The position numbers and the translations under genes are program-made. Under the pieces are notes generated by a model. That model did not search any database, had not been told where the DNA came from, and worked only from the letters and a program-made list of their open reading frames with translations. Positions 1-64,000 of a DNA stretch of 64,000 nucleotides are shown piece by piece. How positions within the stretch are numbered: the first letter of the stretch is position 1; every line of letters starts with the position of its first letter. Source of the stretch: Phascolarctobacterium sp. ET69 (GTDB lineage Bacteria > Bacillota > Negativicutes > Acidaminococcales > Acidaminococcaceae); NCBI RefSeq assembly GCF_023336935.1, contig NZ_JAMBLR010000002.1, positions 1-64,000 of the forward strand, read 5' to 3'.

Positions 1-49
1 TAATAGCACTTACTTAAACCTGTGTCAACACTTTTTTTAGATTTTTTGT

Positions 50-670
50 TTATTTTTTTACATATTTCAGATATTCAAATCCGTAATACTGCGTAATATT
101 AAGCATTTCCAAGTAAACTATTACTTCTGCCAGTTCTTCCAAAATCTGATTTTGAGGATGAGTTAAAGCACTAAACCAGACATGTTCACCGCCATATTGC
201 AAAATAAGAGCAATAATTCCAATAACCGCACTGATTATTGGAAATTTAATTTCAAAAATCAGTTTTTTCCATGGCATAAACTTATAAAACCCATATAAAA
301 TAACAACAATAACCGCACCAATAACGGCGTTAATAAAATTATGCTGAGGAATACTGTTCATACTTATAAACTCAGGCCCCATTTCAGTATAAATTCCTGT
401 AGGGAAAAAGACCCTGCCCCAGCTCAGTTCCCTCATAAACATATCCAAATAGAGAAGCCCTACCGTAAATCCAATACCTTTAAAATAATAATAAGCACAG
501 TTAAAGCAAAACATTGCGCCAATCAATAAAAGTATGGACTGAGCATTTTCTATAAAGCCGTTTTCCCAGCCGCATTCAGGCGGTAAAAATTGCGCTAACG
601 GGTAACATGCCAAAAGCAAAAATATACTAAATAAATCCTGCGGTGTAACCTGAAATTTAAATTTTGGCAT
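50..670 (-). CDS. Membrane protein of unknown function
   Basis: I do not recognise the family. The 206-residue product has about five hydrophobic segments (roughly residues 12-30, 44-62, 66-78, 113-130 and 145-160). Polar residues at membrane edges look conserved-family-like: RELSWGR at 80-86, GEHVW at 161-165 and an acidic helix EELAEVIVYLE at 178-188. These could form an active or metal site in a membrane enzyme, but that is inference. An AAGGATG ribosome-binding site precedes the ATG. It stands alone, 170 bases from the downstream end of the AGCS symporter gene, on the same strand. Confidence 0.7.
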   Translation of the reverse strand: MPKFKFQVTPQDLFSIFLLLACYPLAQFLPPECGWENGFIENAQSILLLIGAMFCFNCAYYYFKGIGFTVGLLYLDMFMRELSWGRVFFPTGIYTEMGPEFISMNSIPQHNFINAVIGAVIVVILYGFYKFMPWKKLIFEIKFPIISAVIGIIALILQYGGEHVWFSALTHPQNQILEELAEVIVYLEMLNITQYYGFEYLKYVKK

Positions 671-770
671 TTTATCATCCTTTTTTCATATAAATTTCAT
701 CTTATACTATTATAATTTTATTTTATATATTATACAATGACTTATCAGTCAATTTCAATATAAAAATAAT

Positions 771-808
771 ACCCATACACTGCCGTAAATCAAAAGCAGT
801 ATATGGGT
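771..808 (-). terminator. Terminator after the AGCS symporter gene
   Basis: A 13-bp stem with one mismatch (ACCCATACACTGC against GCAGTATATGGGT) lies just past the symporter stop codon. On the minus strand it is followed by ATTATTTTTATATT. A T-run also follows on the plus strand, so it may work in both directions. Confidence 0.6.
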
Positions 809-840
809 CTTTTTTTATTTATGATACTAGAAAAATCAAA

Positions 841-2244
841 TCAATCTTTCCAAACTTCAACGCCGGTTTTATCTTTTAATACAGAAGCTTTAAAAACAGG
901 GTCTTTAATACCTGCTTTTTTCTGTGCCAGATAATCTTTCAGCGCCAGATAAGCATTCGGAGCCAGCCTGCTGATAGCAATAAGGTTGGTAATTGCCATA
1001 AGCGCCATAAACAGGTCGGCAAGGTTCCAAACCAGGCTTACTTTGGCAACGGAACCAAACATAACCATTAATACTACAAATATACGGAAAATATTAAGCG
1101 CTTTTTTGCTCTGCCACATAAATGCAATATTAATTTCACCATAATAGTAGTTGCCGATAATGGAACTGAACGCAAAGAGGAAAATCATTACCGCCAGGAA
1201 AATAGACGACCAAGCGCCGATATGTTCAACAAGCGCATACTGCACAAGTTCAATGCCGCTGAGCCCTACGCCCATATAATCTTTGGAGAGCATTACAATA
1301 AATGCCGATGCAGTACATACCAAAAGCGTATCAACAAATACGCCCAAAGCCTGAATAAGGCCCTGTGTTACAGGATGATCGGTAGTTGCGGTAGCAGCAG
1401 CATTAGGAACCGAGCCCATGCCTGCTTCGTTAGAGAACAGGCCGCGCTTGATGCCGGTCATCATGGCAAGGCCCATGCCGCCGCCAAAAGCAGCATTCAG
1501 GCTGAATGCTGAAGTAACGATATCGTAAATAACCTGCGGCATTAAATTGATATTTTTAATAACAACATAAAAAGCAATTAACAGATAAATACCTGCCATT
1601 ACAGGAACCATCCATTCGGAAACTTTGGCAATACGGTTAATACCGCCGAAAATAACCATGGCAGTCATAATGGAAACGATAATGCCCACGGTAGTCCTGT
1701 CAAAGCCAAAAGCGCCCTGCAAAGACAAAGTAATGGTATTTGCCTGCACGGAATTAAAAATAAGGCCATAAGTGCTGCATATTAAAACTACAAACAAAAC
1801 AGCCATAAAATTATTATGCAGTGCATTTTTAATATAATAAGCCGGACCGCCGCGAAAACCGCCTTCTGCGCGCGGAACTTTATAAATCTGCGCCAGCGTG
1901 CTTTCAACAAAGCCGGTAGCAGAGCCTATAAGTGCCATTACCCACATCCAAAAAATCGCGCCCGGTCCGCCTACGATAATGGCGATGGCGATACCTGCGA
2001 TATTGCCAACGCCTACGCGGGAAGCGGTACTGATACAAAAAGCCTGGAACGGGGAAATATGGTTTTTCTCGGTTGATGCACCAACATTAGTACAAAGCAG
2101 TCGTACCATTTCCTTAATGCAGCGCAGCTGCACAAAGCAGGTTCTGAATGTAAACCAGATACCAAGGCCGACAAGAAGAATAATAAGAACATAAGCGTAT
2201 AAAACGTCATTTACCGAAAGAACTAAATTATCCAGAAAGTCCAT
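841..2244 (-). CDS. Alanine/glycine:cation symporter (AGCS family)
   Basis: This is a sodium- or proton-coupled importer of small neutral amino acids in the inner membrane. The 467-residue length and about ten membrane helices fit the AGCS (AlsT/DagA) family. Signature segments are visible: GVGNIAGIAIAIIVGGPGA near residue 80, FRGGPAYYI near 130, and FSNEAGMGSVPNAAATAT near 270. The start ATG has an AGAGGTG site. It is the last gene of a minus-strand run, 24 bases after the DUF1667 gene, so it is probably co-transcribed with the three upstream dehydrogenase genes. That suggests the imported substrate is an amino acid or hydroxy acid oxidised by them. The exact substrate cannot be read from sequence. 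Confidence 0.93.
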   Translation of the reverse strand: MDFLDNLVLSVNDVLYAYVLIILLVGLGIWFTFRTCFVQLRCIKEMVRLLCTNVGASTEKNHISPFQAFCISTASRVGVGNIAGIAIAIIVGGPGAIFWMWVMALIGSATGFVESTLAQIYKVPRAEGGFRGGPAYYIKNALHNNFMAVLFVVLICSTYGLIFNSVQANTITLSLQGAFGFDRTTVGIIVSIMTAMVIFGGINRIAKVSEWMVPVMAGIYLLIAFYVVIKNINLMPQVIYDIVTSAFSLNAAFGGGMGLAMMTGIKRGLFSNEAGMGSVPNAAATATTDHPVTQGLIQALGVFVDTLLVCTASAFIVMLSKDYMGVGLSGIELVQYALVEHIGAWSSIFLAVMIFLFAFSSIIGNYYYGEINIAFMWQSKKALNIFRIFVVLMVMFGSVAKVSLVWNLADLFMALMAITNLIAISRLAPNAYLALKDYLAQKKAGIKDPVFKASVLKDKTGVEVWKD

Positions 2245-2268
2245 TTAGGCACCTCTTACAATAAAATT

Positions 2269-2631
2269 TTACAGCATATCGCGGCTGGCAATAATATTAA
2301 CGCCCAAACCCAATATATCCTTTACAATTACATCTCCGGTTTTTACCGGCGCTTTAACAGTTACGCCGCGCAAAAAAGCAGCGCAGTCCAAAACTTTTTC
2401 CTTCGGAAGCACAGTTTCGGACACTACCGGCAGTAAAGGCAGCATGCCGCCTTCAATACGTACGGTTGTTGTCAGCATTCTTTTGGGAGCAGTTACTTCG
2501 TCATTTGCATATTTTGCGCCGCGCGGGCAGGTATTGCCTTTCACATCAATAACCTTACCGTTTTCAACCGTAACAGTCATTTCGCAGCCCATAGGGCACA
2601 TAATGCAGTTCATTACACGTGTTTCAGCCAT
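2269..2631 (-). CDS. DUF1667 protein, small subunit of FAD dehydrogenase set
   Basis: This 120-residue protein belongs to the DUF1667 family, which is found with GlpA/GlpB-like flavoproteins. An N-terminal cysteine cluster CIMCPMGC (residues 9-16) and a further cysteine in NTCPRG (about 35) could hold an iron-sulfur cluster or zinc. It probably forms the electron-transfer or structural small subunit of the complex encoded by the two genes before it. A GTG at 2643 would overlap the upstream stop by four bases (GTGA). The ATG at 2631 is preferred because family members begin close to the CxxC motif and the GTG has no room for a binding site. The start is therefore uncertain by four codons. Confidence 0.8.
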   Translation of the reverse strand: MAETRVMNCIMCPMGCEMTVTVENGKVIDVKGNTCPRGAKYANDEVTAPKRMLTTTVRIEGGMLPLLPVVSETVLPKEKVLDCAAFLRGVTVKAPVKTGDVIVKDILGLGVNIIASRDML

Positions 2632-2639
2632 CAGCCTTA

Positions 2640-3902
2640 TCACTCCTTATCCAAAAATACAGTCAGGCTGTCGCCTATCAGTTCAGCTTTGGCAGCAGGT
2701 ATATCAACAGCAATCATTTCGCTGGGTTTGGCAACCGGCAGCATTCTCTGCAAAACTACGTTTTCGCCGCTTTTTACTACCAATTTAACCTTGCGTTCGG
2801 GGTTTGCCACACGCATAAACAAGCGTACCTGTTCTCCTGCTTTGGGCAGATTGAGGCACTGGGGAACGCATGTGCGCACGCCTTTTTCTGCAGTTACCGT
2901 TACAAATTTAGTATCATTGTCAAGTTTTCCCTGTGCTTCAAGCGCAGCAAACTTACCGGCAATTTCCGCTTCTTCAGAAACAAAGTCAACAAGGTCATGC
3001 ACATGCACAACGTTGCCTGCTGCATAAAAACCGGGCAGGCTGGTCTGACGGTGCTGGTCAACAACAGGTCCGTTGGTAAGCGGGTGCATTTTTAAATCCA
3101 GCCCGCGGCTGAGTTCGTTTTCCGGAATCAGGCCGACGGACAAAAGTACGGTATCACAGTCGATATCAAACTCCGTACCCGGAATCGGGCGCATTTTTTC
3201 ATCAACTTTGGCAACAGTAATGCCGTTTACGCGGTCTTTGCCATGGATTTTTACAATTGTATGCGAAAGATACAAAGGAATATTATAGTCATTAAGGCAT
3301 TGTACAATATTGCGTGTCAATCCGTTGGAGAACGGGCAGATTTCCAGAACAGCCTGAACCTTGCAGCCTTCAAGGCTCATACGGCGCGCCATAATAAGGC
3401 CGATATCGCCGCTGCCCAAAATTACAATTTTATGCCCCGGAATATAGCCTTCCATATTTACCATGCGCTGTGCAGCACCAGCTGTAAATACGCCTGCCGG
3501 GCGCTCGCCGGGAATACGGATAGCGCCGCGGGTACGTTCGCGGCAGCCCATGGTTAAAATTACGGTTTTGCCCTGAACTTTAATCAAACCGTGTTCCGGG
3601 CTGACAGCAATAACGGTTTTATCTTTTTCAACGCTCAAAACCATAGTATCGGTCAGGCATTCAATTTCAGGTTTGTCTTTTACAAGTTCAATGCAGCGGT
3701 GTGCATAACCGGGACCGGTCAGTTCTTCTTTAAAATGATGCAGGCCGAAACCATTATGGATGCACTGCTGCAAAATACCGCCCAGTTCACGGTCACGCTC
3801 AATTACAAGCACGCTTTTGGCACCGTTCTGCCATGCGCTGTAAGCAGCCGAAAGCCCGGCAGGACCGCCGCCGACAATTACTATATCATAAAGCTCTTTC
3901 AT
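2640..3902 (-). CDS. FAD/NAD(P)-dependent oxidoreductase, GlpB/HcnB-like subunit
   Basis: The 420-residue flavoprotein has an N-terminal FAD-binding GGGPAGLSAA motif (about residues 11-20) and a second Rossmann motif GSGDIGLIMARR (about 160-171) for NAD(P) or a second nucleotide. It is the pyridine-nucleotide-disulfide-oxidoreductase-like subunit that in related sets pairs with a GlpA-like flavoprotein. Its ATG overlaps the stop of the GlpA-like gene by one base (TAATG) and its own stop adjoins the DUF1667 start. The three genes are therefore translated as a tightly coupled unit. Function in glycerol-3-phosphate, hydroxy-acid or amino-acid oxidation is possible. The neighbouring AGCS symporter favours an amino-acid-derived substrate (inference). 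Confidence 0.85.
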   Translation of the reverse strand: MKELYDIVIVGGGPAGLSAAYSAWQNGAKSVLVIERDRELGGILQQCIHNGFGLHHFKEELTGPGYAHRCIELVKDKPEIECLTDTMVLSVEKDKTVIAVSPEHGLIKVQGKTVILTMGCRERTRGAIRIPGERPAGVFTAGAAQRMVNMEGYIPGHKIVILGSGDIGLIMARRMSLEGCKVQAVLEICPFSNGLTRNIVQCLNDYNIPLYLSHTIVKIHGKDRVNGITVAKVDEKMRPIPGTEFDIDCDTVLLSVGLIPENELSRGLDLKMHPLTNGPVVDQHRQTSLPGFYAAGNVVHVHDLVDFVSEEAEIAGKFAALEAQGKLDNDTKFVTVTAEKGVRTCVPQCLNLPKAGEQVRLFMRVANPERKVKLVVKSGENVVLQRMLPVAKPSEMIAVDIPAAKAELIGDSLTVFLDKE

Positions 3903-5362
3903 TATTCCTGTCCGCCTTTCACATCTGTTTTTTCGTAATATAAATGGGAATCTTTGCGTTCCTTCAGCACATCGGCAACGGAAATCCCAAGTTCACGTGC
4001 TAAAATCTGCGTTACGCGCGGCCCGCAGAAACCGCCCTGGCAGCGTCCCATACCGGCACGGGTACGGCGTTTAACAGCGTCAACGGTATTTGCACCGCAG
4101 GGAGCTTTTATGGCAGCTACAATTTCGCCCTCGGTTACTGTTTCGCAGCGGCAGATAACGCGTCCGAACAGCGGGTCTTTTTCAATCAAATCATGTTTTT
4201 CGTTATCAGTTAAACGTGTAAAGTGAATTTGTTTCGGCAAAGCAGCTTTAAAATCTGCTTTTTTCTCCAAAGGCATAAATTTGCCAACAGCTTCGGCAAT
4301 TTCTTCTGCCACGGCAGGAGCTGCGGTTAAACCGGGAGACTGCATACCTGCAGCATTAAACAAGCCTTCAACTTCAGATGCACCGATAATAAAATCACCG
4401 GTATCAGAAACAGCACGCAGACCAGCAAATTCCGTAATGGCAGCGCCCATCGGCAGGTTCGGTATCAGCTTGCGTGCAGAAGCAATAATCTGGTCCATAC
4501 CGCCTGCAGTAACGGAAGTATCTTCTTTATCTTCCATATCGTTGGCATTAGGGCCGATAAAAGTATTGCCATGAGTGGTTGTGCAAACCAGAATGCCTTT
4601 GGAATTTTTGGCAGGAGTAGGGAATACAACGCCATATACCAAATCATTGCAGGCAGTTTTGTCAAATAAAATATATTCGCCTTTGCGCGGATGAATTTTA
4701 AAGCTGTCATCACCGGCAAGATAGGCAATTTCATCAGCATAAACACCGGCCGCATTAATAACACATTTGGTTTTAATTGCGCCGAGATTTGTTTCAACAG
4801 CAACAATTTTGCCGTCTTCTTTAACAAATCCGGTTACGCGGCAGTTACGGATAACTTCTGCTCCGTTTTGAACGGCACACTGGGCAAAACGGAGCGCAGC
4901 TTCAAACGGCCAGCAAACACCGGCGCTCGGTGCCCACAAAGCGGCCACAGCTGTGGTAAGGTTAGGTTCTTTTTCCAAAACCTGTTCGCGGTTTAAAATT
5001 TCAAGGCCCTGTACGCCGTTATTTTTACCGCGTTCAAGCAGCTCTTTCAAGGTTTCAACTTCTTCATCATTAACAGCAACAACCAGAGAACCGGTCCATT
5101 TAATATCAAGGTCCAGCTCATCTTCCAGCTGATGATACAAACGGTTTCCCAAAACATTGGTAATTGCTTTCATGCTGCCGGTAGGTGCATCAAAACCGGC
5201 ATGCAGAATAGCACTGTTGGCTTTGGTTGTACCGCAGGCAATATCCGGCTCTTTTTCAAGCAAAACACATTTTACATTATACCTGGAAAGTTCGCGCAAA
5301 ATTGCACAGCCTACAACACCGCCGCCAACAACGACGATATCCGCCTCTTTGATAAAATCCAT
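3902..5362 (-). CDS. GlpA-like FAD dehydrogenase with C-terminal [2Fe-2S] domain
   Basis: The 486-residue protein begins with an FAD-binding VVVGGGVVGCAILREL motif (about residues 9-24). A DAO-type oxidoreductase domain follows to about residue 370. It ends with a BFD-like [2Fe-2S] domain: CRCETVTEGEI near 408 and RCQGGFCGP near 449. This is the architecture of anaerobic glycerol-3-phosphate dehydrogenase GlpA and of some L-2-hydroxy-acid dehydrogenases. It is the first gene of a minus-strand unit with the second flavoprotein, DUF1667 protein and AGCS symporter. Annotation as glycerol-3-phosphate dehydrogenase is the usual automatic call, but no glycerol kinase or facilitator lies nearby, so the substrate remains open. 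Confidence 0.85.
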   Translation of the reverse strand: MDFIKEADIVVVGGGVVGCAILRELSRYNVKCVLLEKEPDIACGTTKANSAILHAGFDAPTGSMKAITNVLGNRLYHQLEDELDLDIKWTGSLVVAVNDEEVETLKELLERGKNNGVQGLEILNREQVLEKEPNLTTAVAALWAPSAGVCWPFEAALRFAQCAVQNGAEVIRNCRVTGFVKEDGKIVAVETNLGAIKTKCVINAAGVYADEIAYLAGDDSFKIHPRKGEYILFDKTACNDLVYGVVFPTPAKNSKGILVCTTTHGNTFIGPNANDMEDKEDTSVTAGGMDQIIASARKLIPNLPMGAAITEFAGLRAVSDTGDFIIGASEVEGLFNAAGMQSPGLTAAPAVAEEIAEAVGKFMPLEKKADFKAALPKQIHFTRLTDNEKHDLIEKDPLFGRVICRCETVTEGEIVAAIKAPCGANTVDAVKRRTRAGMGRCQGGFCGPRVTQILARELGISVADVLKERKDSHLYYEKTDVKGGQE

Positions 5363-5510
5363 TTCGTCACATCCTAAACTGATTTCTTAATCATTATTTA
5401 AAGTAATTTTAACACATTTGTTACAAAAAAAGAATATTTTACGCGCCGAGTTTTCAGAAAAATTTAAGTAAAAACGCTGTGGGATAGACAATGTCCCGAT
5501 TTTTTATTAT

Positions 5511-5539
5511 TTGACACTGCCGTTACAGTATTTTAAAAT
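5511..5539 (+). promoter_or_regulatory. Promoter of the His-tail secreted protein gene
   Basis: A consensus -35 TTGACA (5511-5516), a 17-base spacer and TAAAAT (5534-5539) lie 25 bases before the start codon. A short GGGA/TCCC hairpin with a T-run (about 5481-5507) sits just upstream. Confidence 0.75.
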
Positions 5540-5563
5540 TAAAGTAAGAAAGAAGGTGTGCCT

Positions 5564-6154
5564 ATGAAAAAACTGGCTTTAATTTTAACCTTATGTTTTT
5601 TCTGCTTTGCCAATTTTGCTCTGGCAGCAGATAACGAAACAGAACAAACTGCCAAAGAACCGGCCGCTGCAGCCGAACAAAAAGAAGAAACAAAAGATAA
5701 AAACGCAAACGATGATATTAAAATTTTAATTGACAAAGAAGAAATGAACAGTGAACTTCAGCAGGGCACTAACAATAAATGCTACCTTGAACTTGAAGAA
5801 AACAAGTATATTGCTTATGTAATTGATACCAAGGATGACGATACGCGCCGCGATTTGTTCAAAAAAGCACCGGCAGAACGCGTAAACCATCTTTACACCA
5901 ATAACGAAGAAATTTATAACTATCTTGTTAAATTTATCCAGAGCCGCGAAGAATCAGGGCGTAAATATTACGGTTACCGTATTACCGGCGGCATTGAAGA
6001 AAATGAAACTGCCGCCAACGGCACAGTTATTTATAAATTCTGGTTCATGAAACTTGATGAAGATACAGATAATGGCATGCACATTCCTATCGGAATAGGC
6101 ATCGGCATAGGCGGCGGGCACCATCATGGTCCCTGGGTTGGCATAGGCTGGTAA
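5564..6154 (+). CDS. Secreted protein with Gly/Ile/His-rich C-terminal tail, unknown function
   Basis: The product (196 residues from ATG 5564) has a clear signal peptide with likely cleavage after ALA (about residue 22). An acidic, low-complexity Ala/Glu/Lys linker runs to about residue 50. A mixed globular region contains one cysteine and a YYGYRI segment. It ends in HIPIGIGIGIGGGHHHG followed by PWVGIGW. The tail alternates Gly and Ile and then has three histidines, which could bind metal or anchor to a surface; this is speculation. ATG 5564 is chosen over GTG 5558 because AGAAGG (5551-5556) is seven bases away. It is monocistronic, on the opposite strand to its neighbours. I do not recognise a family. 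Confidence 0.75.
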   Translation: MKKLALILTLCFFCFANFALAADNETEQTAKEPAAAAEQKEETKDKNANDDIKILIDKEEMNSELQQGTNNKCYLELEENKYIAYVIDTKDDDTRRDLFKKAPAERVNHLYTNNEEIYNYLVKFIQSREESGRKYYGYRITGGIEENETAANGTVIYKFWFMKLDEDTDNGMHIPIGIGIGIGGGHHHGPWVGIGW

Positions 6155-6171
6155 AACTTAAAACTGCGTAT

Positions 6172-6211
6172 AAAAAATCCGCACCGGAATATTCCGATGC
6201 GGATTTTATTT
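6172..6211. terminator. Bidirectional terminator between secreted-protein gene and gyrA
   Basis: A near-perfect palindrome (AAATCCGCA, one mismatch, CGGAATATTCCG, then TGCGGATTT) is flanked by an A-run on one side and a T-run on the other. It sits between convergent genes. Confidence 0.7.
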
Positions 6212-8653
6212 TTATTCGTTATCCTGCTGTACGGCGGCCAAAGATACTACTTTGTCACCTTCGTTCAAGGTCATCAGTTTAACGCCCTGTGCATTGCGTC
6301 CAAACTGGCTTATGCCTTCGCCGTCAATGCGGATGATGATGCCGGCTGCGGTTATTAAAAGTATTTCCTGCTCAGGGTTAATAACTTTCATACCAACAAC
6401 AGCACCTGTTTTTTCGGTAACTTTAATATTAATTACACCTTTGCCGCCGCGGGTCTGCTTGCGGTATTCGCTGACCGCAGTACGTTTGCCAAGGCCTTCT
6501 TCGGTTGCCGTCAAAACTTCTTCATTTTCGTTGGTTACGCTGTCCATGGCAACAACTTCATCATCAAAGCCAAGCTGAATGCCGCGTACACCGTGAGCAG
6601 TACGTCCCATCGGGCGCACATCCTGCTCGTCAAAACGGATTGCAAGACCTCTGCGCGTTGCCAGCACAATTTCGCTGCTGCCATCGGTAAGCTCAACGCC
6701 GATAAGTTCTTCGTTATCATCCAGCGTCATGGCAATAAGCCCTGCTTTGCGCGCACTGTTAAAATCGTTAAGATTAGTCTTTTTCACAGTGCCATTATTG
6801 GTAGCCATAAACATGAACTGGTCTTCTTTAAATTCTTTAACCGGAATAACGGCAGTTATTTTTTCACCCTGTTCTATCGGCAGCAGGTTAATAATAGCCG
6901 TGCCCTTGGCAGTTCTGCCGGCTTCGGGAATTTCATAGCCCTTCTGGCGGTAAACCCTGCCTTTATTGGTAAAGAATAAAATATTATGATGCGTTGTGGA
7001 AAGGAACAAATGCTCTGCACAATCATCGTTTTTCTTGCCGCTGCCGCCGGTTTTGCCAACGCCGCCGCGTTTCTGGCTGCGGAAATTATCCAGCGTCTGA
7101 CGCTTGATATAACCCTGATGGCTGATGGTAATAACAATATCTTCTTCGGCAATCAGGTCTTCAATTTCCATGGAAGAAGAATCAACGGAAAGTTCCGTGC
7201 GGCGTGCATCACCGAACTTTTTCTTCATTTCAAGCAAATCTTCTTTTATAATGCCCAAAACTTTATGTTCGTCTGCCAAAACACTCTCCAGCCAGTCAAT
7301 GGTTTCCAAAACATCTATATATTCATCATCAATCTTTTTGCGCTCCAAACCGGTCAGCCTTTGCAGGCGCATATCCAAAATGGCCTGTGCCTGGCGCTGG
7401 CTGAGGCTGAATTTTTCCATCAGCGCAGCTTTGGCGGTATCGGCATTGGCGCTGCTACGGATAGTGCTGATTACTTCATCAAGATGGTCAAGCGCTATTT
7501 TCAAGCCTTCCAAAATATGGGCGCGTTCTTTGGCCTTGCCGAGCTCATATCTTGTACGGCGGGTAATAACGTCTTTCTGATGTTCCAGATAATAATTTAA
7601 AATCTGTTTTAAATTAAGAATACGCGGATGTCCGTTAACAAGTGCCAGCATAATAATACCGAAGCTTGTCTGCAGCTGGGTATGCTTATAAAGCTGGTTC
7701 AGCACAACATCAGGCACGGCGTCACTTTTCAGTTCAATTACCACACGCATGCCGCGGCGGTCAGATTCATCACGCAAATCAGTAATGCCTTCAATAACGC
7801 CGTCCTTTACAAGCTGGGCAATTCCTTCAATAAGGCGTGCCTTATTAACCTGGTAAGGAATTTCAGTTACAACAATGCGGTGCTTGCCTTTCTGCATCGG
7901 CTCAATTTCTGCGCGCGCGCGGATTTTAACAATGCCGCGTCCGGTATTATAAGCATTTTTAATGCCTTCAGTACCCAGAATTATTGCACCGGTCGGAAAA
8001 TCAGGCCCTTTAATGGCAGTCATCAGCTGCGGAACTTCCACATCAGGATTATCAATAAGCATAACAAGACCGTCAACAACTTCACCCAGATTATGGGGAG
8101 GAATATTGGTTGCCATGCCTACCGCAATACCGGCGCTGCCGTTAATTAAAAGTGCAGGCACTTTGGCAGGCAGTACGCTCGGTTCTTTTAAAGATTCATC
8201 ATAGTTGGGAACAAAATCTACCGTTTCTTTTTCAATATCTTCCAGCATGGTTTCGGCAATTTTTGTCATGCGCACTTCCGTATAACGCATTGCCGCAGCG
8301 CTGTCACCGTCCACGCTGCCGAAGTTGCCGTGTCCGTCAACCATCAGATAACGGGTGGAAAAATCCTGCGCAAGGCGTACAATGGCATCATAAACAGCCG
8401 TATCACCATGAGGATGGTATTTACCTAAAACTTCACCGACAATACGGGCGGATTTTTTATACGGCTTGTTGGAAGCCATGCCCGCTTCCTGCATAGCATA
8501 TAAAATACGCCTGTGTACAGGTTTTAAACCGTCACGCACATCAGGCAGGGCCCTCTGCACAATAACGCTCATTGCATAATCAATATATGATTTCTGCATT
8601 TCTTCTTCGATATAAACGGGTAAAACCTTACCTGCTCCTGTTTCTAACTCCAC
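6212..8653 (-). CDS. gyrA: DNA gyrase subunit A
   Basis: GyrA is the DNA-breaking and rejoining subunit of the A2B2 gyrase that introduces negative supercoils. At 813 residues it is full length. The N-terminal topoisomerase IIA domain contains [12 protein letters not shown] (quinolone-resistance-determining region, Thr in the first hot-spot position and Asp in the second) and AAMRYTE with the catalytic tyrosine. The C-terminal half carries the beta-pinwheel repeats (for example [11 protein letters not shown] and FGRNAQGVK). The start is GTG at 8653 with GAGGTGA before it. It is the last gene of the origin-proximal minus-strand run. Here gyrB and gyrA are separated by three other genes. Confidence 0.98.
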
Positions 8654-8669
8654 AATATCACCTCAGTAA

Positions 8670-9437
8670 TTACTTAAAGAAAATGTCATATATCTGTTTG
8701 CCTATTAAAAGCGTTGTTACCGTTAAAAATAATGGCCTTACATAAGCAGCCCCATGTTTTATTGCCATTTTTGTTCCAAAGTATGCGCCAGCTATCATGC
8801 TTAGGCCCATAATAATACCGTAAACCCATACCACGGAACCGTTAAAAATAAATGTTGCCAATCCGGCAAGATTACTGGCCGTATTAAGCGCTTTGCCGTT
8901 GCCGGCTGCCGTAACAAAATCGCATCCCAAAAATAAAAAACCGAAGATTAAAAACGTTCCCGTACCGGGTCCGAAAAAACCGTCATAAAAGCCCATGCAT
9001 AAAGCCATTAAAAATGCCCCGGCCAGTGCCCAGAAACTAAAATCGGTACGGCTTTGAAAACTGCCCCATTCTTTATGACTGTAAGTATAAGCTGCAATCA
9101 GCACAAGCATAACTACAACTAGGTTGCGCATAAAATCCTGCGGCAGCAAATGCACCGTATAAGCACCGCACACGGAACCTATCATTGACATTGGCACCAG
9201 GGATATAACCAGTTTTTTATTTATATTGCCGGAACGCCAGAATGAAATTACGCTTGTAACGGCACCCATACTCGCGGCAAGTTTATTGGTTCCAAGCACC
9301 ATGCTTACTGGCAGCCCTGATGTTAAAAGTGCAGGCACTGAAATCAGCCCGCCCCCGCCGACGGTGGAATCAATAAATGCAGCTACAAAACCGGTTGCAA
9401 CAAATAAAACTATATTAAATAAATCAAGATTTTCCAT
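8670..9437 (-). CDS. TSUP-family permease (sulfite exporter TauE/SafE type)
   Basis: This 255-residue inner-membrane protein has about eight hydrophobic helices and the family hallmarks: an N-terminal GTNKLAAS segment and a second-half GFYDGFFGPGTGTF with GNGKALNTASNLA. TSUP proteins move sulfite, sulfoacetate or other small organosulfur or carboxylate anions. The substrate here is unknown. It lies 17 bases downstream of thiN and 17 bases upstream of gyrA, so it is a passenger in the gyrase operon. An AGAGG ribosome-binding site precedes the ATG. Confidence 0.88.
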   Translation of the reverse strand: MENLDLFNIVLFVATGFVAAFIDSTVGGGGLISVPALLTSGLPVSMVLGTNKLAASMGAVTSVISFWRSGNINKKLVISLVPMSMIGSVCGAYTVHLLPQDFMRNLVVVMLVLIAAYTYSHKEWGSFQSRTDFSFWALAGAFLMALCMGFYDGFFGPGTGTFLIFGFLFLGCDFVTAAGNGKALNTASNLAGLATFIFNGSVVWVYGIIMGLSMIAGAYFGTKMAIKHGAAYVRPLFLTVTTLLIGKQIYDIFFK

Positions 9438-9453
9438 ATTTTACAAATACCTC

Positions 9454-10164
9454 TTACAGCAGTTCTTTACCTGCGGTTTTTAAATAAAAACCGGCAAAAC
9501 CGCTGTGGCAGCTCATTTTTACAACTTCAGAAGTAATTTCATTGCTTATGGCATAAGGGTAACTTGTTAAAAGTTCTGCTTTTTTTAGCGGCCATCTCGT
9601 TCCGCTTAAACTTACACAGCTGTTTTCAAGCGGTATTAACGAAAGTGCTTTAAAATCAGCGCCAGCAGTAAATTCAAGGCTTTCGCCTGCTGCTAACAGA
9701 ACCATCAGTTCCTGCTCATCAGCCATTATTACTGCTGTATTAGTTCTTTTTTTATAAGAGCATAACGAAAAGACATTGCTGTACAAATGGTCAAAACGCC
9801 CGCCCCAAATTCCCGTAATAAGCAAATTACTTTTTAAAGGCAAATTGTTTAAAAGAAGCTGCAAGTCGGTATCGTCTTTGGCAGGATTAAACAACAATGC
9901 TTTTATTTTTTCATCTTTTGCTTTCTGCAAATATGCCGGAGCGGTACTGTCAGCATCACCGCATAACAATTCAGGCTTAAAGCCTGCGTCAAAGCATATT
10001 TCTATACCTCTGTCGGCGCAGTAAATTTGTCTTCCGCAAGCAGCTTTTTTAAACCATGAAAGTTCAGGTTTTCTGCCACCGGCTGCGGCGATAACAAAAT
10101 CCTCTTTTTCAGCACTGTTCTTTAATATAAAATTTCCCTGCGGTAAAGTTAAATTTAATTCCAT
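9454..10164 (-). CDS. thiN: Thiamine diphosphokinase
   Basis: The enzyme transfers pyrophosphate from ATP to thiamine to make thiamine diphosphate. The 236-residue protein shows the family motifs CADRGIE (about 51), LCGDADS (about 66, Mg2+/ATP site), KDDTDLQLLL (about 96) and GGRFDH (about 121). Its ATG overlaps the stop codon of the preceding 99-residue gene (TGATG), so translation is coupled. Placement between gyrB and gyrA shows no functional link and is probably a matter of shared housekeeping expression. Confidence 0.9.
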   Translation of the reverse strand: MELNLTLPQGNFILKNSAEKEDFVIAAAGGRKPELSWFKKAACGRQIYCADRGIEICFDAGFKPELLCGDADSTAPAYLQKAKDEKIKALLFNPAKDDTDLQLLLNNLPLKSNLLITGIWGGRFDHLYSNVFSLCSYKKRTNTAVIMADEQELMVLLAAGESLEFTAGADFKALSLIPLENSCVSLSGTRWPLKKAELLTSYPYAISNEITSEVVKMSCHSGFAGFYLKTAGKELL

Positions 10165-10463
10165 CAGGATTTCTTTTTGGCTGCGGCAGGTTTAATAATA
10201 ATCTGCCCGTTTTCTTTATAAACTTTCCAGTCTGCTTCGCCTTTGGTATTTTTAAACCAGTCCATACTTAATTCAAGCAGATAACGGTTTAATTTTTCAA
10301 GTGCTTCTTCCGGCAACAGAATTTCTTTGCCGCCTGCATTTTTAGCCGTTTTTATTTTTTTGTTTTTTACAGGCTCATCGCCGTAAACGGCATTTTCAAA
10401 GCTTACTTCTTCCTCGTAGCCTTTTAACATATCCTCATCAGATAAATTTTTTCTTATTTTCAT
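10164..10463 (-). CDS. Small charged protein of unknown function
   Basis: This 99-residue cytoplasmic protein is not recognised. It has a charged N-terminal half with a Lys-rich linker around residues 30-45. A more ordered C-terminal half includes LPEEALEKLNRYLLELSMDW and then a beta-like stretch QIIIKP ending in AAAKKKS. It starts 15 bases after gyrB and overlaps thiN by one base, so it is translated as part of the operon. The basic tail would fit nucleic-acid or gyrase contact, but there is no direct evidence. The ATG is preceded by AAGGTGAAATGTA. Confidence 0.7.
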   Translation of the reverse strand: MKIRKNLSDEDMLKGYEEEVSFENAVYGDEPVKNKKIKTAKNAGGKEILLPEEALEKLNRYLLELSMDWFKNTKGEADWKVYKENGQIIIKPAAAKKKS

Positions 10464-10477
10464 TACATTTCACCTTA

Positions 10478-12693
<2,216 letters not shown>

Positions 12694-12694
12694 G

Positions 12695-13507
12695 CTATTT
12701 CCCCCGCAAATTATTTAAAACATTCTGATATGTTTTATCATCAATCAAGTCAGGAGTTTTTCCTGTTTTAAAAATAACAGCCAGCATTTTTTCACTGCTG
12801 CTGGCAGTTTCATCCGCAACTTTGGCATAATAATGCTGCCGCAGATGATTTTTAACACTGTCATACAATATTTTATCACAATTCAGCGTTTTTTTACAAT
12901 TTTCGTAATCGGACCACGGCTCCGTCAATAAAAATTTTACCAGTTCATCATGCAGTTTTTCCTGTTCATAACGGCTGCATACGGCACATAAATTGCCTTT
13001 TCCGTTAATAACGGCGCCGCAGCGGCTGCATTTTTTGCCGCCCTTTTTTAAAAGAGCTTTTTCGCGTTTTAACGCGGCGGCCTTAAAAGCCATCAATTTA
13101 AGCTGCAAACCGGTATTTTTTACGTTTCCTGCCAATGCGGAAATTTTTTGCCGTTCTTCTTCCTGCAGTTCAATTTTTTCAGGCTTATTTTCAGAAGCAG
13201 AGTCTTTTAAAAACTCGTTATCAACGCTGCCATTAAAAAATTTTAAATCTCCGACGGAACGTTTTTTTAAAACTCCGTTAATATTTTTTAAAAACTGCTT
13301 TTTCATTAAAAGCAGATGATTTGACCATACGGAACTGTCGGTATTAATATATAAAACTTTGTTTTCCAGCTTCACGGGCTTGGAATGTCTGGCAACATTT
13401 TCACCGCAAATGCTTTTCCACTTGCTTTGCAGGTAAAAAACAGTATAGGTATCGCGTTCTTCCTTGCCCGGAAGCATTTTCAGCAAAATCTGCTCCACAT
13501 TATCCAT
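12695..13507 (-). CDS. DUF721 (DciA-like) protein with C-terminal zinc ribbon
   Basis: Residues about 1-95 fit the DUF721 family: W in LQSKWKSICGENVARHSKP, then LYINTDSSVWSNHLLLMK. DUF721 includes DciA, the predicted loader or operator of the replicative helicase in bacteria without DnaC/DnaI. A Lys/Glu-rich linker follows, then a four-cysteine zinc ribbon CSRCGAVIN...LCAVC (about residues 158-176) and a helical tail. At 270 residues it is longer than DUF721-only proteins. Its ATG overlaps the recF stop (TGATG), which places it in the replication operon and fits a role in replication initiation or fork repair (inference). Confidence 0.82.
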   Translation of the reverse strand: MDNVEQILLKMLPGKEERDTYTVFYLQSKWKSICGENVARHSKPVKLENKVLYINTDSSVWSNHLLLMKKQFLKNINGVLKKRSVGDLKFFNGSVDNEFLKDSASENKPEKIELQEEERQKISALAGNVKNTGLQLKLMAFKAAALKREKALLKKGGKKCSRCGAVINGKGNLCAVCSRYEQEKLHDELVKFLLTEPWSDYENCKKTLNCDKILYDSVKNHLRQHYYAKVADETASSSEKMLAVIFKTGKTPDLIDDKTYQNVLNNLRGK

Positions 13508-14637
13508 CAGCCCTGCATTACCTTTCCGTTTTCAATATAAAAATAAGCGTTATTGTTTAAATCAGGTATTAAATGCTTGTCATTAACCGTAATAAAAGTC
13601 TGCACCCTGCCGTCGATAAACTTCAAAAGATGCGTGCGGCGTTCGGAATCAAGCTCGCTCATTACGTCATCAAGCAGAAGCACAGGATATTCACCGGTAT
13701 TATTTTTCACATATTCAAGCTGGGCAAGTTTTAAAGCCAGTGCCGCGCTGCGCTGCTGTCCCTGCGAACCGAAGGCTTTCAGCAGCTTGCCGCTGACATA
13801 AAAGAATAAATCATCACGGTGCGGGCCAATGCTTGTATTTCCGCGCATAATATCCAGAGCCTGCCGCTCATGCAGTTCTTTTAAATAAAACTCCTGCCAC
13901 TCATTTTCACTTTTATCGCTTTGCTGCAAAATAAAATCATTACTGGTTTTTAAAGCATAGTTAATCAACATGGTTTCGCTGCCGCCGGCAATGGAAGCAT
14001 AAATGCCGGAAGCAATAACCAGCAGTTCTTCAAGCGCAGCCAGCCGTTTTTTTATGATGCGTGCGGCAGAAGCACTCAGTTCATTATTCCATAAATTCAG
14101 CTGGCTCTTATCGCCGTCATTATCGCGTATTTCTTTTAAAAGCCTGTTGCGCTGCTGCAAAAGGCGGTTATATTTTACCAGCAGTTCATAATAAGCCTTG
14201 TCGGTCTGGGCAATCTGCATGTCAAAAAAGCGCCTGCGCAGCTGAGGCTCTCCCTTAATAAGCTGCAAATCTTCCGGCGAAAACATTACCGTATTTAAAG
14301 TGCCGTAATGTTCTTTCGCCTTTATATTTACATTATCAAGCAAAAGTTCTTTTTTTATGCGCCCGTTTTGCTCGTAACGCTTTATTTTTATTTCATAATC
14401 AGAATCAAAACTCGTAAAATCAGCTTTTACGGCCATTTCACGCCGTCCGTCACCGAACAGGTCATCTTCCTGAAAAGTACGGTGCGACATGCCGAAAGCA
14501 GCATAAAAAATTGCTTCCAGCAGGTTTGTTTTGCCCTGGGCGTTTTTGCCGTAAAAAATATTTACCATTGCCGGAAACTGCAGGCTGCACAAACCGTAAT
14601 TTCTGAAATTATGCAGATATAAACCTTTAATTTTCAT
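13507..14637 (-). CDS. recF: DNA replication and repair protein RecF
   Basis: RecF is an SMC-like ATPase that loads RecA at single-strand gaps with RecO and RecR. The 376-residue protein starts KGLYLHNFRNYG and has the Walker A GKNAQGKTN (about 30-38). Near the C-terminus it has the ABC signature region FGSQGQQRSAALALKLAQ (about 300) and the Walker B LLLDDVMSELD (about 322). The ATG overlaps the end of the S4-domain gene by 11 bases, and the stop overlaps the DUF721 start, so translation is coupled on both sides. Confidence 0.97.
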   Translation of the reverse strand: MKIKGLYLHNFRNYGLCSLQFPAMVNIFYGKNAQGKTNLLEAIFYAAFGMSHRTFQEDDLFGDGRREMAVKADFTSFDSDYEIKIKRYEQNGRIKKELLLDNVNIKAKEHYGTLNTVMFSPEDLQLIKGEPQLRRRFFDMQIAQTDKAYYELLVKYNRLLQQRNRLLKEIRDNDGDKSQLNLWNNELSASAARIIKKRLAALEELLVIASGIYASIAGGSETMLINYALKTSNDFILQQSDKSENEWQEFYLKELHERQALDIMRGNTSIGPHRDDLFFYVSGKLLKAFGSQGQQRSAALALKLAQLEYVKNNTGEYPVLLLDDVMSELDSERRTHLLKFIDGRVQTFITVNDKHLIPDLNNNAYFYIENGKVMQG

Positions 14638-14851
14638 TGCTTACAGTAATAGCTACCATGCCTTTAACGGTTACTTCGTCACCGGCGCGGATTTTTTTGC
14701 GTTTTTCCAGTACCGTCTGCCCGTTAAGGCTTACAAAGCCAGCTTCAATAAGTTCATGCGCCTGCCCGCCGCTCATTACAACACCGGCATATTTTAAAAG
14801 ATTAGTTAAAGTTATATATTCCGTTTCAATCTGTACCGCAAGTTTTTCCAT
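14627..14851 (-). CDS. yaaA: S4-domain RNA-binding protein YaaA
   Basis: This 74-residue single S4 domain protein is the conserved dnaN-recF linker gene of Firmicutes. The S4 core is visible as LTNLLKYAGVVMSGGQAHEL, then VSLNGQTVLEKRKKIRAGD. It probably binds structured RNA. Its cellular target is not established. ATG 14851 follows the dnaN stop directly. A TTG at 14863 would give a four-residue extension inside dnaN but has no spacing for a ribosome-binding site. Confidence 0.9.
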   Translation of the reverse strand: MEKLAVQIETEYITLTNLLKYAGVVMSGGQAHELIEAGFVSLNGQTVLEKRKKIRAGDEVTVKGMVAITVSNEN

Positions 14852-14852
14852 A

Positions 14853-15962
14853 TCAGAACACAACCCTTACCGGAGTAACAATATAAATATAATTTTCTTC
14901 GCCCACCGGCTTAATGCATACAGGGCTTAAGGAATTATTCAGTTCCATAATGGCTTCTTCGTCGGAAAGATTCTTTAAAATATCAAGTATATACTTGGAA
15001 TTAAAAGCTACGTTCAGTCCGTCGCCTTCGGTACGGCACTGAATATCTTCACGGCCTTTGCCGACATCAGGGCTGCTGGAGCTGATAATAATTTCCGTAT
15101 CGCCGACGCTTACTTTTATAATGCTGTAATCGCCGTCGCTCGAAAACAAGGCAACCCTTTCCACAGCGCCTGCCAGTTCTTTAACATTAAACCTGGTTTT
15201 GGTATTAAAAGAAGGGGGAATAACACGTCTGTAATCAGGAAATTTACCTTCAATAAGCCTTGAAACAATTACTACCTGGTCTATTACAACCATAATCTGG
15301 TTATTTAAAAGAGAAATTTTAATTTCCTGCGGAATGTCGCTGTTCAGGTTGCGGGCAATTTCCGACAAAACCCTGGAAGGAATAATGATGGACATATCTT
15401 CATCGGAAGCATATGGCATGCTCTTAATGGCAAGCCTGTGCGTATTTGTACCGACAAAGGTAATCTTGCCGTCACTTATTTCCACAAGAATACCGGTAAA
15501 CAAAGGCCTTGCTTCATCGGTAGAGCAGGAGAAAATAGTCTTTTTAATAAGCTCCTTTATTTTTTCGTCTTCCAACACAATCTGTTTTTCGGGATTAAAC
15601 TCAGGAAATTTGGGATAATCATCTTCATTCATTAACAGCAGCTGAAAATCGGATTTTGCCGATTTTACGGAAATGGTTTTTTCTTCTTTATTTTTAATGA
15701 TGGTAACGGTTTCTCCCGGGAGCTTGCGCATCAGCTCCGAAAAATGTTTGGCAGAAACCACAATTTCGCCGTTGGCTTCAGTATTGCTTTCAACGGTACA
15801 GGAAATTGCCATATTTAAGTCCATGGCCTGCACATATAAAATATTTTCGGCAGCAATGATATGGATACCGGAAAAAATCGGAGCGGTCGGTTTGGAAGAA
15901 ATGGCTCGCTGTACAGTTTGAATTGCTTTGTTCAGGCTTGTTGTTGAGCATGTAAATTTCAT
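14853..15962 (-). CDS. dnaN: DNA polymerase III beta subunit (sliding clamp)
   Basis: DnaN is the ring-shaped processivity clamp loaded at the fork. The protein has 369 residues in three similar domains. Recognisable segments are MKFTCSTTSLNKAIQTVQRA at the start, FSGIHI and LPGETVTI in domain 1, FTGILVEI and THRLAI in domain 2, and ILDILKNLSDEEA with the terminal VTPVRVVF clamp-groove end in domain 3. The ATG follows GGAGG with a 10-base spacer. It is the first gene after oriC in the minus direction. Confidence 0.98.
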   Translation of the reverse strand: MKFTCSTTSLNKAIQTVQRAISSKPTAPIFSGIHIIAAENILYVQAMDLNMAISCTVESNTEANGEIVVSAKHFSELMRKLPGETVTIIKNKEEKTISVKSAKSDFQLLLMNEDDYPKFPEFNPEKQIVLEDEKIKELIKKTIFSCSTDEARPLFTGILVEISDGKITFVGTNTHRLAIKSMPYASDEDMSIIIPSRVLSEIARNLNSDIPQEIKISLLNNQIMVVIDQVVIVSRLIEGKFPDYRRVIPPSFNTKTRFNVKELAGAVERVALFSSDGDYSIIKVSVGDTEIIISSSSPDVGKGREDIQCRTEGDGLNVAFNSKYILDILKNLSDEEAIMELNNSLSPVCIKPVGEENYIYIVTPVRVVF

Positions 15963-16214
15963 GTTATGCAGACCTCCATTATTTTATAATAACTATATAG
16001 ATTTAAAATAATTAGTAGTAGTTATAGTAGTAAGTGTGGATATGTGGAAATTATGTAAAGCCGCTGTAAAATCACATTTTAGCGCCTGTTTATAATATGT
16101 GGAAAACTGTTCATAACTTTTAACGTTATAAACTTTTCGTTTTCTGATTTTAATTTTTAACAAGTTATCAACAGGTTTAAACACATTTTCCACAGATAAT
16201 TGTTGAAAACTTTA
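15963..16214. other. oriC: Chromosomal replication origin oriC (dnaA-dnaN intergenic)
   Basis: The gap between dnaA and dnaN has TTTTCCACA on the plus strand at 16186-16194. On the minus strand it has TTTTCCACA (16098-16106), ATTTCCACA (16043-16051) and ATATCCACA (16035-16043). Weaker boxes are TTATCAACA (16165-16173) and TTTTCAACA (16201-16209, minus). Next to the last strong pair, read toward dnaN, is a run of CTA/TTA trinucleotides (plus strand TAG/TTA, 16012-16033), then an AT-rich stretch (15979-16011). This is the DnaA-box, DnaA-trio, unwinding-element order described for B. subtilis. A 66-codon frame across it (15993-16193) is not a gene. Confidence 0.9.
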
Positions 16215-17648
16215 TTACTGGTTAAGCTGCTCGGTTAAATAAACAATAGCTTTTTCTATTGTCGGGTCTTTTTTACGCTGGGCGTTGATTTTATCATAAG
16301 CATGAATAACGGTGCTGTGGTCACGCCCGCCATAGATTTCGCCGATGCGCGGATAGGATAAATCTATCAGCTCGCGGCAGAGATACATGGCAATATGCCT
16401 TGCCGTGGCAATGCTTTGGGTACGTTTTTTTGTAAATAATTCATCGGGCTTGATTTTAAAATATGCAGCCGTTGCTTCATTAATGGCTTCATAAGTTATT
16501 TGCCTGCTCTGAACGGTGGCTCCCATTTCGTCAAGAATGTTTCTGGCAAGTTCAACGGTTATGGGCATGCTCATAAGGCCGGCATAAGCAACTATTTTGG
16601 TATAGGCGCCTTCAATTTCCCTGATGTTTGTGGTAATGCTTGAGGCAACAAGCGTTATAACATCATGGGGAATTTCAATGCCTTCAAGTTCCGCTTTTTT
16701 GCGTAAAATTGCAATTCTTGTTTCAAGATCAGGTGACTGTATGTCGGCCATCAGGCCGCATTCAAAACGGGAACGCAGGCGGTCTTCGATATTTTTGATA
16801 TGTTTGGGCAGTCTGTCGCTGGAAATAATAATTTGTTTGTTTTCTTCGTAAAGCGCATTAAAGGTATGGAAAAATTCTTCCAGGGTACGTTCACGTTTTT
16901 CCAGAAACTGAATGTCGTCTATAATGAGGCAGTCAATTTTGCGGTATTTGTTTTTAAAATTTTCCATTGTCCTTTTTTCAATGGAAGTAACAATTTCATT
17001 AAGAAATTTTTCGCTGGAAATGTAAAGCACTTTGGCATCCGGCTTATTTTTTTTAATCTGGTTGCCGATGGCATGCATTAAGTGGGTTTTGCCAAGGCCG
17101 ACTCCGCCGTAAATAAAAAGCGGATTATAGGCAATGCCGGGTTTGGCCGCTACTGCCTGCGCTGCTGCATAGGCAAAACGGTTGGAATTGCCTATAACAA
17201 AAGTGTCAAAAGTATATTTTACATTTAAATTACTGGGAAACTGTTCTTCAAAAAGAACCGGCTGAACATAACTGCCGGTATATTCGGGCGGTTTTGCCGG
17301 CTGTGCCGGTGCCTGAACTTCTGTTTTTACCGGCTGCGGGGCAGGGGCAGGCGGTTCTTCCTTTGGAGCCTGCTTTTGTACCGGCGCGGCCGTAAAATCA
17401 AGGTTTTCTATCTGCAGGCTGAATTCCTTACCTGTTATTTCAGCAAGCAGATTTTCGATAATGGGTTTGTAATTTTCTTCCAGCCATTTTTTTAAAAAAT
17501 TATTGTTAACGCCGATTATGAAAACTGTGTCTGTTGCCGAAAGCGGTACTGCAGGGCTGATAATAGTATTGTAAACTGTTTCGCTGACAGAATTTTTTAG
17601 CCTCTGAAGCAGTTGTTCCCATATTTCCGAAACATTATAGGAATTCAT
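16215..17648 (-). CDS. dnaA: Chromosomal replication initiator DnaA
   Basis: DnaA binds DnaA boxes and opens oriC. From ATG 17648 the protein has 477 residues. Domain I is MNSYNVSEIWEQLLQRLK onward. A Pro/Ala/Gln-rich domain II linker covers about 95-135. The AAA+ domain has Walker A GGVGLGKTH (about 182) and Walker B CLIIDDIQFLE (about 242). The domain IV signature is GGRDHSTVIHAYDKI near the end. AAAGGA precedes the start. An in-frame upstream start at 17714 would add 22 residues not typical of DnaA, so it is rejected. Confidence 0.98.
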   Translation of the reverse strand: MNSYNVSEIWEQLLQRLKNSVSETVYNTIISPAVPLSATDTVFIIGVNNNFLKKWLEENYKPIIENLLAEITGKEFSLQIENLDFTAAPVQKQAPKEEPPAPAPQPVKTEVQAPAQPAKPPEYTGSYVQPVLFEEQFPSNLNVKYTFDTFVIGNSNRFAYAAAQAVAAKPGIAYNPLFIYGGVGLGKTHLMHAIGNQIKKNKPDAKVLYISSEKFLNEIVTSIEKRTMENFKNKYRKIDCLIIDDIQFLEKRERTLEEFFHTFNALYEENKQIIISSDRLPKHIKNIEDRLRSRFECGLMADIQSPDLETRIAILRKKAELEGIEIPHDVITLVASSITTNIREIEGAYTKIVAYAGLMSMPITVELARNILDEMGATVQSRQITYEAINEATAAYFKIKPDELFTKKRTQSIATARHIAMYLCRELIDLSYPRIGEIYGGRDHSTVIHAYDKINAQRKKDPTIEKAIVYLTEQLNQ

Positions 17649-17717
17649 TATTGATAGTCCTTTCCACTGAATTATTTTTAATTTTTGCTGATTTTTCTGC
17701 AATATGTCTATCACTTT

Positions 17718-17746
17718 ATTTTAACAAAATTGTCGTTTATTATCAA
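17718..17746 (-). promoter_or_regulatory. dnaA promoter
   Basis: On the minus strand TTGATA (17741-17746), a 17-base spacer and TAAAAT (17718-17723) lie about 70 bases upstream of the dnaA start. Confidence 0.6.
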
Positions 17747-17835
17747 TTGCTTTGTTTTTTTAATAAAATTACTGCCGTTAACCGGTTTTATGCGCAAAAT
17801 TCTTGAAAAACTTTGTTTTAACGTATTCTTTATTC

Positions 17836-17864
17836 TTGACACTTAACGTACTATCTAATATAAT
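17836..17864 (+). promoter_or_regulatory. rpmH promoter (consensus)
   Basis: A perfect TTGACA (17836-17841), a 17-base spacer and a perfect TATAAT (17859-17864) lie about 70 bases before rpmH. It is divergent from the dnaA promoter. This is the strongest sigma-A-type promoter seen in the window. Confidence 0.9.
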
Positions 17865-17933
17865 TTTATCAGCTATCAATTCATTAAAATAGAGAATTTG
17901 ATAAAACCGTTAATAGTAAGGAGGTAGCAGTTC

Positions 17934-18068
17934 ATGAAGCGTACTTTTCAACCGAATAACCTTAGAAGGAAAAGAACCCATGGTTTCAGAGAAAGAATGA
18001 AAACTTTGGGCGGACGTCAGGTTTTAAAAAGAAGACGTGCAAGAGGCAGAAAGAAATTGTCTGCATAA
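17934..18068 (+). CDS. rpmH: 50S ribosomal protein L34
   Basis: The gene encodes a 44-residue basic protein, [20 protein letters not shown] onward, ending GRKKLSA. This is the universally conserved L34 sequence. GGAGG lies eight bases before the ATG. It is the first gene on the plus side of the origin, behind a consensus promoter. It is followed by a hairpin that would limit transcription into rnpA, consistent with much higher demand for L34 than for RNase P protein. Confidence 0.98.
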
Positions 18069-18078
18069 TATTATAAAT

Positions 18079-18103
18079 AGGCCGCTCATACGGCCTATTT
18101 TTT
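18079..18103 (+). terminator. rpmH-rnpA intercistronic terminator or attenuator
   Basis: A six-base stem AGGCCG/CGGCCT with a six-base loop is followed by ATTTTTTTC. It lies in the 50-base gap between rpmH and rnpA. Confidence 0.7.
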
Positions 18104-18121
18104 CAATGCGGGCAGGTGTAT

Positions 18122-18490
18122 ATGCATAATTTGAAAACAGACAGTGATTTTTCTTTTAAAAAAGAAAACAGAATTAAATCGAAAAATGCTTTTCAGATTG
18201 TTTATAAGACAGGCAGGTCGGTAGTCGATTCCATGTCTGTAATGTACGTATTGGCAAATGATGAAAAAAATATAAAAATCGGTTTTGCTGTCGGCAAAAA
18301 AATGGGCAATGCTGTTGTACGCAACAGGGTAAAGCGGCTGATGCGCGAAGTTTTCCGCCACAGGCGCAGCGAGCTTAAGGATTCAATCCATATTATCTGG
18401 GTAGCGCGCAAAAAACTTATTGCTGCCGACATTTATACTTATGACAGGATTTTTATGCGTTTGGCCAAAAGGGCAGGTATACTAAAGTAA
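18122..18490 (+). CDS. rnpA: Ribonuclease P protein component
   Basis: RnpA is the protein cofactor of the ribozyme that matures tRNA 5' ends. The product (122 residues from ATG 18122) shows the family pattern [15 protein letters not shown], then [20 protein letters not shown] and LMREVFR. The basic RNR motif (VRNRVKR) is intact. A GTG at 18116 would add two residues, and the ribosome-binding site is weak for either. It follows rpmH, as in nearly all bacteria, and precedes yidD by 10 bases. Confidence 0.96.
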
Positions 18491-18500
18491 AGGTGAGAAC

Positions 18501-18710
18501 ATGAAAACGGTTATTATTTTGTTAATCCGTTTTTATCAGATATTTATTTCGCCGATGTTCCCTCCGCGGTGCCGGTTTTATCCTACCTGTTCACAGTATG
18601 CTTTGGAAGCTGTACGGAAAAAAGGCGCCGTTAAAGGAAGCTGGCTGGCGTTAAAGCGTATTTTAAAATGCCATCCGTTTCACCCCGGGGGATATGACCC
18701 GGTTGATTAA
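18501..18710 (+). CDS. yidD: Membrane protein insertion efficiency factor YidD
   Basis: This 69-residue protein shows the family core [20 protein letters not shown], then [20 protein letters not shown] and the ending HPGGYDPVD. It is an amphipathic peripheral membrane protein thought to assist YidC-dependent insertion. It sits between rnpA and yidC with short spacings, the standard arrangement. AGGTGAG precedes the ATG. Confidence 0.96.
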
Positions 18711-18761
18711 GCCGAAATTTATGTATTGCAATACATATATCAAATCAGGGAGTTGAAAAAT

Positions 18762-19424
18762 TTGGACTTTTTAAGCAGTCTTGTACAGGAAGCAATTACT
18801 ATTCTTTATAATATCAGCGCATCGTTTGGTTTTGCAAACTACGGCTTTGCCATTATTCTTTTAACTGTTATTGTAAAGATGGCAACTTATCCGCTTACCA
18901 AAAAGCAGATTCAGTCGATGAAAGCCATGCAGCGCCTTCAGCCTAAAATGAAAGCCATTCAGGAAAAATATAAGGGCGATAAAATGAAAGCCAACGAAGC
19001 ATTGGCTCAGCTTTATAAATCCGAGGGCGTTAATCCTCTGGCAGGCTGCCTGCCGCTTTTAATTCAAATGCCTATCCTTATCGGTATTTTCTACGGCATC
19101 CGTGATTTCCAGTATGCAGGTTCCCCTTTGTTCATGGGGCTTGATATTTCCAGAAGCCTGAGCGAATTTATGTCTGCCGGCGGACCGGAAATGTATGCTT
19201 ATGCTGTTTTGCCGGTATTGTCTGCATTAACTACTTTCCTTCAGTCTAAAATGACGATGCCTGATACTTCCACTACGCAAAATCAGGTTATGCTTTACGG
19301 CATGCCGCTGTTTATCGGTTATATCAGCATCAGCTTCCCGACAGGCCTTGTACTGTACTGGGTTGTAATGAACATTATGCAGATTGGCCAGCAGCTTTTT
19401 ATGGAAAGAGGACAAAAGAAATAA
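18762..19424 (+). CDS. yidC: Membrane protein insertase YidC/Oxa1
   Basis: YidC inserts and folds inner-membrane proteins with or without SecYEG. This short form (220 residues from TTG 18762) has the Oxa1 core: FANYGFAIILLTVIVKMATY (conserved Arg position replaced by Lys), the cytoplasmic hairpin QKMKAIQEKYKGDK-like region, GCLPLLIQMPILIGIFYGIR and GMPLFIGYISISFPTGLVLYW. It lacks both the large periplasmic domain of Gram-negative YidC and an obvious Gram-positive lipobox. GGGAG lies nine bases before TTG 18762. An upstream in-frame TTG (18726) has no site, so the later start is used. Confidence 0.93.
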   Translation: MDFLSSLVQEAITILYNISASFGFANYGFAIILLTVIVKMATYPLTKKQIQSMKAMQRLQPKMKAIQEKYKGDKMKANEALAQLYKSEGVNPLAGCLPLLIQMPILIGIFYGIRDFQYAGSPLFMGLDISRSLSEFMSAGGPEMYAYAVLPVLSALTTFLQSKMTMPDTSTTQNQVMLYGMPLFIGYISISFPTGLVLYWVVMNIMQIGQQLFMERGQKK

Positions 19425-19439
19425 AGGGAGATTTTAAAG

Positions 19440-20213
19440 ATGGATTTTATTGAAAAAACCGGTAAAACCGTGGAAGATGCTTTAAATGACGCATTGGCTG
19501 AACTGAAAACTACTGCCGATAAAGTTAATGTTGAAGTTATAGAAGAAGCTAAAAACGGTATTTTTGGTTTATTTGCCAAAAAAGCCAAAATCAGGGTTAC
19601 CTTAAAAGATGCTGCCAGAAAAATCGGTGATATTGTAGACGAAACAGTGGACAGCATTAAAGAAGATTATAAAGCAGGCAAACAGGAAGCTGCCGCTGCA
19701 AGGGAAGTTGCCAAAAAAGAAGAAGCAAAACCCGCAGTGCGCGAACATGTTATTGAAGAAGCTGCCGTTGAAGCCGCCAAAGAATTTTTGCAGAAGATTT
19801 TTAATGCCATGCGCATTGAAGTTGTAATGGAGAAATTCATCAACAAAAACGAAGGCATGGTTACTTTTAAACTTCATGGTTCCGATATGGGCATTTTAAT
19901 CGGCAAACATGGCCAGACTCTTGATTCTTTACAGTATCTTACCAATCTTGTTGCCAACAAGAATTCTGCTGAGCGCATCAGAATTGTAATTGATATTGAA
20001 GATTACCGCGAACGCCGCGTTGAGACTTTAAACCGCCTGGCACTGCGCCTTGCCGATAAGGTTAAACGTACCGGCGAACGTGTTGTGCTTGAGCCGATGA
20101 ATCCTCATGAAAGAAAAATTATTCATGTAGCATTACAAAACGACCGCCGTATTACTACGCTCAGCGAAGGTGAAGAACCGTACCGCCGCGTTGTAATTGA
20201 ATTAAAAAAATAA
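19440..20213 (+). CDS. jag: RNA-binding protein Jag/KhpB
   Basis: The 257-residue protein has an N-terminal Jag_N domain (MDFIEKTGKTVEDALNDALA, with KNGIFGLFAKKAKI). A Lys/Ala/Glu-rich linker covers about 85-110. A KH domain includes GILIGKHGQTLDSLQYL (about 160). A C-terminal R3H domain includes RERRVETLNRLA and LEPMNPHERKIIHVAL. It binds RNA and is linked to cell-envelope growth control in other Firmicutes. GGGAG precedes the ATG. It follows yidC by 15 bases and is the last gene before a terminator. Confidence 0.95.
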   Translation: MDFIEKTGKTVEDALNDALAELKTTADKVNVEVIEEAKNGIFGLFAKKAKIRVTLKDAARKIGDIVDETVDSIKEDYKAGKQEAAAAREVAKKEEAKPAVREHVIEEAAVEAAKEFLQKIFNAMRIEVVMEKFINKNEGMVTFKLHGSDMGILIGKHGQTLDSLQYLTNLVANKNSAERIRIVIDIEDYRERRVETLNRLALRLADKVKRTGERVVLEPMNPHERKIIHVALQNDRRITTLSEGEEPYRRVVIELKK

Positions 20214-20226
20214 TTTTCTTAATTTT

Positions 20227-20257
20227 AAACCCAGTCGTTTGTACTGGGTTTTTCTTT
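20227..20257 (+). terminator. Terminator after jag
   Basis: A nine-base perfect stem AAACCCAGT/ACTGGGTTT with a seven-base loop is followed by TTTCTTTT, 13 bases before the mnmE ribosome-binding site. Because mnmE follows at once, it may act as an attenuator. Confidence 0.8.
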
Positions 20258-20270
20258 TGGAGAACAGATT

Positions 20271-21671
20271 ATGGAAAATACAGCAAAACAATATCAGGAA
20301 GAAACCATCAGTGCTGTTTGTACGGCTTTGGGCGAAGGCGCTATCGGCATTATCCGCATCAGCGGGGAAAACGCCCTTGCTGCCGGGGAGGCAATTTTTA
20401 AGGCAGCCTCCGGCAGAAAACTGGCTGATTATCCCGTAAATACTTTGGTTTACGGCCATGTATATGATGCAGACGGAAGCATGGTTGACGAAGTTATGGC
20501 CGTTTATATGCGCGGGCCTCATTCCTATACGGCAGAAGATGTTGTGGAAATTCAGTGCCATGGCGGTGTGCGTTCTTTGCAGAAAATTCTATCGTTAAGC
20601 TATGCCGCAGGTGCGCGCCCAGCTGAGCCCGGTGAATTTACCAAACGTGCTTTTTTGAACGGCCGTATTGACCTGGTGCAGGCTGAAGCCGTAATGGACA
20701 TTATAAAATCCCGCAGTGATGCGGCCCTGAAGGTTGCGGTACGCCAGCAGGAAGGGCAGCTTTCTTCAGAGGTGCGCGGATTAAGAAAAGAACTGCTTGA
20801 TGTAATTGTTAATTTGGAAGCGGTTATTGATTATCCGGAAGACGATATTGAAGAAATGACTTTTGCTTCCGTTTTGGATTCCGTAAATAAAACGGCAGAA
20901 GGAGTTAACAAACTTTTGGCAAATGCCCATACCGGTAAAATTCTGCGTGAAGGTTTGCGTGTGGCCATTATCGGTAAGCCTAATGTCGGTAAATCGAGCT
21001 TTTTAAACTGCCTTTTAAAAGAAGACAGGGCTATTGTTTCCGAATATGCCGGTACTACGAGAGACGTTATTGAAGAACAGTTTTTATTGGGCGGAATTCC
21101 TATTGTACTGGCTGATACTGCAGGTATAAGGGAAACGGAAGATTATGTTGAACGCATCGGCGTTGAAAAAAGCCGCCGTATACTGAATGAAGCAGAACTC
21201 GCAATTGTTGTGCTCGACGGTTCTGCACTTTTGTCTGAAGAAGATTTTGAAATATTGGAATTAGTTAAAGGCCGCAGTTATGTTATAATTATCAATAAGA
21301 GCGATTTGGGCAGCGCAAATATAAAGAACAGTTTAAACGGTGAATTTAAAAATGCGCCCGTTATTGAACTTTCTGCCAAAACAGGTGCGGGGCTTGATGT
21401 TTTTACAGGCTGGCTGCAAAAATTTGTTTATGGCAGTGATAAACATTTGGGCGACGGTATTTATGTTCAGAATGCCCGCCATGAAAATTTGCTTAAAAAC
21501 AGCCTGGCAAGCATGCAGGATGCGCTTAGTGCTGCCGAAGCACAAATGCCTTACGACTGCATAATGATTGATTTGCGCAATGCGGCCGGTTTTCTTGGTG
21601 AAATAACCGGTGATACTGTGCGTGATGAAATAATAAACGAAATCTTTTCTAAATTCTGTATCGGTAAATAA
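20271..21671 (+). CDS. mnmE: tRNA uridine-5-carboxymethylaminomethyl modification GTPase MnmE
   Basis: MnmE works with MnmG to modify U34 of tRNAs reading NNA/NNG codons. The 466-residue protein has an N-terminal tetrahydrofolate-binding domain ([35 protein letters not shown]). It also has a central G domain with G1 GKPNVGKSS (about 225), DTAGIRET (about 271) and NKSD (about 336), and the invariant C-terminal CIGK. TTGGAG precedes the ATG. It is followed after 16 bases by mnmG. Confidence 0.98.
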
Positions 21672-21687
21672 TTTTGCAGGTGAAAAT

Positions 21688-23571
21688 ATGTATATTACTG
21701 ATAATTACGATGTAATTGTTGTTGGTGCCGGCCATGCCGGTGTAGAAGCAGCTTTGGCTGCAGCCCGTCTGGGCGGTAAAACGCTGCTGGCAACTCTTTC
21801 AATGGATAATATTGCTTTAATGCCGTGCAATCCTTCGGTTGGCGGCCCTGCCAAAGGGCATCTGGTGCGTGAAATTGATGCGCTTGGCGGTGAAATGGGC
21901 ATAGCTGCCGATAAGGCCTGCATACAGATGCGCCTTTTAAATACCGGCAAGGGTTATGCTGTGCAGGCTTTGCGCGCGCAGGAAGACAAGCCTTTTTACC
22001 ATACCATTATGAAGCAGACTGTTGAAAATCAGGACAGGCTTGATGTTAAACAGCTGATGATTGACAAACTGCTTGTAAGTAACGGCGAAGTAGTTGGGGT
22101 AGAGGCGGAAACCGGGGAAGTTTTTGAAGCCAAATGCGTAATTCTGGCAACCGGCACTTATTTGCGTGCCCGCATTGTTTACGGCCAGGTGAATTATGAA
22201 TCCGGACCTAACGGTTTGCGCAGCGCCAATAAATTATCACAGTCGCTGCTGGAAAACGGACTGGAATTAATGCGCTTTAAAACAGGCACTCCGGCACGTA
22301 TCGACGCCCGCAGCCTTGATTACAGCAAAATGGAAATACAGAGCGGCGACAGCAAGCTGCGCAATTTTTCTTTTATCAGCAGTATTACAGAGCGCAGCCA
22401 GGTGCCGTGCTGGCTTACTTATACCAATGAAAAAACACATAAAATAATCCGCGATAATCTGCATTTATCAGGTATGTTCAACGGTATGATTGAAGGCGTA
22501 GGGCCGCGTTACTGCCCTTCGATAGAATCTAAAATTGTGCGTTTTGCAAATAAAGAGCGCCATCAGCTGTTTATTGAGCCGGAAGGCCTGCGTACCAATG
22601 AAATGTACGTTCAGGGAATGTCAAGCTCGCTGCCGGCAGATGTGCAGCTGAAATTTATGCAGACAATACCCGGGCTTGAAAACTGCCGTATGATGCGTGC
22701 AGGTTATGCAATTGATTATGACTGCCTTGACCCGCTGCAATTAAAGGCTTCGCTGGAGCATAAAGGCATCAGCGGTTTATTTTCGGCAGGTCAGTCCAAT
22801 GGCACAAGCGGTTATGAAGAAGCTGCGGCACAGGGCCTTATTGCCGGTATTAACGCCATGCGCAAAATTAACGGGCAGGAACCCTTTATTTTAGGCAGAA
22901 GCGATGCTTATATCGGAGTTTTGATTGATGACCTTGTTACTAAGGGAACTAACGAGCCTTACAGAATGATGACTTCGCGCGCGGAGTACCGCCTTTTGTT
23001 AAGGCAGGATAATGCCGATTTGCGCTTAACGGAAAAAGGGCGCAGCATTGGCCTTGTAAATGATGAACGCTACGAAAAATTTACAGCCAAACGCACTTTG
23101 CTGGAGCGTATTATTCATCAGCTCAGCACATCTAATGTGGCCCCTAATGCCGAAACCGAACAGAAAATTAAAAATATCGGTACTGCTCCGGTTAGGCCGG
23201 GCATGACTTTATTAGACATTTTGCGCCGCGGTGATGTTACTTATAAAAAACTGGCAGCGGAATTTGCTTTGCCTGAACTGCCGGAAGTTGTTGCCGAACA
23301 GGCTGAAATTTTTGCAAAGTATGAAGGTTATATAAACAAGCAGAAACAGGAAGTTGAACGTGCGCTGAAACTGGAAAACAAATTAATACCGCAGGATATT
23401 GATTACCATGCAATAAAGGAACTTTCTTCGGAAGCTGCCGAAAAATTAGCCAAGATTAAACCTGTTTCTATCGGCCAGGCATCCCGTATTTCGGGTGTAT
23501 CACCGGCAGATATAAATGTCTTGATGATTGTTCTGGAAGTAAAGCGCCGCAGGGAGCAGGATAATGAGTGA
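21688..23571 (+). CDS. mnmG: tRNA uridine-5-carboxymethylaminomethyl modification enzyme MnmG
   Basis: MnmG (GidA) is the FAD- and NADH-dependent partner of MnmE. The 627-residue protein shows the dinucleotide motif [19 protein letters not shown] near the N-terminus, [13 protein letters not shown] (about 47) and [14 protein letters not shown] (about 89). The conserved [17 protein letters not shown] lies around 430, and the C-terminal helical domain is [17 protein letters not shown]. Length and motifs are complete. The stop overlaps rsmG by eight bases, which couples translation. Confidence 0.98.
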
Positions 23572-24280
23572 ATTTATAAAAATACTTGATGAAGCCGCTG
23601 GCAAGGCCGGTTTTAACCTTACGCCACTGCAGCTTGAACAGTTTGATACTTATTACAGAATGCTTGTTGAAACGAACAAGGTAATGAACCTTACTGCACT
23701 TACCGAACCGCAGGACGTTGCCGTAAAGCATTTTGTTGATTCTTTAATGGCTTACGATACTTATTTCCCGGGAAAAGTTTTGGCAGATGTCGGTACCGGC
23801 GCCGGTTTTCCGGGAATACCGCTTAAAATTTTCTGCCCTTCCTTAAAAGTTGTTTTAATAGATTCTCTTGCCAAAAGGCTGAATTTTTTGCAGAATGTTA
23901 TTGAAGCTTTGCAGCTGCAGGATATTGAATGTGTGCACTTGCGTGCGGAAGATGCAGGAAAAAATGCCGCTCACCGCGAAAAATATGATATTGTAACGGC
24001 ACGTGCAGTAGCAAGGTTGTCGGTACTTGCTGAATATTGCCTGCCGCTTGTTAAAACCGGCGGTATGTTTATAGCTTTAAAGGGTTCAAAATATAAAGAA
24101 GAAATTAATGATGCTACCAAAGCGCTGAATATATTGGGCGGCAAATTAGTTTCGGCACGTCAGGTGGAACTTCCCGGGCTTGATGACGGCAGGGCAGTTG
24201 TTGCCATAAAAAAAGTAAAGCCTTCGCCGAAGGCTTATCCGCGCAAGGCTGGTTTACCGGAAAAACATCCTTTGGAATAA
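23564..24280 (+). CDS. rsmG: 16S rRNA (guanine527-N7)-methyltransferase RsmG
   Basis: RsmG methylates G527 of 16S rRNA using S-adenosylmethionine. Loss in other species gives low-level streptomycin resistance. The 238-residue protein has [15 protein letters not shown]-like N-terminal sequence and the SAM-binding [16 protein letters not shown] motif (about 76-91). [12 protein letters not shown] and [12 protein letters not shown] follow. The C-terminus has an extra basic tail ([18 protein letters not shown]), common in Firmicutes. A Noc-box-like palindrome lies inside the gene at 23762-23777. Confidence 0.97.
23762..23777. promoter_or_regulatory. Candidate Noc-binding site within rsmG
   Basis: TATTTCCCGGGAAAAG matches the B. 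subtilis Noc box TATTTCCCGGGAAATA at 14 of 16 positions, and the CCCGGG core is intact. It lies 517 bases before noc. It also codes for protein, so coincidence cannot be excluded. Confidence 0.4.
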
Positions 24281-24293
24281 TGGAGGTTAGCCA

Positions 24294-25166
24294 ATGTTTG
24301 TTGAAGATGGTTTTAAAATTTTACAAACAGAAAAAGAAAGCAGTTCTGTTATTAAACATTTCAGCAGTGAAATTAAGGTAGAACGTATCCCGGTTGAAAA
24401 AATTGTGCCCAATCCGTATCAGCCGCGTAAGGATTTTGAAGAAGATGCCCTTGACGATCTTGCAGCTTCCATTGCTGAATATGGTGTTTTGCAGCCGCTG
24501 CTTGTAGCCAGAAGCGATAATGGCGAATATGTGCTTATCGCAGGCGAACGCAGACTGCGCGCTTCCAAATTAGCCGGGCTGAAAGATGTTCCTGCCATTG
24601 TAAGCAGTTATACAAAGCAGCAGAGTGCGGAAATTGCTTTGATTGAAAACCTGCAGCGCGAAGATTTACATTATCTGGAAGAAGCAGAAGGCTATGAAAA
24701 ACTGATGACGCAGTTTAACCTTACGCAGGAAGCAATGGCTTTGCGCGTGGGCAAAAAGCAGTCTACCATTGCCAATAAACTGCGTTTGTTAAACCTTCCT
24801 CCGGAAATCAGAACTGTTTTAAAAGAAAAACAGCTTACCGAAAGGCACGGCAGGGCGCTTTTAAAATTAAAAAACAAAGAGCAGCAGGAACAGGTTTTAA
24901 AACTGATTTTAAAAAATGGCTGGAATGTAAAACAAACGGATGAATATATTGCAAAATTCCTGGCAGACGAAGCTCCGAAGCCGAAAAAACGCCTTGTTAT
25001 TGTTAATGATGTAAGAATTTATTTAAACAGTGTAAAAAAGATTGTCAGCACTATCAATGATGCCGGTATTCCTGCGCAAATCAAGCAGGAAGTTGACGGT
25101 GATGATGTTATTGTAACCTTGCGCATAAAAAATACCAAAAAACCTAATATTGCCAAAAATAATTAA
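24294..25166 (+). CDS. noc: Nucleoid occlusion protein Noc (ParB paralogue)
   Basis: The 290-residue protein has the ParB N-domain (IVPNPYQPRKDFEEDALDDL) with the CTP-binding GERRLRA motif and ENLQREDL. The helix-turn-helix reads KKQSTIANKLRLLNLP and is followed by TERHGRALL and NVKQT. The QSTIANKLRLL and TERH wording is that of Noc rather than ParB. The N-terminus (MFVEDGFKIL) could be the short amphipathic membrane-binding helix of Noc. Position after rsmG matches Bacillus. GGAGG precedes the ATG. It would keep division septa off the nucleoid by binding Noc boxes and membrane. Confidence 0.88.
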   Translation: MFVEDGFKILQTEKESSSVIKHFSSEIKVERIPVEKIVPNPYQPRKDFEEDALDDLAASIAEYGVLQPLLVARSDNGEYVLIAGERRLRASKLAGLKDVPAIVSSYTKQQSAEIALIENLQREDLHYLEEAEGYEKLMTQFNLTQEAMALRVGKKQSTIANKLRLLNLPPEIRTVLKEKQLTERHGRALLKLKNKEQQEQVLKLILKNGWNVKQTDEYIAKFLADEAPKPKKRLVIVNDVRIYLNSVKKIVSTINDAGIPAQIKQEVDGDDVIVTLRIKNTKKPNIAKNN

Positions 25167-25169
25167 CTC

Positions 25170-25178
25170 TGTGGATAA
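25170..25178 (-). promoter_or_regulatory. Isolated perfect DnaA box
   Basis: TGTGGATAA (TTATCCACA on the minus strand) lies four bases after the noc stop codon. It is the only exact consensus DnaA box I found in the window and has no partner nearby. Confidence 0.5.
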
Positions 25179-25195
25179 TGTTGTTATTTATGTTT

Positions 25196-25230
25196 AAAAC
25201 AGAAACTGAAAATAGTTTCTGTTTTTATTT
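25196..25230 (+). terminator. Terminator after noc
   Basis: An 11-12-base stem (AAAACAGAAACT against AGTTTCTGTTTT) with a six-base loop is followed by TTTATTTT. Confidence 0.85.
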
Positions 25231-25327
25231 TGCCAGAATTTGAAATTTTATTATACTGTTAGATGAAGATATGGTACAATAAAAACAAGGAACGCTTTTA
25301 TAAATTTAATTAAGGGGTGAGTTGTGT

Positions 25328-25606
25328 ATGGGTGATATGATGATGTATGCCGTAATTGCAGGTATTGCTGCCGGAGTTTTTTTCTACATGTTTAAAAAAG
25401 TCAGCGGCGGCGATTACAAACCAATCGAACTTAAAAACTGCCCGTTATGCGGTAAGAAAACTGCAAAATTTGTTACCATGGGCACCTTTAAGCATGATAC
25501 TCTGAATAAAGTTATCTGCACTTCATGCAGCGCAACTACCGATGAGTATACATCTTACAAACAGGCTGCCGAAGCATGGAACAACGGCAAAGTTAAAGTA
25601 AAATAA
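25328..25606 (+). CDS. Membrane-anchored Lar-like zinc-ribbon protein
   Basis: The 92-residue protein has an N-terminal hydrophobic helix (MMMYAVIAGIAAGVFFYMF, about residues 4-22). A short cytoplasmic zinc ribbon follows with CPLCGKK (about 39-45) and CTSCSA (about 65-70), ending YKQAAEAWN. The ribbon and the A-x-x-x-WN end resemble the Lar (restriction alleviation) family. The helix is not part of that family as I know it. It has its own extended -10 promoter (TGGTACAAT, TACAAT at 25275-25280) and terminator. ATG 25328 is chosen, but TTG 25322 is an alternative with a closer AAGGGG. The function is unknown. Confidence 0.65.
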   Translation: MGDMMMYAVIAGIAAGVFFYMFKKVSGGDYKPIELKNCPLCGKKTAKFVTMGTFKHDTLNKVICTSCSATTDEYTSYKQAAEAWNNGKVKVK

Positions 25607-25611
25607 ATTTT

Positions 25612-25645
25612 AAACTCCGGTTTATCAAGCCGGAGTTTTCTTTAA
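25612..25645 (+). terminator. Terminator after the Lar-like gene
   Basis: A nine-base stem AAACTCCGG/CCGGAGTTT with a nine-base loop is followed by TCTTTAATTTT. Confidence 0.85.
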
Positions 25646-25714
25646 TTTTATTAATGCTTTTTGTTTATAAATATAGTAAAATAGAATACAAAGCTGCTTT
25701 ATGGAGGTATTGTT

Positions 25715-26734
25715 ATGAATTATAATGATGTTTTGCAAAATGCACGTGCATGCATAGATACTGCTAAATGTAAGGCTTGCCCTGTATGCAACGGTCTTGC
25801 CTGCCGTAATACTATTCCCGGCCCCGGTGCTAAAGGGGTGGGGGATACTGCAATCCGCAACTATCAAAAATGGCAGGATATCCGCGTGCAGATGGATACT
25901 CTGCATGAAAATAAACCGGTTGATATGTCGGTGCAGCTTTTTGGGCGCAAGTTCAGTTATCCTTTTTTTGCCGGTCCGGTAGGTGCTATCGGCCTGCATT
26001 ACGGCAATGCTTATGACGAACTTACTTATAATAAAATTCTGGTTTCGTCCTGCGCAGAAAATGGTATTGCCGCTTTTACGGGCGACGGGCTTGATGAAAA
26101 GGTAATGGTTAGCGCTTGTGAGGCGATTGCCGCTACCGGCGGAGCCGGTATACCGACTGTTAAACCGTGGAATTTGCCGCTTGTAGAAGAAAAATTGCAG
26201 CTTGTTAAAAAAAGCGGCGCTTTTGCCGTTGCAATGGATGTTGATGCCGCAGGGCTGCCGTTTTTAAAAAATATGCAGCCTCCTGCAGGAAGCAAATCTG
26301 TTGAAGAACTTGCTGAAATTGTAAAAGCCGCCGGTATTCCTTTTATTGTTAAAGGCGTCATGACCGTACGCGGCGCGCTTAAAGCTCATGCCGCCGGTGC
26401 TGCTGCCATTATAGTTTCCAATCATGGCGGCAGGGTTCTTGACCAGTGTTCTGCAACGGCAGAAGTATTGGAAGAAATCTGCCATGCAGTAGGCGGAGGC
26501 ATGAAAGTACTTGTAGACGGCGGTATCCGCAGCGGCGTTGATATTTTTAAAGCTCTGGCGCTTGGCGCTGACGGTGTTGTAATTGCCCGTCCGTTTGTAA
26601 CTGCTGTTTATGGTGGGGCAGAAGAAGGCGTTAAAGTTTATATTGAGAAACTTGCCGGTGAACTTGAAGATACCATGAAAATGTGCGGTGCCGAAAATAT
26701 TGCCGCTATTTCGCGTGATATGGTACGCATTTAA
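25715..26734 (+). CDS. FMN-dependent alpha-hydroxy-acid dehydrogenase/oxidase
   Basis: The 339-residue TIM-barrel protein belongs to the lactate oxidase/glycolate oxidase family. Landmarks are the FAGPVGAIG strand, PFIVKGVMTVRGALKAHAAG (FMN-binding lysine), VSNHGGRVLDQC (catalytic His and substrate Arg, about 235), and VDGGIRSGVDIFKALALGAD near the end. The N-terminus carries a cysteine cluster CKACPVCNGLAC (about 18-29), which is usual for the anaerobe branch. In an anaerobe it more likely acts as a dehydrogenase than an oxygen-using oxidase (inference). GGAGG precedes the ATG. A TTG-started YbaK gene follows after 13 bases. Confidence 0.85.
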   Translation: MNYNDVLQNARACIDTAKCKACPVCNGLACRNTIPGPGAKGVGDTAIRNYQKWQDIRVQMDTLHENKPVDMSVQLFGRKFSYPFFAGPVGAIGLHYGNAYDELTYNKILVSSCAENGIAAFTGDGLDEKVMVSACEAIAATGGAGIPTVKPWNLPLVEEKLQLVKKSGAFAVAMDVDAAGLPFLKNMQPPAGSKSVEELAEIVKAAGIPFIVKGVMTVRGALKAHAAGAAAIIVSNHGGRVLDQCSATAEVLEEICHAVGGGMKVLVDGGIRSGVDIFKALALGADGVVIARPFVTAVYGGAEEGVKVYIEKLAGELEDTMKMCGAENIAAISRDMVRI

Positions 26735-26747
26735 TGGAGGGGTTAAT

Positions 26748-27218
26748 TTGTCGATTGAAAAAGTAAGAAAATATTTTGCCGCACGCGGCATGAAAGACCA
26801 GATTTTGGAATTTGATGTTTCCAGCGCGACGGTTGAACTTGCTGCCAAAGCCTTAAATTGCGACGGCTGCCTGATTGCCAAAACACTTTCTTTTTTGGTT
26901 CATGATGATGTAATTTTAATTGTTGCGCCGGGTGACGTTAAAATTGACAATCATAAATATAAAACGCATTTTGGGGTTAAAGCAAAAATGCTGCCTGCAG
27001 CAGAGGCTGAACAATTGATTGGTCATGCAGTTGGCGGGGTTTGCCCCTTTGCCGTTAATGAGGGTGTAAAAGTTTTTCTTGATGAATCTTTGAAACGTTT
27101 TGAATTTGTATATCCTGCTTGCGGAAGTTCCAACAGCGCCATTAAGCTGACGATACCGGAACTTGAAAAGAATACAGACCATTTTTCCGGATGGGTTGAT
27201 GTTTGCAAGTTAAAATAA
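26748..27218 (+). CDS. YbaK/EbsC-family aminoacyl-tRNA deacylase
   Basis: The 156-residue protein starts at TTG 26748 with GGAGGGG six bases upstream. It fits the YbaK/ProX editing-domain family (GCLIAKTLSFLV, KTHFGVKAKML, HAVGGVCPFAV, FVYPACGSSNSAIKLT). Such proteins hydrolyse mischarged tRNAs, often Cys- or Ala-tRNA(Pro). Lys in IAKTL and the GGVCPF loop correspond to known active-site regions. It lies 13 bases after the hydroxy-acid dehydrogenase gene and is probably co-transcribed. A strong hairpin ends the unit. Confidence 0.85.
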   Translation: MSIEKVRKYFAARGMKDQILEFDVSSATVELAAKALNCDGCLIAKTLSFLVHDDVILIVAPGDVKIDNHKYKTHFGVKAKMLPAAEAEQLIGHAVGGVCPFAVNEGVKVFLDESLKRFEFVYPACGSSNSAIKLTIPELEKNTDHFSGWVDVCKLK

Positions 27219-27245
27219 AAAATGCGGCTTAGCCGCATTTTTTAT
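27215..27245. terminator. Bidirectional terminator between convergent genes
   Basis: A perfect 12-base stem (AAAAATGCGGCT/AGCCGCATTTTT) with a two-base loop lies between the YbaK-type gene and the convergent GNAT gene. Confidence 0.9.
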
Positions 27246-27253
27246 TTTCTGTA

Positions 27254-27760
27254 TTAAACTATTTTAATTTCAGCTTTAATGTTTTTAAAAGTTTCCGGTA
27301 CAAGTTCACATGCCAGCACAAATTTATCAGGAACTTCGCTGATGTTTTTTATATTATAAGTGTTTGTTTCCTTAAAACCAAAGCGTTTGTAATATAAAGG
27401 GCTGCCTATTAAAAAAGCCGCATTAAAGCCCTGTTTTACGGCTTCGTTTAAAGCGTATTTCATTAATGATGTACCTACGCCGCAGTTGCGATATTCTTTT
27501 TTTGCGCTGAGCGGCGCGACAAGAACGGCTTTAACCGGTTTGTTGCTTTTTAAATTTTGTCTGGTAAGCATTATGTGCCCGATAAGAATATTTTTATCAT
27601 AAGCGGCAAATTCCAGTTCCGGTATGTAATTGCTGCTTTTACGCAGTTCCAAAACAAAATCCTGCTCGGTTCCGTCGCTTACTTCTGCAGTTTTAAAGGC
27701 TTCTTCTATAAAAGTATAAATTTTATCGTAATCATCTTTGTTAACTAATTTTATATCCAT
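27254..27760 (-). CDS. GNAT family N-acetyltransferase
   Basis: This 168-residue acetyl-CoA-dependent acyltransferase of the YhbS type has motif A visible as PLSAKKEYRNCGVGTSLMKY (about 81-100), then AAFLIGSPLYYKRFGF. The acceptor is unknown. It is the only minus-strand gene in the 17.9-36 kb stretch, lies between convergent and divergent neighbours, and is not part of an operon. AAGGAG precedes the ATG. Confidence 0.85.
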   Translation of the reverse strand: MDIKLVNKDDYDKIYTFIEEAFKTAEVSDGTEQDFVLELRKSSNYIPELEFAAYDKNILIGHIMLTRQNLKSNKPVKAVLVAPLSAKKEYRNCGVGTSLMKYALNEAVKQGFNAAFLIGSPLYYKRFGFKETNTYNIKNISEVPDKFVLACELVPETFKNIKAEIKIV

Positions 27761-27822
27761 TTTAAGCTCCTTTCTTTGTTATTATATTTTAAATTTTTTC
27801 TTACGGCAAGTAATGCAATAAA

Positions 27823-27838
27823 TGTTTCACGTGAAACT
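27823..27838. promoter_or_regulatory. parS: parS site 1
   Basis: TGTTTCACGTGAAACT matches the consensus parS TGTTTCACGTGAAACA at 15 of 16 positions. It lies 91 bases upstream of the parA start, in the promoter region. Confidence 0.92.
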
Positions 27839-27928
27839 AAAAAACTTTTTCCTTTTCTATATGTTTGGCTGTGAAAATGTGATAAAATTATTAAGAAAGT
27901 TTTAGTGATTTTTTATGAGGTGAGTAGT

Positions 27929-28690
27929 TTGGTAAAAGTAATTGCAATCGCAAATCAAAAAGGTGGTGTAGGCAAAACAACAACTGCCGTTAACCTTGCA
28001 GCCTGCCTGGCGCAAAAGGGCCGTAAAGTTTTAATGCTTGATGCTGACCCGCAGGGCAATGCCACCAGCGGCCTTGGCTTTGATAAGCGCGATATAAAAA
28101 AATGTATATATGATACCTTAATTAATGATGTAATGATGAAAGATGTGCTTCTGCACAGCGATTATGAAAATCTGGATGTAATTCCGGCAACTATTCAGCT
28201 TGCCGGTGCGGAAATTGAACTCGTAAGCCTTATGAACAGGGAAGGTCGCTTAAAAAATGCGCTGGAACGCGTAAAACATGATTATGATTATGTTTTAATT
28301 GACTGCCCGCCTTCTTTGGGGCTTTTAACCATTAATGCCTTAACGGCTGCCAATTCTGTGCTTGTACCTATTCAGTGTGAATTTTATGCTCTTGAAGGTG
28401 TAAGCCAGTTAATGAATACCATTAAACTTGTGCAGCGCAACCTTAATCCGGCATTAAAGCTGGAAGGCGTTTTGATGACTATGTTCGACCAGCGTACCAA
28501 TTTATCAAGCGATGTTGTTGGGGAAGTACGCAAATATTTTAATACCAAAATGTATAATACAATTATTCCCCGTAATGTACGTTTAAGCGAAGCACCTAGC
28601 CATGGGCAGCCTGTTATAGTTTATGACCCTAAATCCAAAGGCGCTCAGGTATATATGGAACTTGCCGCGGAGGTACTTGGCGATGAATAA
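27929..28690 (+). CDS. parA: Chromosome partitioning ATPase ParA/Soj
   Basis: The 253-residue deviant Walker A ATPase has KGGVGKTTTAVNLA (about 10-23), DADPQGNATSGLG (about 40) and DCPPSLGLLT (about 123). It drives origin segregation with ParB-parS and in Firmicutes also regulates DnaA. The start TTG 27929 follows GAGGTGA. A GTG at 27905 would add eight residues without a site. The stop overlaps the parB ATG (GATGAATAA). Confidence 0.96.
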   Translation: MVKVIAIANQKGGVGKTTTAVNLAACLAQKGRKVLMLDADPQGNATSGLGFDKRDIKKCIYDTLINDVMMKDVLLHSDYENLDVIPATIQLAGAEIELVSLMNREGRLKNALERVKHDYDYVLIDCPPSLGLLTINALTAANSVLVPIQCEFYALEGVSQLMNTIKLVQRNLNPALKLEGVLMTMFDQRTNLSSDVVGEVRKYFNTKMYNTIIPRNVRLSEAPSHGQPVIVYDPKSKGAQVYMELAAEVLGDE

Positions 28691-29636
28691 AAAAGGTTTA
28701 GGAAAAGGGCTTGGCGCGATTTTTACGGATAATGAAACCATTGCGACGGTTGAAGAAGTACAGCCTCACGAAAAGGAAATAGAAATTGCTGTAAGTGATA
28801 TAATTCCTAATCCGCTTCAGCCGCGTAAAACTTTTGATGCCGATAAGCTTGCTGAGCTTACTGAGAGTATTAAAGAACATGGCGTAATTCAGCCGTTAAT
28901 AGTTAGAAAGAACGGTGGCAAATATGAAATTGTAGCCGGTGAAAGACGCTGGCGTGCTGCTAAAACTGCTAAGTTAAAAACTGTACCGGTTATTGTACGC
29001 GAATACGATAACGCTAAAATGGCAGAAATTGCCCTTGTTGAAAACATTCAGCGCCATGACCTGAATGCCATTGAAGAAGCTGAAGGCATTAAACGCTTAA
29101 TGAATGAATTTGGCTTTAATCAGGAGCAGGCTGCAAAAAAAATCGGCCGCAGCCGTACAGCAGTTACCAATATTTTAAGGCTTTTAAATTTACCGGCAGC
29201 TGTGCGCGAAGCAGTTTCACGTGAAACGTTAACGATGGGGCAGGTAAGGCCGCTGTTATCGTTGGAAAACGCACAGGAACAGGAAAAACTTGCCCGGATA
29301 ATTGCGGAGCAGGGGCTTTCTGCAAGAGCGGTTGAAGAAATTGTTAAGAAAATAAAAAACGGCGAAGAAATTACATTTGAAAACGATGCTGAAAAAACTA
29401 AAAAAGAAAAAACAGCCCGAAAAAATAAAAAGACGGAAATCAGCATTTATTGCAGAGATTTTCAGAACCGTTTGATTGAACTTTTGGGAACAAAAGTAAA
29501 AATTGTGCCTAAAAATGAAAAACAGGGTAAAATAGAAATTGAATATTATTCTGCTGAAGATTTGGAGAGAATTTATGAGCTGCTGGAGCAGCAGCCGAAG
29601 CAGAACAAAATTAAAAGAGAAAAATTTACAGTTTAA
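28683..29636 (+). CDS. parB: Chromosome partitioning protein ParB/Spo0J
   Basis: ParB is a CTP-dependent clamp loaded at parS. The 317-residue protein has the N-terminal KKGLGKGLGAIF ParA-contact motif and IPNPLQPRKTF. The CTP-binding GERRWRAAK motif lies at about 95, with ENIQRHDLNAIEEA after it. The helix-turn-helix is GRSRTAVTNILRLLNLP, followed by TMGQVRPLL. A Lys-rich linker and a dimerisation tail complete it. The gene overlaps parA by eight bases and contains a parS site. The SRTAV wording distinguishes it from the Noc paralogue. Confidence 0.96.
   Translation: MNKKGLGKGLGAIFTDNETIATVEEVQPHEKEIEIAVSDIIPNPLQPRKTFDADKLAELTESIKEHGVIQPLIVRKNGGKYEIVAGERRWRAAKTAKLKTVPVIVREYDNAKMAEIALVENIQRHDLNAIEEAEGIKRLMNEFGFNQEQAAKKIGRSRTAVTNILRLLNLPAAVREAVSRETLTMGQVRPLLSLENAQEQEKLARIIAEQGLSARAVEEIVKKIKNGEEITFENDAEKTKKEKTARKNKKTEISIYCRDFQNRLIELLGTKVKIVPKNEKQGKIEIEYYSAEDLERIYELLEQQPKQNKIKREKFTV
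29214..29227. promoter_or_regulatory. parS: parS site 2 (inside parB)
   Basis: GTTTCACGTGAAAC is a perfect 14-base parS core inside the parB reading frame, where it encodes VSRET. The two outer bases differ from the 16-base consensus. Confidence 0.85.
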
Positions 29637-29657
29637 TATGTTTATAAGGGTGAAAAG

Positions 29658-29693
29658 ATGAGTGGGGTAATAAAAGGCGTGTGCTTATTATGA
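29658..29693 (+). CDS. Eleven-codon leader ORF coupled to the DUF554 gene
   Basis: The ORF reads MSGVIKGVCLL, with AAGGG seven bases before its ATG. Its TGA stop overlaps the DUF554 start as ATGA. The DUF554 start itself lacks a well-placed ribosome-binding site, so translational coupling from this short ORF is a good explanation. A spurious short frame cannot be excluded. Confidence 0.45.
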   Translation: MSGVIKGVCLL

Positions 29694-30388
29694 GCGGCCT
29701 GGGTACAATTGCCAATGCGGTAGCAATTATATGCGGAGCACTGGCCGGGATAGTTTTACGCAGGGGCCTGCCTGAAAAATGGCAGCAGACCATTATGCAG
29801 GGTGTTGCGCTGTGTATTGTGGTAATAGGGCTGCAAATGGCTTTTAAAACAGCTAATATTGTAATAGTTGTGGTAAGTCTTGTAATAGGTTCAATTATCG
29901 GCGAATATTTTGATATTGAAGGCAATTTACAGAAATTTGGCAGCTGGATAGCTTCCAAGGTGTACCATGGAAAGGACGGCAGCTTTGCAGCGCAGCTTGC
30001 GCGCGGGTTTATATCATCTACGCTTATTTTCTGCATTGGTGCAATGGCTGTTGTCGGAGCTTTGCAGGACGGGTTAAAACAGGACCCTACAATTTTATAT
30101 GCCAAAGCAACGCTTGACGGTATTATTTCGGTAATTTTAACTGCAAACCTTGGTATAGGCGTGGCGTTTTCTGCTGTTAGTGTTTTTATTTATCAGGGCT
30201 GCTTAACTTTGCTGGCTGCTTTTTTACAGACGGTAATGACGGAAGCGGTTTTAAACGAAATAACTGCCTGCGGCGGTGTTTTAATAACTGCCATCGGCAT
30301 AAATATGCTGAAAATATTGGAAATACGCATTTCGAATCAGCTGCCTGCAATATTTATTGCTTGTCTGCTGGCATACATATTTATTTAA
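29690..30388 (+). CDS. DUF554 family membrane protein
   Basis: This 232-residue inner-membrane protein of the DUF554 (YdfK) family has about six to seven helices, starting MSGLGTIANAVAIICGALAG. It has the typical FCIGAMAVVGALQDGL and TLDGIISVILTANLGIGVAFSA segments. No function is established for the family. The start is placed at ATG 29690, where it overlaps the leader ORF stop. A GTG at 29681 is an alternative. It lies 54 bases after parB and 15 before the DUF4446 gene. Confidence 0.85.
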   Translation: MSGLGTIANAVAIICGALAGIVLRRGLPEKWQQTIMQGVALCIVVIGLQMAFKTANIVIVVVSLVIGSIIGEYFDIEGNLQKFGSWIASKVYHGKDGSFAAQLARGFISSTLIFCIGAMAVVGALQDGLKQDPTILYAKATLDGIISVILTANLGIGVAFSAVSVFIYQGCLTLLAAFLQTVMTEAVLNEITACGGVLITAIGINMLKILEIRISNQLPAIFIACLLAYIFI

Positions 30389-30403
30389 AACGGAGGTAAT
30401 ATT

Positions 30404-30883
30404 TTGGAGAATATCAATTTAGTGCTGCAAAATTACTTGCTGCTTGTGATTATAGTTTTACTGGCATTGGTGATAATGTTATATGTAATGTATAAAGGCC
30501 AGAAAAAAGAATTGCAGGCACTTAAAGAAAAATATGATTTTTTTACCCAGGGTGATAATGTTAACTGGGATGAACTTTTAACAAAAACTTTAACGGAAGT
30601 GCGTGCTGCCAAAGCAGAGATGCAGGCGCTTGAAGAAAACCAGCAAGCAATGCGCGAACAGATGAAAGGCTGCGTTCAGAAGGTAAAACTTATGCGGTAT
30701 AACGCTTTTGCCGATACCGGCAGTGATTTAAGCTATTCCTTATCTTTGCTTGATGAAAATAATAACGGCGTAGTGCTTTCAAGCATTTACGGCAGGGAAG
30801 ACAACCGCACTTACGCAAAACCGATTGAAAACGGCAAATCAACTTATAATCTTTCCGAAGAAGAAAAAAAGGTATTGCCGTAA
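30404..30883 (+). CDS. DUF4446 family membrane-anchored protein
   Basis: The 159-residue protein has one N-terminal membrane helix (LLLVIIVLLALVIMLYVMY, about 12-30). A coiled-coil region follows (about 58-90, LTEVRAAKAEMQALEENQQA). The C-terminal domain contains YNAFADTGSDLSYSLSLLDE, typical of DUF4446. These genes often lie beside parB in clostridia and related lineages. The role is unknown. Its start TTG 30404 is preceded by GGAGG. Confidence 0.85.
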   Translation: MENINLVLQNYLLLVIIVLLALVIMLYVMYKGQKKELQALKEKYDFFTQGDNVNWDELLTKTLTEVRAAKAEMQALEENQQAMREQMKGCVQKVKLMRYNAFADTGSDLSYSLSLLDENNNGVVLSSIYGREDNRTYAKPIENGKSTYNLSEEEKKVLP

Positions 30884-31068
30884 AATTTTGCTCTGAAAAT
30901 TTCATGCGTTTAAATCGCTTTTAAGGAGCATAAAAAGCAAAATTAATATTCTGATAAGCGTTGACGCAAAAATACAGTTATAAACGATTTATATGGATAT
31001 AACGGCGAAAAGGCAAAATATTATATTTAAGTAAAATGTTGAGTAATTTTAAAAATTTTATATAGATA

Positions 31069-31077
31069 TGGTATAAT
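31069..31077 (+). promoter_or_regulatory. Extended -10 promoter of the PHP gene
   Basis: TGGTATAAT gives a TG-extended TATAAT (31072-31077) 20 bases before the start, with no good -35. The rest of the 214-base gap from 30884 is AT-rich and shows nothing else clear. Confidence 0.65.
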
Positions 31078-31097
31078 AGTAAACACGAGGTTTGAAA

Positions 31098-31874
31098 ATG
31101 ATTTTTGATACACATATGCACTGCCAGTATTCCATAGATTCCAAAATGTCTGCTGAAGAAGCAAAAGCCGCTGCCTTACAGCAAAACCTTGGCATAATTA
31201 TTACCGAACACTGGGATGAGGATTATCCTACCAACCCGGAGGCTTTTGTTTTTGACATTGAAGATTATTTTAAGCAGCTTGGCCCGTACCGCAGCAAAAA
31301 ACTGCTGCTGGGAATTGAGGTAGGCATGCAGGAAGAAACAGCTGCTAACGATAATCTTCTTGGCAGAAAATATCCTTTTGATTTTATTCTGGGTTCTATG
31401 CACTGTGTGAACAGGCGTGATTTATATGAAGAAAAAACATACGCCGGAAAAACCAAACAGGAAGCCGTAGAGGAATTTTTGCTGGCGACGCTTGCAAACC
31501 TTAAGCTGCATGATAATTTTGACAGCTTTGCCCACATAGATTATATGTGCCGTTATATGCCTTACGACGATAAAGAACTGGTTTACGCAGAAGCGCCGGA
31601 GTTATTTGATGAAGTTTTTAAATTACTGGTAACGATGGACAAGGCAATAGAAATTAATACACGCAGGCTTGACAGTTCTGACGCGGTTAATTCTTTGCTT
31701 GTTTTATATAAAAGATTCCGCGAACTGGGCGGCAGGTATGTTACCCTTGGCAGCGATGCCCATTATAAAGAACATGTAGGCAGGCGCCTTGATATTGCCC
31801 GGGAAATAGCGGAAGTGGCAGGGCTGGTTCCGGTTTATTTTGAACAACGAAAAATGCAAAGGATGATTTTTTAA
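31098..31874 (+). CDS. PHP-domain phosphatase (HisJ/histidinol-phosphatase type)
   Basis: This 258-residue PHP metallophosphoesterase has all four metal-ligand motifs in order: DTHMHCQYSID (about 4-14), EHWDED (about 36), GSMHC with HIDYMCRY (about 99-150) and GSDAHYKEHVGRR near the end. The family includes histidinol-phosphate phosphatase. No his genes are nearby, so the substrate is unproven. ATG 31098 follows GAGG with good spacing. A TTG at 31092 would add two residues. The stop abuts the next gene (TAAATG). A near-perfect Noc box lies inside it. Confidence 0.85.
   Translation: MIFDTHMHCQYSIDSKMSAEEAKAAALQQNLGIIITEHWDEDYPTNPEAFVFDIEDYFKQLGPYRSKKLLLGIEVGMQEETAANDNLLGRKYPFDFILGSMHCVNRRDLYEEKTYAGKTKQEAVEEFLLATLANLKLHDNFDSFAHIDYMCRYMPYDDKELVYAEAPELFDEVFKLLVTMDKAIEINTRRLDSSDAVNSLLVLYKRFRELGGRYVTLGSDAHYKEHVGRRLDIAREIAEVAGLVPVYFEQRKMQRMIF
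31793..31808. promoter_or_regulatory. Candidate Noc-binding site within the PHP gene
   Basis: TATTGCCCGGGAAATA matches the Noc box TATTTCCCGGGAAATA at 15 of 16 positions. It lies about 15.7 kb from oriC, in coding sequence. Confidence 0.55.
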
Positions 31875-32633
31875 ATGAAATGTATACGTTTTGAAGCGAA
31901 TGGCAACAAAAGAATAGGTTTTATTGACGGAGATGTAGTAAGAACTGTTTATGGCAGCCTGGAAACTTTCTGGCGTATAACAGATGAAGTTTTCCGTTTG
32001 GAAGATGTTAAGCTTTTAGCGCCCTGTGTGCCTAAACAGATAATTTGCGTTGGTTTTAACTACCGCAGCCATGCTGAGGAGTTTCATGCTGAAGTACCGA
32101 AAGAACCGATGCTGTTCAGTAAGGCGGCACATACAATTATCGGTGACGGCGCTGCGATAGTATATCCCTGGCAGAGCAAAGAAGTAGTTTATGAAGCCGA
32201 ATTGGGCGTAGTTATAAAAAAACGCATGCGCAACGTAAAACCGGAAGATGTAAAAGATTATATCTTGGGCTATACCTGCGCCAACGATGTAACTGCCCGC
32301 GATTTGCAGCTTGACGATGTGCAGTGGCTGCGCAGCAAATCCTTCGATACTTTCTGCCCGTTGGGCCCCTGGCTTGAAACAGACCTTGACCCGACTGACT
32401 TAAGCATTAAAACATATTTGAACGGTGAACTTAAACAAAACGGCCGTACAAGCGATATGGTATATAACCCGTATGAAATTTTAAGTTATATCTCCGAAAG
32501 CATGACGCTGGATGCCGGTGATTTGGTGCTGACAGGTACGCCGATGGGCTGCGGGCCGATGGTACCCGGCGATGTGGTTACGGTGGAAATTGAAGGCATC
32601 GGCAAACTGACGAATACCGTAGTAAAAGGCTGA
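31875..32633 (+). CDS. Fumarylacetoacetate hydrolase family protein
   Basis: The 252-residue FAH-fold enzyme has the motifs CVGFNYRSHAEEF (about 57), FSKAAHTIIGDG (about 79), YEAELGVVIKK (metal-binding Glu, about 106), NDVTARDLQ (about 131) and VLTGTPMGCGPM (about 218). Members hydrolyse or decarboxylate acylpyruvates, 2-hydroxyhepta-2,4-diene-1,7-dioate and similar compounds, or decarboxylate oxaloacetate. The specific substrate is not readable. It starts at the base after the PHP stop codon, so the two are co-translated. A strong terminator follows. Confidence 0.88.
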   Translation: MKCIRFEANGNKRIGFIDGDVVRTVYGSLETFWRITDEVFRLEDVKLLAPCVPKQIICVGFNYRSHAEEFHAEVPKEPMLFSKAAHTIIGDGAAIVYPWQSKEVVYEAELGVVIKKRMRNVKPEDVKDYILGYTCANDVTARDLQLDDVQWLRSKSFDTFCPLGPWLETDLDPTDLSIKTYLNGELKQNGRTSDMVYNPYEILSYISESMTLDAGDLVLTGTPMGCGPMVPGDVVTVEIEGIGKLTNTVVKG

Positions 32634-32663
32634 TTAAAAAGCTGACTAATATTATGTGGCTGT

Positions 32664-32692
32664 AAAAAAAGACGAGCTATCGTCTTTTTTTA
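32664..32692 (+). terminator. Terminator after the FAH gene
   Basis: AAAAAAAGACGA pairs with TCGTCTTTTTTT around a four-base loop, 30 bases after the stop codon. Confidence 0.88.
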
Positions 32693-32746
32693 TTTGGGCA
32701 GCTTAAAAAATTTGCAAATGTATTTTTTTAAGGGGGATGATATATT

Positions 32747-33397
32747 TTGAATACAGAGCAGCATTTTAAAGCGCGGATTATTATGTTTATCTGCGGCATT
32801 GCTACAATGACTTTCGGCATAGCACTGTCGTGTAAGGCTAATTTAGGTACGTCGCCGATATCGAGCGTACCCTGGGTTTTAAGCCTTTGTACTCCGTTCA
32901 GCGTTGGCTTTTTAACCATAGCAATGAATTTGCTTTTTGTTGCCGTACAGCCGCTTTTACTGCGTGCTTTTTACTGGCGCGAACTGATGGGGCAGGTAAT
33001 AGTTACCATTCCTTTTGGCAACAGCATAGATTTTTTTATGTGGGTTTTGCAGGATTACAACCCGGATACGCTTCTTGAACGCTGGATAGCCTGCCTTGCA
33101 AGCGTGGTTATTCTCGCCTCCGGCGTATTTTTGGAAGTGCGTGCTAAAATTTTTCTGGCAGCCGGTGAAGGCCTGGTAAATGTACTGGCATTTGTAAGCC
33201 ATAAAAGTTTCAGCCTTATTAAAAACTGTTTTGATATTTCGCTGGTTACGCTTGCCGTTATTATTGCCTTTATGGAGTTCGGCGGCTTGCACGGCGTAGG
33301 GCTTGGCACGGTGGCTGCTGCCGTTTTGGCAGGCAGAATAATTTATTTATATGAAACCTACCTGCATTTTTTTGACAAATGGAAGGTAAAAGCCTGA
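32747..33397 (+). CDS. YczE/DUF6198-type membrane protein
   Basis: The 216-residue protein has about five membrane helices and the family N-terminus: MFICGIATMTFGIALSCKA, then LGTSPISSVPWVLS. IPFGNSIDFFMW and GLHGVGLGTVAAAVLAGRII follow. It resembles the YczE/YitT-like integral membrane families of unknown function. It starts at TTG 32747 after AAGGGGG. It is monocistronic between a terminator and the MATE gene. Confidence 0.78.
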   Translation: MNTEQHFKARIIMFICGIATMTFGIALSCKANLGTSPISSVPWVLSLCTPFSVGFLTIAMNLLFVAVQPLLLRAFYWRELMGQVIVTIPFGNSIDFFMWVLQDYNPDTLLERWIACLASVVILASGVFLEVRAKIFLAAGEGLVNVLAFVSHKSFSLIKNCFDISLVTLAVIIAFMEFGGLHGVGLGTVAAAVLAGRIIYLYETYLHFFDKWKVKA

Positions 33398-33500
33398 TTA
33401 CAGGCGAATAATAAAATAGATTGTTTATTATTTAAAAAGATGTTACAATGAAAATGCTGACTAATAAGTCTGACTGATTAATATACAGGCAGGGATACTT

Positions 33501-34850
33501 ATGAAAAATATGACGGAAGGCGAACCGCTGAAATTAATAATACCTTTTATGATACCGCTGTTAATAGGCAACGTTTTTCAGCAGCTGTACAATATCGCCG
33601 ATATAATTATAGTTGGGCGTACCATAGGCGTTAACGCACTGGCAGCTGTCGGCGCAACCGCACCGCTTTTTATGATGCTGGTAATTTTAACGCTGGGCAT
33701 GAGCGGTGGTTTCAGTGTTGTTACGGGGCAGCTTTTCGGTGCTGGAGATTTGGATGGCGTGCGCCGGAGCGCGGCAATGTCAACCATGCTTTGCACAATG
33801 TTTGTAATTATAATGATGGCCGCAGCGGTAATGTTTATTGACCCTGTATTGGCGCTTATGAACATACCGCCGGAGCTATATGCGGATGCCAAAAGCTATG
33901 TTATGATTATTGTTTACGGCCTGATTTTTATGATGGCCTATAACATGCTTTCCAACATTCTGCGATCGCTTGGCGACAGCAAAACACCGCTGTACTTTTT
34001 AATTGTGGCCACGCTGCTCAACATTGTTCTGGCGCTGGTATTCATTATCAACTTTGGCTGGGGCGTGCCGGGAAGCGCGCTGGCACTCGTAGTGGCACAG
34101 GGTTTTTCCGGGCTGCTTTGTATAATTTATATTGCCAAAAAGTTTCCGGTGCTGCATGTGCGTTTAAGCGATTTTAAATGGGACAGCCGTTTTGCGTGGG
34201 AACATATCCGCATGGGACTGCCGATGGCAGTGCAATTTTCGGTGCTTGGCCTTGGCATGATTATTATTCAGGCTATTTGCAATCAGTTCGGTTCCGAAAC
34301 CATTGCTGCGTTTACTTCAGCTATGCGCATTGAACAGCTGGCCTTGCAGCCGATGATTTCATTCGGGCTTGCCATGGCTGTATATACGGCGCAGAATTTC
34401 GGTGCGCGCAAGTTTGGCAGAATAAGCCGCGGCGTAAAGAAATGCTCGCAGTTATCGCTGGCTTTCAGTCTGTTTGCAGCGGTCATAATGTATTTCTTCG
34501 GGCAGGAAATGATTGGCATCTTTCTGGATAACCCAAGCCCGAAGGTTATGGCAGAAGCCAAGCAGTATCTGCATTTAAGCGTGCCGTTCTATTTCTTTTT
34601 AAGCCAGATTTTTATTTACCGCAACTCTGTACAGGGCATGGGCATTTCAATGATTCCTATGCTTTCAGGCGTTGTGGAACTGCTTCTGCGTTCTGCGGCG
34701 GCCTCGTACTTAACCATTGATTACGGTTATACCGGCGTATGCTATGCCAGCCCGATTGCCTGGGTTGGGTCTTCTATATTTTTGTTTGCCAGCTACCATT
34801 ACTTTTTAAGGTTGCTGGCGCGTAAAAATTTGGGTTTTAAACTAAAATAA
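33501..34850 (+). CDS. MATE family efflux transporter
   Basis: The 449-residue protein has 12 predicted helices and MATE hallmarks: IPLLIGNVFQQLYNIADIII at the N-terminus, then VGRTIGVNALAAVGA. GMSGGFSVVTGQLFGAGD and the second-half ARKFGRISRGVKKCSQLS also fit. It exports drugs or metabolites using a sodium or proton gradient. The substrate is unknown. It lies 21 bases upstream of the M20 peptidase gene. A short palindrome GACTAATAAGTC occurs in the upstream gap (about 33460-33471) and might bind a regulator. Confidence 0.93.
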   Translation: MKNMTEGEPLKLIIPFMIPLLIGNVFQQLYNIADIIIVGRTIGVNALAAVGATAPLFMMLVILTLGMSGGFSVVTGQLFGAGDLDGVRRSAAMSTMLCTMFVIIMMAAAVMFIDPVLALMNIPPELYADAKSYVMIIVYGLIFMMAYNMLSNILRSLGDSKTPLYFLIVATLLNIVLALVFIINFGWGVPGSALALVVAQGFSGLLCIIYIAKKFPVLHVRLSDFKWDSRFAWEHIRMGLPMAVQFSVLGLGMIIIQAICNQFGSETIAAFTSAMRIEQLALQPMISFGLAMAVYTAQNFGARKFGRISRGVKKCSQLSLAFSLFAAVIMYFFGQEMIGIFLDNPSPKVMAEAKQYLHLSVPFYFFLSQIFIYRNSVQGMGISMIPMLSGVVELLLRSAAASYLTIDYGYTGVCYASPIAWVGSSIFLFASYHYFLRLLARKNLGFKLK

Positions 34851-34870
34851 ATATCTGTTGGAGGTGCTGT

Positions 34871-35995
34871 ATGGAAAACAAACAAATGCTGGAGGAATTT
34901 CTGGAGCTGGTACAGATTCCGGTAAACTCCCGTAATGAAAGGCAGATTGCCGATGTACTTAAAGCAAAGCTGGAAGCGCTGGGGCTGGAGGTTACGGAAG
35001 AAGACACCGGTGCCAAAATCGGCGGCAATGCCGGCAATATAAGGGCAGTGCTGCGCGGCACGGCAGATTGTGAGCCGCTGCTTTTTTCCGCGCATATGGA
35101 CCGTGTTGCCAATAACGGTGCCATTAAACCGATTGTTGATGAGGAAAAGGGCATTGTGCATACCGACGGCAGTACGATTTTGGCTGCTGATGACGTTGCC
35201 GGACTGTGCATTATATTGGAGGCGCTCCGCAAATTAAAAGCCTCCGATAAGCCTCATGGAGATATTGAAGTGGCCTTTTCTGTCTGCGAAGAATTTGGCA
35301 TTTTAGGCGGCAGGCATTTTGATTTCAGCAAATTCCGCGCTAAAAGCGGCTATGTTTTCGACGCTGAAGGCGATATCGGCGGCATTGCCATTCAGGCTCC
35401 GGCCAAATGCAGCTACTGCTATAAAATTCACGGCAAAGCCTCCCATGCAGGCGAAGCTCCGGAAAAGGGCATTAACGCCATCCGCGCAGCTGCAGCTTTG
35501 ATACTGGCTATTCCGGATAACAGGCAGAGCGCAAACTCTACTGCAAATATTGCTTCGGTGCATGCAGGCGGCCCGGCGCTGAACATTGTATGCGATTATG
35601 CCGAAGTAAACGGTGAAATGCGCAGTACTGATGCCGGTGAATTTGAAGCGCTGCTTAAAAAATATGCAGATGTAGTGCCTGTGATTGAAAAAGAATACGG
35701 CGTTAAAGTAGATTATTCTTCGGACGTGCTTTATAAAGCCTTCTGCCTGAATGAAAGCAGCAGACCGGCGGCACTTACTGCCAAAGCCCTTCAAAAATGC
35801 GGCGTTGAGCCTAAATTTGAAAAGAGCGGCGGCGGTATGGACGCTAACCACTTTAACGCTAACGGCATTGAAACCGTAGGTATTGCGGTTGGTTATTTTA
35901 ATTGCCATACCGGTGAAGAATACCTGAAATTGGAAGATTTTTACAAATGCGGCGAAATGGCAGCGCAGATTGCGTGGCTGGCAGCTGAAAAATAA
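34871..35995 (+). CDS. M20/M42-type peptidase, peptidase T-like
   Basis: The 374-residue metallopeptidase has the binuclear zinc ligands in order: SAHMDRVANNG (about 74), AADDVAGLC (about 107), EEFGILGGR (catalytic Glu pair, about 138), DAEGD (about 161) and DANHFNANG near the C-terminus. The lid domain lies between about 176 and 285. It resembles the PepT-like tripeptidase branch (YqjE). It follows the MATE gene closely, with GGAGGTG before the ATG, and ends at a convergent terminator. Probable role: peptide use in a peptide-fermenting anaerobe (inference). Confidence 0.88.
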   Translation: MENKQMLEEFLELVQIPVNSRNERQIADVLKAKLEALGLEVTEEDTGAKIGGNAGNIRAVLRGTADCEPLLFSAHMDRVANNGAIKPIVDEEKGIVHTDGSTILAADDVAGLCIILEALRKLKASDKPHGDIEVAFSVCEEFGILGGRHFDFSKFRAKSGYVFDAEGDIGGIAIQAPAKCSYCYKIHGKASHAGEAPEKGINAIRAAAALILAIPDNRQSANSTANIASVHAGGPALNIVCDYAEVNGEMRSTDAGEFEALLKKYADVVPVIEKEYGVKVDYSSDVLYKAFCLNESSRPAALTAKALQKCGVEPKFEKSGGGMDANHFNANGIETVGIAVGYFNCHTGEEYLKLEDFYKCGEMAAQIAWLAAEK

Positions 35996-35996
35996 A

Positions 35997-36036
35997 AAGA
36001 ACGGCAGGGTTTAAAAACTCTGCCGTTTTTTATAAG
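35997..36036. terminator. Terminator between convergent peptidase and flavodoxin-like genes
   Basis: AACGGCAGGGT pairs imperfectly with ACTCTGCCGTT and is followed by TTTTTATAAG. Confidence 0.75.
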
Positions 36037-36057
36037 TATTTTAATTTATAAGTAAAA

Positions 36058-36675
36058 CTAATCAATGAAGTTGGTTAAAATCTGCGGCTCACGTTCAGGC
36101 AGGCCGTATTTTTCTTTGCCCAGGGCAATGCTTTTAATTAAAAATGCCATGTTTTTGCCAAGCGTACGCATGGTTTGCAGGCCTTCTTCATCTTTGCGCA
36201 CATCCTCCGGTGTAAAGCCGTGTACGCTGTTCCAGTACTGGCTGGAGGCAACCGGCATGCCGACAATGGTGAAGTATTTGTTAAGTTCGTCAAAGGTGGC
36301 AGAGCAGCCGCCGTGGCGCGCGGATACAACGGCAGCGCCGACTTTCATGCTCTTATCAAACGGAGTGCTGAAAAAGAGCCTGTTTAAAAAGCTGATTAAA
36401 TTGCCGTTGGCGGAAGCATAATAAACAGGCGTGCCGACAACAAGCCCGTCACATTCGGCAAATTTAGGTGCAACTTCGTTTACAATATCGTTAAAAACAC
36501 ATTTGCCGTTCTTTTTGCAGGCACGGCAGTCAATGCAGCCGCGGATTGCCTGATTGCCGATATGGACGATTTCCGTTTCTATTCCTTCCGCTTCCAAGGT
36601 TTTGGCAACTTCGCTGAGTGCGGTAAAAGTGCAGCGTTCGGCTTTGGGGCTGCCGTTTATTAAAAGAACCTTCAT
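36058..36675 (-). CDS. NAD(P)H-dependent FMN reductase / flavodoxin-like protein
   Basis: This 205-residue flavodoxin-fold protein has the FMN phosphate loop LLINGSPKAERCTFTAL at the N-terminus. A cysteine cluster CIDCRACKKNGKC (about 47-59) and VGTPVYYASANGNLISFLNR also fit. This is the iron-sulfur-flavoprotein-like reductase family common in anaerobes. The cysteines may hold a [4Fe-4S] cluster. Electron donor and acceptor are unknown. AGGAGG precedes the ATG. The preceding minus-strand M19 gene has its own terminator, so this gene is monocistronic. Confidence 0.85.
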   Translation of the reverse strand: MKVLLINGSPKAERCTFTALSEVAKTLEAEGIETEIVHIGNQAIRGCIDCRACKKNGKCVFNDIVNEVAPKFAECDGLVVGTPVYYASANGNLISFLNRLFFSTPFDKSMKVGAAVVSARHGGCSATFDELNKYFTIVGMPVASSQYWNSVHGFTPEDVRKDEEGLQTMRTLGKNMAFLIKSIALGKEKYGLPEREPQILTNFID

Positions 36676-36762
36676 TTAAAATACCTCCTGAAAACTGATT
36701 AAATAACTGCTGTAATAATATATTACCACATTAAAGTTCACTTTAGTCAATAGCAAAATTAA

Positions 36763-36784
36763 AGGCACGGTTTAAGCCGTGCCT
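36763..36784 (-). terminator. Terminator after the M19 dipeptidase gene
   Basis: AGGCACGG pairs with CCGTGCCT around a six-base loop and is followed on the minus strand by TTAATTTTG, eight bases after the M19 stop. Confidence 0.75.
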
Positions 36785-36792
36785 CGTTTGTT

Positions 36793-37740
36793 TTACAGTA
36801 CCTTTTGCAGAAGGTTAATTACGTTTTGGTGGGTAATTTTATTGATGGTTTCGTTGCTGTAATACTTGCATAAATACTCTATAAGCGGTTTATAATCCTG
36901 CACGCCCTGGATATTATAGGGCGGATGGGAAATGCCGTCAAAATCGCTGCCAAAGCCGATATGGTCATCATTGCCGATAAGGTTCAGCATGTAGTCGATA
37001 TGCTTATAAACGCTTTCTATGCAGGCATTGCGCCAGTCTTCTTCAAGAAACTGCCCTGCAAAGGTAATGCCGGCAAGGCCGCCGTTTTGTGCCAGTGCCT
37101 TAATCTGTTCATCGTTAAGGTTGCGCGGGTGAGAGCAAAGGCTTTTGGCATTGGAATGAGTAGCGATAATCGGCTTGGTGCTTGTTTCAATAACGCTCCA
37201 GAAACCTGCTGTGGAAATATGGGAAACGTCTACCAGCATACCCAGGCGGTTCATTTCCGCTACAACTTGTTTGCCGAAAAGAGTCAGCCCGCTGCCGGTG
37301 GCTTCTTCGTTAATGCCGTCGGCAATGTCGTTGCGGTTGCTCCAGGTAAGCGTCATGGCACGCACGCCAAGTTCGTACAGGCAGCGCAGTGCTTCCAGGC
37401 TGCCGTCAATGGCGCCGCCTTCTTCAATGGCAAGCAGGGTTGCCGCTTTGTGTTTCAACACATTGCCTGCATCTTCGGCAGTACGCACTTCCAGTACATC
37501 AATGCCGCTTTCGTGCAGTTTTTTTATTTCCTGGTTGTATTTATCAAGCAAGCACAGGGTATAACGCAGGCCGCCCTGATAGCGGAAAACTTCGGTAGGA
37601 ACATAAATAGCGCAGAATTGCAGGCCGCCGCCAAGGGCAATCTGGCGTTTAATATCAAAGTGCTGTTCGTTTTCGTACAGCGAAGCGTTTTTATTGTAGA
37701 GTTCGGTTAAAGTATCGCAGTGGCAGTCGCAGATAAACAT
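36793..37740 (-). CDS. Membrane-dipeptidase-type M19 peptidase
   Basis: The 315-residue zinc peptidase of the renal dipeptidase family has DCHCDTLTELY (zinc HxD, residues 5-15), AIEEGGAIDG (bridging Glu, about 124), VDVSHISTAGF (about 192), IATHSNAKSLCSHPRNLND (about 214) and GFGSDFDGI (about 277). It hydrolyses dipeptides, often with a D- or unusual residue. AAGGAC precedes the ATG. It lies 65 bases downstream of the DcuC-type carrier gene on the same strand, with a hairpin between, so uptake and cleavage may be linked (inference). Confidence 0.9.
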   Translation of the reverse strand: MFICDCHCDTLTELYNKNASLYENEQHFDIKRQIALGGGLQFCAIYVPTEVFRYQGGLRYTLCLLDKYNQEIKKLHESGIDVLEVRTAEDAGNVLKHKAATLLAIEEGGAIDGSLEALRCLYELGVRAMTLTWSNRNDIADGINEEATGSGLTLFGKQVVAEMNRLGMLVDVSHISTAGFWSVIETSTKPIIATHSNAKSLCSHPRNLNDEQIKALAQNGGLAGITFAGQFLEEDWRNACIESVYKHIDYMLNLIGNDDHIGFGSDFDGISHPPYNIQGVQDYKPLIEYLCKYYSNETINKITHQNVINLLQKVL

Positions 37741-37764
37741 TGTATCAGTCCTTTCTTAAAAACA

Positions 37765-37792
37765 AATAGCTGCCGCAGAAGCAGCAGCTATT
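37765..37792 (-). terminator. Terminator after the DcuC-type gene
   Basis: AATAGCTGC pairs with GCAGCTATT and is followed on the minus strand by TGTTTTTAAG. It lies directly upstream of the M19 ribosome-binding site. Confidence 0.7.
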
Positions 37793-37805
37793 GAAATTAA
37801 ACTTA

Positions 37806-39179
37806 TTAAATTCCAGCGTAGTAATAGTAGAAGGTCATGCCGAGAGTTACAGCCAAAGCGCCGCACATCGGAATGAAGGTACGTTTAACAAGGTCGAAGC
37901 TCGAAACGTTGCCCATGCCGGAAGATACAACGATAACTGCCGTAATCGGGGAGCAGGTACGTGCAATGGAGGCTGCAAAGTGCATCGGCAGAAGCATGAG
38001 CACAGGATGCAGGCCCGTATGTGCCGCAACAGCAGGGGTAAGTGCCGCAAAGGCAAAGAACGGAGCGTTGCCGCTGCCCATAACGATGGAGCTGAATACG
38101 ATAATGGAAACCATTACCAGCATCATTGCCATCGGGCCGAAGCCCAGGGTTTTGCTGCCTTCGATAAGGCTGTCGATAGTGCCCATGGAGAGCAGGCCCT
38201 GTGCGAAGGTCTGGCCTGCAATAATAAGGGTAATTACGTTGGCCATCTGCATACCAAGGCCGTCAAAGAAGGTCTGGATATCGGCAAATACTTTTTTGCC
38301 GTCGCGCCAGCGTGCAAATTCGCAGCAGGCACCTATGAACAGGCCGATGAACATAGCCATAACGATGTTCATTTTAATGGTGGTAATCCACAGGGAGCTG
38401 AAGGAAAGAATAAGGCTCAGAGGAATTACAGGCAGAACTGCATACCACAGCGGAGCAGAATCGGCAGGGTTTTCTTCTGCTTTTTCAACTTCCATCGGTT
38501 TAACAACATGGCCCATGCGTTTATCCATGTATTTCTGGGTAAAGTAATGCAGCGCACCTACAACTACAAAAGCTACCATAACAATAGGAACCTGATAGTT
38601 GGTCCAGTACAGTACGGGGTCTACGCCGGCGGTGGTTGCCGAAAGAATAGTACCGGTATCACTCGGGCTCCAGTCGAAGCACAGGGTGGAGGCAACTGCT
38701 GCCGTAGCGGCAAGGCGGCTTACGCCGAGGCCGATAAGAATCGGGAACATTGTTACCATTAAAAGCATGGCAAGGCCGGATGCACTGTTGATGCAAAGGC
38801 CGATTAACATGCCGACAACCCAGGTGCCGGAAAGTACAAGGTAAGGGGATTTTAATGCCAGCAGCGGTTTAATGGTTAAGCGTACCAGTGAGCGGGATGC
38901 GCCGATGCGGTCCATATAACGTGCAAACGCGCCTACGGACATAATGTTAAGGCCGAGGCCTGCGGCGTTGGAGCTCATGGTTTTGCGCATAAATTCAAAT
39001 GCGTCGAAGAACCAGGAACCGGTAGATGCTTTTTCCGGCAGGATTGTGCCGTAACCGCAAAGCACGGCAATGTACATCAAAATCATGCCGCCCAGAAAAA
39101 GTACGGGCTGCGGCTTATATTTTTTATAGATAAGAAAGCCTACCCAAAATGTTACAAGTGCGGAAATTACAATACCCAT
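37806..39179 (-). CDS. DcuC family anaerobic C4-dicarboxylate carrier
   Basis: The 457-residue protein has 12-14 helices and fits the DcuC family: GLNIMSVGAFARYMDRIGAS (about 114), then LCINSASGLAMLLMVTMFPI, CFDWSPSDTGTIL and the second-repeat HFAASIARTCSPITAVIVVSS. DcuC exchanges or effluxes succinate and related C4-dicarboxylates under anaerobic growth. That fits a succinate-metabolising Negativicute, though substrate range in this branch is not proven. A promoter lies upstream. GAGAGGATG precedes the ATG. Confidence 0.88.
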   Translation of the reverse strand: MGIVISALVTFWVGFLIYKKYKPQPVLFLGGMILMYIAVLCGYGTILPEKASTGSWFFDAFEFMRKTMSSNAAGLGLNIMSVGAFARYMDRIGASRSLVRLTIKPLLALKSPYLVLSGTWVVGMLIGLCINSASGLAMLLMVTMFPILIGLGVSRLAATAAVASTLCFDWSPSDTGTILSATTAGVDPVLYWTNYQVPIVMVAFVVVGALHYFTQKYMDKRMGHVVKPMEVEKAEENPADSAPLWYAVLPVIPLSLILSFSSLWITTIKMNIVMAMFIGLFIGACCEFARWRDGKKVFADIQTFFDGLGMQMANVITLIIAGQTFAQGLLSMGTIDSLIEGSKTLGFGPMAMMLVMVSIIVFSSIVMGSGNAPFFAFAALTPAVAAHTGLHPVLMLLPMHFAASIARTCSPITAVIVVSSGMGNVSSFDLVKRTFIPMCGALAVTLGMTFYYYYAGI

Positions 39180-39217
39180 CTAATCATCCTCTCTGTTTTA
39201 TAGTTAGAACTAATTAC

Positions 39218-39247
39218 AGTATAAGCTAAAACCGCAGGCAAAGGCAA
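39218..39247 (-). promoter_or_regulatory. Probable dcuC-type gene promoter
   Basis: On the minus strand TTGCCT (39242-39247), an 18-base spacer and TATACT (39218-39223) lie 38 bases before the start codon. A small TAGTT/AACTA dyad sits just downstream of the -10. Confidence 0.5.
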
Positions 39248-39344
39248 GCAAAAAAGCTATAAATTTACAGAAAATTTTTAAAATATCAATAAATTGTTAA
39301 GTTTATAAGTGCAGCTTATATATTAAACGCTGAAAACAAAAACT

Positions 39345-40304
39345 TTATTCCGCAGTTAATTTCTGCCAGGCTTCCAAAGCGCGGGCAACAAACAGGCGGC
39401 GGATATTTTCGTTTTCGCCCATGCCGTGCAGATACGGTGTTACTTTAAAACCGCAGCTTTCCAAAATGGTTTTGTGCGAATCTTCATCATCACCGGCCAT
39501 ATCGTTATTGGCATGGTCACCTGCAACCATCATGGCGGGCATAATGGTAATTTCCTTAATATCTTTCGCTTTTAAAAGCGGAATAACGGTATCAAGGTGA
39601 GGCCAGCCTTCTACGGAATAAATATAAGCGTTGTCAAAACCGAGCTCGTTGAGGCGGTTCTGCATTACCGAATAATAGGCATTGGCCGGGTGCGGCGTGC
39701 CGTGCGCCAGAAGAAGGACTGCGCTTGCGGGTGCAGGCTGCGGGAACTGCGTGCTTAAAGCCTGCATGGTGTCTTTAATATCGTCACGCTGGTCTTCCTG
39801 GCCCATCCAGTACATCAGCGGCGTGCCGAGCGACATTTTTTTAAACAGGGTTTTATAGCGGTTAAAAACAAAAGTTTTATAAGCGTATTCAATGCCGGGA
39901 ATAATATCCAGCGAGCAGATGGCAACGCGGGTATAGCCCTCCTTATGCAGCGCTTCAAGTGCTTCTTCCGGTGTCGGGTAAGTTATGCCTTCATTCTTTT
40001 TAATGCGTTCAATAACAATATGGGAGGTAAAGGCAAGTTCGGCTTTTACGCCCGGGCAGGCGGCTTTTATTTCTTCAAAAACCGCATCAATGGTGCGGCG
40101 GCGCGTTTCTTTATAAGTAGTGCCAAAGCTTGTAACAAGAATGGCGTCTTTATCCGGCAAAGCTGAAAGTTCGGGGTTTTCGTAAACGCATACGCCAATT
40201 TGTGCGGCGTCAAGAAGGGACGGGGTTGCCGTTTTTACTTCGTTGCTTAATTTGTAGCCTGCTCCCGTATCGGCAGCAAAAAGGGGGTTAAATGTTTTCT
40301 GCAA
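39345..40304 (-). CDS. cbiK: Anaerobic cobaltochelatase CbiK-family protein
   Basis: CbiK inserts Co2+ (or Fe2+/Ni2+) into sirohydrochlorin in the anaerobic cobalamin pathway. The protein (about 319 residues from TTG 40304) has two similar halves. The first has the ILVTSFGTTYKETRRRT motif; the second has LLAHGTPHPANAYYS (metal-binding His) and MMVAGDHANNDMAG (second His). A GTG at 40313 is rejected because AGGAG abuts it, while TTG 40304 is eight bases from AGGAG. Other cobalamin genes are not in the window. Its leader carries a terminator. Confidence 0.85.
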   Translation of the reverse strand: MQKTFNPLFAADTGAGYKLSNEVKTATPSLLDAAQIGVCVYENPELSALPDKDAILVTSFGTTYKETRRRTIDAVFEEIKAACPGVKAELAFTSHIVIERIKKNEGITYPTPEEALEALHKEGYTRVAICSLDIIPGIEYAYKTFVFNRYKTLFKKMSLGTPLMYWMGQEDQRDDIKDTMQALSTQFPQPAPASAVLLLAHGTPHPANAYYSVMQNRLNELGFDNAYIYSVEGWPHLDTVIPLLKAKDIKEITIMPAMMVAGDHANNDMAGDDEDSHKTILESCGFKVTPYLHGMGENENIRRLFVARALEAWQKLTAE

Positions 40305-40328
40305 AAGATTCACTCCTTTAAATTTTAT

Positions 40329-40359
40329 AAAAAAACCTTTCTGCCGCGACAGAAAGGTT
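40329..40359 (-). terminator. Terminator in the cbiK leader
   Basis: AACCTTTCTG pairs perfectly with CAGAAAGGTT (six-base loop) and is followed on the minus strand by seven Ts. It ends about 10 bases before the cbiK ribosome-binding site and about 30 bases after the dtxR stop. Confidence 0.85.
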
Positions 40360-40383
40360 CTGATATCCGCCTGATGGTGTTTT

Positions 40384-40767
40384 TTATTTGGTTTTAATGC
40401 TGCATTCAGCCAGATGTTTTTTTATGCCTTCAAAAGTTTCCGGGCTGATTACATGTTCAATGCGGCAGGCATCATGTTCGGCAATGTCGGCAGGTACGCC
40501 GATATGTTCGGCAAAGAAACGGGTAAGCACTTTATGGCGTTCAAGCACTTCCTGTGCTTTGGCAAGGCCGGCATCGGTAAGCACAATATTGCCGCCTGCT
40601 TCCACCAGAATAAAGTTTTCGCGTTTTAAAATACTCATGGCACGGCTGACGCTGGCTTTAGTAAAATTCATCTGTTCTGCCACATCAATGGCACGCACTT
40701 TACCCTGTTTCTGCTGTAATTGCAGAATCGTTTCCAAATACATTTCGCCTGATTCCTGCAAAATCAT
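40384..40767 (-). CDS. DtxR/MntR-family metal-dependent repressor
   Basis: The 127-residue protein has a winged helix-turn-helix (AIDVAEQMNFTKASVSRAMS, then ILKRENFILVEAGG) and a dimerisation/metal domain (LERHKVLTRFFAEHIGV, then AEHDACRIEHVISPETFEGI). The ligand residues His, Glu, Cys, Glu and His of the MntR/IdeR type are in place. It lacks the SH3-like third domain of DtxR. It would repress iron- or manganese-related genes. ATG 40767 follows GGAGG by eight bases. An 11-base-arm dyad overlaps its promoter and suggests autoregulation. Confidence 0.9.
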   Translation of the reverse strand: MILQESGEMYLETILQLQQKQGKVRAIDVAEQMNFTKASVSRAMSILKRENFILVEAGGNIVLTDAGLAKAQEVLERHKVLTRFFAEHIGVPADIAEHDACRIEHVISPETFEGIKKHLAECSIKTK

Positions 40768-40788
40768 AATCAAGACCTCCGTGCTGCA

Positions 40789-40816
40789 GTTAAAATATTC
40801 TATCTAATATTTTAAC
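40789..40816. promoter_or_regulatory. Probable operator of the DtxR-family gene
   Basis: GTTAAAATATT, a six-base spacer, and AATATTTTAAC form a perfect 11-base-arm dyad. It lies directly after TATAAT on the minus strand (about 40818-40823) and 22 bases before the start codon, so it would cover the transcription start. Confidence 0.65.
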
Positions 40817-40860
40817 ATTATAGGGCAAGCGGGGCAAGTAATAATATTCTATCGCGGCTT

Positions 40861-41352
40861 TTAAGTTTGCTTTGGCATACGCGAGCGTTTTAAAACAGGC
40901 AGGCGGGTTAAAATACCGGCAATAAGCGGCGCGGCAAAGGCGGTAAAAATCATGCCCGGCACCGCGGCGGCGATAAGGGCATAAACGGCCTTCTCGACAA
41001 AAAGAGCCAGCACAAGGCGGCTTAAAGCGCTGGCAACAGGACCGGCAATTATATAAAAGGCTTTGCTGCTGCCCATAAAGGCAAACATTACGGCAATTAC
41101 AGCGCGGAAAGAAAGCGCAATCAGCACATTAAAAACATTTTGCGTGCCTAAAATAAGGCAGATGGCAGAAGCCGCGATACCTGCCGTAAGGTATTTTTTT
41201 ATGCCGAAAATACCGCAGGCCGCAACTGCAATCGGCGCCGAAAGCTGAAATTCGCTGCCGGGAATTAATGAAGGAATTTTAAAGCTGCCGCTGACGGCAA
41301 TAAAAGCGGCGAGCAAAGCGGTCTGGCACATATCACTGACGGAAAAACGCAT
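40861..41352 (-). CDS. ECF-type S-component-like membrane protein
   Basis: This 163-residue protein has five to six helices and begins QTALLAAFIAVSGSFKIPSL. FRAVIAVMFAFMG and FTAFAAPLIAGILTRLP follow. Size, helix number and the amphipathic N-terminus fit the substrate-binding (S) subunits of ECF vitamin/metal importers, but no named subfamily is clear. GAAGG precedes the ATG. The promoter region holds three GGTTAAC copies, similar to half-sites of the biotin repressor BirA, so a biotin-related substrate is possible. It lies upstream of the DtxR-family gene in the same direction, which leaves a metal substrate as the alternative. Confidence 0.55.
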   Translation of the reverse strand: MRFSVSDMCQTALLAAFIAVSGSFKIPSLIPGSEFQLSAPIAVAACGIFGIKKYLTAGIAASAICLILGTQNVFNVLIALSFRAVIAVMFAFMGSSKAFYIIAGPVASALSRLVLALFVEKAVYALIAAAVPGMIFTAFAAPLIAGILTRLPVLKRSRMPKQT

Positions 41353-41402
41353 GGTTAACCTTCTTTTTTGTTATGGTTAACTATAATATAAAACAGGTTA
41401 AC
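41353..41402 (-). promoter_or_regulatory. Promoter region with three phased GGTTAAC operators
   Basis: GGTTAAC occurs at 41353-41359, 41375-41381 and 41396-41402, spaced 22 and 21 bases (two helical turns). A minus-strand TTGACT with TATATT 17 bases on places one copy between -35 and -10, one near the transcription start and one at the ribosome-binding site. Spacing and core resemble the B. subtilis BirA operator. Confidence 0.6.
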
Positions 41403-42198
41403 GATTAAGTCAAGAGATTATGTTTGGTTTGTTTAGATGGTTTTGGGACTTTGAATTTAGGTTATTATATTTTTATTTACATTTTTACTCATATTACTTT
41501 TTGTAGGCCAAAAAGTAACCAAAAAGCCTTCGCTCCTCAAAAAACTTAACGGCTCAGTATCAAATCAGTTTGCCACTTGCAGCGCCTGCGGAACTCGTTT
41601 GCTGCGCCGCAAACTCAAACATCCTCGGCTATTGCTGCAAGTGCCTTTTTATTTAAAGTTTTCGCCTGTTTTTTGAAAGTCGCGTTTTGTTCAAATTCGC
41701 ACTTTGGTAAATTTTTATGAGCAAAAGCAATGTTGCCGTAGGTTTTAATTGCACAAAATCATTAGTTGCATATTTTTTGTTGTAAAGTACGATATAAAGA
41801 CAAAATATACTAAATCAAGAAGTTAAAAAGTACTGGTTAAGTGCAATCGCGGCATTAAAAATTGAGCGGTATTTACTGAAAAGCAATAAAATTTTCCCGG
41901 TGTTTGAGCGAAGCGAGTTCCGCGGAAAATTTTATTTTTTGCTAAAGTGCCGCGTTAAAAATTTTTTCAGCCGCGTGACTTTTCTTGCTTCGTTCTTTTG
42001 GTCACTCAAAAGAATGAAGATGAGTAATAAAGTAAATAAAGAATAATTAAAGTATTATCAAAGGCATAAAGTAAAAAATAATATAGTAAATAAAAAACTA
42101 GAATATTAAATGCAAATGGTTAACCATATAAGCTATACTCACTCGCGGTTTTGTTGTACAATAAAAACAAAATATTTAACGAGGTATAAAAGGTAACA
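41403..42198. repeat. Gene-free stretch with palindrome-bounded structured repeat (41494-42019)
   Basis: No protein gene is credible here. The element starts with a 10-base-arm hairpin TTACTTTTTG/CAAAAAGTAA (41494-41518) and ends with a 13-base-arm hairpin CTTCGTTCTTTTG/CAAAAGAATGAAG with one G-T pair (41988-42019). Inside are a stem CACTTGCAGC/GCTGCAAGTG (41574-41643) and a perfect 13-base stem AATAAAATTTTCC/GGAAAATTTTATT (41885-41936). An inverted repeat pairs GCGGAACTCG...CTCAAACA (41588-41621) with TGTTTGAG...CGAGTTCCGC (41901-41923). The remainder to 42198 is AT-rich, with ATGGTTAACCAT at 42116-42127 and a probable -10 TACAAT at 42157-42162. Confidence 0.6.
42116..42127. promoter_or_regulatory. 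ATGGTTAACCAT palindrome before the FkbM gene
   Basis: This perfect 12-base palindrome lies 30 bases upstream of the probable -10 of the FkbM gene. It shares the GGTTAAC core of the sites at 41353-41402. Confidence 0.45.
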
Positions 42199-43275
42199 AT
42201 GCTTGATTTTATAACAGAAACCAACAGTGTATGGCAGAATATGCGCAGCTGCGGGCTGCCGCTGGTGCTGTACGGTATGGGCAACGGTGCTGATGCCGTG
42301 CTTGACAGAATGGCGGCGGAAGGCCTGACGGCAGCCGGAATTTTTGCCAGTGATGAATTTGTACGCGGGCAGAACTTCCGCGGTTTTAAGGTGGAGCATT
42401 ACAGCGATATTAAAGCCCGGCTTGGAAATTTTGCGGTAGTAATTGCTTTTGCTTCCGAACTGCCGGAAGTTATTAGCCGTTTTAAAGCGCTTGCCGCAGA
42501 GCATACAGTATTTGCGCCGCATTTGCCGCTTTATGCCGGCAGCGAAGAAGTAACAAATGCATGGCTTGAAAAATATGCCGGCAGGCTGCAAAATGTGTAT
42601 AACAAGCTGGCAGATGAGCAGTCGCGCAAAGTTTTTGCAAACGTACTCAATTATAAACTCAGCGGCAGGCCGGAATATTTGTGGCAGTGCGAAACGGACA
42701 GAACTGAAGATTTAACGCAGCTTTTTACTTTTGGCAAAGAAGAAAGCTATCTGGATTTGGGCGCCTATGACGGCGATACGGTACGGGAGTTTTTGCAGCT
42801 TACCGGCGGCAGCTATAAAAAAATAACGGCGGTGGAAGCAGACCGCCGCAATTACCGCAAACTGTGCGCAAAAAAAGAAGGGTTAAAAAATGTACAGCTT
42901 GTTGAAGCCGCAGTTTGGGACGAAGATACGGAACTTGATTTTTCCGACAGTGGCGGCAGGCAGTCTACATTAATTAATGCACATAAACGCAAGGTGCGCG
43001 CGTTAAAAATGGATAACCTGCTGCAAAACGAAGCTGTAACATACATTAAAATGGATGTGGAAGGTGCGGAAAAGCAGGCGCTTTCAGGGCTTAAACAGCA
43101 TATTAAAAGTGACAGGCCCAAAATGTTTATTGCCGCATATCATTATGATAATGATTTTTTTGAGCTGCCGGAGCTTTTATGGCAGCTGTGCCCGGAATAT
43201 AAAATATATCTGCGCAAGCACAGATATGTACCGGCGTGGGAAATGAATTTTATGGCAGTTTATCAAGGGACTTAA
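42199..43275 (+). CDS. FkbM family methyltransferase with N-terminal Rossmann-like domain
   Basis: The 358-residue protein has two parts. Residues about 1-110 start with a nucleotide-binding-like VLYGMGNGADAVLDRMAAEG motif. Residues about 165-355 form an FkbM SAM-dependent methyltransferase, with YLDLGAYDGDTVREF (about 182), ITAVEADRRNYRKL (about 210) and YIKMDVEGAEKQAL (about 275). FkbM enzymes usually O-methylate sugars, polyketides or lipids. No glycan cluster surrounds it. GAGG precedes the ATG. It sits directly beside the structured repeat. Confidence 0.82.
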   Translation: MLDFITETNSVWQNMRSCGLPLVLYGMGNGADAVLDRMAAEGLTAAGIFASDEFVRGQNFRGFKVEHYSDIKARLGNFAVVIAFASELPEVISRFKALAAEHTVFAPHLPLYAGSEEVTNAWLEKYAGRLQNVYNKLADEQSRKVFANVLNYKLSGRPEYLWQCETDRTEDLTQLFTFGKEESYLDLGAYDGDTVREFLQLTGGSYKKITAVEADRRNYRKLCAKKEGLKNVQLVEAAVWDEDTELDFSDSGGRQSTLINAHKRKVRALKMDNLLQNEAVTYIKMDVEGAEKQALSGLKQHIKSDRPKMFIAAYHYDNDFFELPELLWQLCPEYKIYLRKHRYVPAWEMNFMAVYQGT

Positions 43276-43460
43276 AATGTCCCTATGGGTCAAAAATAGC
43301 ATATTGTGCGTTTGTAATGGAAAATATGAAAAATATTTGCAAAAAGTAACAGAAATGTTAAAAATATGTAAAACATTTTACCTAATGTAAGCAGGAATTT
43401 TACAAAACCGGGAGAAGAATATTAATAGTATCTTAAATACGTTAAAAGGAGTGGAGACTC

Positions 43461-44498
43461 ATGAAAAAAGCAAAATGGCTCTGTACTGCTGCGGCAGTTC
43501 TGGCATTATCGGCTGCAGTTGCAGGCTGCGGCGGCAGCGATAAGCAGGAAGCCGGCACTAAAGCAGGCGGACCGAAAGGCGAGGTAATGGTATATACCTC
43601 CATTTATCCTGATATTATTGATAATGTTTGCAAACCGGCAATGAGCAAAGTTTTCCCTGACATGAAAGTTGACTGGTTCCAGGGCGGTACCGAAAAAGTT
43701 ATGACCAAAATGGCAGGCGAAATTAAAGCTAAAAAAATCGGTGCCGATGTTTTAATGGTTGCCGAACCTTCTTACTACCTGTCCCTTAAAAAAGACAACC
43801 TTCTTTTGGATTATGTTTCCCCGAACCTGAAGGACGTTATTACCGATAAGGACGAAAAAGGCGCATGGTCTTCCGTTCGTATCAGCAACATGATTATCGC
43901 TTATAACTCCGACAAGCTTTCTCCGGAAGAAGCTCCGAAATCCTGGAAAGATTTGACTGACCCGAAATGGAAAGGCAAAATTGCAATGCCTAACCCGATG
44001 CTTTCCGGTACTGCATTTGTTGCAGTTGGCGCACTTGCCGATAAATACGGCTGGGAATATTTCGACCAGCTGAAAGCTAACGGCATGCGTGTTGAAGAAG
44101 GCAACTCCGCAATTCAAAACAAACTTTTAACCGGCGAATATGCAGCAGCAATGATTCTGGAAGAAAACATCCTGAAACTGGCTGCTACCAAAAACGAGCC
44201 TTTGAAAGTTGTATATCCTGAAGACGGCGTAGTTATTATTCCTTCACCGATTGCTATTTTCAATACTACCAAAAACCCGGATGGTGCTAAAGCCATGGTT
44301 GACTGGTGGCTTTCCAAAGAAGGCCAGCAGGCTGTTGTTGAAGGCTGGATGCACTCCGTACGCGGCGATGTACAGCCTCCTAAAGGCGCTCCGGAACTGA
44401 AATCCTTCTCTGACAAAGCTGTAAAAGTTGATTGGCAGAAACTTGCCGACAACAAAGCTGAAATTAAGGAAGAGTTCCGCGTAAGGGTTATGGAATAA
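43461..44498 (+). CDS. Solute-binding lipoprotein of an FbpA/AfuA-type ABC importer
   Basis: The 345-residue protein has a lipoprotein signal peptide with lipobox AVAGC (Cys about 23) and a type II periplasmic-binding fold: EVMVYTSIYPDIIDNV, FQGGTEKVMTKMAGEI, VLMVAEPSYYLSL and SWKDLTDPKWKGKIAMPNP. The family covers Fe3+, hexose-phosphate (AfuA), phosphonate and polyamine binders, so iron is the default but unproven ligand. AAAGGAG precedes the ATG. A hairpin separates it from the permease gene, probably letting the binding protein be made in excess. Confidence 0.88.
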   Translation: MKKAKWLCTAAAVLALSAAVAGCGGSDKQEAGTKAGGPKGEVMVYTSIYPDIIDNVCKPAMSKVFPDMKVDWFQGGTEKVMTKMAGEIKAKKIGADVLMVAEPSYYLSLKKDNLLLDYVSPNLKDVITDKDEKGAWSSVRISNMIIAYNSDKLSPEEAPKSWKDLTDPKWKGKIAMPNPMLSGTAFVAVGALADKYGWEYFDQLKANGMRVEEGNSAIQNKLLTGEYAAAMILEENILKLAATKNEPLKVVYPEDGVVIIPSPIAIFNTTKNPDGAKAMVDWWLSKEGQQAVVEGWMHSVRGDVQPPKGAPELKSFSDKAVKVDWQKLADNKAEIKEEFRVRVME

Positions 44499-44543
44499 CG
44501 GTTCTTTCTAAATCCGGCATGAAATAATTAAGTGAAGGAATTT

Positions 44544-44573
44544 AGGGGTCGCTATGTGGCGATCCCTTTTTTC
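44544..44573 (+). terminator. Intercistronic hairpin between binding protein and permease
   Basis: AGGGGTCGC pairs with GCGATCCCT (one G-T pair, six-base loop) and is followed by TTTTTTCCC. Confidence 0.75.
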
Positions 44574-44635
44574 CCATTATAAAAAGCAACCTTAAATTAT
44601 GTTTTAGGGCGGCCCTTATGCCGTAGAAAGGAGTT

Positions 44636-46315
44636 ATGGTGGGCTTTTTACAAAGAATAAACAGCAAATTTATTGTAATTTCGCTGTCGGTATTACTGCT
44701 TTTATATTTTGTGGTTTTTCCGCTGGGCGTACTTTTGTATGACAGCATTCTGGTGGACGGCTCTTTTACGCTGGCCAACTACCGTGAAGTTTACAGCCAG
44801 GACGTAAACTGGCGCGCTCTTGCCAATACTGTTGAGCTTTCGCTGATTGTAATGGTGGCAAGCGTTATTATTACTTTTCCGCTGGCATGGCTGGTTGGGC
44901 GTACCGACCTGCCGTTTAAAAGAGGCTACCGCACGCTTTTGGTTGCCAGCTATATGATTCCGCCTTATGTAGGCGCTATTGCCTGGGTACAGCTTTTAAA
45001 CCCGAGCGTAGGTTATTTAAACAATGTGTTTAAATGGATTTTTAACTTACAGACTGCACCGTTTGATATTTATACCACAGGCGGCCTGGCCTGGGTTTTG
45101 ACTTTATTCTATTCTCCATTTGCTTTTATTACTATTTCGCGTGCGATGGAAAAAATGGACCCGACGCTGGAAGAAGCTGCAAGGGTTTCCGGTTCTTCGC
45201 CGCTGCGCACTCTTATTGACGTTACGCTGCCCCTGATGGCGCCTTCTATTCTGGCAGGCGGCCTTCTGGTATTCATTGCGGCAGGCTCCTGCTTCGGTAT
45301 TCCTGCTATTGTTGGTATGCCGGGCAATATTGAAGTTATGACAACCCGTATTGTTACTTATACTTATATGGGCGACGAAGCGGGCATCCGCGATGCAACG
45401 TCGCTGGCAGCTTCCCTGATGTTTATTGCCAATGCCCTGCTGTTCTTTATGACCTGGATGCTGGGCCGCAAGGATTATACCACTATCAGCGGCAAAAGCA
45501 CCCGCCCGAACATTGTTGAGCTTGGCAAATGGAAATGGCCTGCATTCTTTGCGGTAGGCTTCTATGGCTTCGTTGCCGTTATCCTGCCGTTAGGCTCTAT
45601 TTTGCTTACTTCGCTGTTAAAGAGTATGTCCAAGGGCATTACTCTTGACAACCTTGGCTTTGATGCCTGGATTCCTGTTATTACCAGCTCCCAGTATATG
45701 GAAAGCGTATGGAATTCCGTTGTATACGGCGTTATTGCCGCTACTATCGGCACAATTCTTTCGGTGTTTATCGCTTATCTTGCCGTTAAAACAAATGTTA
45801 AAGGACGCAACCTGCCGGATATGCTGACAATTATCGGCGGCTCCACGCCGAGTATCGTTATCGCGCTGGCACTTGTTATTACCTTCTCCGGCAACTTTGG
45901 CCTGAACCTGTATTCCACCATGTGGATTCTGGTTGTCAGCTACCTTGTAAAATATATGACGATGTCCGTGCGCACTATTGCAGCTTCCTTAAGCCAGGTA
46001 CATATCTCTCTGGAGGAAGCGGCTCTTAACTCCGGCGCAAGCTGGCTGCGTACCTGCAAAGACATCATCATGCCGCTGATTGCACCGTCAATTATCGCCG
46101 GCTGGTTCTTAATCTTTATGCCGTCATTTTACGAATTGACGATGTCGCTGCTGTTGTACGGCAGTGATACCAAAACTATCGGCGTACTGCTGTACGATTT
46201 GCAGACTTATGCCGATACACAGAATGCTTCCGTGCTTTCGGTAATTATTTTGCTGATAGTTCTGGTGGGCAATGTTATTTTGAACAAGCTTACTAAGGGT
46301 AATGTTGGTATTTAA
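44636..46315 (+). CDS. ABC importer permease, fused two-domain FbpB type
   Basis: The 559-residue protein has about 12 helices and two binding-protein-dependent permease domains. Each has an EAA loop for ATPase contact: EEAARVSGSSPLRTLIDVTL (about 180) and EEAALNSGASWLRTCKDIIM (about 460). Tandem fusion is normal for FbpB/AfuB/PhnU-type permeases. AAAGGAG precedes the ATG. It lies between the binding-protein gene and the ATPase gene, giving a complete three-gene importer. Confidence 0.92.
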   Translation: MVGFLQRINSKFIVISLSVLLLLYFVVFPLGVLLYDSILVDGSFTLANYREVYSQDVNWRALANTVELSLIVMVASVIITFPLAWLVGRTDLPFKRGYRTLLVASYMIPPYVGAIAWVQLLNPSVGYLNNVFKWIFNLQTAPFDIYTTGGLAWVLTLFYSPFAFITISRAMEKMDPTLEEAARVSGSSPLRTLIDVTLPLMAPSILAGGLLVFIAAGSCFGIPAIVGMPGNIEVMTTRIVTYTYMGDEAGIRDATSLAASLMFIANALLFFMTWMLGRKDYTTISGKSTRPNIVELGKWKWPAFFAVGFYGFVAVILPLGSILLTSLLKSMSKGITLDNLGFDAWIPVITSSQYMESVWNSVVYGVIAATIGTILSVFIAYLAVKTNVKGRNLPDMLTIIGGSTPSIVIALALVITFSGNFGLNLYSTMWILVVSYLVKYMTMSVRTIAASLSQVHISLEEAALNSGASWLRTCKDIIMPLIAPSIIAGWFLIFMPSFYELTMSLLLYGSDTKTIGVLLYDLQTYADTQNASVLSVIILLIVLVGNVILNKLTKGNVGI

Positions 46316-46330
46316 AAGGAGTGGAATAAA

Positions 46331-47377
46331 TTGTCAGAAGTACGTATAGAGCATGTTTTTAAACGGTTTGGTGATGTTACGGCCGTAAGCGATTTTGACC
46401 TTACCGTAAAGGACGGCGAATTTGTTTCGCTCCTCGGCCCTTCCGGCTGCGGCAAAACAACTTCGCTGCGTATGATTGCCGGCTTTGAAAGAGCGACAGA
46501 AGGTGAAATTTATATCGGCGACCACTGCGTAAGCTCGCATATAAAAAATACTTTCGTGCCGCCCGAAAAACGCGATATCGGCATGGTTTTCCAGTCTTAT
46601 GCCGTATGGCCGCACATGACTGTTACCGAAAACGTTGCATATCCGCTTAAAATTCAAAAAGTTCCTAAAGAAGAACGCGCTGCAAGAGTTGCGGAAATGC
46701 TTAAACTCGTTCATCTTGACGAGTACGGCAGCCGTTATCCGCATCAGCTTTCCGGCGGTCAGCAGCAGCGTGTTGCACTGGCGCGTGCGCTGGTAATGCG
46801 CCCCGGCCTTCTGCTTTTGGACGAACCTTTGTCCAACCTTGACGCCAAGCTGCGCGAAAGCATGCGCTTTGAAATTTCTTCTATTCAGAAGGAACTGGGC
46901 ATTACCGTTATTTATGTAACGCATGACCAGTCCGAAGCAATGACTATGAGTGACCGCGTTGTTGTTATGAGCCGCGGCGTTATTCAGCAAATAGGCACGC
47001 CGTACGAAATTTACCGCAACCCGGCCAACAAGATGGTTGCCGACTTTATCGGCCTTGTAAACTTTGTGGAAGGCGAAGTACAGGGCGACCGCGTATATAT
47101 CAGCGGCACCGGCGTATCCTTCCCCAATACCAGCGGCGTAACCGGCAGCGCTACCATTGCTGTACGCCCGGAAAACATTACGATGTCCCGCACAAGCGGC
47201 ACTATCGAAGGCACGCTGGTACACCGTTTCTATCTTGGCGATGCGGTTGATTACCGTGTACAGTGCAAACACCATGTAATCCGCGTTATCGTAAAAGGTG
47301 CGGAACTGAAAGAGTTTACCGACGGCGAAAAAGTTTACCTTGATTTCGATAAGATTATGGTTTTCGACCGTGACTGA
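46331..47377 (+). CDS. ABC importer ATP-binding protein, FbpC/PotA type
   Basis: The 348-residue protein has Walker A GPSGCGKTTS (about 37), the Q-loop in MVFQSYAVWPH, signature LSGGQQQRVALARAL (about 138), Walker B LLLLDEPLSNLDAK (about 157) and the switch VTHDQSEAMT. A C-terminal TOBE domain (AVRPENITMS to the end) completes it. It starts at TTG 46331 after AAAGGAG and lies 15 bases behind the permease gene. The closest types are Fe3+, spermidine and 2-aminoethylphosphonate importers. Confidence 0.94.
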   Translation: MSEVRIEHVFKRFGDVTAVSDFDLTVKDGEFVSLLGPSGCGKTTSLRMIAGFERATEGEIYIGDHCVSSHIKNTFVPPEKRDIGMVFQSYAVWPHMTVTENVAYPLKIQKVPKEERAARVAEMLKLVHLDEYGSRYPHQLSGGQQQRVALARALVMRPGLLLLDEPLSNLDAKLRESMRFEISSIQKELGITVIYVTHDQSEAMTMSDRVVVMSRGVIQQIGTPYEIYRNPANKMVADFIGLVNFVEGEVQGDRVYISGTGVSFPNTSGVTGSATIAVRPENITMSRTSGTIEGTLVHRFYLGDAVDYRVQCKHHVIRVIVKGAELKEFTDGEKVYLDFDKIMVFDRD

Positions 47378-47387
47378 TTTTTAAAAG

Positions 47388-47424
47388 TAAAATCCCGGAC
47401 AGTTTGCCTGCCCGGGATTTTTGT
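47388..47424 (+). terminator. Terminator after the ABC ATPase gene
   Basis: AAATCCCGG pairs with CCGGGATTT around a long loop with additional CAG/CTG pairing and is followed by a T-run. Confidence 0.8.
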
Positions 47425-47439
47425 TTATGCGCGCGGCTG

Positions 47440-47448
47440 TGGTATAAT
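47440..47448 (+). promoter_or_regulatory. Extended -10 promoter of the second binding-protein gene
   Basis: TGGTATAAT gives TATAAT at 47443-47448 with a TG extension, 31 bases before the start codon. Confidence 0.65.
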
Positions 47449-47478
47449 AAAAGAAAATCAGCTTGGCGAGGTTGAAGA

Positions 47479-48504
47479 ATGAAAAAATTTTTGGCTGTAA
47501 TTGCTGCGGCTTTTTGTATTTTAACAGTGCTGAATACGGCGCATACTGCCGGTAAAGATGAGGCAGAAAAAAAGGAACAGGTAAAAATCTGCATAAGTAT
47601 GCCGGTGGATATAGCCGAGGCGCTGGCAGAAGATTTTACCAAAGCAAGCGGTATAGAAACGCAGGTAGTGCCGCTGCCGCCGGGAAGTGCGGAAAACCGT
47701 TTTAATTTTCTTGCTTCTTCCGGCAGCGATGTGTGGCTCGGCGGAACGGCGGAGGAGTTTTACCTTGCCGCTGAGCGCGGGCTTTTGGTAAGCTACCAGC
47801 CCAAAGAAGCGTATGCCATTCCGGCGGAATTCCGCCAGAATAACTGGCTGTGGACGGCTTTGTACATTGACCATATCGGCTTTTTAAGCAATAAAAGAAA
47901 CCTGCATTATTTGGGGCTGTATGCGCCGGAAAGCTGGCAGGAGCTGCTGGCTGAACCGCTTAAGTATGAGCTTGCGCTGGCAGACCCTAAAAGCGGCGGC
48001 GCAGGCTATGGCATGATGACGGCCTTATGGCAGCTGAAAGGCGAAAGCGCGGCTATGGATTATGCTGAGCAGCTTAACCGCCAGCGCCCGGAATATTTTA
48101 TTAATTTGCAGGAAACCATTGACGAGGTGCGCCAGGGTTATAAAACCGTGGCGGTAGTGCCGCTTTCGGTGGCACTGCTGTTGGAGCGCAGCGAAGAGAA
48201 TCTTTTTGCAACGATACCTGCCGACGGCAATAAAAATTTAATCAGCGGCGCGTCGGTGCTGAACGGGCCTAATAACGCTGCGGCCGGTAAATTTATAGAA
48301 TACCTGCTTTCGAACCGCGCGGCGGAAATTGTTGCGGAAAAAGGGCACGGGCTTGTATGGAGCTTAAGCGCGGCGGCAGATGACGAGCTGCGCAGCCAGT
48401 ATACGGGCAAAATGCTTACGCCGGTTGACGATTTAAGCTGGACGGCAGGGCAGAAAGCCAATGTTATTGAGCGCTGGCTTACCGCAGGCAGGAAAACACA
48501 ATAA
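47479..48504 (+). CDS. Second periplasmic solute-binding protein, not lipid-anchored
   Basis: The 341-residue protein has an N-terminal signal peptide with a probable signal-peptidase-I site (about residue 23, near AHTAG) and no lipobox, unlike the first binding protein. The type II fold is visible: GIETQVVPLPPGSAENRFNF, WLGGTAEEFYLAAERGLL, LYAPESWQELLAEPLKYELA and GGAGYGMMTALWQ. It resembles FbpA/AfuA/PgtC-type proteins. With its own promoter and terminator and a histidine kinase gene next door in convergent orientation, it could be a soluble ligand sensor for that kinase rather than a transport subunit (inference). Confidence 0.82.
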   Translation: MKKFLAVIAAAFCILTVLNTAHTAGKDEAEKKEQVKICISMPVDIAEALAEDFTKASGIETQVVPLPPGSAENRFNFLASSGSDVWLGGTAEEFYLAAERGLLVSYQPKEAYAIPAEFRQNNWLWTALYIDHIGFLSNKRNLHYLGLYAPESWQELLAEPLKYELALADPKSGGAGYGMMTALWQLKGESAAMDYAEQLNRQRPEYFINLQETIDEVRQGYKTVAVVPLSVALLLERSEENLFATIPADGNKNLISGASVLNGPNNAAAGKFIEYLLSNRAAEIVAEKGHGLVWSLSAAADDELRSQYTGKMLTPVDDLSWTAGQKANVIERWLTAGRKTQ

Positions 48505-48513
48505 AGTTTTAGG

Positions 48514-48550
48514 CATAAAAAGAGCCGGGAGCATAGAGCTTCCGGCTTTT
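48514..48550. terminator. Bidirectional terminator between binding protein and kinase genes
   Basis: AAAAGAGCCGG..AGC pairs with GCT..CCGGCTTTT around a short loop, between convergent genes. Confidence 0.75.
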
Positions 48551-48557
48551 AAGTTTA

Positions 48558-49925
48558 TTATTGAATTTTGCAGCCGGGCTTCAGCGGCAGGGTGAAGGTA
48601 AACGTGCTGCCTTTTCCGGGCGTGCTTTCCGCCGTTATGGTGCCGCCGTGGAGGCTTGCAATCCATTGTACCATTGAAAGCCCCAGCCCTGCGCCGCTGC
48701 TGTTGCGGTGGCTGCTTTCGGCCTGATAGAACCGGCGCCATATTTTAGGCAGTTCCTCCGGCGCAATGCCGCAGCCGGTATCCTTAACGGAGCAGACAAC
48801 GCTGCCTTTTTCTTTATGCAGGGTAAAATCAATTTTGCCGCCGTTTTCCGTATATTTAACGGCATTATCCAAAAGGTTCAGCAAAAGGCGCATTAAAAGC
48901 GTCTGGTCGCCTTCAACGTAAACTTCCGGTTCAATAGAGGCATTGACGGTTATTTCTTTTGCACCGGCAATCTGCTGCGTTTCTTCAATTACAATTTCAG
49001 CCATTTCGCTGAAATCAAACTTTTCAATTTCAAATTGAATTTTGTTGGCATCGGCACGGGCCAGCATTAAAAGCTGTGCCAAAAGGCGCGACATTTTGCG
49101 TGCTTGTGCAAGTATTTTTTGCAGGGCTTCGTCTTTTTCGGCAGGCGGTGCCTGTTTTAGGGCGTATTCCGCCTGGGCAATGATTGCTGCCGCAGGTGTG
49201 CGCAGTTCGTGCGAAGCATCCGCCGTAAACTGGCGCTCTGCGTCAAAAGATTTTTCCAGGCGCGAGAACATGCTGTCGAAGGTTTGCGCCAGCTGCATTA
49301 TTTCTGGGTCGGCTTTGTTAAGATTAATGCGCTGCGATAAATCGCTGCCGCTGCCAATACGTTCTGCGGCGGCAGTAATCTGCTTTACGGGCTGAAAGGC
49401 TTTTTTGGTTATCAGGTAGCCGCCAAAGGCAGAAAGCAGTATTAAAAACGGAAAGAGCAGGGCACATTGCCATAAAATTTCATCGCGGGTGGCGTAAATG
49501 CTGCTTAGTGAAGTGCTGCCGCGCAGCCAGATGCTGTTTTCAAGCCGGGCGGGGCGCAACTGCAGGTCGAATACATACCAGGTCTGGCTGCCGTTGGTTA
49601 CGGTTTGCAAAAGCTCGGAGCGGAAGGGGGTATACGGCATCTGCACCGGGTTCAGCCCGGCGATTAATGTGCCGTCGTTATTATAAACGGCAAGCATAAC
49701 GCCGTCATGCAGAAAATCAAGCTCGTCAAGGCTCAGGGTGCCGTCGCGCCGCAGTTCAAGGCTGCTGGCGTTTCCGTAAACCTCGTTTTCCAGTTTGTCC
49801 TGCAAATTAAGCAGCAGTACGTCGTCGGCGGCAAAAAGCACGGCCGCAAAAATAACGCTTAATACTGCCACAATAAGCCCGGTATACCACAGGGTTATTT
49901 TTTGTTTAACGGATAATGCTCTCAT
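48558..49925 (-). CDS. Membrane sensor histidine kinase
   Basis: The 455-residue protein has a first membrane helix (about 10-30) and a periplasmic sensor domain of about 120 residues. A second helix (about 155-175) and a HAMP domain follow. HisKA has the phospho-accepting His in DASHELRTPAAAI (about 240). HATPase_c has NLLDNAVKYTE, DTGCGIAPEELPKIWRRFYQ and GAGLGLSMVQWIASLHGG. Its ATG overlaps the response-regulator stop (ATGA), so the two are translated together. The ligand is unknown. The neighbouring binding protein and PepSY protein are candidates for signal input. Confidence 0.93.
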   Translation of the reverse strand: MRALSVKQKITLWYTGLIVAVLSVIFAAVLFAADDVLLLNLQDKLENEVYGNASSLELRRDGTLSLDELDFLHDGVMLAVYNNDGTLIAGLNPVQMPYTPFRSELLQTVTNGSQTWYVFDLQLRPARLENSIWLRGSTSLSSIYATRDEILWQCALLFPFLILLSAFGGYLITKKAFQPVKQITAAAERIGSGSDLSQRINLNKADPEIMQLAQTFDSMFSRLEKSFDAERQFTADASHELRTPAAAIIAQAEYALKQAPPAEKDEALQKILAQARKMSRLLAQLLMLARADANKIQFEIEKFDFSEMAEIVIEETQQIAGAKEITVNASIEPEVYVEGDQTLLMRLLLNLLDNAVKYTENGGKIDFTLHKEKGSVVCSVKDTGCGIAPEELPKIWRRFYQAESSHRNSSGAGLGLSMVQWIASLHGGTITAESTPGKGSTFTFTLPLKPGCKIQ

Positions 49926-50596
49926 TTTTCTTCCCTCAGCACGTAACCTGCGCCGCGGATAGTATGCAGCAGCTTTTTGTTAAAGCCGGTATCTATTTTT
50001 TTGCGCAGGTAACGTATGTAAACGTCAACAACGTTGGAACCGCCTTCAAAATCGTAATTCCATACATGGTTTTCTATTTTATCGCGCGAAAGCACGCGCC
50101 CGGGATTACGCAGCAAATATTCCAGCACGGCAAATTCCTTGGAAGAAAGGGTAATTTCCGTGCCGTCACGGGTAACGGTGCGGCTGTTTAAATCCATAAC
50201 CAGCCCGCCGTATTCCAGCACGTTAGTTGTCTGCCCGCTGTGGCGGCGCAGAAGCACACGCAGGCGCGCCAGAAGCTCGTCATACGCAAAAGGCTTAACA
50301 AGGTAATCGTCGGCACCGGCATCAAGGCCGTTTACTTTATTTTCAATGCTGTCGAGAGCCGTTAAAAGCAAAACATGGGTAGTGTTGCCTTCGGCGCGCA
50401 TTTTTTTCAGCAAAGTAAGCCCGTCAATGCCGGGCAGCATAATATCAAGCACAACCGCGTCATAGGTTGCCATTTTTAAATAATCTTCGGCGTCAAGCCC
50501 GTTGCCGCAGCCGTCAACGCTGTAACCGCTGCTTTGCAGCTGCTTTTTTAAGGCGTCAAGTAAATCCGGTTCGTCTTCAACAATTAAAATCCGCAT
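49922..50596 (-). CDS. OmpR-family response regulator
   Basis: The 224-residue protein has a receiver domain (RILIVEDEPDLLDAL; phospho-Asp in DAVVLDIMLPGIDG about 51; TALDS; LVKPFAYDELLARL) and a winged-helix DNA-binding domain (EITLSSKEFAVLEYLLRNPG, NVVDVYIRYLRKKID, TIRGAGYVL). ATG 50596 is used because GGAGG is six bases upstream. An upstream in-frame start would add 12 residues that do not belong to the family. It is divergent from the PepSY gene, whose promoter carries phased repeats of the kind OmpR-type regulators bind. Confidence 0.95.
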   Translation of the reverse strand: MRILIVEDEPDLLDALKKQLQSSGYSVDGCGNGLDAEDYLKMATYDAVVLDIMLPGIDGLTLLKKMRAEGNTTHVLLLTALDSIENKVNGLDAGADDYLVKPFAYDELLARLRVLLRRHSGQTTNVLEYGGLVMDLNSRTVTRDGTEITLSSKEFAVLEYLLRNPGRVLSRDKIENHVWNYDFEGGSNVVDVYIRYLRKKIDTGFNKKLLHTIRGAGYVLREEK

Positions 50597-50653
50597 AAGG
50601 CACCTCCTTATAAAATTATTATAACACACCATAAATTTTTAGATAATTTTTGA

Positions 50654-50699
50654 ATTTCATTTTTGTTTTAATTTTTCTTTAATCTTTGGCAGCTATAAT
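50654..50699 (+). promoter_or_regulatory. PepSY gene promoter with phased direct repeats
   Basis: TTTCAT (50655-50660), TTTAAT (50667-50672) and TTTAAT (50678-50683) are spaced 11-12 bases apart and lead to TATAAT (50694-50699). There is no good -35, which fits an activator-dependent promoter. Confidence 0.55.
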
Positions 50700-50766
50700 A
50701 AAGACAAGATAAGGGAACACCTCAAAACAAATAAGGACAGACCTTAAAATAAAGGAGGAAACAACA

Positions 50767-51267
50767 ATGTTGAAATTAACCGGCAAAAAATTAACCGCTC
50801 TTGCAGCAGCAGCTCTCACCACCTTAACCATTTCCGCAACTGCTTTCGCAGCAGCCTTCACCTCGGCGGATGCGCAGTCCATGGCAGCAAAACTTGTACC
50901 GGCAAGCGCAACCCATGTGGCTACCAAAGAAGATTTCAATGAATATGAATTCAAATTCTTCGACAACGGTACCGCAACTTCCTACGAAGTAGAAATCAGC
51001 AAACTTACCCAGTCTGTAAAAGAATATAAAATGGAAGCACGCACCATCCTTGGCAGCAGAAATATTGTACTGAGCGCGGCTGACGCACAGGCTGTAGTTA
51101 CCAAAGAATATCCCAACGCCAGCTTCCACAAAGTAAAACTCGATATGGACGACGGCCTGTATGAATATGAACTCAAATTCACCACTCCCGAACTCCGCGG
51201 CGAAATGGTGCTGAACCCCGAAACCGGCGCTGTAATTGAAAAAGAACTGCGCTACAACGTAAGATAA
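50767..51267 (+). CDS. Secreted protein with two PepSY domains
   Basis: The 166-residue protein has a signal peptide ending near AFAA (about residue 28). Two PepSY-like repeats follow: FTSADAQSMAAKLVPASAT... and LSAADAQAVVTKEYPNASFH, each ending in a strand with YEYELKF or YEFKFF wording. PepSY domains occur in periplasmic proteins that inhibit or stabilise peptidases and in proteins tied to two-component systems. AAAGGAGG precedes the ATG. It is divergent from the response-regulator gene and ends in a strong terminator. Confidence 0.88.
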   Translation: MLKLTGKKLTALAAAALTTLTISATAFAAAFTSADAQSMAAKLVPASATHVATKEDFNEYEFKFFDNGTATSYEVEISKLTQSVKEYKMEARTILGSRNIVLSAADAQAVVTKEYPNASFHKVKLDMDDGLYEYELKFTTPELRGEMVLNPETGAVIEKELRYNVR

Positions 51268-51285
51268 CAAGTTTAACCAACAACA

Positions 51286-51320
51286 AAAGCCTGCACGCAT
51301 TGTGCAGGCTTTATTTTTGC
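51286..51320 (+). terminator. Terminator after the PepSY gene
   Basis: A perfect 11-base stem AAAGCCTGCAC/GTGCAGGCTTT with a five-base loop is followed by ATTTTTG. Confidence 0.92.
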
Positions 51321-51330
51321 AGTAAGGCAT

Positions 51331-51362
51331 AAAAAACGGCAGCCGTAAAAAGCTGCCGTTAA
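51331..51362 (-). terminator. Terminator after purC
   Basis: AACGGCAGC pairs with GCTGCCGTT and is followed on the minus strand by TTTTATGCC, 15 bases after the purC stop. Confidence 0.88.
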
Positions 51363-51374
51363 GTTTTAACTCAA

Positions 51375-52058
51375 TTATTTGCCGAGAATAATGGAAGTTA
51401 AGGTTACAGGGTCAACATATTTGCCGTCTTTGTAAACGCGCATGTTGCCGCTGGCAATTTCATCAATGAGGATAACTTCGCCATTGTGGTAACCAAATTC
51501 AAATTTAATGTCGTACAGATCAAGGCCCATTTTAGCAAGGTCTTCTGCAACGATTTTGGTAATTTTAAGGGTCTGTTCTTTCAGGCTCTTGTAATCTTCG
51601 TGACCCATAATGCCGAGTACAACAAGTGCGTCTTCGGTAACCAGCGGGTCGCCTTTAGCATCATCTTTGAAAGTGGTTTCAACATAGCCGCCTTCAATAG
51701 CGGTGCCGTCAGCAATGTAATCGCCATAGCGGCGGATAAAGCTGCCGGTTGCTTTCAAACGGCAGATAACTTCCAGGCCTTTGCCGAATACGGTGCAGGG
51801 AAGAACTTCCATGGTAGCGTTTTCAACATCAGCACTTACATAGTGGGTTTTTACGCCTTCTTTTTTGAGAATTTCAAAGAAATGGATGGAGGTTTCGAGG
51901 TTAGCTTTGCCGATACCTTCAATGGTCAGGCCGATGCTGTTTTCGCCCGGGTCGAATACACCGTCTTTACCGGTGCAGTCATCTTTAAATTTTAAAAGTA
52001 CGTTGCCGTTTTCAAGTTTGAAAACGGTTTTTGTTTTGCCTTCGTAAATTTTTTCCAT
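51375..52058 (-). CDS. purC: Phosphoribosylaminoimidazole-succinocarboxamide synthase
   Basis: PurC joins aspartate to CAIR using ATP in purine synthesis. The 227-residue protein has YEGKTKTVF (ATP site, residues 4-12), [10 protein letters not shown]-like [28 protein letters not shown] (about 92), [12 protein letters not shown] and [13 protein letters not shown] (about 197). The start is at ATG 52058 with AAGGAGC upstream. An in-frame TTG seven codons earlier overlaps that site. It is monocistronic here, with its own promoter and terminator and no other pur genes nearby. Confidence 0.97.
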
Positions 52059-52102
52059 AAAATTTGTTGCTCCTTTCAAACTATTCGGATAACTATACAG
52101 AT

Positions 52103-52131
52103 ATTATATACTTGGACGCCTTTTATGGCAA
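52103..52131 (-). promoter_or_regulatory. purC promoter
   Basis: On the minus strand TTGCCA (52126-52131), a 17-base spacer and a perfect TATAAT (52103-52108) lie 44 bases before the start. No purine riboswitch is evident in the short leader. Confidence 0.82.
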
Positions 52132-52292
52132 TAGTTGTAAAAAATTTTATAGTTTTGCGACAAAAATATTAAAAACAAAATAGGGCGCCTTTGAAAAAAC
52201 TGCGTGATTTTATCTGAAAACGGACGGCTATTATAATTTTATTAAACTTTTTATAAAAAAATAAATGGATTTACTCTGTTTTGGCAGCAATA

Positions 52293-52316
52293 TAAGTGTA
52301 ACAATGCTTACACTTA
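52293..52316. promoter_or_regulatory. Nine-base-arm dyad upstream of the autotransporter promoter
   Basis: TAAGTGTAA, six bases, then TTACACTTA form a perfect inverted repeat typical of a dimeric regulator site, 41 bases upstream of the -35 of the autotransporter promoter. The surrounding purC-autotransporter gap is very AT-rich and otherwise featureless from about 52132 to 52290. Confidence 0.55.
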
Positions 52317-52357
52317 ACGGCTTTTAAAAATATAATTTTTAAAATATTGCAAAAAAT

Positions 52358-52386
52358 TTGCTTTTTATAAAAATATAAGGTATAAT
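52358..52386 (+). promoter_or_regulatory. Autotransporter gene promoter
   Basis: TTGCTT (52358-52363), a 17-base spacer and TATAAT (52381-52386) would start transcription near 52393 and give a leader of about 120 bases. Confidence 0.65.
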
Positions 52387-52403
52387 TAAAACATAAGCAG
52401 AGG

Positions 52404-52448
52404 ATGCTTTACAATTTAATAAAACACTTAGTCGGACATATTTTTTAA
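52404..52448 (+). CDS. Possible 14-codon leader peptide
   Basis: ATG 52404 opens MLYNLIKHLVGHIF, and its TAA stop is three bases before the terminator stem. The upstream GAGG is too close to the ATG for good initiation, so translation is doubtful. Confidence 0.2.
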   Translation: MLYNLIKHLVGHIF

Positions 52449-52450
52449 TT

Positions 52451-52492
52451 AAGACATTTCCTTCAAAGTAAAAGAAGGAAATGTCTTTTTTT
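52451..52492 (+). terminator. Strong terminator in the autotransporter leader
   Basis: A perfect 14-base stem AAGACATTTCCTTC/GAAGGAAATGTCTT with a nine-base loop is followed by a run of Ts. It ends only about 10 bases before the ribosome-binding site GGAGG (52502-52506). No plus-strand gene lies upstream for it to terminate. Confidence 0.9.
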
Positions 52493-52512
52493 GTTTTATA
52501 TGGAGGTTTAAC

Positions 52513-54594
52513 ATGAGAAAATCAGCAAAATACTTTTTAAATAACAACGGCAAAAAATTACTGGCAGCATCCGTAATGTCATTGCTTTTGTCAGGCGCTG
52601 CCCAGCCGGTGCTGGCTGCAAGCGCAGAAATTTTAGACGGTACGGCCAATGATAAATATGCTCAGGTAAACTCCGGCGATATTTACGGAACTGTTTATGG
52701 TGTGCGTAATGATGCCGATGCTTCCGGCGGTACAATTAAAATGAATGAAGGCGCCGCATTTAACTTGTACGGAGGGCTCAGTTTTAACAAAAATGAGGCC
52801 AAGGCTGATAATAATGTTGTTACTATAAACAACGGCAAAGTTGTATTTGCTGTTTACGGCGGGCAGGCACAAGGGCATGATGCCGATGCTTCGGGTAATA
52901 TCGTCAGCATAAGCGGCAGCAATTCTGAGTTAAGCTTTGAAGGAGGTGCTCATTCTGTTGCAGGCGGTTTTGCCCAAACATACAGCGCCAATACATCTGT
53001 AACGGCAAATAATAATGTGGTTGCGGTTACAGGCGGTTTATTAAAAGCAGGTATTGCCGGCGGTTATATATTGGGCAACCATAATGCAGCTTCAGTCCGG
53101 GGCGAAGCCAATGGCAATATTGTGTTTGTAGGCGGCAGTGCAAAGGTCAACGGCGATATTTATGGCGCTAATGCCGAATTTAAAACCGGTGATACCACTG
53201 CAACTATGAATAACAATATGGTAATTGTCAGCGGCAATGCCGATATCAGCAACGCGGCACTGCATGGCATAGGCAGCAGCGGGAGCAGCGGCGGTAAAAT
53301 CAGCGGCAGCGGCAACACGCTTGTAATTAACGGCTGGCACGGCAGCGTAAAAACTGTGGACGGTTTTAATAATGTGGTGTTTAAGGAAGTTGCCTGGCAG
53401 GATAACGGCAAAGTGCTGAACATAACCGACGGCGAAAACAGCAGCCTGAAGGATGCTGAAATTGACGCCAGCCATATCCATTTTGATGATGCCAGTGATA
53501 TTAATGATAATGACAGTATGATTTTAATACATGCTGAAAACGATGATAATGAACTGAGCAGCAGCAAAATACAATCCGGTAATTTTACGGCAGGTGTTGC
53601 CGTTGAGGGTGACGGCGAGGCGAAAGTGGAAAACGGTGACCTTGTTTACCAGATTAACGGCATACATGCGGCAAAACAAACAAAACTGGTTGCCGAAAAC
53701 AGAGCTGTGGCAGCGGCGTTTATAAACCAGGGCACGGATTTAATCAGTGACAGCCTGGACGCTTTAGGCCGTGATGACAGCTACGGCATTAAAACTTTTG
53801 CGGCAGTGCAGGGCAATCGCAGCAAATACGATGTGAACAGCGATATTAAAATCAACGGCTGGAGCACGATTGTCGGTGTAGGCAATGCCGATAAGTTCAG
53901 CGGCGGTGATGAGTTTGCCTGGGGCGTATTTTACGAAAACGGCAGCGGCAATTACCGTACCTACAATGAATTTAACGACGAGTTTTTCCGCGGCGACGGC
54001 AGCCTTGTATATAATGGCGGCGGTGTTGCTGCAAGGTATGAAAATGCGCACGGCGTTTATACCGAAGGCAGCCTGCGCGCAGGCATGCTGAAATCTGAGA
54101 TGGATAATGCCCTGCATGACGGCAGCGGTGCGGAATACGGCTATGACAGCAGCAGCGCTTATTACGGAGCGCATATCGGCATAGGGCAGGTTATACAGCT
54201 TAGTGATGACAGCAGTGTTGATGTGTATGGAAAGTTCTTCCATACTTATACGGAAGGAGATAATTTTAGTGTCGGCAATGATAAATTTGAGTTTGACAGT
54301 ATTAACAGTGACCGCCTGCGTATTGGCGCCAGGGTTACAGCCAACAAAGAAAATAAGTTCAGCACTTATTACGGCTTAGCGTATGAATATGAGTTTAACG
54401 GCAGTGCCGGGATGCGTGCTGCGGGAATGGAGGTGCCGGAACAGAGTTTACGCGGCAGCAGCTATATGGCAGAAGCAGGGTTAAATTATCAGCCTTCGGC
54501 AGACAGCCCGTGGAGCTTTGACCTGAATATGCGCGGCTATGCCGGTGAACGCCAGGGTGCAAGCTTTAACGTACAGGCAACATATACCTTTTAA
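52513..54594 (+). CDS. Autotransporter with outer-membrane beta-barrel
   Basis: The 693-residue type Va secretion protein has a long signal peptide (cleavage near VLAAS, about residue 36). The passenger (about 37-400) is made of repeated beta-helix-like units with the pattern NNxVxVxGG, interrupted by Ala/Asn-rich loops. A linker helix (about 395-425, KLVAENRAVAAAFINQGTDL) leads to a barrel domain of about 270 residues ending NVQATYTF with the terminal aromatic of outer-membrane proteins. No protease triad or RGD motif was seen, so adhesion or surface-layer function is a guess. The gene is direct evidence for an outer membrane. Confidence 0.93.
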   Translation: MRKSAKYFLNNNGKKLLAASVMSLLLSGAAQPVLAASAEILDGTANDKYAQVNSGDIYGTVYGVRNDADASGGTIKMNEGAAFNLYGGLSFNKNEAKADNNVVTINNGKVVFAVYGGQAQGHDADASGNIVSISGSNSELSFEGGAHSVAGGFAQTYSANTSVTANNNVVAVTGGLLKAGIAGGYILGNHNAASVRGEANGNIVFVGGSAKVNGDIYGANAEFKTGDTTATMNNNMVIVSGNADISNAALHGIGSSGSSGGKISGSGNTLVINGWHGSVKTVDGFNNVVFKEVAWQDNGKVLNITDGENSSLKDAEIDASHIHFDDASDINDNDSMILIHAENDDNELSSSKIQSGNFTAGVAVEGDGEAKVENGDLVYQINGIHAAKQTKLVAENRAVAAAFINQGTDLISDSLDALGRDDSYGIKTFAAVQGNRSKYDVNSDIKINGWSTIVGVGNADKFSGGDEFAWGVFYENGSGNYRTYNEFNDEFFRGDGSLVYNGGGVAARYENAHGVYTEGSLRAGMLKSEMDNALHDGSGAEYGYDSSSAYYGAHIGIGQVIQLSDDSSVDVYGKFFHTYTEGDNFSVGNDKFEFDSINSDRLRIGARVTANKENKFSTYYGLAYEYEFNGSAGMRAAGMEVPEQSLRGSSYMAEAGLNYQPSADSPWSFDLNMRGYAGERQGASFNVQATYTF

Positions 54595-54614
54595 CTGAAT
54601 ACCCATCAGGGTAA

Positions 54615-54650
54615 AAAAATAACACCGCTTGTGCGGTGTTATTTTTATGC
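54615..54650 (+). terminator. Terminator after the autotransporter gene
   Basis: AAAAATAACACCGC pairs with GCGGTGTTATTTTT around a four-base loop. It also serves the convergent CPA2 gene. Confidence 0.9.
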
Positions 54651-54654
54651 GGTT

Positions 54655-56964
54655 TTATAACGTTGTATCGCGGAACAGGCTGCTTAACATCTGCCTGCTG
54701 CCGATAATCCAGAGAATATCGCCGTTATTGATAACAAAAGAAGCGTCCGGGTCGGATATGGTATAATCGCCGCGCTCCAGCCCCAGCGCCAGCCATTTGC
54801 CCTTGGAAAGAGTATCGCTTTTTTTCAGCGTGCTTCTGGCAAGCGGCGAAGCCGATGTTACAGGCATGGCATAGCACAGCAGCATGTCGTGCTCTTTGCG
54901 TACCTGGCTTTCGTGTTCCAGAAATTTGTGCAGCGTAACCGTTTCGGTAATTTTGGCAAGCCCAAGCCCCATGTTCTTTATTGCAGCGTCAAAAGTTTGC
55001 AGAACATTCAGCGGCGCGGTAATAAGCAGTTTGTCGCCGGTGCGCAGTACGGTATGCCCGGATGGAATCGGATGGTAACCGTGCTGGTTGCTGATTTCGA
55101 TAACAAAAATTTTATAGTTGCGGTGTACGTCAAGGCGGCGTATGCTCCAGCCAATCCAGGGCGAGCCCGGTTGTATTTCGTAGGCGCAGGTGTAAAACTG
55201 TTCGTCAAGCCACATGCCGTGCCGCGCCGAAGCACGTTTTTGTGCGGCAGCAGCCAGGTTTTCGGCATTTAAATTAATTAAAAACTGCGATTCAATCTGC
55301 AAATAGCGGCCGATGAGATAATCGGACGAGTAAATGAATTTTGCCAGCACCAGTGCGGCGATAATGGCAATAATGATATGCAGCCCGAGCATGGTTGTGA
55401 AAACCTGCATGATGAAAAAGAGTCCGATTGCGGCTTTTAAAAACATTAAAACCAGTATCAGCGGGCGGTTGCTGCGTTTTTTAAACCATAAACCGGCCAT
55501 CAAATCGCGCCGTCCCAAACGGCTTACCATCAGTGCTGCCAAAAACGGCGACATGAAAAGCAGTGTCACGGCAGCGGCCGATAAATCGCCGAAAGGCGGC
55601 TGTAAAACGCTGCGGCAGTACGGCAAAATATTGTAGGTGCCGATGTAGGAAATGAAAATTAAAATGACTGTATAAACGGTGATTTTTGTGAAATAAAGCT
55701 GCAAAAAGTCTTTCCAGTCCGACTGCTGGCGGGTATTTTTATTGTCGCGGTGCGCTTCAATAAGCATAACGGCTGTTTTTTTAGGCAGGCGGCGCAAAAA
55801 GCGGCGGTAAACCTTGTCGGTGCTGAGCAGGATGTGTGGCGTTAAAAAGATGGTGAGTACGGAAACCGTAACGAATACCGGGTACAAAAAGCTGCTTGTC
55901 AGCCCGTAGCTGGCGCCGATATTGGCAACGATGAACGCAAATTCGCCCAGCTGGGTAAGTGAAAAGCCGCAGCGCATGCTTGTTTTAAGCGGCTGGCCGG
56001 AAAGCATAACGCCGAGGGAGGTAAAGATGCATTTGCCAACAATGAGCGTTATTGCCAGGGCAATAATTGTAAACAGGCTGCCGCTTACTACGGAAGGGTC
56101 AACCATCATGCCGACGGATACGAAGAAGATGCCGGAAAACAAATTTTTTACCGGTTCAAGCAAAACCTTGGTGCGGCGCGTGTAAATCGTTCCCGAGAGC
56201 AGAGTGCCCATTAAAAAGGCGCCCAGTGCCGAAGAAAAGCCCATTTTGGAAGCCAGCACTACCATGCTCAGGCATAAGCCGAGCGAAACGATAAGCAGTG
56301 TTTCGTCGTTGAAATACTGGCGTGTTTTTTTGAAAAACGTCGGCAGAAAATAAATGCCGATAATAAAGCAGATGATAAGGAAAAATACCAAAAGCCCGAT
56401 GCTTTCAAGCATGGACAGCGGGGAAATGGCGCTTCCGGCGGCGGCAACGGTGGAAAGCACTACCATCATGATAATGCCGGAAATATCTTCCAGAACCAGA
56501 ATGCCAAAAGCAATGGGGGCAAAGGCCTGTTTTAAAAGGTTCAGTTCGCCGAGCGTTTTGCTTACAACGGCGGTGGAACTCATGGTAAGCATGCAGCCGG
56601 TAAAAATGCTGTCGGTAAGGCTCCAGCCCAGCAGCTGCGCACAGGCAAAGCCAAGGCAGGCAATGCCGGTAAATTCCGTTACGGCAGCTATAATGGCCGT
56701 ATTGGCTGTGCTTTTTATTTTATTAAAATTGTAATCAAGGCCAAGGTCGAACAGTATGAAAATAACGCCTATATCAGACCATACGGTAATATTGTCGCTG
56801 TCGATAACGTTTGGCAGCAGCGAAAAGTGCGGGCTGGCCAGAAAACCTGCCAGCATATAGCCCAAAATAAGCGGCTGGTTAAGTTTTTTGCATAAAATTG
56901 TTGCCAGCCCGGCCAGCGTCAAAATCATGGCCAGGTCGCTGATAAGTGGTACTAAATGGCTCAC
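54655..56964 (-). CDS. CPA2-family cation:proton antiporter with two RCK_C domains
   Basis: The 769-residue protein has an N-terminal KefB/GerN-type antiporter domain of about 12 helices (LGYMLAGFLASPHFS, FILFDLGLDYNF, LEDISGIIMMV, SALGAFLMGTLLSGT). Several further helices lie at about 425-555. Two soluble TrkA-C/RCK_C-type domains follow (about 600-680 and 700-769). There is no RCK_N nucleotide-binding domain between them. It probably exchanges K+ or Na+ for H+. GTG 56964 is chosen because GGAGG is six bases upstream. TTG 56970 abuts the site. Confidence 0.9.
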   Translation of the reverse strand: MSHLVPLISDLAMILTLAGLATILCKKLNQPLILGYMLAGFLASPHFSLLPNVIDSDNITVWSDIGVIFILFDLGLDYNFNKIKSTANTAIIAAVTEFTGIACLGFACAQLLGWSLTDSIFTGCMLTMSSTAVVSKTLGELNLLKQAFAPIAFGILVLEDISGIIMMVVLSTVAAAGSAISPLSMLESIGLLVFFLIICFIIGIYFLPTFFKKTRQYFNDETLLIVSLGLCLSMVVLASKMGFSSALGAFLMGTLLSGTIYTRRTKVLLEPVKNLFSGIFFVSVGMMVDPSVVSGSLFTIIALAITLIVGKCIFTSLGVMLSGQPLKTSMRCGFSLTQLGEFAFIVANIGASYGLTSSFLYPVFVTVSVLTIFLTPHILLSTDKVYRRFLRRLPKKTAVMLIEAHRDNKNTRQQSDWKDFLQLYFTKITVYTVILIFISYIGTYNILPYCRSVLQPPFGDLSAAAVTLLFMSPFLAALMVSRLGRRDLMAGLWFKKRSNRPLILVLMFLKAAIGLFFIMQVFTTMLGLHIIIAIIAALVLAKFIYSSDYLIGRYLQIESQFLINLNAENLAAAAQKRASARHGMWLDEQFYTCAYEIQPGSPWIGWSIRRLDVHRNYKIFVIEISNQHGYHPIPSGHTVLRTGDKLLITAPLNVLQTFDAAIKNMGLGLAKITETVTLHKFLEHESQVRKEHDMLLCYAMPVTSASPLARSTLKKSDTLSKGKWLALGLERGDYTISDPDASFVINNGDILWIIGSRQMLSSLFRDTTL

Positions 56965-57031
56965 GGCCAACCTCCGTAAAAGTTAAACACAATTTTAGGG
57001 GCAAGCCTTTATAAAAAGCCTGCCGGGATAT

Positions 57032-57039
57032 GATATAAT
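57032..57039 (+). promoter_or_regulatory. Extended -10 promoter of the YigZ gene
   Basis: TATGATATAAT contains TATAAT (57034-57039) 21 bases before the start. The TG element at 57031-57032 is one base from the best position. Confidence 0.55.
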
Positions 57040-57060
57040 AATTTAGGAAAGGAGAAGGTT

Positions 57061-57678
57061 ATGCAGACAATACAAAAAGATTGCCGGACGGAAATCGTAA
57101 TAGAAAAATCACGTTTTATCTGTACGTTGAAAAAAGTAGGCAGCGAAACAGAAGCGCAGGAGTTTATCAAAAGCATCAAAAAAGAATTTTGGGATGCTAC
57201 GCATAACTGCTCTGCCTATATTATAAATGATATGCAGCAAAGGTCGAGCGACGACGGCGAACCTTCGGGAACGGCCGGCGTGCCCATGCTGGAGGTTTTG
57301 CGCAAAAAAAGCCTTACCGGCGTAGCCGCCGTGGTAACACGTTATTTTGGCGGCATTAAGCTTGGCGCCGGGGGATTAGTGCGCGCATATACTAACAGCG
57401 TTGTGCATGCCGTTGAAGAAGCCGGGCTTGCACGCCGCGTTGAGATGGCCGTTTTTGCATTAAGCGCGCCTCCGGGCGAAGCCGGACGCATTATGAACAA
57501 GCTTTACAATCAGAACATTTTTACGGTGAACGGAGCTCAGTACGGAGAGCGCGTTAAGATTCTGCTGTACATGAAGCAGGAGCAGCAGGCGGAAGCTGAA
57601 GCCTGGCTGACGGCTGCACTGAACCGCCCCGTAACGCTTGAAGAAGTAAGCACGGAATTTGTGGAGGTTCCGGTATAA
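57061..57678 (+). CDS. YigZ/IMPACT family protein
   Basis: The 205-residue protein has an N-terminal UPF0029 IMPACT domain, with DDGEPSGTAGVPML (about 62-75) and VTRYFGGIKLGAGGLVRAYT (about 91-110). A ferredoxin-like DUF1949 C-terminal domain follows. YigZ-type proteins are linked to translation or ribosome-associated control, but the biochemical role is not settled. GGAGAAGG precedes the ATG. It is convergent with the nicotinamidase-like gene: the two stop codons are adjacent, with no terminator space. Confidence 0.93.
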   Translation: MQTIQKDCRTEIVIEKSRFICTLKKVGSETEAQEFIKSIKKEFWDATHNCSAYIINDMQQRSSDDGEPSGTAGVPMLEVLRKKSLTGVAAVVTRYFGGIKLGAGGLVRAYTNSVVHAVEEAGLARRVEMAVFALSAPPGEAGRIMNKLYNQNIFTVNGAQYGERVKILLYMKQEQQAEAEAWLTAALNRPVTLEEVSTEFVEVPV

Positions 57679-58329
57679 TTACAGCAGGTTTTTAAGTTCT
57701 GCGCTGTTTTCGGCAATAATAATGCCCTGTTCCTGCATTTCCTTAATGGCAGCGGCAACGGTATCGGGCGCAATGCCGCGGCAGGCAGCCAGATTAAGAA
57801 TAACCGTAAAACCGGCGCGTGCCAGCTGCAAGGCCGTTGTTTTAACGCAGTAATCGGTGGCAAGGCCGCCGCAGATAACGGCTTTAATGCCGCGGGCCTT
57901 TAAAAATTCAATAACGCCGGTAGAAAGCGTGTCTTTTAAATCGTGGTAGCAGGCGCCGTAAGGGTGCATGGCAGGTTCAATGCCTTTATAAACCTGATAG
58001 CTGTAGGCTTTTGGGTCAAGCCCGGGAATAAAATCAAAGCCCTTCGTGCCTACTATGGCATGGCTGGGCCAGTATAAATCGCAGTTTTCGTAACCTGTAA
58101 CCGGCGTCAGCGGCGCGTGCCCGTTTTTGGCAATCCATACGGCATTGGGGCTGTGCGCATCGCGCGAGGCAACGCGGACGGAAGCAAAGGCTGCCTGGGC
58201 ATTGAGTTCTTCTGCAATCATGTCGCCTCCGGCAACGGGCAGTTCATCCGGGCACAGCGGCGTAAAAGTCTGCTGTGCGTCTATATCAAAAGCGGCAATT
58301 TCATTTTTGGATAAATTTAATTTTTGCAT
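57679..58329 (-). CDS. Isochorismatase-family amidohydrolase, nicotinamidase-like
   Basis: The 216-residue cysteine hydrolase has the catalytic Asp in AAFDIDAQQTFTPLCP (about 11-26), the metal-site region ASRDAHSP (about 55), the catalytic Lys in GTKGFDF (about 95) and the nucleophile Cys in GLATDYCVKTTALQLARAGF (about 155-175). The pattern fits nicotinamidase PncA, which feeds nicotinate to NAD salvage. Other isochorismatase-family substrates remain possible. ATG 58329 follows AGGAAG. A GTG three codons earlier is the alternative. Confidence 0.85.
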   Translation of the reverse strand: MQKLNLSKNEIAAFDIDAQQTFTPLCPDELPVAGGDMIAEELNAQAAFASVRVASRDAHSPNAVWIAKNGHAPLTPVTGYENCDLYWPSHAIVGTKGFDFIPGLDPKAYSYQVYKGIEPAMHPYGACYHDLKDTLSTGVIEFLKARGIKAVICGGLATDYCVKTTALQLARAGFTVILNLAACRGIAPDTVAAAIKEMQEQGIIIAENSAELKNLL

Positions 58330-58415
58330 ATTCAGCACTTCCTGTTAAAATAAGATAGTAATATTATACACCTATTGCAGTTAAGTGTACATTAAGATAA
58401 AGTGAAAAAACAGGA

Positions 58416-58444
58416 TTGACATTATTTATTTGCAATTATATTAT
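58416..58444 (+). promoter_or_regulatory. Promoter of the zinc/manganese importer operon
   Basis: TTGACA (58416-58421), a 17-base spacer and TATTAT (58439-58444) lie 28 bases before the binding-protein start. No classical Zur box was recognised. Confidence 0.82.
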
Positions 58445-58471
58445 TACTATGATTTTGTAAAGGAGCTATGT

Positions 58472-59368
58472 ATGAAAAATTTTTGGGCGCTGCTGTTAAT
58501 AACAGCGGTGTTTATTGTTTCCGGCTGCGGCAGTGCTGGCAACGGCAAAACTACGGACGAAAAAATTACGGTTGCGGCCAGTTTTTACCCCATGGCAGAG
58601 TTTGCCCGTGCAGTCGGCGGCAGCCATGCGGAAGTTTATACAATGATTGGCGACGGCATAGAGCCTCACGACTGGGAACCTTCGGCACGCGATTTAACGC
58701 GCCTTGCCAAAGCAAAAGTGTTTGTGTATAACGGCGGCGTGGAACCGTGGGCACAGCCTGCGCTGGATGCTGTTGCGGATGAAGGCGTGCTGCCAGTTGA
58801 AGCCGGCAAAGCGTTTATGGCGGAACAAAACAGCAGGCTCGACCCGCACTTCTGGTTAAGCCCGCGCAAAGCGGAAACCGAAGTTCTGGCTGTGCGCGAT
58901 GCTTTTATAAAGGCAGACCCGGCCAATGCTGCCGCTTACGAAAAAAATGCGGCGGATTACATTGAGCGCCTTAAAGAACTGGACAGGAAAATGGCTGCCG
59001 TTACGCAAAACGCGCAGATAAAAACTTTTGTTACCACGCATGCGGCATTTGGGCATCTGGCAGCAGATTACGGCTTGAAACAGATTTCCATTATGGGGCT
59101 GTCGCCGCAGTCGGAGCCTTCTCCGGCGGCGCTGAACAAACTGGTTGGCGTTATGCATGCGGAAAATATTAAATACGTGTTTTTTGAAACACTGGTAAGC
59201 CCGCGCATTGCCGAAAGCATTGCCGCGGAAGCAGGCGCGCGCACCCTTGTGCTTGACCCGATTGAGGGGTTGAGCGGGGAAGGCCGCCGCAGCGGTGATG
59301 ATTATTTAAAAATTATGGAGCGCAATATTAAAAACCTTGAAATTGCGTTAAACGGTAAAGAAGAATGA
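58472..59368 (+). CDS. Zinc/manganese ABC importer binding lipoprotein
   Basis: The 298-residue cluster-A-I/ZnuA-type protein has lipobox FIVSGC (Cys about 18). Metal-ligand regions are GIEPHDWEPS (about 70), DPHFWLSP (about 125), TTHAAFGHLAADYG (about 190) and a C-terminal VLDPIEGLSGEGRRSGDDYL (Asp about 260). It lacks the long His-rich loop of many ZnuA proteins, so Zn2+ and Mn2+ are both possible. ATG 58472 follows AAGGAGC. The stop overlaps the ATPase ATG (ATGA). Confidence 0.9.
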   Translation: MKNFWALLLITAVFIVSGCGSAGNGKTTDEKITVAASFYPMAEFARAVGGSHAEVYTMIGDGIEPHDWEPSARDLTRLAKAKVFVYNGGVEPWAQPALDAVADEGVLPVEAGKAFMAEQNSRLDPHFWLSPRKAETEVLAVRDAFIKADPANAAAYEKNAADYIERLKELDRKMAAVTQNAQIKTFVTTHAAFGHLAADYGLKQISIMGLSPQSEPSPAALNKLVGVMHAENIKYVFFETLVSPRIAESIAAEAGARTLVLDPIEGLSGEGRRSGDDYLKIMERNIKNLEIALNGKEE

Positions 59369-60084
59369 AAACGGTTATTGAAATAGAAAAACTTGGTTAC
59401 AGCTATGGTGAAGGCTGGATTTTAAACGATTTGTCGCTGAAAATTGAGCAGGGGGATTTTGTTGCCGTTATCGGCCCTAACGGGGCAGGTAAAAGTACGC
59501 TGCTTCGCCTGCTGGCTGGAATTTTAAAACCTGCGCAGGGGCGCATTGCCATTTTTGGGCAGGACAGGGAAAACTTTACGGCGTGGGATAAAATAGGTTA
59601 TGTGCCGCAGAACCCGGCACGCCAGCACAGGGCGTTTCCCATAAGCGTAAGGGAAGTGGTATCGCTCGGGCGTTTAAGCGGCGGCAGTATGTTCCAGCAT
59701 TATACGCATGAGGACAAAGCCGCGGTAGACGATATTATAGAACGGTTTTCGTTAAAAGAACTGGCGCACCGCAAAATAGGCGAACTTAGCGGCGGCCAGC
59801 AGCAGCGCGTGTATTTGGCAAGGGCCATGGTGCGCAGTCCGCAGCTGCTTTTGCTTGACGAACCTGCAACCGGCGTTGACCCTGACGCCAAAGAAGAACT
59901 TTATACCATGCTTGGCGAAATCAACCGCGGGCAGGGCGTAACGATAGTTATGGTTTCGCACGATTTGGAGCTGGCGGTAAAGGTTTGCAAAAACGCGCTG
60001 TGCCTTGACCATAACATCTGCTTTTGGGGCGATGTGCACCAGGCGCTTGTGCACAGGCATAAGCACGGTTATTTTTACAGATAG
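59365..60084 (+). CDS. znuC: Zinc/manganese ABC importer ATPase
   Basis: The 239-residue ATPase has Walker A GPNGAGKSTL (about 38), signature LSGGQQQRVYLARAM (about 142), Walker B LLLLDEPATGVDPD (about 160) and switch VSHDLE (about 195). Translationally coupled to the binding-protein gene and followed after 11 bases by the permease gene, it completes a ZnuABC/TroABCD-type importer. The gene symbol assumes zinc. Confidence 0.9.
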   Translation: MKTVIEIEKLGYSYGEGWILNDLSLKIEQGDFVAVIGPNGAGKSTLLRLLAGILKPAQGRIAIFGQDRENFTAWDKIGYVPQNPARQHRAFPISVREVVSLGRLSGGSMFQHYTHEDKAAVDDIIERFSLKELAHRKIGELSGGQQQRVYLARAMVRSPQLLLLDEPATGVDPDAKEELYTMLGEINRGQGVTIVMVSHDLELAVKVCKNALCLDHNICFWGDVHQALVHRHKHGYFYR

Positions 60085-60095
60085 AGGTAAGAGAA

Positions 60096-60959
60096 ATGTT
60101 GGAAATGTTTTCTGCGGGATTTATGCAAAGGGCGTGGATAGCCGGGCTGATTGTAGCCGTTATCTGCCCGCTGATAGGCAGCTTTCTGGTGCTGCGCCGT
60201 CAGTCGATGATTGGCGACGGGCTGGGGCATATTGCCTTTGCAGGCGTGGCGGGCGGCGCGCTTTTAGGGGCGCAGCCGGTGGTAAGTGCGGCACTGGCAA
60301 CCGTTGCGGGCGCGCTTGTTATAGAAAAAGTGCGCAGCAGGCTTAATACTTTTTCCGAAATGGTGCTGGCCATCTTTTTTTACAGCGGTATCGGGCTGGC
60401 GGTAATTTTCAGCAGCATGAACCGTATGGGCGGTTTTAATTTAAGCAGTATCCTGTTCGGCAGTTTAATGACCATCAGCACAAGCGATTTATGGGTGGTG
60501 GCGGTGCTGGGGCTGTTTGCCTGCGCGTTTACGGTGGTATTTTACCGCCCGCTGCAATATATTACGTTTGATGAAACTTCCGCACGCGTGGCAGGGATGC
60601 CGGCGGGTAAGCTTAATGTATGGCTGGCGGTGCTTACGGCGCTGACGGTTGCGCTTTCCATGCGTATTGTCGGTTTGCTTTTGGTATCGGCTATGATGGT
60701 CATACCAGTTGCCTGTGCGCTGCAATCGGCACGCAGCTTTGCGGGCACCATTATCGGCGGCATTATTTATGGCATTATCACGGTCAGCGCCGGGCTGACG
60801 GTATCATATTACGCAGACCTTGCGCCGGGCGGCACAATAGTGCTTACCGGAACGGCCTTGTTTATTTTAAGCTGCCTGAAAAGCAGCATGGTTAAGGAAG
60901 AGGCAGCGCTGCAGGCGGATTGCTGCCATCACCATGGGGGAGAAAATGAGAAAGGTTGA
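60096..60959 (+). CDS. znuB: Zinc/manganese ABC-3 type importer permease
   Basis: The 287-residue ABC-3 permease has about eight helices, with RRQSMIGDGLGHIAFAGVAG (about 30), the ATPase-coupling region FDETSARVAGMPAGKLN (about 155) and SMRIVGLLLVSAMMVIPVAC (about 190). It ends in a His/Cys-containing tail (ADCCHHHGG), which might bind metal. GAGG precedes the ATG. The 3' end overlaps the PHP gene by 14 bases. Confidence 0.9.
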   Translation: MLEMFSAGFMQRAWIAGLIVAVICPLIGSFLVLRRQSMIGDGLGHIAFAGVAGGALLGAQPVVSAALATVAGALVIEKVRSRLNTFSEMVLAIFFYSGIGLAVIFSSMNRMGGFNLSSILFGSLMTISTSDLWVVAVLGLFACAFTVVFYRPLQYITFDETSARVAGMPAGKLNVWLAVLTALTVALSMRIVGLLLVSAMMVIPVACALQSARSFAGTIIGGIIYGIITVSAGLTVSYYADLAPGGTIVLTGTALFILSCLKSSMVKEEAALQADCCHHHGGENEKG

Positions 60960-61764
60960 TTTGCATATTCACAGTACGGCGTCCGACGGCACATGGACGC
61001 CGCAGGAACTTGTAAATGCCGCGCAGGCCGCAGGGCTTGGCCTTATTGCCGTTACGGACCACGACAGCACGGCCAATGTGGCGGAAACCATGCGTATTGC
61101 TGCTGCCAATGGCATTAAATGTCTTCCGGGCGTAGAGGTGTGCTCCACAAAGGATGGCATGTCGTTTCATATTTTGGGTTACGGCATTGATACAGCAAAT
61201 AAGCCTTTGCAGGAACTGCTGGCGCATAATACTTATCTGTTGGAGAAAAAAGATGACGACAGCGTTCAGCTTTTAATTAAACAGGGTTGGCCGCTTGATT
61301 TTAAAGAGTTTCAAAATTACACTTACGACCGTAGGCGCGGCGGATGGAAATCGCTGGCTTACCTGATTGACAAAGGCTTGTGCAGCGGCGTTAACGATTT
61401 TTTTAAACGTATTTTTACGGCTGAAAACGATTTGGGCTTCCCGGAGTTTCCGCCTATCAGCGAAGTTATTGCGGCAATTCACGGTGCGGGCGGCTCTGCT
61501 CTGTGCGCCCATGCGGCAAGCTCTTTCCACGGGCCGGGGCTGGCGCAGACTCTGGTGGAATTGATTGAAGAACCCTTTGACGGTTTTGAATGTTACCATT
61601 CCGGGCACAGCGAGGAAGACACGCAGCTTCTTTTAACGCACTGCCGTGCGGAAGGCATGCTTATCAGCGGCGGCAGCGACTGCCACGGCAGTTTTGTTCC
61701 TACGCGCCATCTCGGCAAGCCTGATGTGTACGAAACGGACATCTTTTTGCCCGGCCTTATTTGA
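60946..61764 (+). CDS. PHP-domain metal-dependent phosphoesterase
   Basis: The 272-residue PHP protein of the YciV/TrpH-like type has DLHIHSTASDGTWTP (about 4-18), VTDHDSTANV (about 38), GVEVCS (about 63), ALCAHAAS (about 186) and GGSDCHG (about 243), so the metal-site residues are present. Related enzymes act on 3',5'-nucleoside bisphosphates or 5'-ends of oligoribonucleotides. ATG 60946 is used because GGGGGAG lies just upstream. ATG 60934 is the in-frame alternative. It overlaps the permease gene and may be co-expressed with metal uptake. Confidence 0.85.
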   Translation: MRKVDLHIHSTASDGTWTPQELVNAAQAAGLGLIAVTDHDSTANVAETMRIAAANGIKCLPGVEVCSTKDGMSFHILGYGIDTANKPLQELLAHNTYLLEKKDDDSVQLLIKQGWPLDFKEFQNYTYDRRRGGWKSLAYLIDKGLCSGVNDFFKRIFTAENDLGFPEFPPISEVIAAIHGAGGSALCAHAASSFHGPGLAQTLVELIEEPFDGFECYHSGHSEEDTQLLLTHCRAEGMLISGGSDCHGSFVPTRHLGKPDVYETDIFLPGLI

Positions 61765-61782
61765 AATACTGGCGTAAAATAA

Positions 61783-61821
61783 CCCTCTTTACCGGCTTTG
61801 GCTGATAAAGAGGGATTTTTT
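61783..61821. terminator. Terminator between PHP and MATE genes
   Basis: CCCTCTTTA pairs with TAAAGAGGG across a 14-base loop and is followed by ATTTTTTATG. Confidence 0.8.
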
Positions 61822-63133
61822 ATGTGCGGTAAGGAAATTTTTTCAGCAGCGAAGGCACAAATATTAATAAAAATCCGCTGCGGGCAACGTAAAATACCAG
61901 AAAGGCCAGCCACAATCCGCTGTTGCCTAATTCCGGCACAAGCGCGGCTTTGGCAAGCAGGTAACTTGCGGCGGTAAACAGCATGGAAATGCAGATGGGC
62001 GTTGTTTGCAGCGTACCGTTAAAAACGCCGTAATAAACAATGCCCAGCGCCGATAAAACCGGGAAGAAAACGATAAACATATCATATCTGTTTACGGCAG
62101 CAAGAATTTGCGGCAAGCCGGTAAAAAGCCCGGCAATTTTAGCGCGCCATACAAAGTAAATACCTGTCTGCAAAAAGGCTGCTGCCAGCGACTGTACGGC
62201 ACTGATTTTTAATGTGCTTTGCAAGAGTTTTTTGTTGCCTTCACCGGCGGCAATGCCGGCGTAAATGGCCGCTGCCTGCGAAAAGCCTGTAAAAATATCG
62301 CCCATAACGTACTGAATTTGCATTAAAATGGAGTTTGCCGCTAAAATTTCGCCGCCGAAGGCAGAGCTTTGCGACATAAAGGTATTAATCATTATCAGCA
62401 TGCACAGGGTGCGGATAGCAAGATGCCCGCTGCAGTTAAGCAGTTTGGCAAAATCCTGCCCTCTGAAAAGCTGTGCAGGGCTTATGCTTTTTAAAGAACA
62501 TGGCCTGCTTTTGTAAAATCCGTACAGCGCAAGAACTGCCGCCAGGATGTTTGCAAGGGCAGAAGCCGCAGCCACACCGGCAACGCCGAGGCCGCAGCCG
62601 TAAACCAGTATAAATGCCAGCAGGGCGTTGGCAATGTTTGCCGTAAGCCCCACGGCAACGGAAAAACGCACCTGCATAATGCCTGCCAGCCAGCCCTGCG
62701 CCGTTTGGTAAAACAGGGCGGCAGGTACGGTATAAACAATAATGTTAAAATAAAGGCGCATAAAAACCAGCGTTTCGGCAGGCGGGTTAAAAAACTGCAC
62801 AGCCGCGTTAAAAATATGGTTTTGCAAAAGTATTATAACAAGCCCTATGCCGCAGGCAAGAATGCTGCCGCGCAAAAATGCGCATAATTCCTCCTGCTTG
62901 TTGCCGCTGCCCAGTGACTGCGAGGCAAAGCCGGAGGCCGTGAGCCCGAGAAAGTTAAACAGCCAGAAAATTGTGCTGAAAATGACTGAACCGAGCGCAA
63001 CGGAATTAATGTAATGATAGCTGCCGAGCCCGCCCGCAATGGCGGTATCAACGGCGCCGATAAGCGGCACGGATACGGAAGCTGCTGTAAACGGCAGGCT
63101 GGTTATTAAAAATTTTTTGTGCGTTAGCTCCAT
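61820..63133 (-). CDS. MATE family efflux transporter (second copy)
   Basis: The 437-residue protein has about 12 helices and MATE/DinF-type motifs: SVPLIGAVDTAIAGGLGSYH near the N-terminus, then GSVIFSTIFWLFNFLGLTAS and FASQSLGSGNKQEE. The DinF-like branch differs from the MATE protein at 33501. It is divergent from a TetR-family regulator gene across 156 bases, which suggests the regulator controls it. The substrate is unknown. Confidence 0.9.
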   Translation of the reverse strand: MELTHKKFLITSLPFTAASVSVPLIGAVDTAIAGGLGSYHYINSVALGSVIFSTIFWLFNFLGLTASGFASQSLGSGNKQEELCAFLRGSILACGIGLVIILLQNHIFNAAVQFFNPPAETLVFMRLYFNIIVYTVPAALFYQTAQGWLAGIMQVRFSVAVGLTANIANALLAFILVYGCGLGVAGVAAASALANILAAVLALYGFYKSRPCSLKSISPAQLFRGQDFAKLLNCSGHLAIRTLCMLIMINTFMSQSSAFGGEILAANSILMQIQYVMGDIFTGFSQAAAIYAGIAAGEGNKKLLQSTLKISAVQSLAAAFLQTGIYFVWRAKIAGLFTGLPQILAAVNRYDMFIVFFPVLSALGIVYYGVFNGTLQTTPICISMLFTAASYLLAKAALVPELGNSGLWLAFLVFYVARSGFLLIFVPSLLKKFPYRT

Positions 63134-63253
63134 TTTACTGCCTTTTTACCTTAATTAACAAACAAAGTGTATGATAAAAAACGGTTCATCTGTTATAATT
63201 ATAGTAAGCAGTAAAGCCTCGGGGCAATAAACAAATCGGCGCAGATGTGCGTT

Positions 63254-63263
63254 AATGTACATT
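63254..63263. promoter_or_regulatory. AATGTACATT palindrome in the MATE-TetR intergenic region
   Basis: A perfect 10-base palindrome lies 27 bases before the TetR start and is a candidate operator for the divergent pair. TATAAT-like -10 elements occur around 63195 on both strands. Confidence 0.4.
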
Positions 63264-63289
63264 TTTTTAAATTTGTGCGGGGTGAGATA

Positions 63290-63850
63290 ATGGACAGGCG
63301 TCAGCAAAAAACACGTGCGGCAATTTTTGAAGCCTTTACTGAGCTTTTGGCGGTAAAAAGCTATAATAAAATAACCGTGCAGGAAATAATTGAAAAAGCC
63401 AATATCGGGCGCAGCACTTTTTATGCGCATTTTGAAACGCGTGACGATTTGGTAAAAGCACTGTGTGATGATTTGTTCCAACATGTGTTTTCCAAAGCAT
63501 TGGAAGCAGAAAAAACTCACGATTTTTCACTGGCGGGCGGCGGCTACCATATTATTCTGGTACATATTCTTTACCACCTGCGCGACAGCCGCAAAAACGT
63601 ATCGGCACTGCTTACTGGCGAGAGCAGTTTGTTTTTAAAATACCTTAAAAACTATTTTTGCGAATACATAAATAATTATCTGCTGCCGGGGCTGCCTCAG
63701 CACAAAAACCTTCTGCCCGGAGATTTTCTGCTGAACCATATAACTTATTCGTTTGTAGGCCTTTTAATGTGGTGGATTAAAAATGACTGGCAGAATCCGC
63801 CCGAAGAAATGGCGCAGTATTTTGAAAAAACGGTGTTGCCGTTAATTTAA
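63290..63850 (+). CDS. TetR/AcrR family transcriptional regulator
   Basis: The 186-residue protein has the TetR helix-turn-helix at the N-terminus: TRAAIFEAFTELLAVKSYNK, then ITVQEIIEKANIGRSTFYAHFETRDDLVK. A variable ligand-binding C-terminal domain follows. ATG 63290 follows GGGGTGA. It is divergent from the MATE gene and probably its repressor (inference). The FGLLMWWIKNDWQNPPEEMA-like end is typical of the TetR_C-type found in Firmicutes. Confidence 0.9.
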   Translation: MDRRQQKTRAAIFEAFTELLAVKSYNKITVQEIIEKANIGRSTFYAHFETRDDLVKALCDDLFQHVFSKALEAEKTHDFSLAGGGYHIILVHILYHLRDSRKNVSALLTGESSLFLKYLKNYFCEYINNYLLPGLPQHKNLLPGDFLLNHITYSFVGLLMWWIKNDWQNPPEEMAQYFEKTVLPLI

Positions 63851-63874
63851 GCGTAAAATTATGGAGGGATGATT

Positions 63875-64000
63875 ATGGAGAAAGCAAAGGTTTATTTTAC
63901 CGACATGCGTACAGGCTACGGAGGGCTGAGCCTGCCGCAGAAACTGGCAAAACTTATTAAAGCGGCCGGCATCGGCAATATTGATTTCAACAAAAAGTTT
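63875..64000 (+). CDS. DUF362 protein, N-terminal part (runs off the window)
   Basis: Forty-two codons are present (MEKAKVYFTDMRTGYGG...LPQKLAKLIKAAGI...). This is the start of the DUF362 family, usually about 370 residues with C-terminal 4Fe-4S ferredoxin motifs that are not in this window. GGAGGGATG precedes the ATG. It lies 24 bases after the TetR gene on the same strand. Confidence 0.75.
   Translation, partial: MEKAKVYFTDMRTGYGGLSLPQKLAKLIKAAGIGNIDFNKKF

Follow-up and report, generated by a model that had tools for sequence, protein, structure and literature searches.

The locus

The window, by which we mean the whole 64-kb stretch of DNA that was analysed, comes from a gut bacterium of the Acidaminococcaceae, a relative of Phascolarctobacterium, and carries on its plus strand a putative autotransporter gene that is preceded by a leader with a terminator hairpin in it. 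The features are as follows.

52358..52386, plus strand: promoter TTGCTT-17-TATAAT, both hexamers read directly, conserved in relatives
52393..52512, plus strand: leader (5' untranslated region) of about 120 bases, present in four congeneric genomes 5' of the orthologous gene
52404..52448, plus strand: 14-codon frame, probably no gene (start codon missing in relatives, indels, Shine-Dalgarno abutting the ATG)
52426..52469, plus strand: conserved core, candidate antiterminator hairpin in which 52426-52444 pairs with 52451-52469
52451..52492, plus strand: intrinsic terminator, stem 52451-52464/52474-52487, T run 52486-52492, pairs kept in relatives
52502..52506, plus strand: Shine-Dalgarno sequence GGAGG of the autotransporter
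52513..54594, plus strand: autotransporter with signal peptide, passenger, helix and a C-terminal beta-barrel ending in F (AlphaFold2, PDB matches)

The next gene upstream on the plus strand encodes a PepSY protein (50767-51267) and has its own terminator at 51286-51312. Between it and the leader lies purC on the minus strand, and the upstream region on the plus strand is antisense to purC. The sequence-only reading was thus right in its statement that nothing upstream on this strand needs a terminator.

The label "autotransporter" rests on the fold, and we use it with moderate confidence. Pfam and NCBIfam give no match for the protein. The AlphaFold2 model (m874a56b4f7d8, mean pLDDT 65.8, with nine sequences of the window and the locus as input) has, at moderate confidence, a beta-solenoid passenger at about residues 49-386, a long helix at 391-418 and several long strands at the C-terminus, and its best PDB matches are autotransporter beta-domains, EspP at the top and BrkA among the others. 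The order of the predicted parts is the classical (type Va) one, namely signal peptide, beta-helix passenger, helix plug and a 12-strand C-terminal barrel, the barrel being of low to moderate confidence. We add that this family is present in many copies in the genus and is still without a Pfam or NCBIfam match; its barrel is recognisable by the fold alone.

The promoter had been described as a good one. Its elements and spacing are indeed there (-35 TTGCTT at 52358-52363, a spacer of 17 bases, -10 TATAAT at 52381-52386) and the -10 is perfect, but the -35 is weak, since three of its six bases, and no more, agree with the consensus, and for this reason the site is absent from the list of a standard promoter scan. 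Both hexamers are kept in relatives (5/6 positions identical in the -35 and 6/6 in the -10) against 8/17 in the spacer between them. From the position of the promoter we would expect transcription to start near 52393, and the autotransporter start codon, ATG at 52513, gives the leader the length of about 120 bases that had been claimed for it. As a separate observation, the scan does list a second promoter-like site, CTTACA-18-TATAAT at 52307-52336 (10/12 consensus match), the -35 of which is overlapped by a perfect palindrome, TAAGTGTAA-N6-TTACACTTA at 52295-52318; the palindrome is operator-like in appearance and is not present in the four relatives.

The leader folds far better than chance (z = -3.84, matched by 0 of 200 shuffles). 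Its perfect 14-base terminator was already claimed and is present: a stem of 14 Watson-Crick pairs with a loop of 9 bases and a run of 7 T that ends just 5' of the autotransporter ribosome-binding site. At -18.3 kcal/mol the hairpin is comparable to the gene-end terminators within the window. With genes assigned by greedy calls, a same-strand gene precedes each of the other comparable intergenic terminators in the window except the one at 47389-47421, which has no gene assigned nearby. Two further candidates for leader terminators, at 18075 and 40332, were rejected, as on inspection both follow short or missed coding ends. From the hairpin to the autotransporter start codon the promoter scan lists no plus-strand promoter-like site, so the gene should be reachable by read-through only. 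Promoter, leader, a terminator before the coding start and no promoter after it make up the general layout of an attenuator that works through an intrinsic terminator.

Conservation among relatives

Four further congeneric genomes have the leader, at 71-74% identity, 5' of the orthologous gene that adjoins purC. In the trimmed alignment of our leader with the relatives (A2, used for pair conservation), 100% of the terminator pairs are retained in the four relatives, with one compensatory change from U-A to C-G (columns 79/106) and two one-sided changes, and the T run is conserved as well. The core stands out: 40 of its 44 bases are identical to the relatives. The part of the leader that precedes the core has 19/33 such bases, the intergenic region 58/170 and the gene, over its initial 60 nt, 25/60 (flanks of 34-57% identity). 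Since four of the five sequences compared hardly differ among themselves (9-17 differences in about 560), the comparison amounts to two independent observations.

A fifth congener (G005, L084:1-2786) has purC directly beside a Na+/H+ exchanger gene, and neither leader nor autotransporter is found there. Since the two are missing together, they appear to travel together. The junction is, in its own right, a clean presence/absence site. A covariance-model search of 59 genomes of the family gave no confident leader elsewhere. The one weak match (E 0.003, in one genome of the 59, G009; L082, 1501-1608) is a weakly similar terminator-bearing stretch between two genes, one apparently of the MBL-fold/RNase-J kind and the other, as it seems, methylisocitrate-lyase-like. 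We do not accept it as the same leader because it precedes a gene of another kind, and we regard it as a chance match or an unrelated terminator.

A possible competing fold in the conserved core

The core, which overlaps the 14-codon frame and is the most strongly conserved part of the leader, can form a second hairpin that would compete with the terminator. Its arms, ACUU.G..GGA.AU.UUUU and AAGA.AU.UCC..C.AAGU, form 14 pairs with symmetric mismatches and take in all of the terminator's 5' arm. If its 3' arm is left out of the folding, the same antiterminator hairpin is predicted in our sequence and in the relatives, that is in five genomes. In the antiterminator, ACUU is paired with the loop bases AAAGU; both pieces are conserved and neither has a role in the terminator. 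All 4 substitutions in the core fall at positions unpaired in this fold (p about 0.013 by position counting), and shuffles of the 5' arm reach the observed pairing and energy in only 0.55% of cases for our sequence and 0.1% for the relatives. The 14 pairs themselves are invariant, without a compensatory change, across five genomes of which two are effectively independent. A shorter hairpin, CUUAGU/ACUAAG (6 bp, 15-base loop), was also considered and set aside, as the longer antiterminator accounts for more of the conservation. The antiterminator is weak, about -4 kcal/mol against -17 to -18 for the terminator, and fold prediction on the growing chain has it give way to the terminator once the 3' arm appears.

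Leaders of paralogous autotransporters

The sequence-only reading proposed to look for the same hairpin before paralogous autotransporters. It is not shared: a hairpin of this type is absent before the other autotransporters of the genus and before two in another genus (G021). The paralogs have instead a second type of leader, in which a G-tract is followed by a hairpin; the Shine-Dalgarno sequence forms the 3' arm of this hairpin, and the ATG comes directly after it. Many copies have a TATAAT-type promoter. This type has no Rfam match. Two copies are in our own genome:

L097:627-739, near 142.0 kb: second-type leader C1
L132:1500-1619, near 82.8 kb: second-type leader C4
L098, L099, L101, L104, L106, L107, L112, L027-L030, L011, L135, L138: further second-type leaders

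Of the 7 Shine-Dalgarno bases, 6-7 are paired in the minimum-energy fold of each of the 16 copies. The G-tract is usually of 6-9 G, is interrupted in one copy and differs in length between copies; it is possible that this variation represents phase variation or a switch. The tract can also pair with the anti-Shine-Dalgarno arm, a helix that RNAalifold preferred when given the alignment, but slid controls reach similar scores, and a G-tract switch is hence only a proposal.

Presentation of the hypothesis

In our opinion the leader is, on balance, a transcription attenuator that acts on the autotransporter gene. Its sequence anatomy is that of an attenuator with termination as the default, and we infer that termination does happen here and is regulated. 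RNA polymerase would start near 52393, and the first structure to form in the nascent RNA would be the antiterminator hairpin (52426-52469), a weak one. In the default state it would give way to the terminator hairpin (52451-52487), about 13 kcal/mol more stable, and most transcripts would end in the T run near 52492 as an RNA of about 100 nt. A factor, be it a protein, a ligand or a small RNA, could hold the antiterminator or mask the 5' arm of the terminator and so allow read-through into the gene. Because the sister species keep both the terminator and the competing fold, an override of the stop signal is probably what turns the gene on. The sequence-only reading had offered either attenuation or a separate RNA of about 100 bases; attenuation remains the best reading and has gained comparative support, whereas the leader peptide suggested along with it is not supported.

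The small-RNA reading is the next to be considered. It takes the leader as a gene for a small RNA of about 100 nt, the core of which would pair with targets, while the hairpin would be simply its own terminator and the autotransporter would live on constitutive leakage. The leader has its own promoter, its strong terminator has a U tail suited to Hfq, an Hfq gene is present in the genome, and the conserved stretch lies directly before the terminator. Yet leader and autotransporter are absent jointly in the fifth congener, the genus has no copy of the core besides the orthologs and one match with 3 mismatches, and the conservation of the core also fits an antiterminator. We therefore consider it rather unlikely that the unit is mainly a small-RNA gene. 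Both can be true at once, by analogy with Listeria Rli51 (PMC11394854): given Hfq, the terminated product, possibly a by-product small RNA, may in addition have a trans-acting role like that of Rli51.

Another possibility is that a protein of antitermination, or a repressor, reads the sequence of the core itself and no antiterminator fold is needed. The core is highly conserved without covariation, and a precedent exists in the rimP-leader, which has a conserved terminator but no visible antiterminator (PMC2965389). On the other hand, the substitutions avoid the paired positions. The genome has no CAT_RBD antiterminator of the LicT/BglG type (PF03123; search controls were positive in four genomes), and no RfaH-type specialised NusG paralog was found next to its one NusG, which argues against two known protein antitermination systems. 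We judge this explanation to be distinctly unlikely.

Hairpins at the 5' end can protect mRNA, and the hairpin could be a mere stability or spacing element without regulated termination, but the T run is conserved, the energy equals that of gene-end terminators and there would be no need for a conserved competing fold, all of which makes this very improbable.

The 14-codon frame (ATG 52404, TAA 52446-52448) does lie near the stem as had been claimed, though it stops 2 bases before it and not 3. An SD-like AGAGG directly touches its ATG, and a spacing of 0 makes it a poor translation start. The ATG sits in a 6-base stretch that is missing from all four related species, none of which has any ATG in the leader 5' of the hairpin, and the frame is disrupted there by 6-base and 1-base indels. 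Leader-peptide attenuation would call for a conserved, translated short frame before the terminator, and this one is not kept. Hence, although a ribosome translating up to 2 bases from the stem would cover the 5' arm of the terminator, and although pil1 of Streptococcus gallolyticus is a known precedent for a surface structure (PMC3894217), the lost start codon, the indels, the SD touching the ATG and the absence of repeats leave the leader peptide with hardly any credibility.

Implications of the hypothesis

As read from its sequence, the attenuator-like leader is real and conserved. The kind of regulation is a known one; for genes of this kind the literature searched gave no report of it. 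On small RNA and Hfq in Negativicutes the literature search gave no paper, and nothing relevant was found on Phascolarctobacterium autotransporters. How surface autotransporters are controlled in the double-membraned Firmicutes (Negativicutes), which are common gut commensals, seems to be poorly known. If true, the conserved attenuator and the second leader class would mean on/off control of gut-commensal surface proteins at the level of RNA, and both leader types are compact elements, suited to simple reporters. A wider statement, that Acidaminococcaceae autotransporters are controlled by lineage-specific RNA switches outside Rfam, one transcriptional and one translational (at least 16 paralogs), each answering a cellular factor, is a speculation that we hold as possible but doubtful.

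Comparison with known systems

No gathering-level Rfam match (riboswitch, T-box or other leader) is found anywhere in the window, and at a relaxed threshold the leader gives only sub-threshold chance matches. The RAT antiterminators of LicT/SacY/BglG are interrupted hairpins that overlap the 5' arm of a terminator, and the candidate antiterminator is of the same build, but no RAT sequence is recognisable by eye and the genome is without a CAT_RBD protein. As in pil1, a premature stem-loop terminator lies directly 5' of the gene for a surface structure; pil1 has a leader peptide with repeats and undergoes phase variation, while here there are neither repeats nor a conserved leader peptide (PMC3894217). 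Like the rimP-leader and other 5' terminators, our leader has a conserved terminator and stem sequence, but gene family and sequence are different, and there is no Rfam match above threshold (PMC2965389). Another parallel in architecture is the Rli51-mpl leader of Listeria monocytogenes, the mechanism of which was tested by experiment (PMC11394854). It too is a 5' leader of about 120 nt before the gene of an exported protein, with a terminator and an alternative antiterminator fold, for which our leader has a candidate, and its short form is also a small RNA (PMC11394854), as the product of about 100 nt here may be. The sequences are unrelated, and the balance of the two folds is reversed: the antiterminator has the greater stability in Rli51 (PMC11394854), the terminator here.
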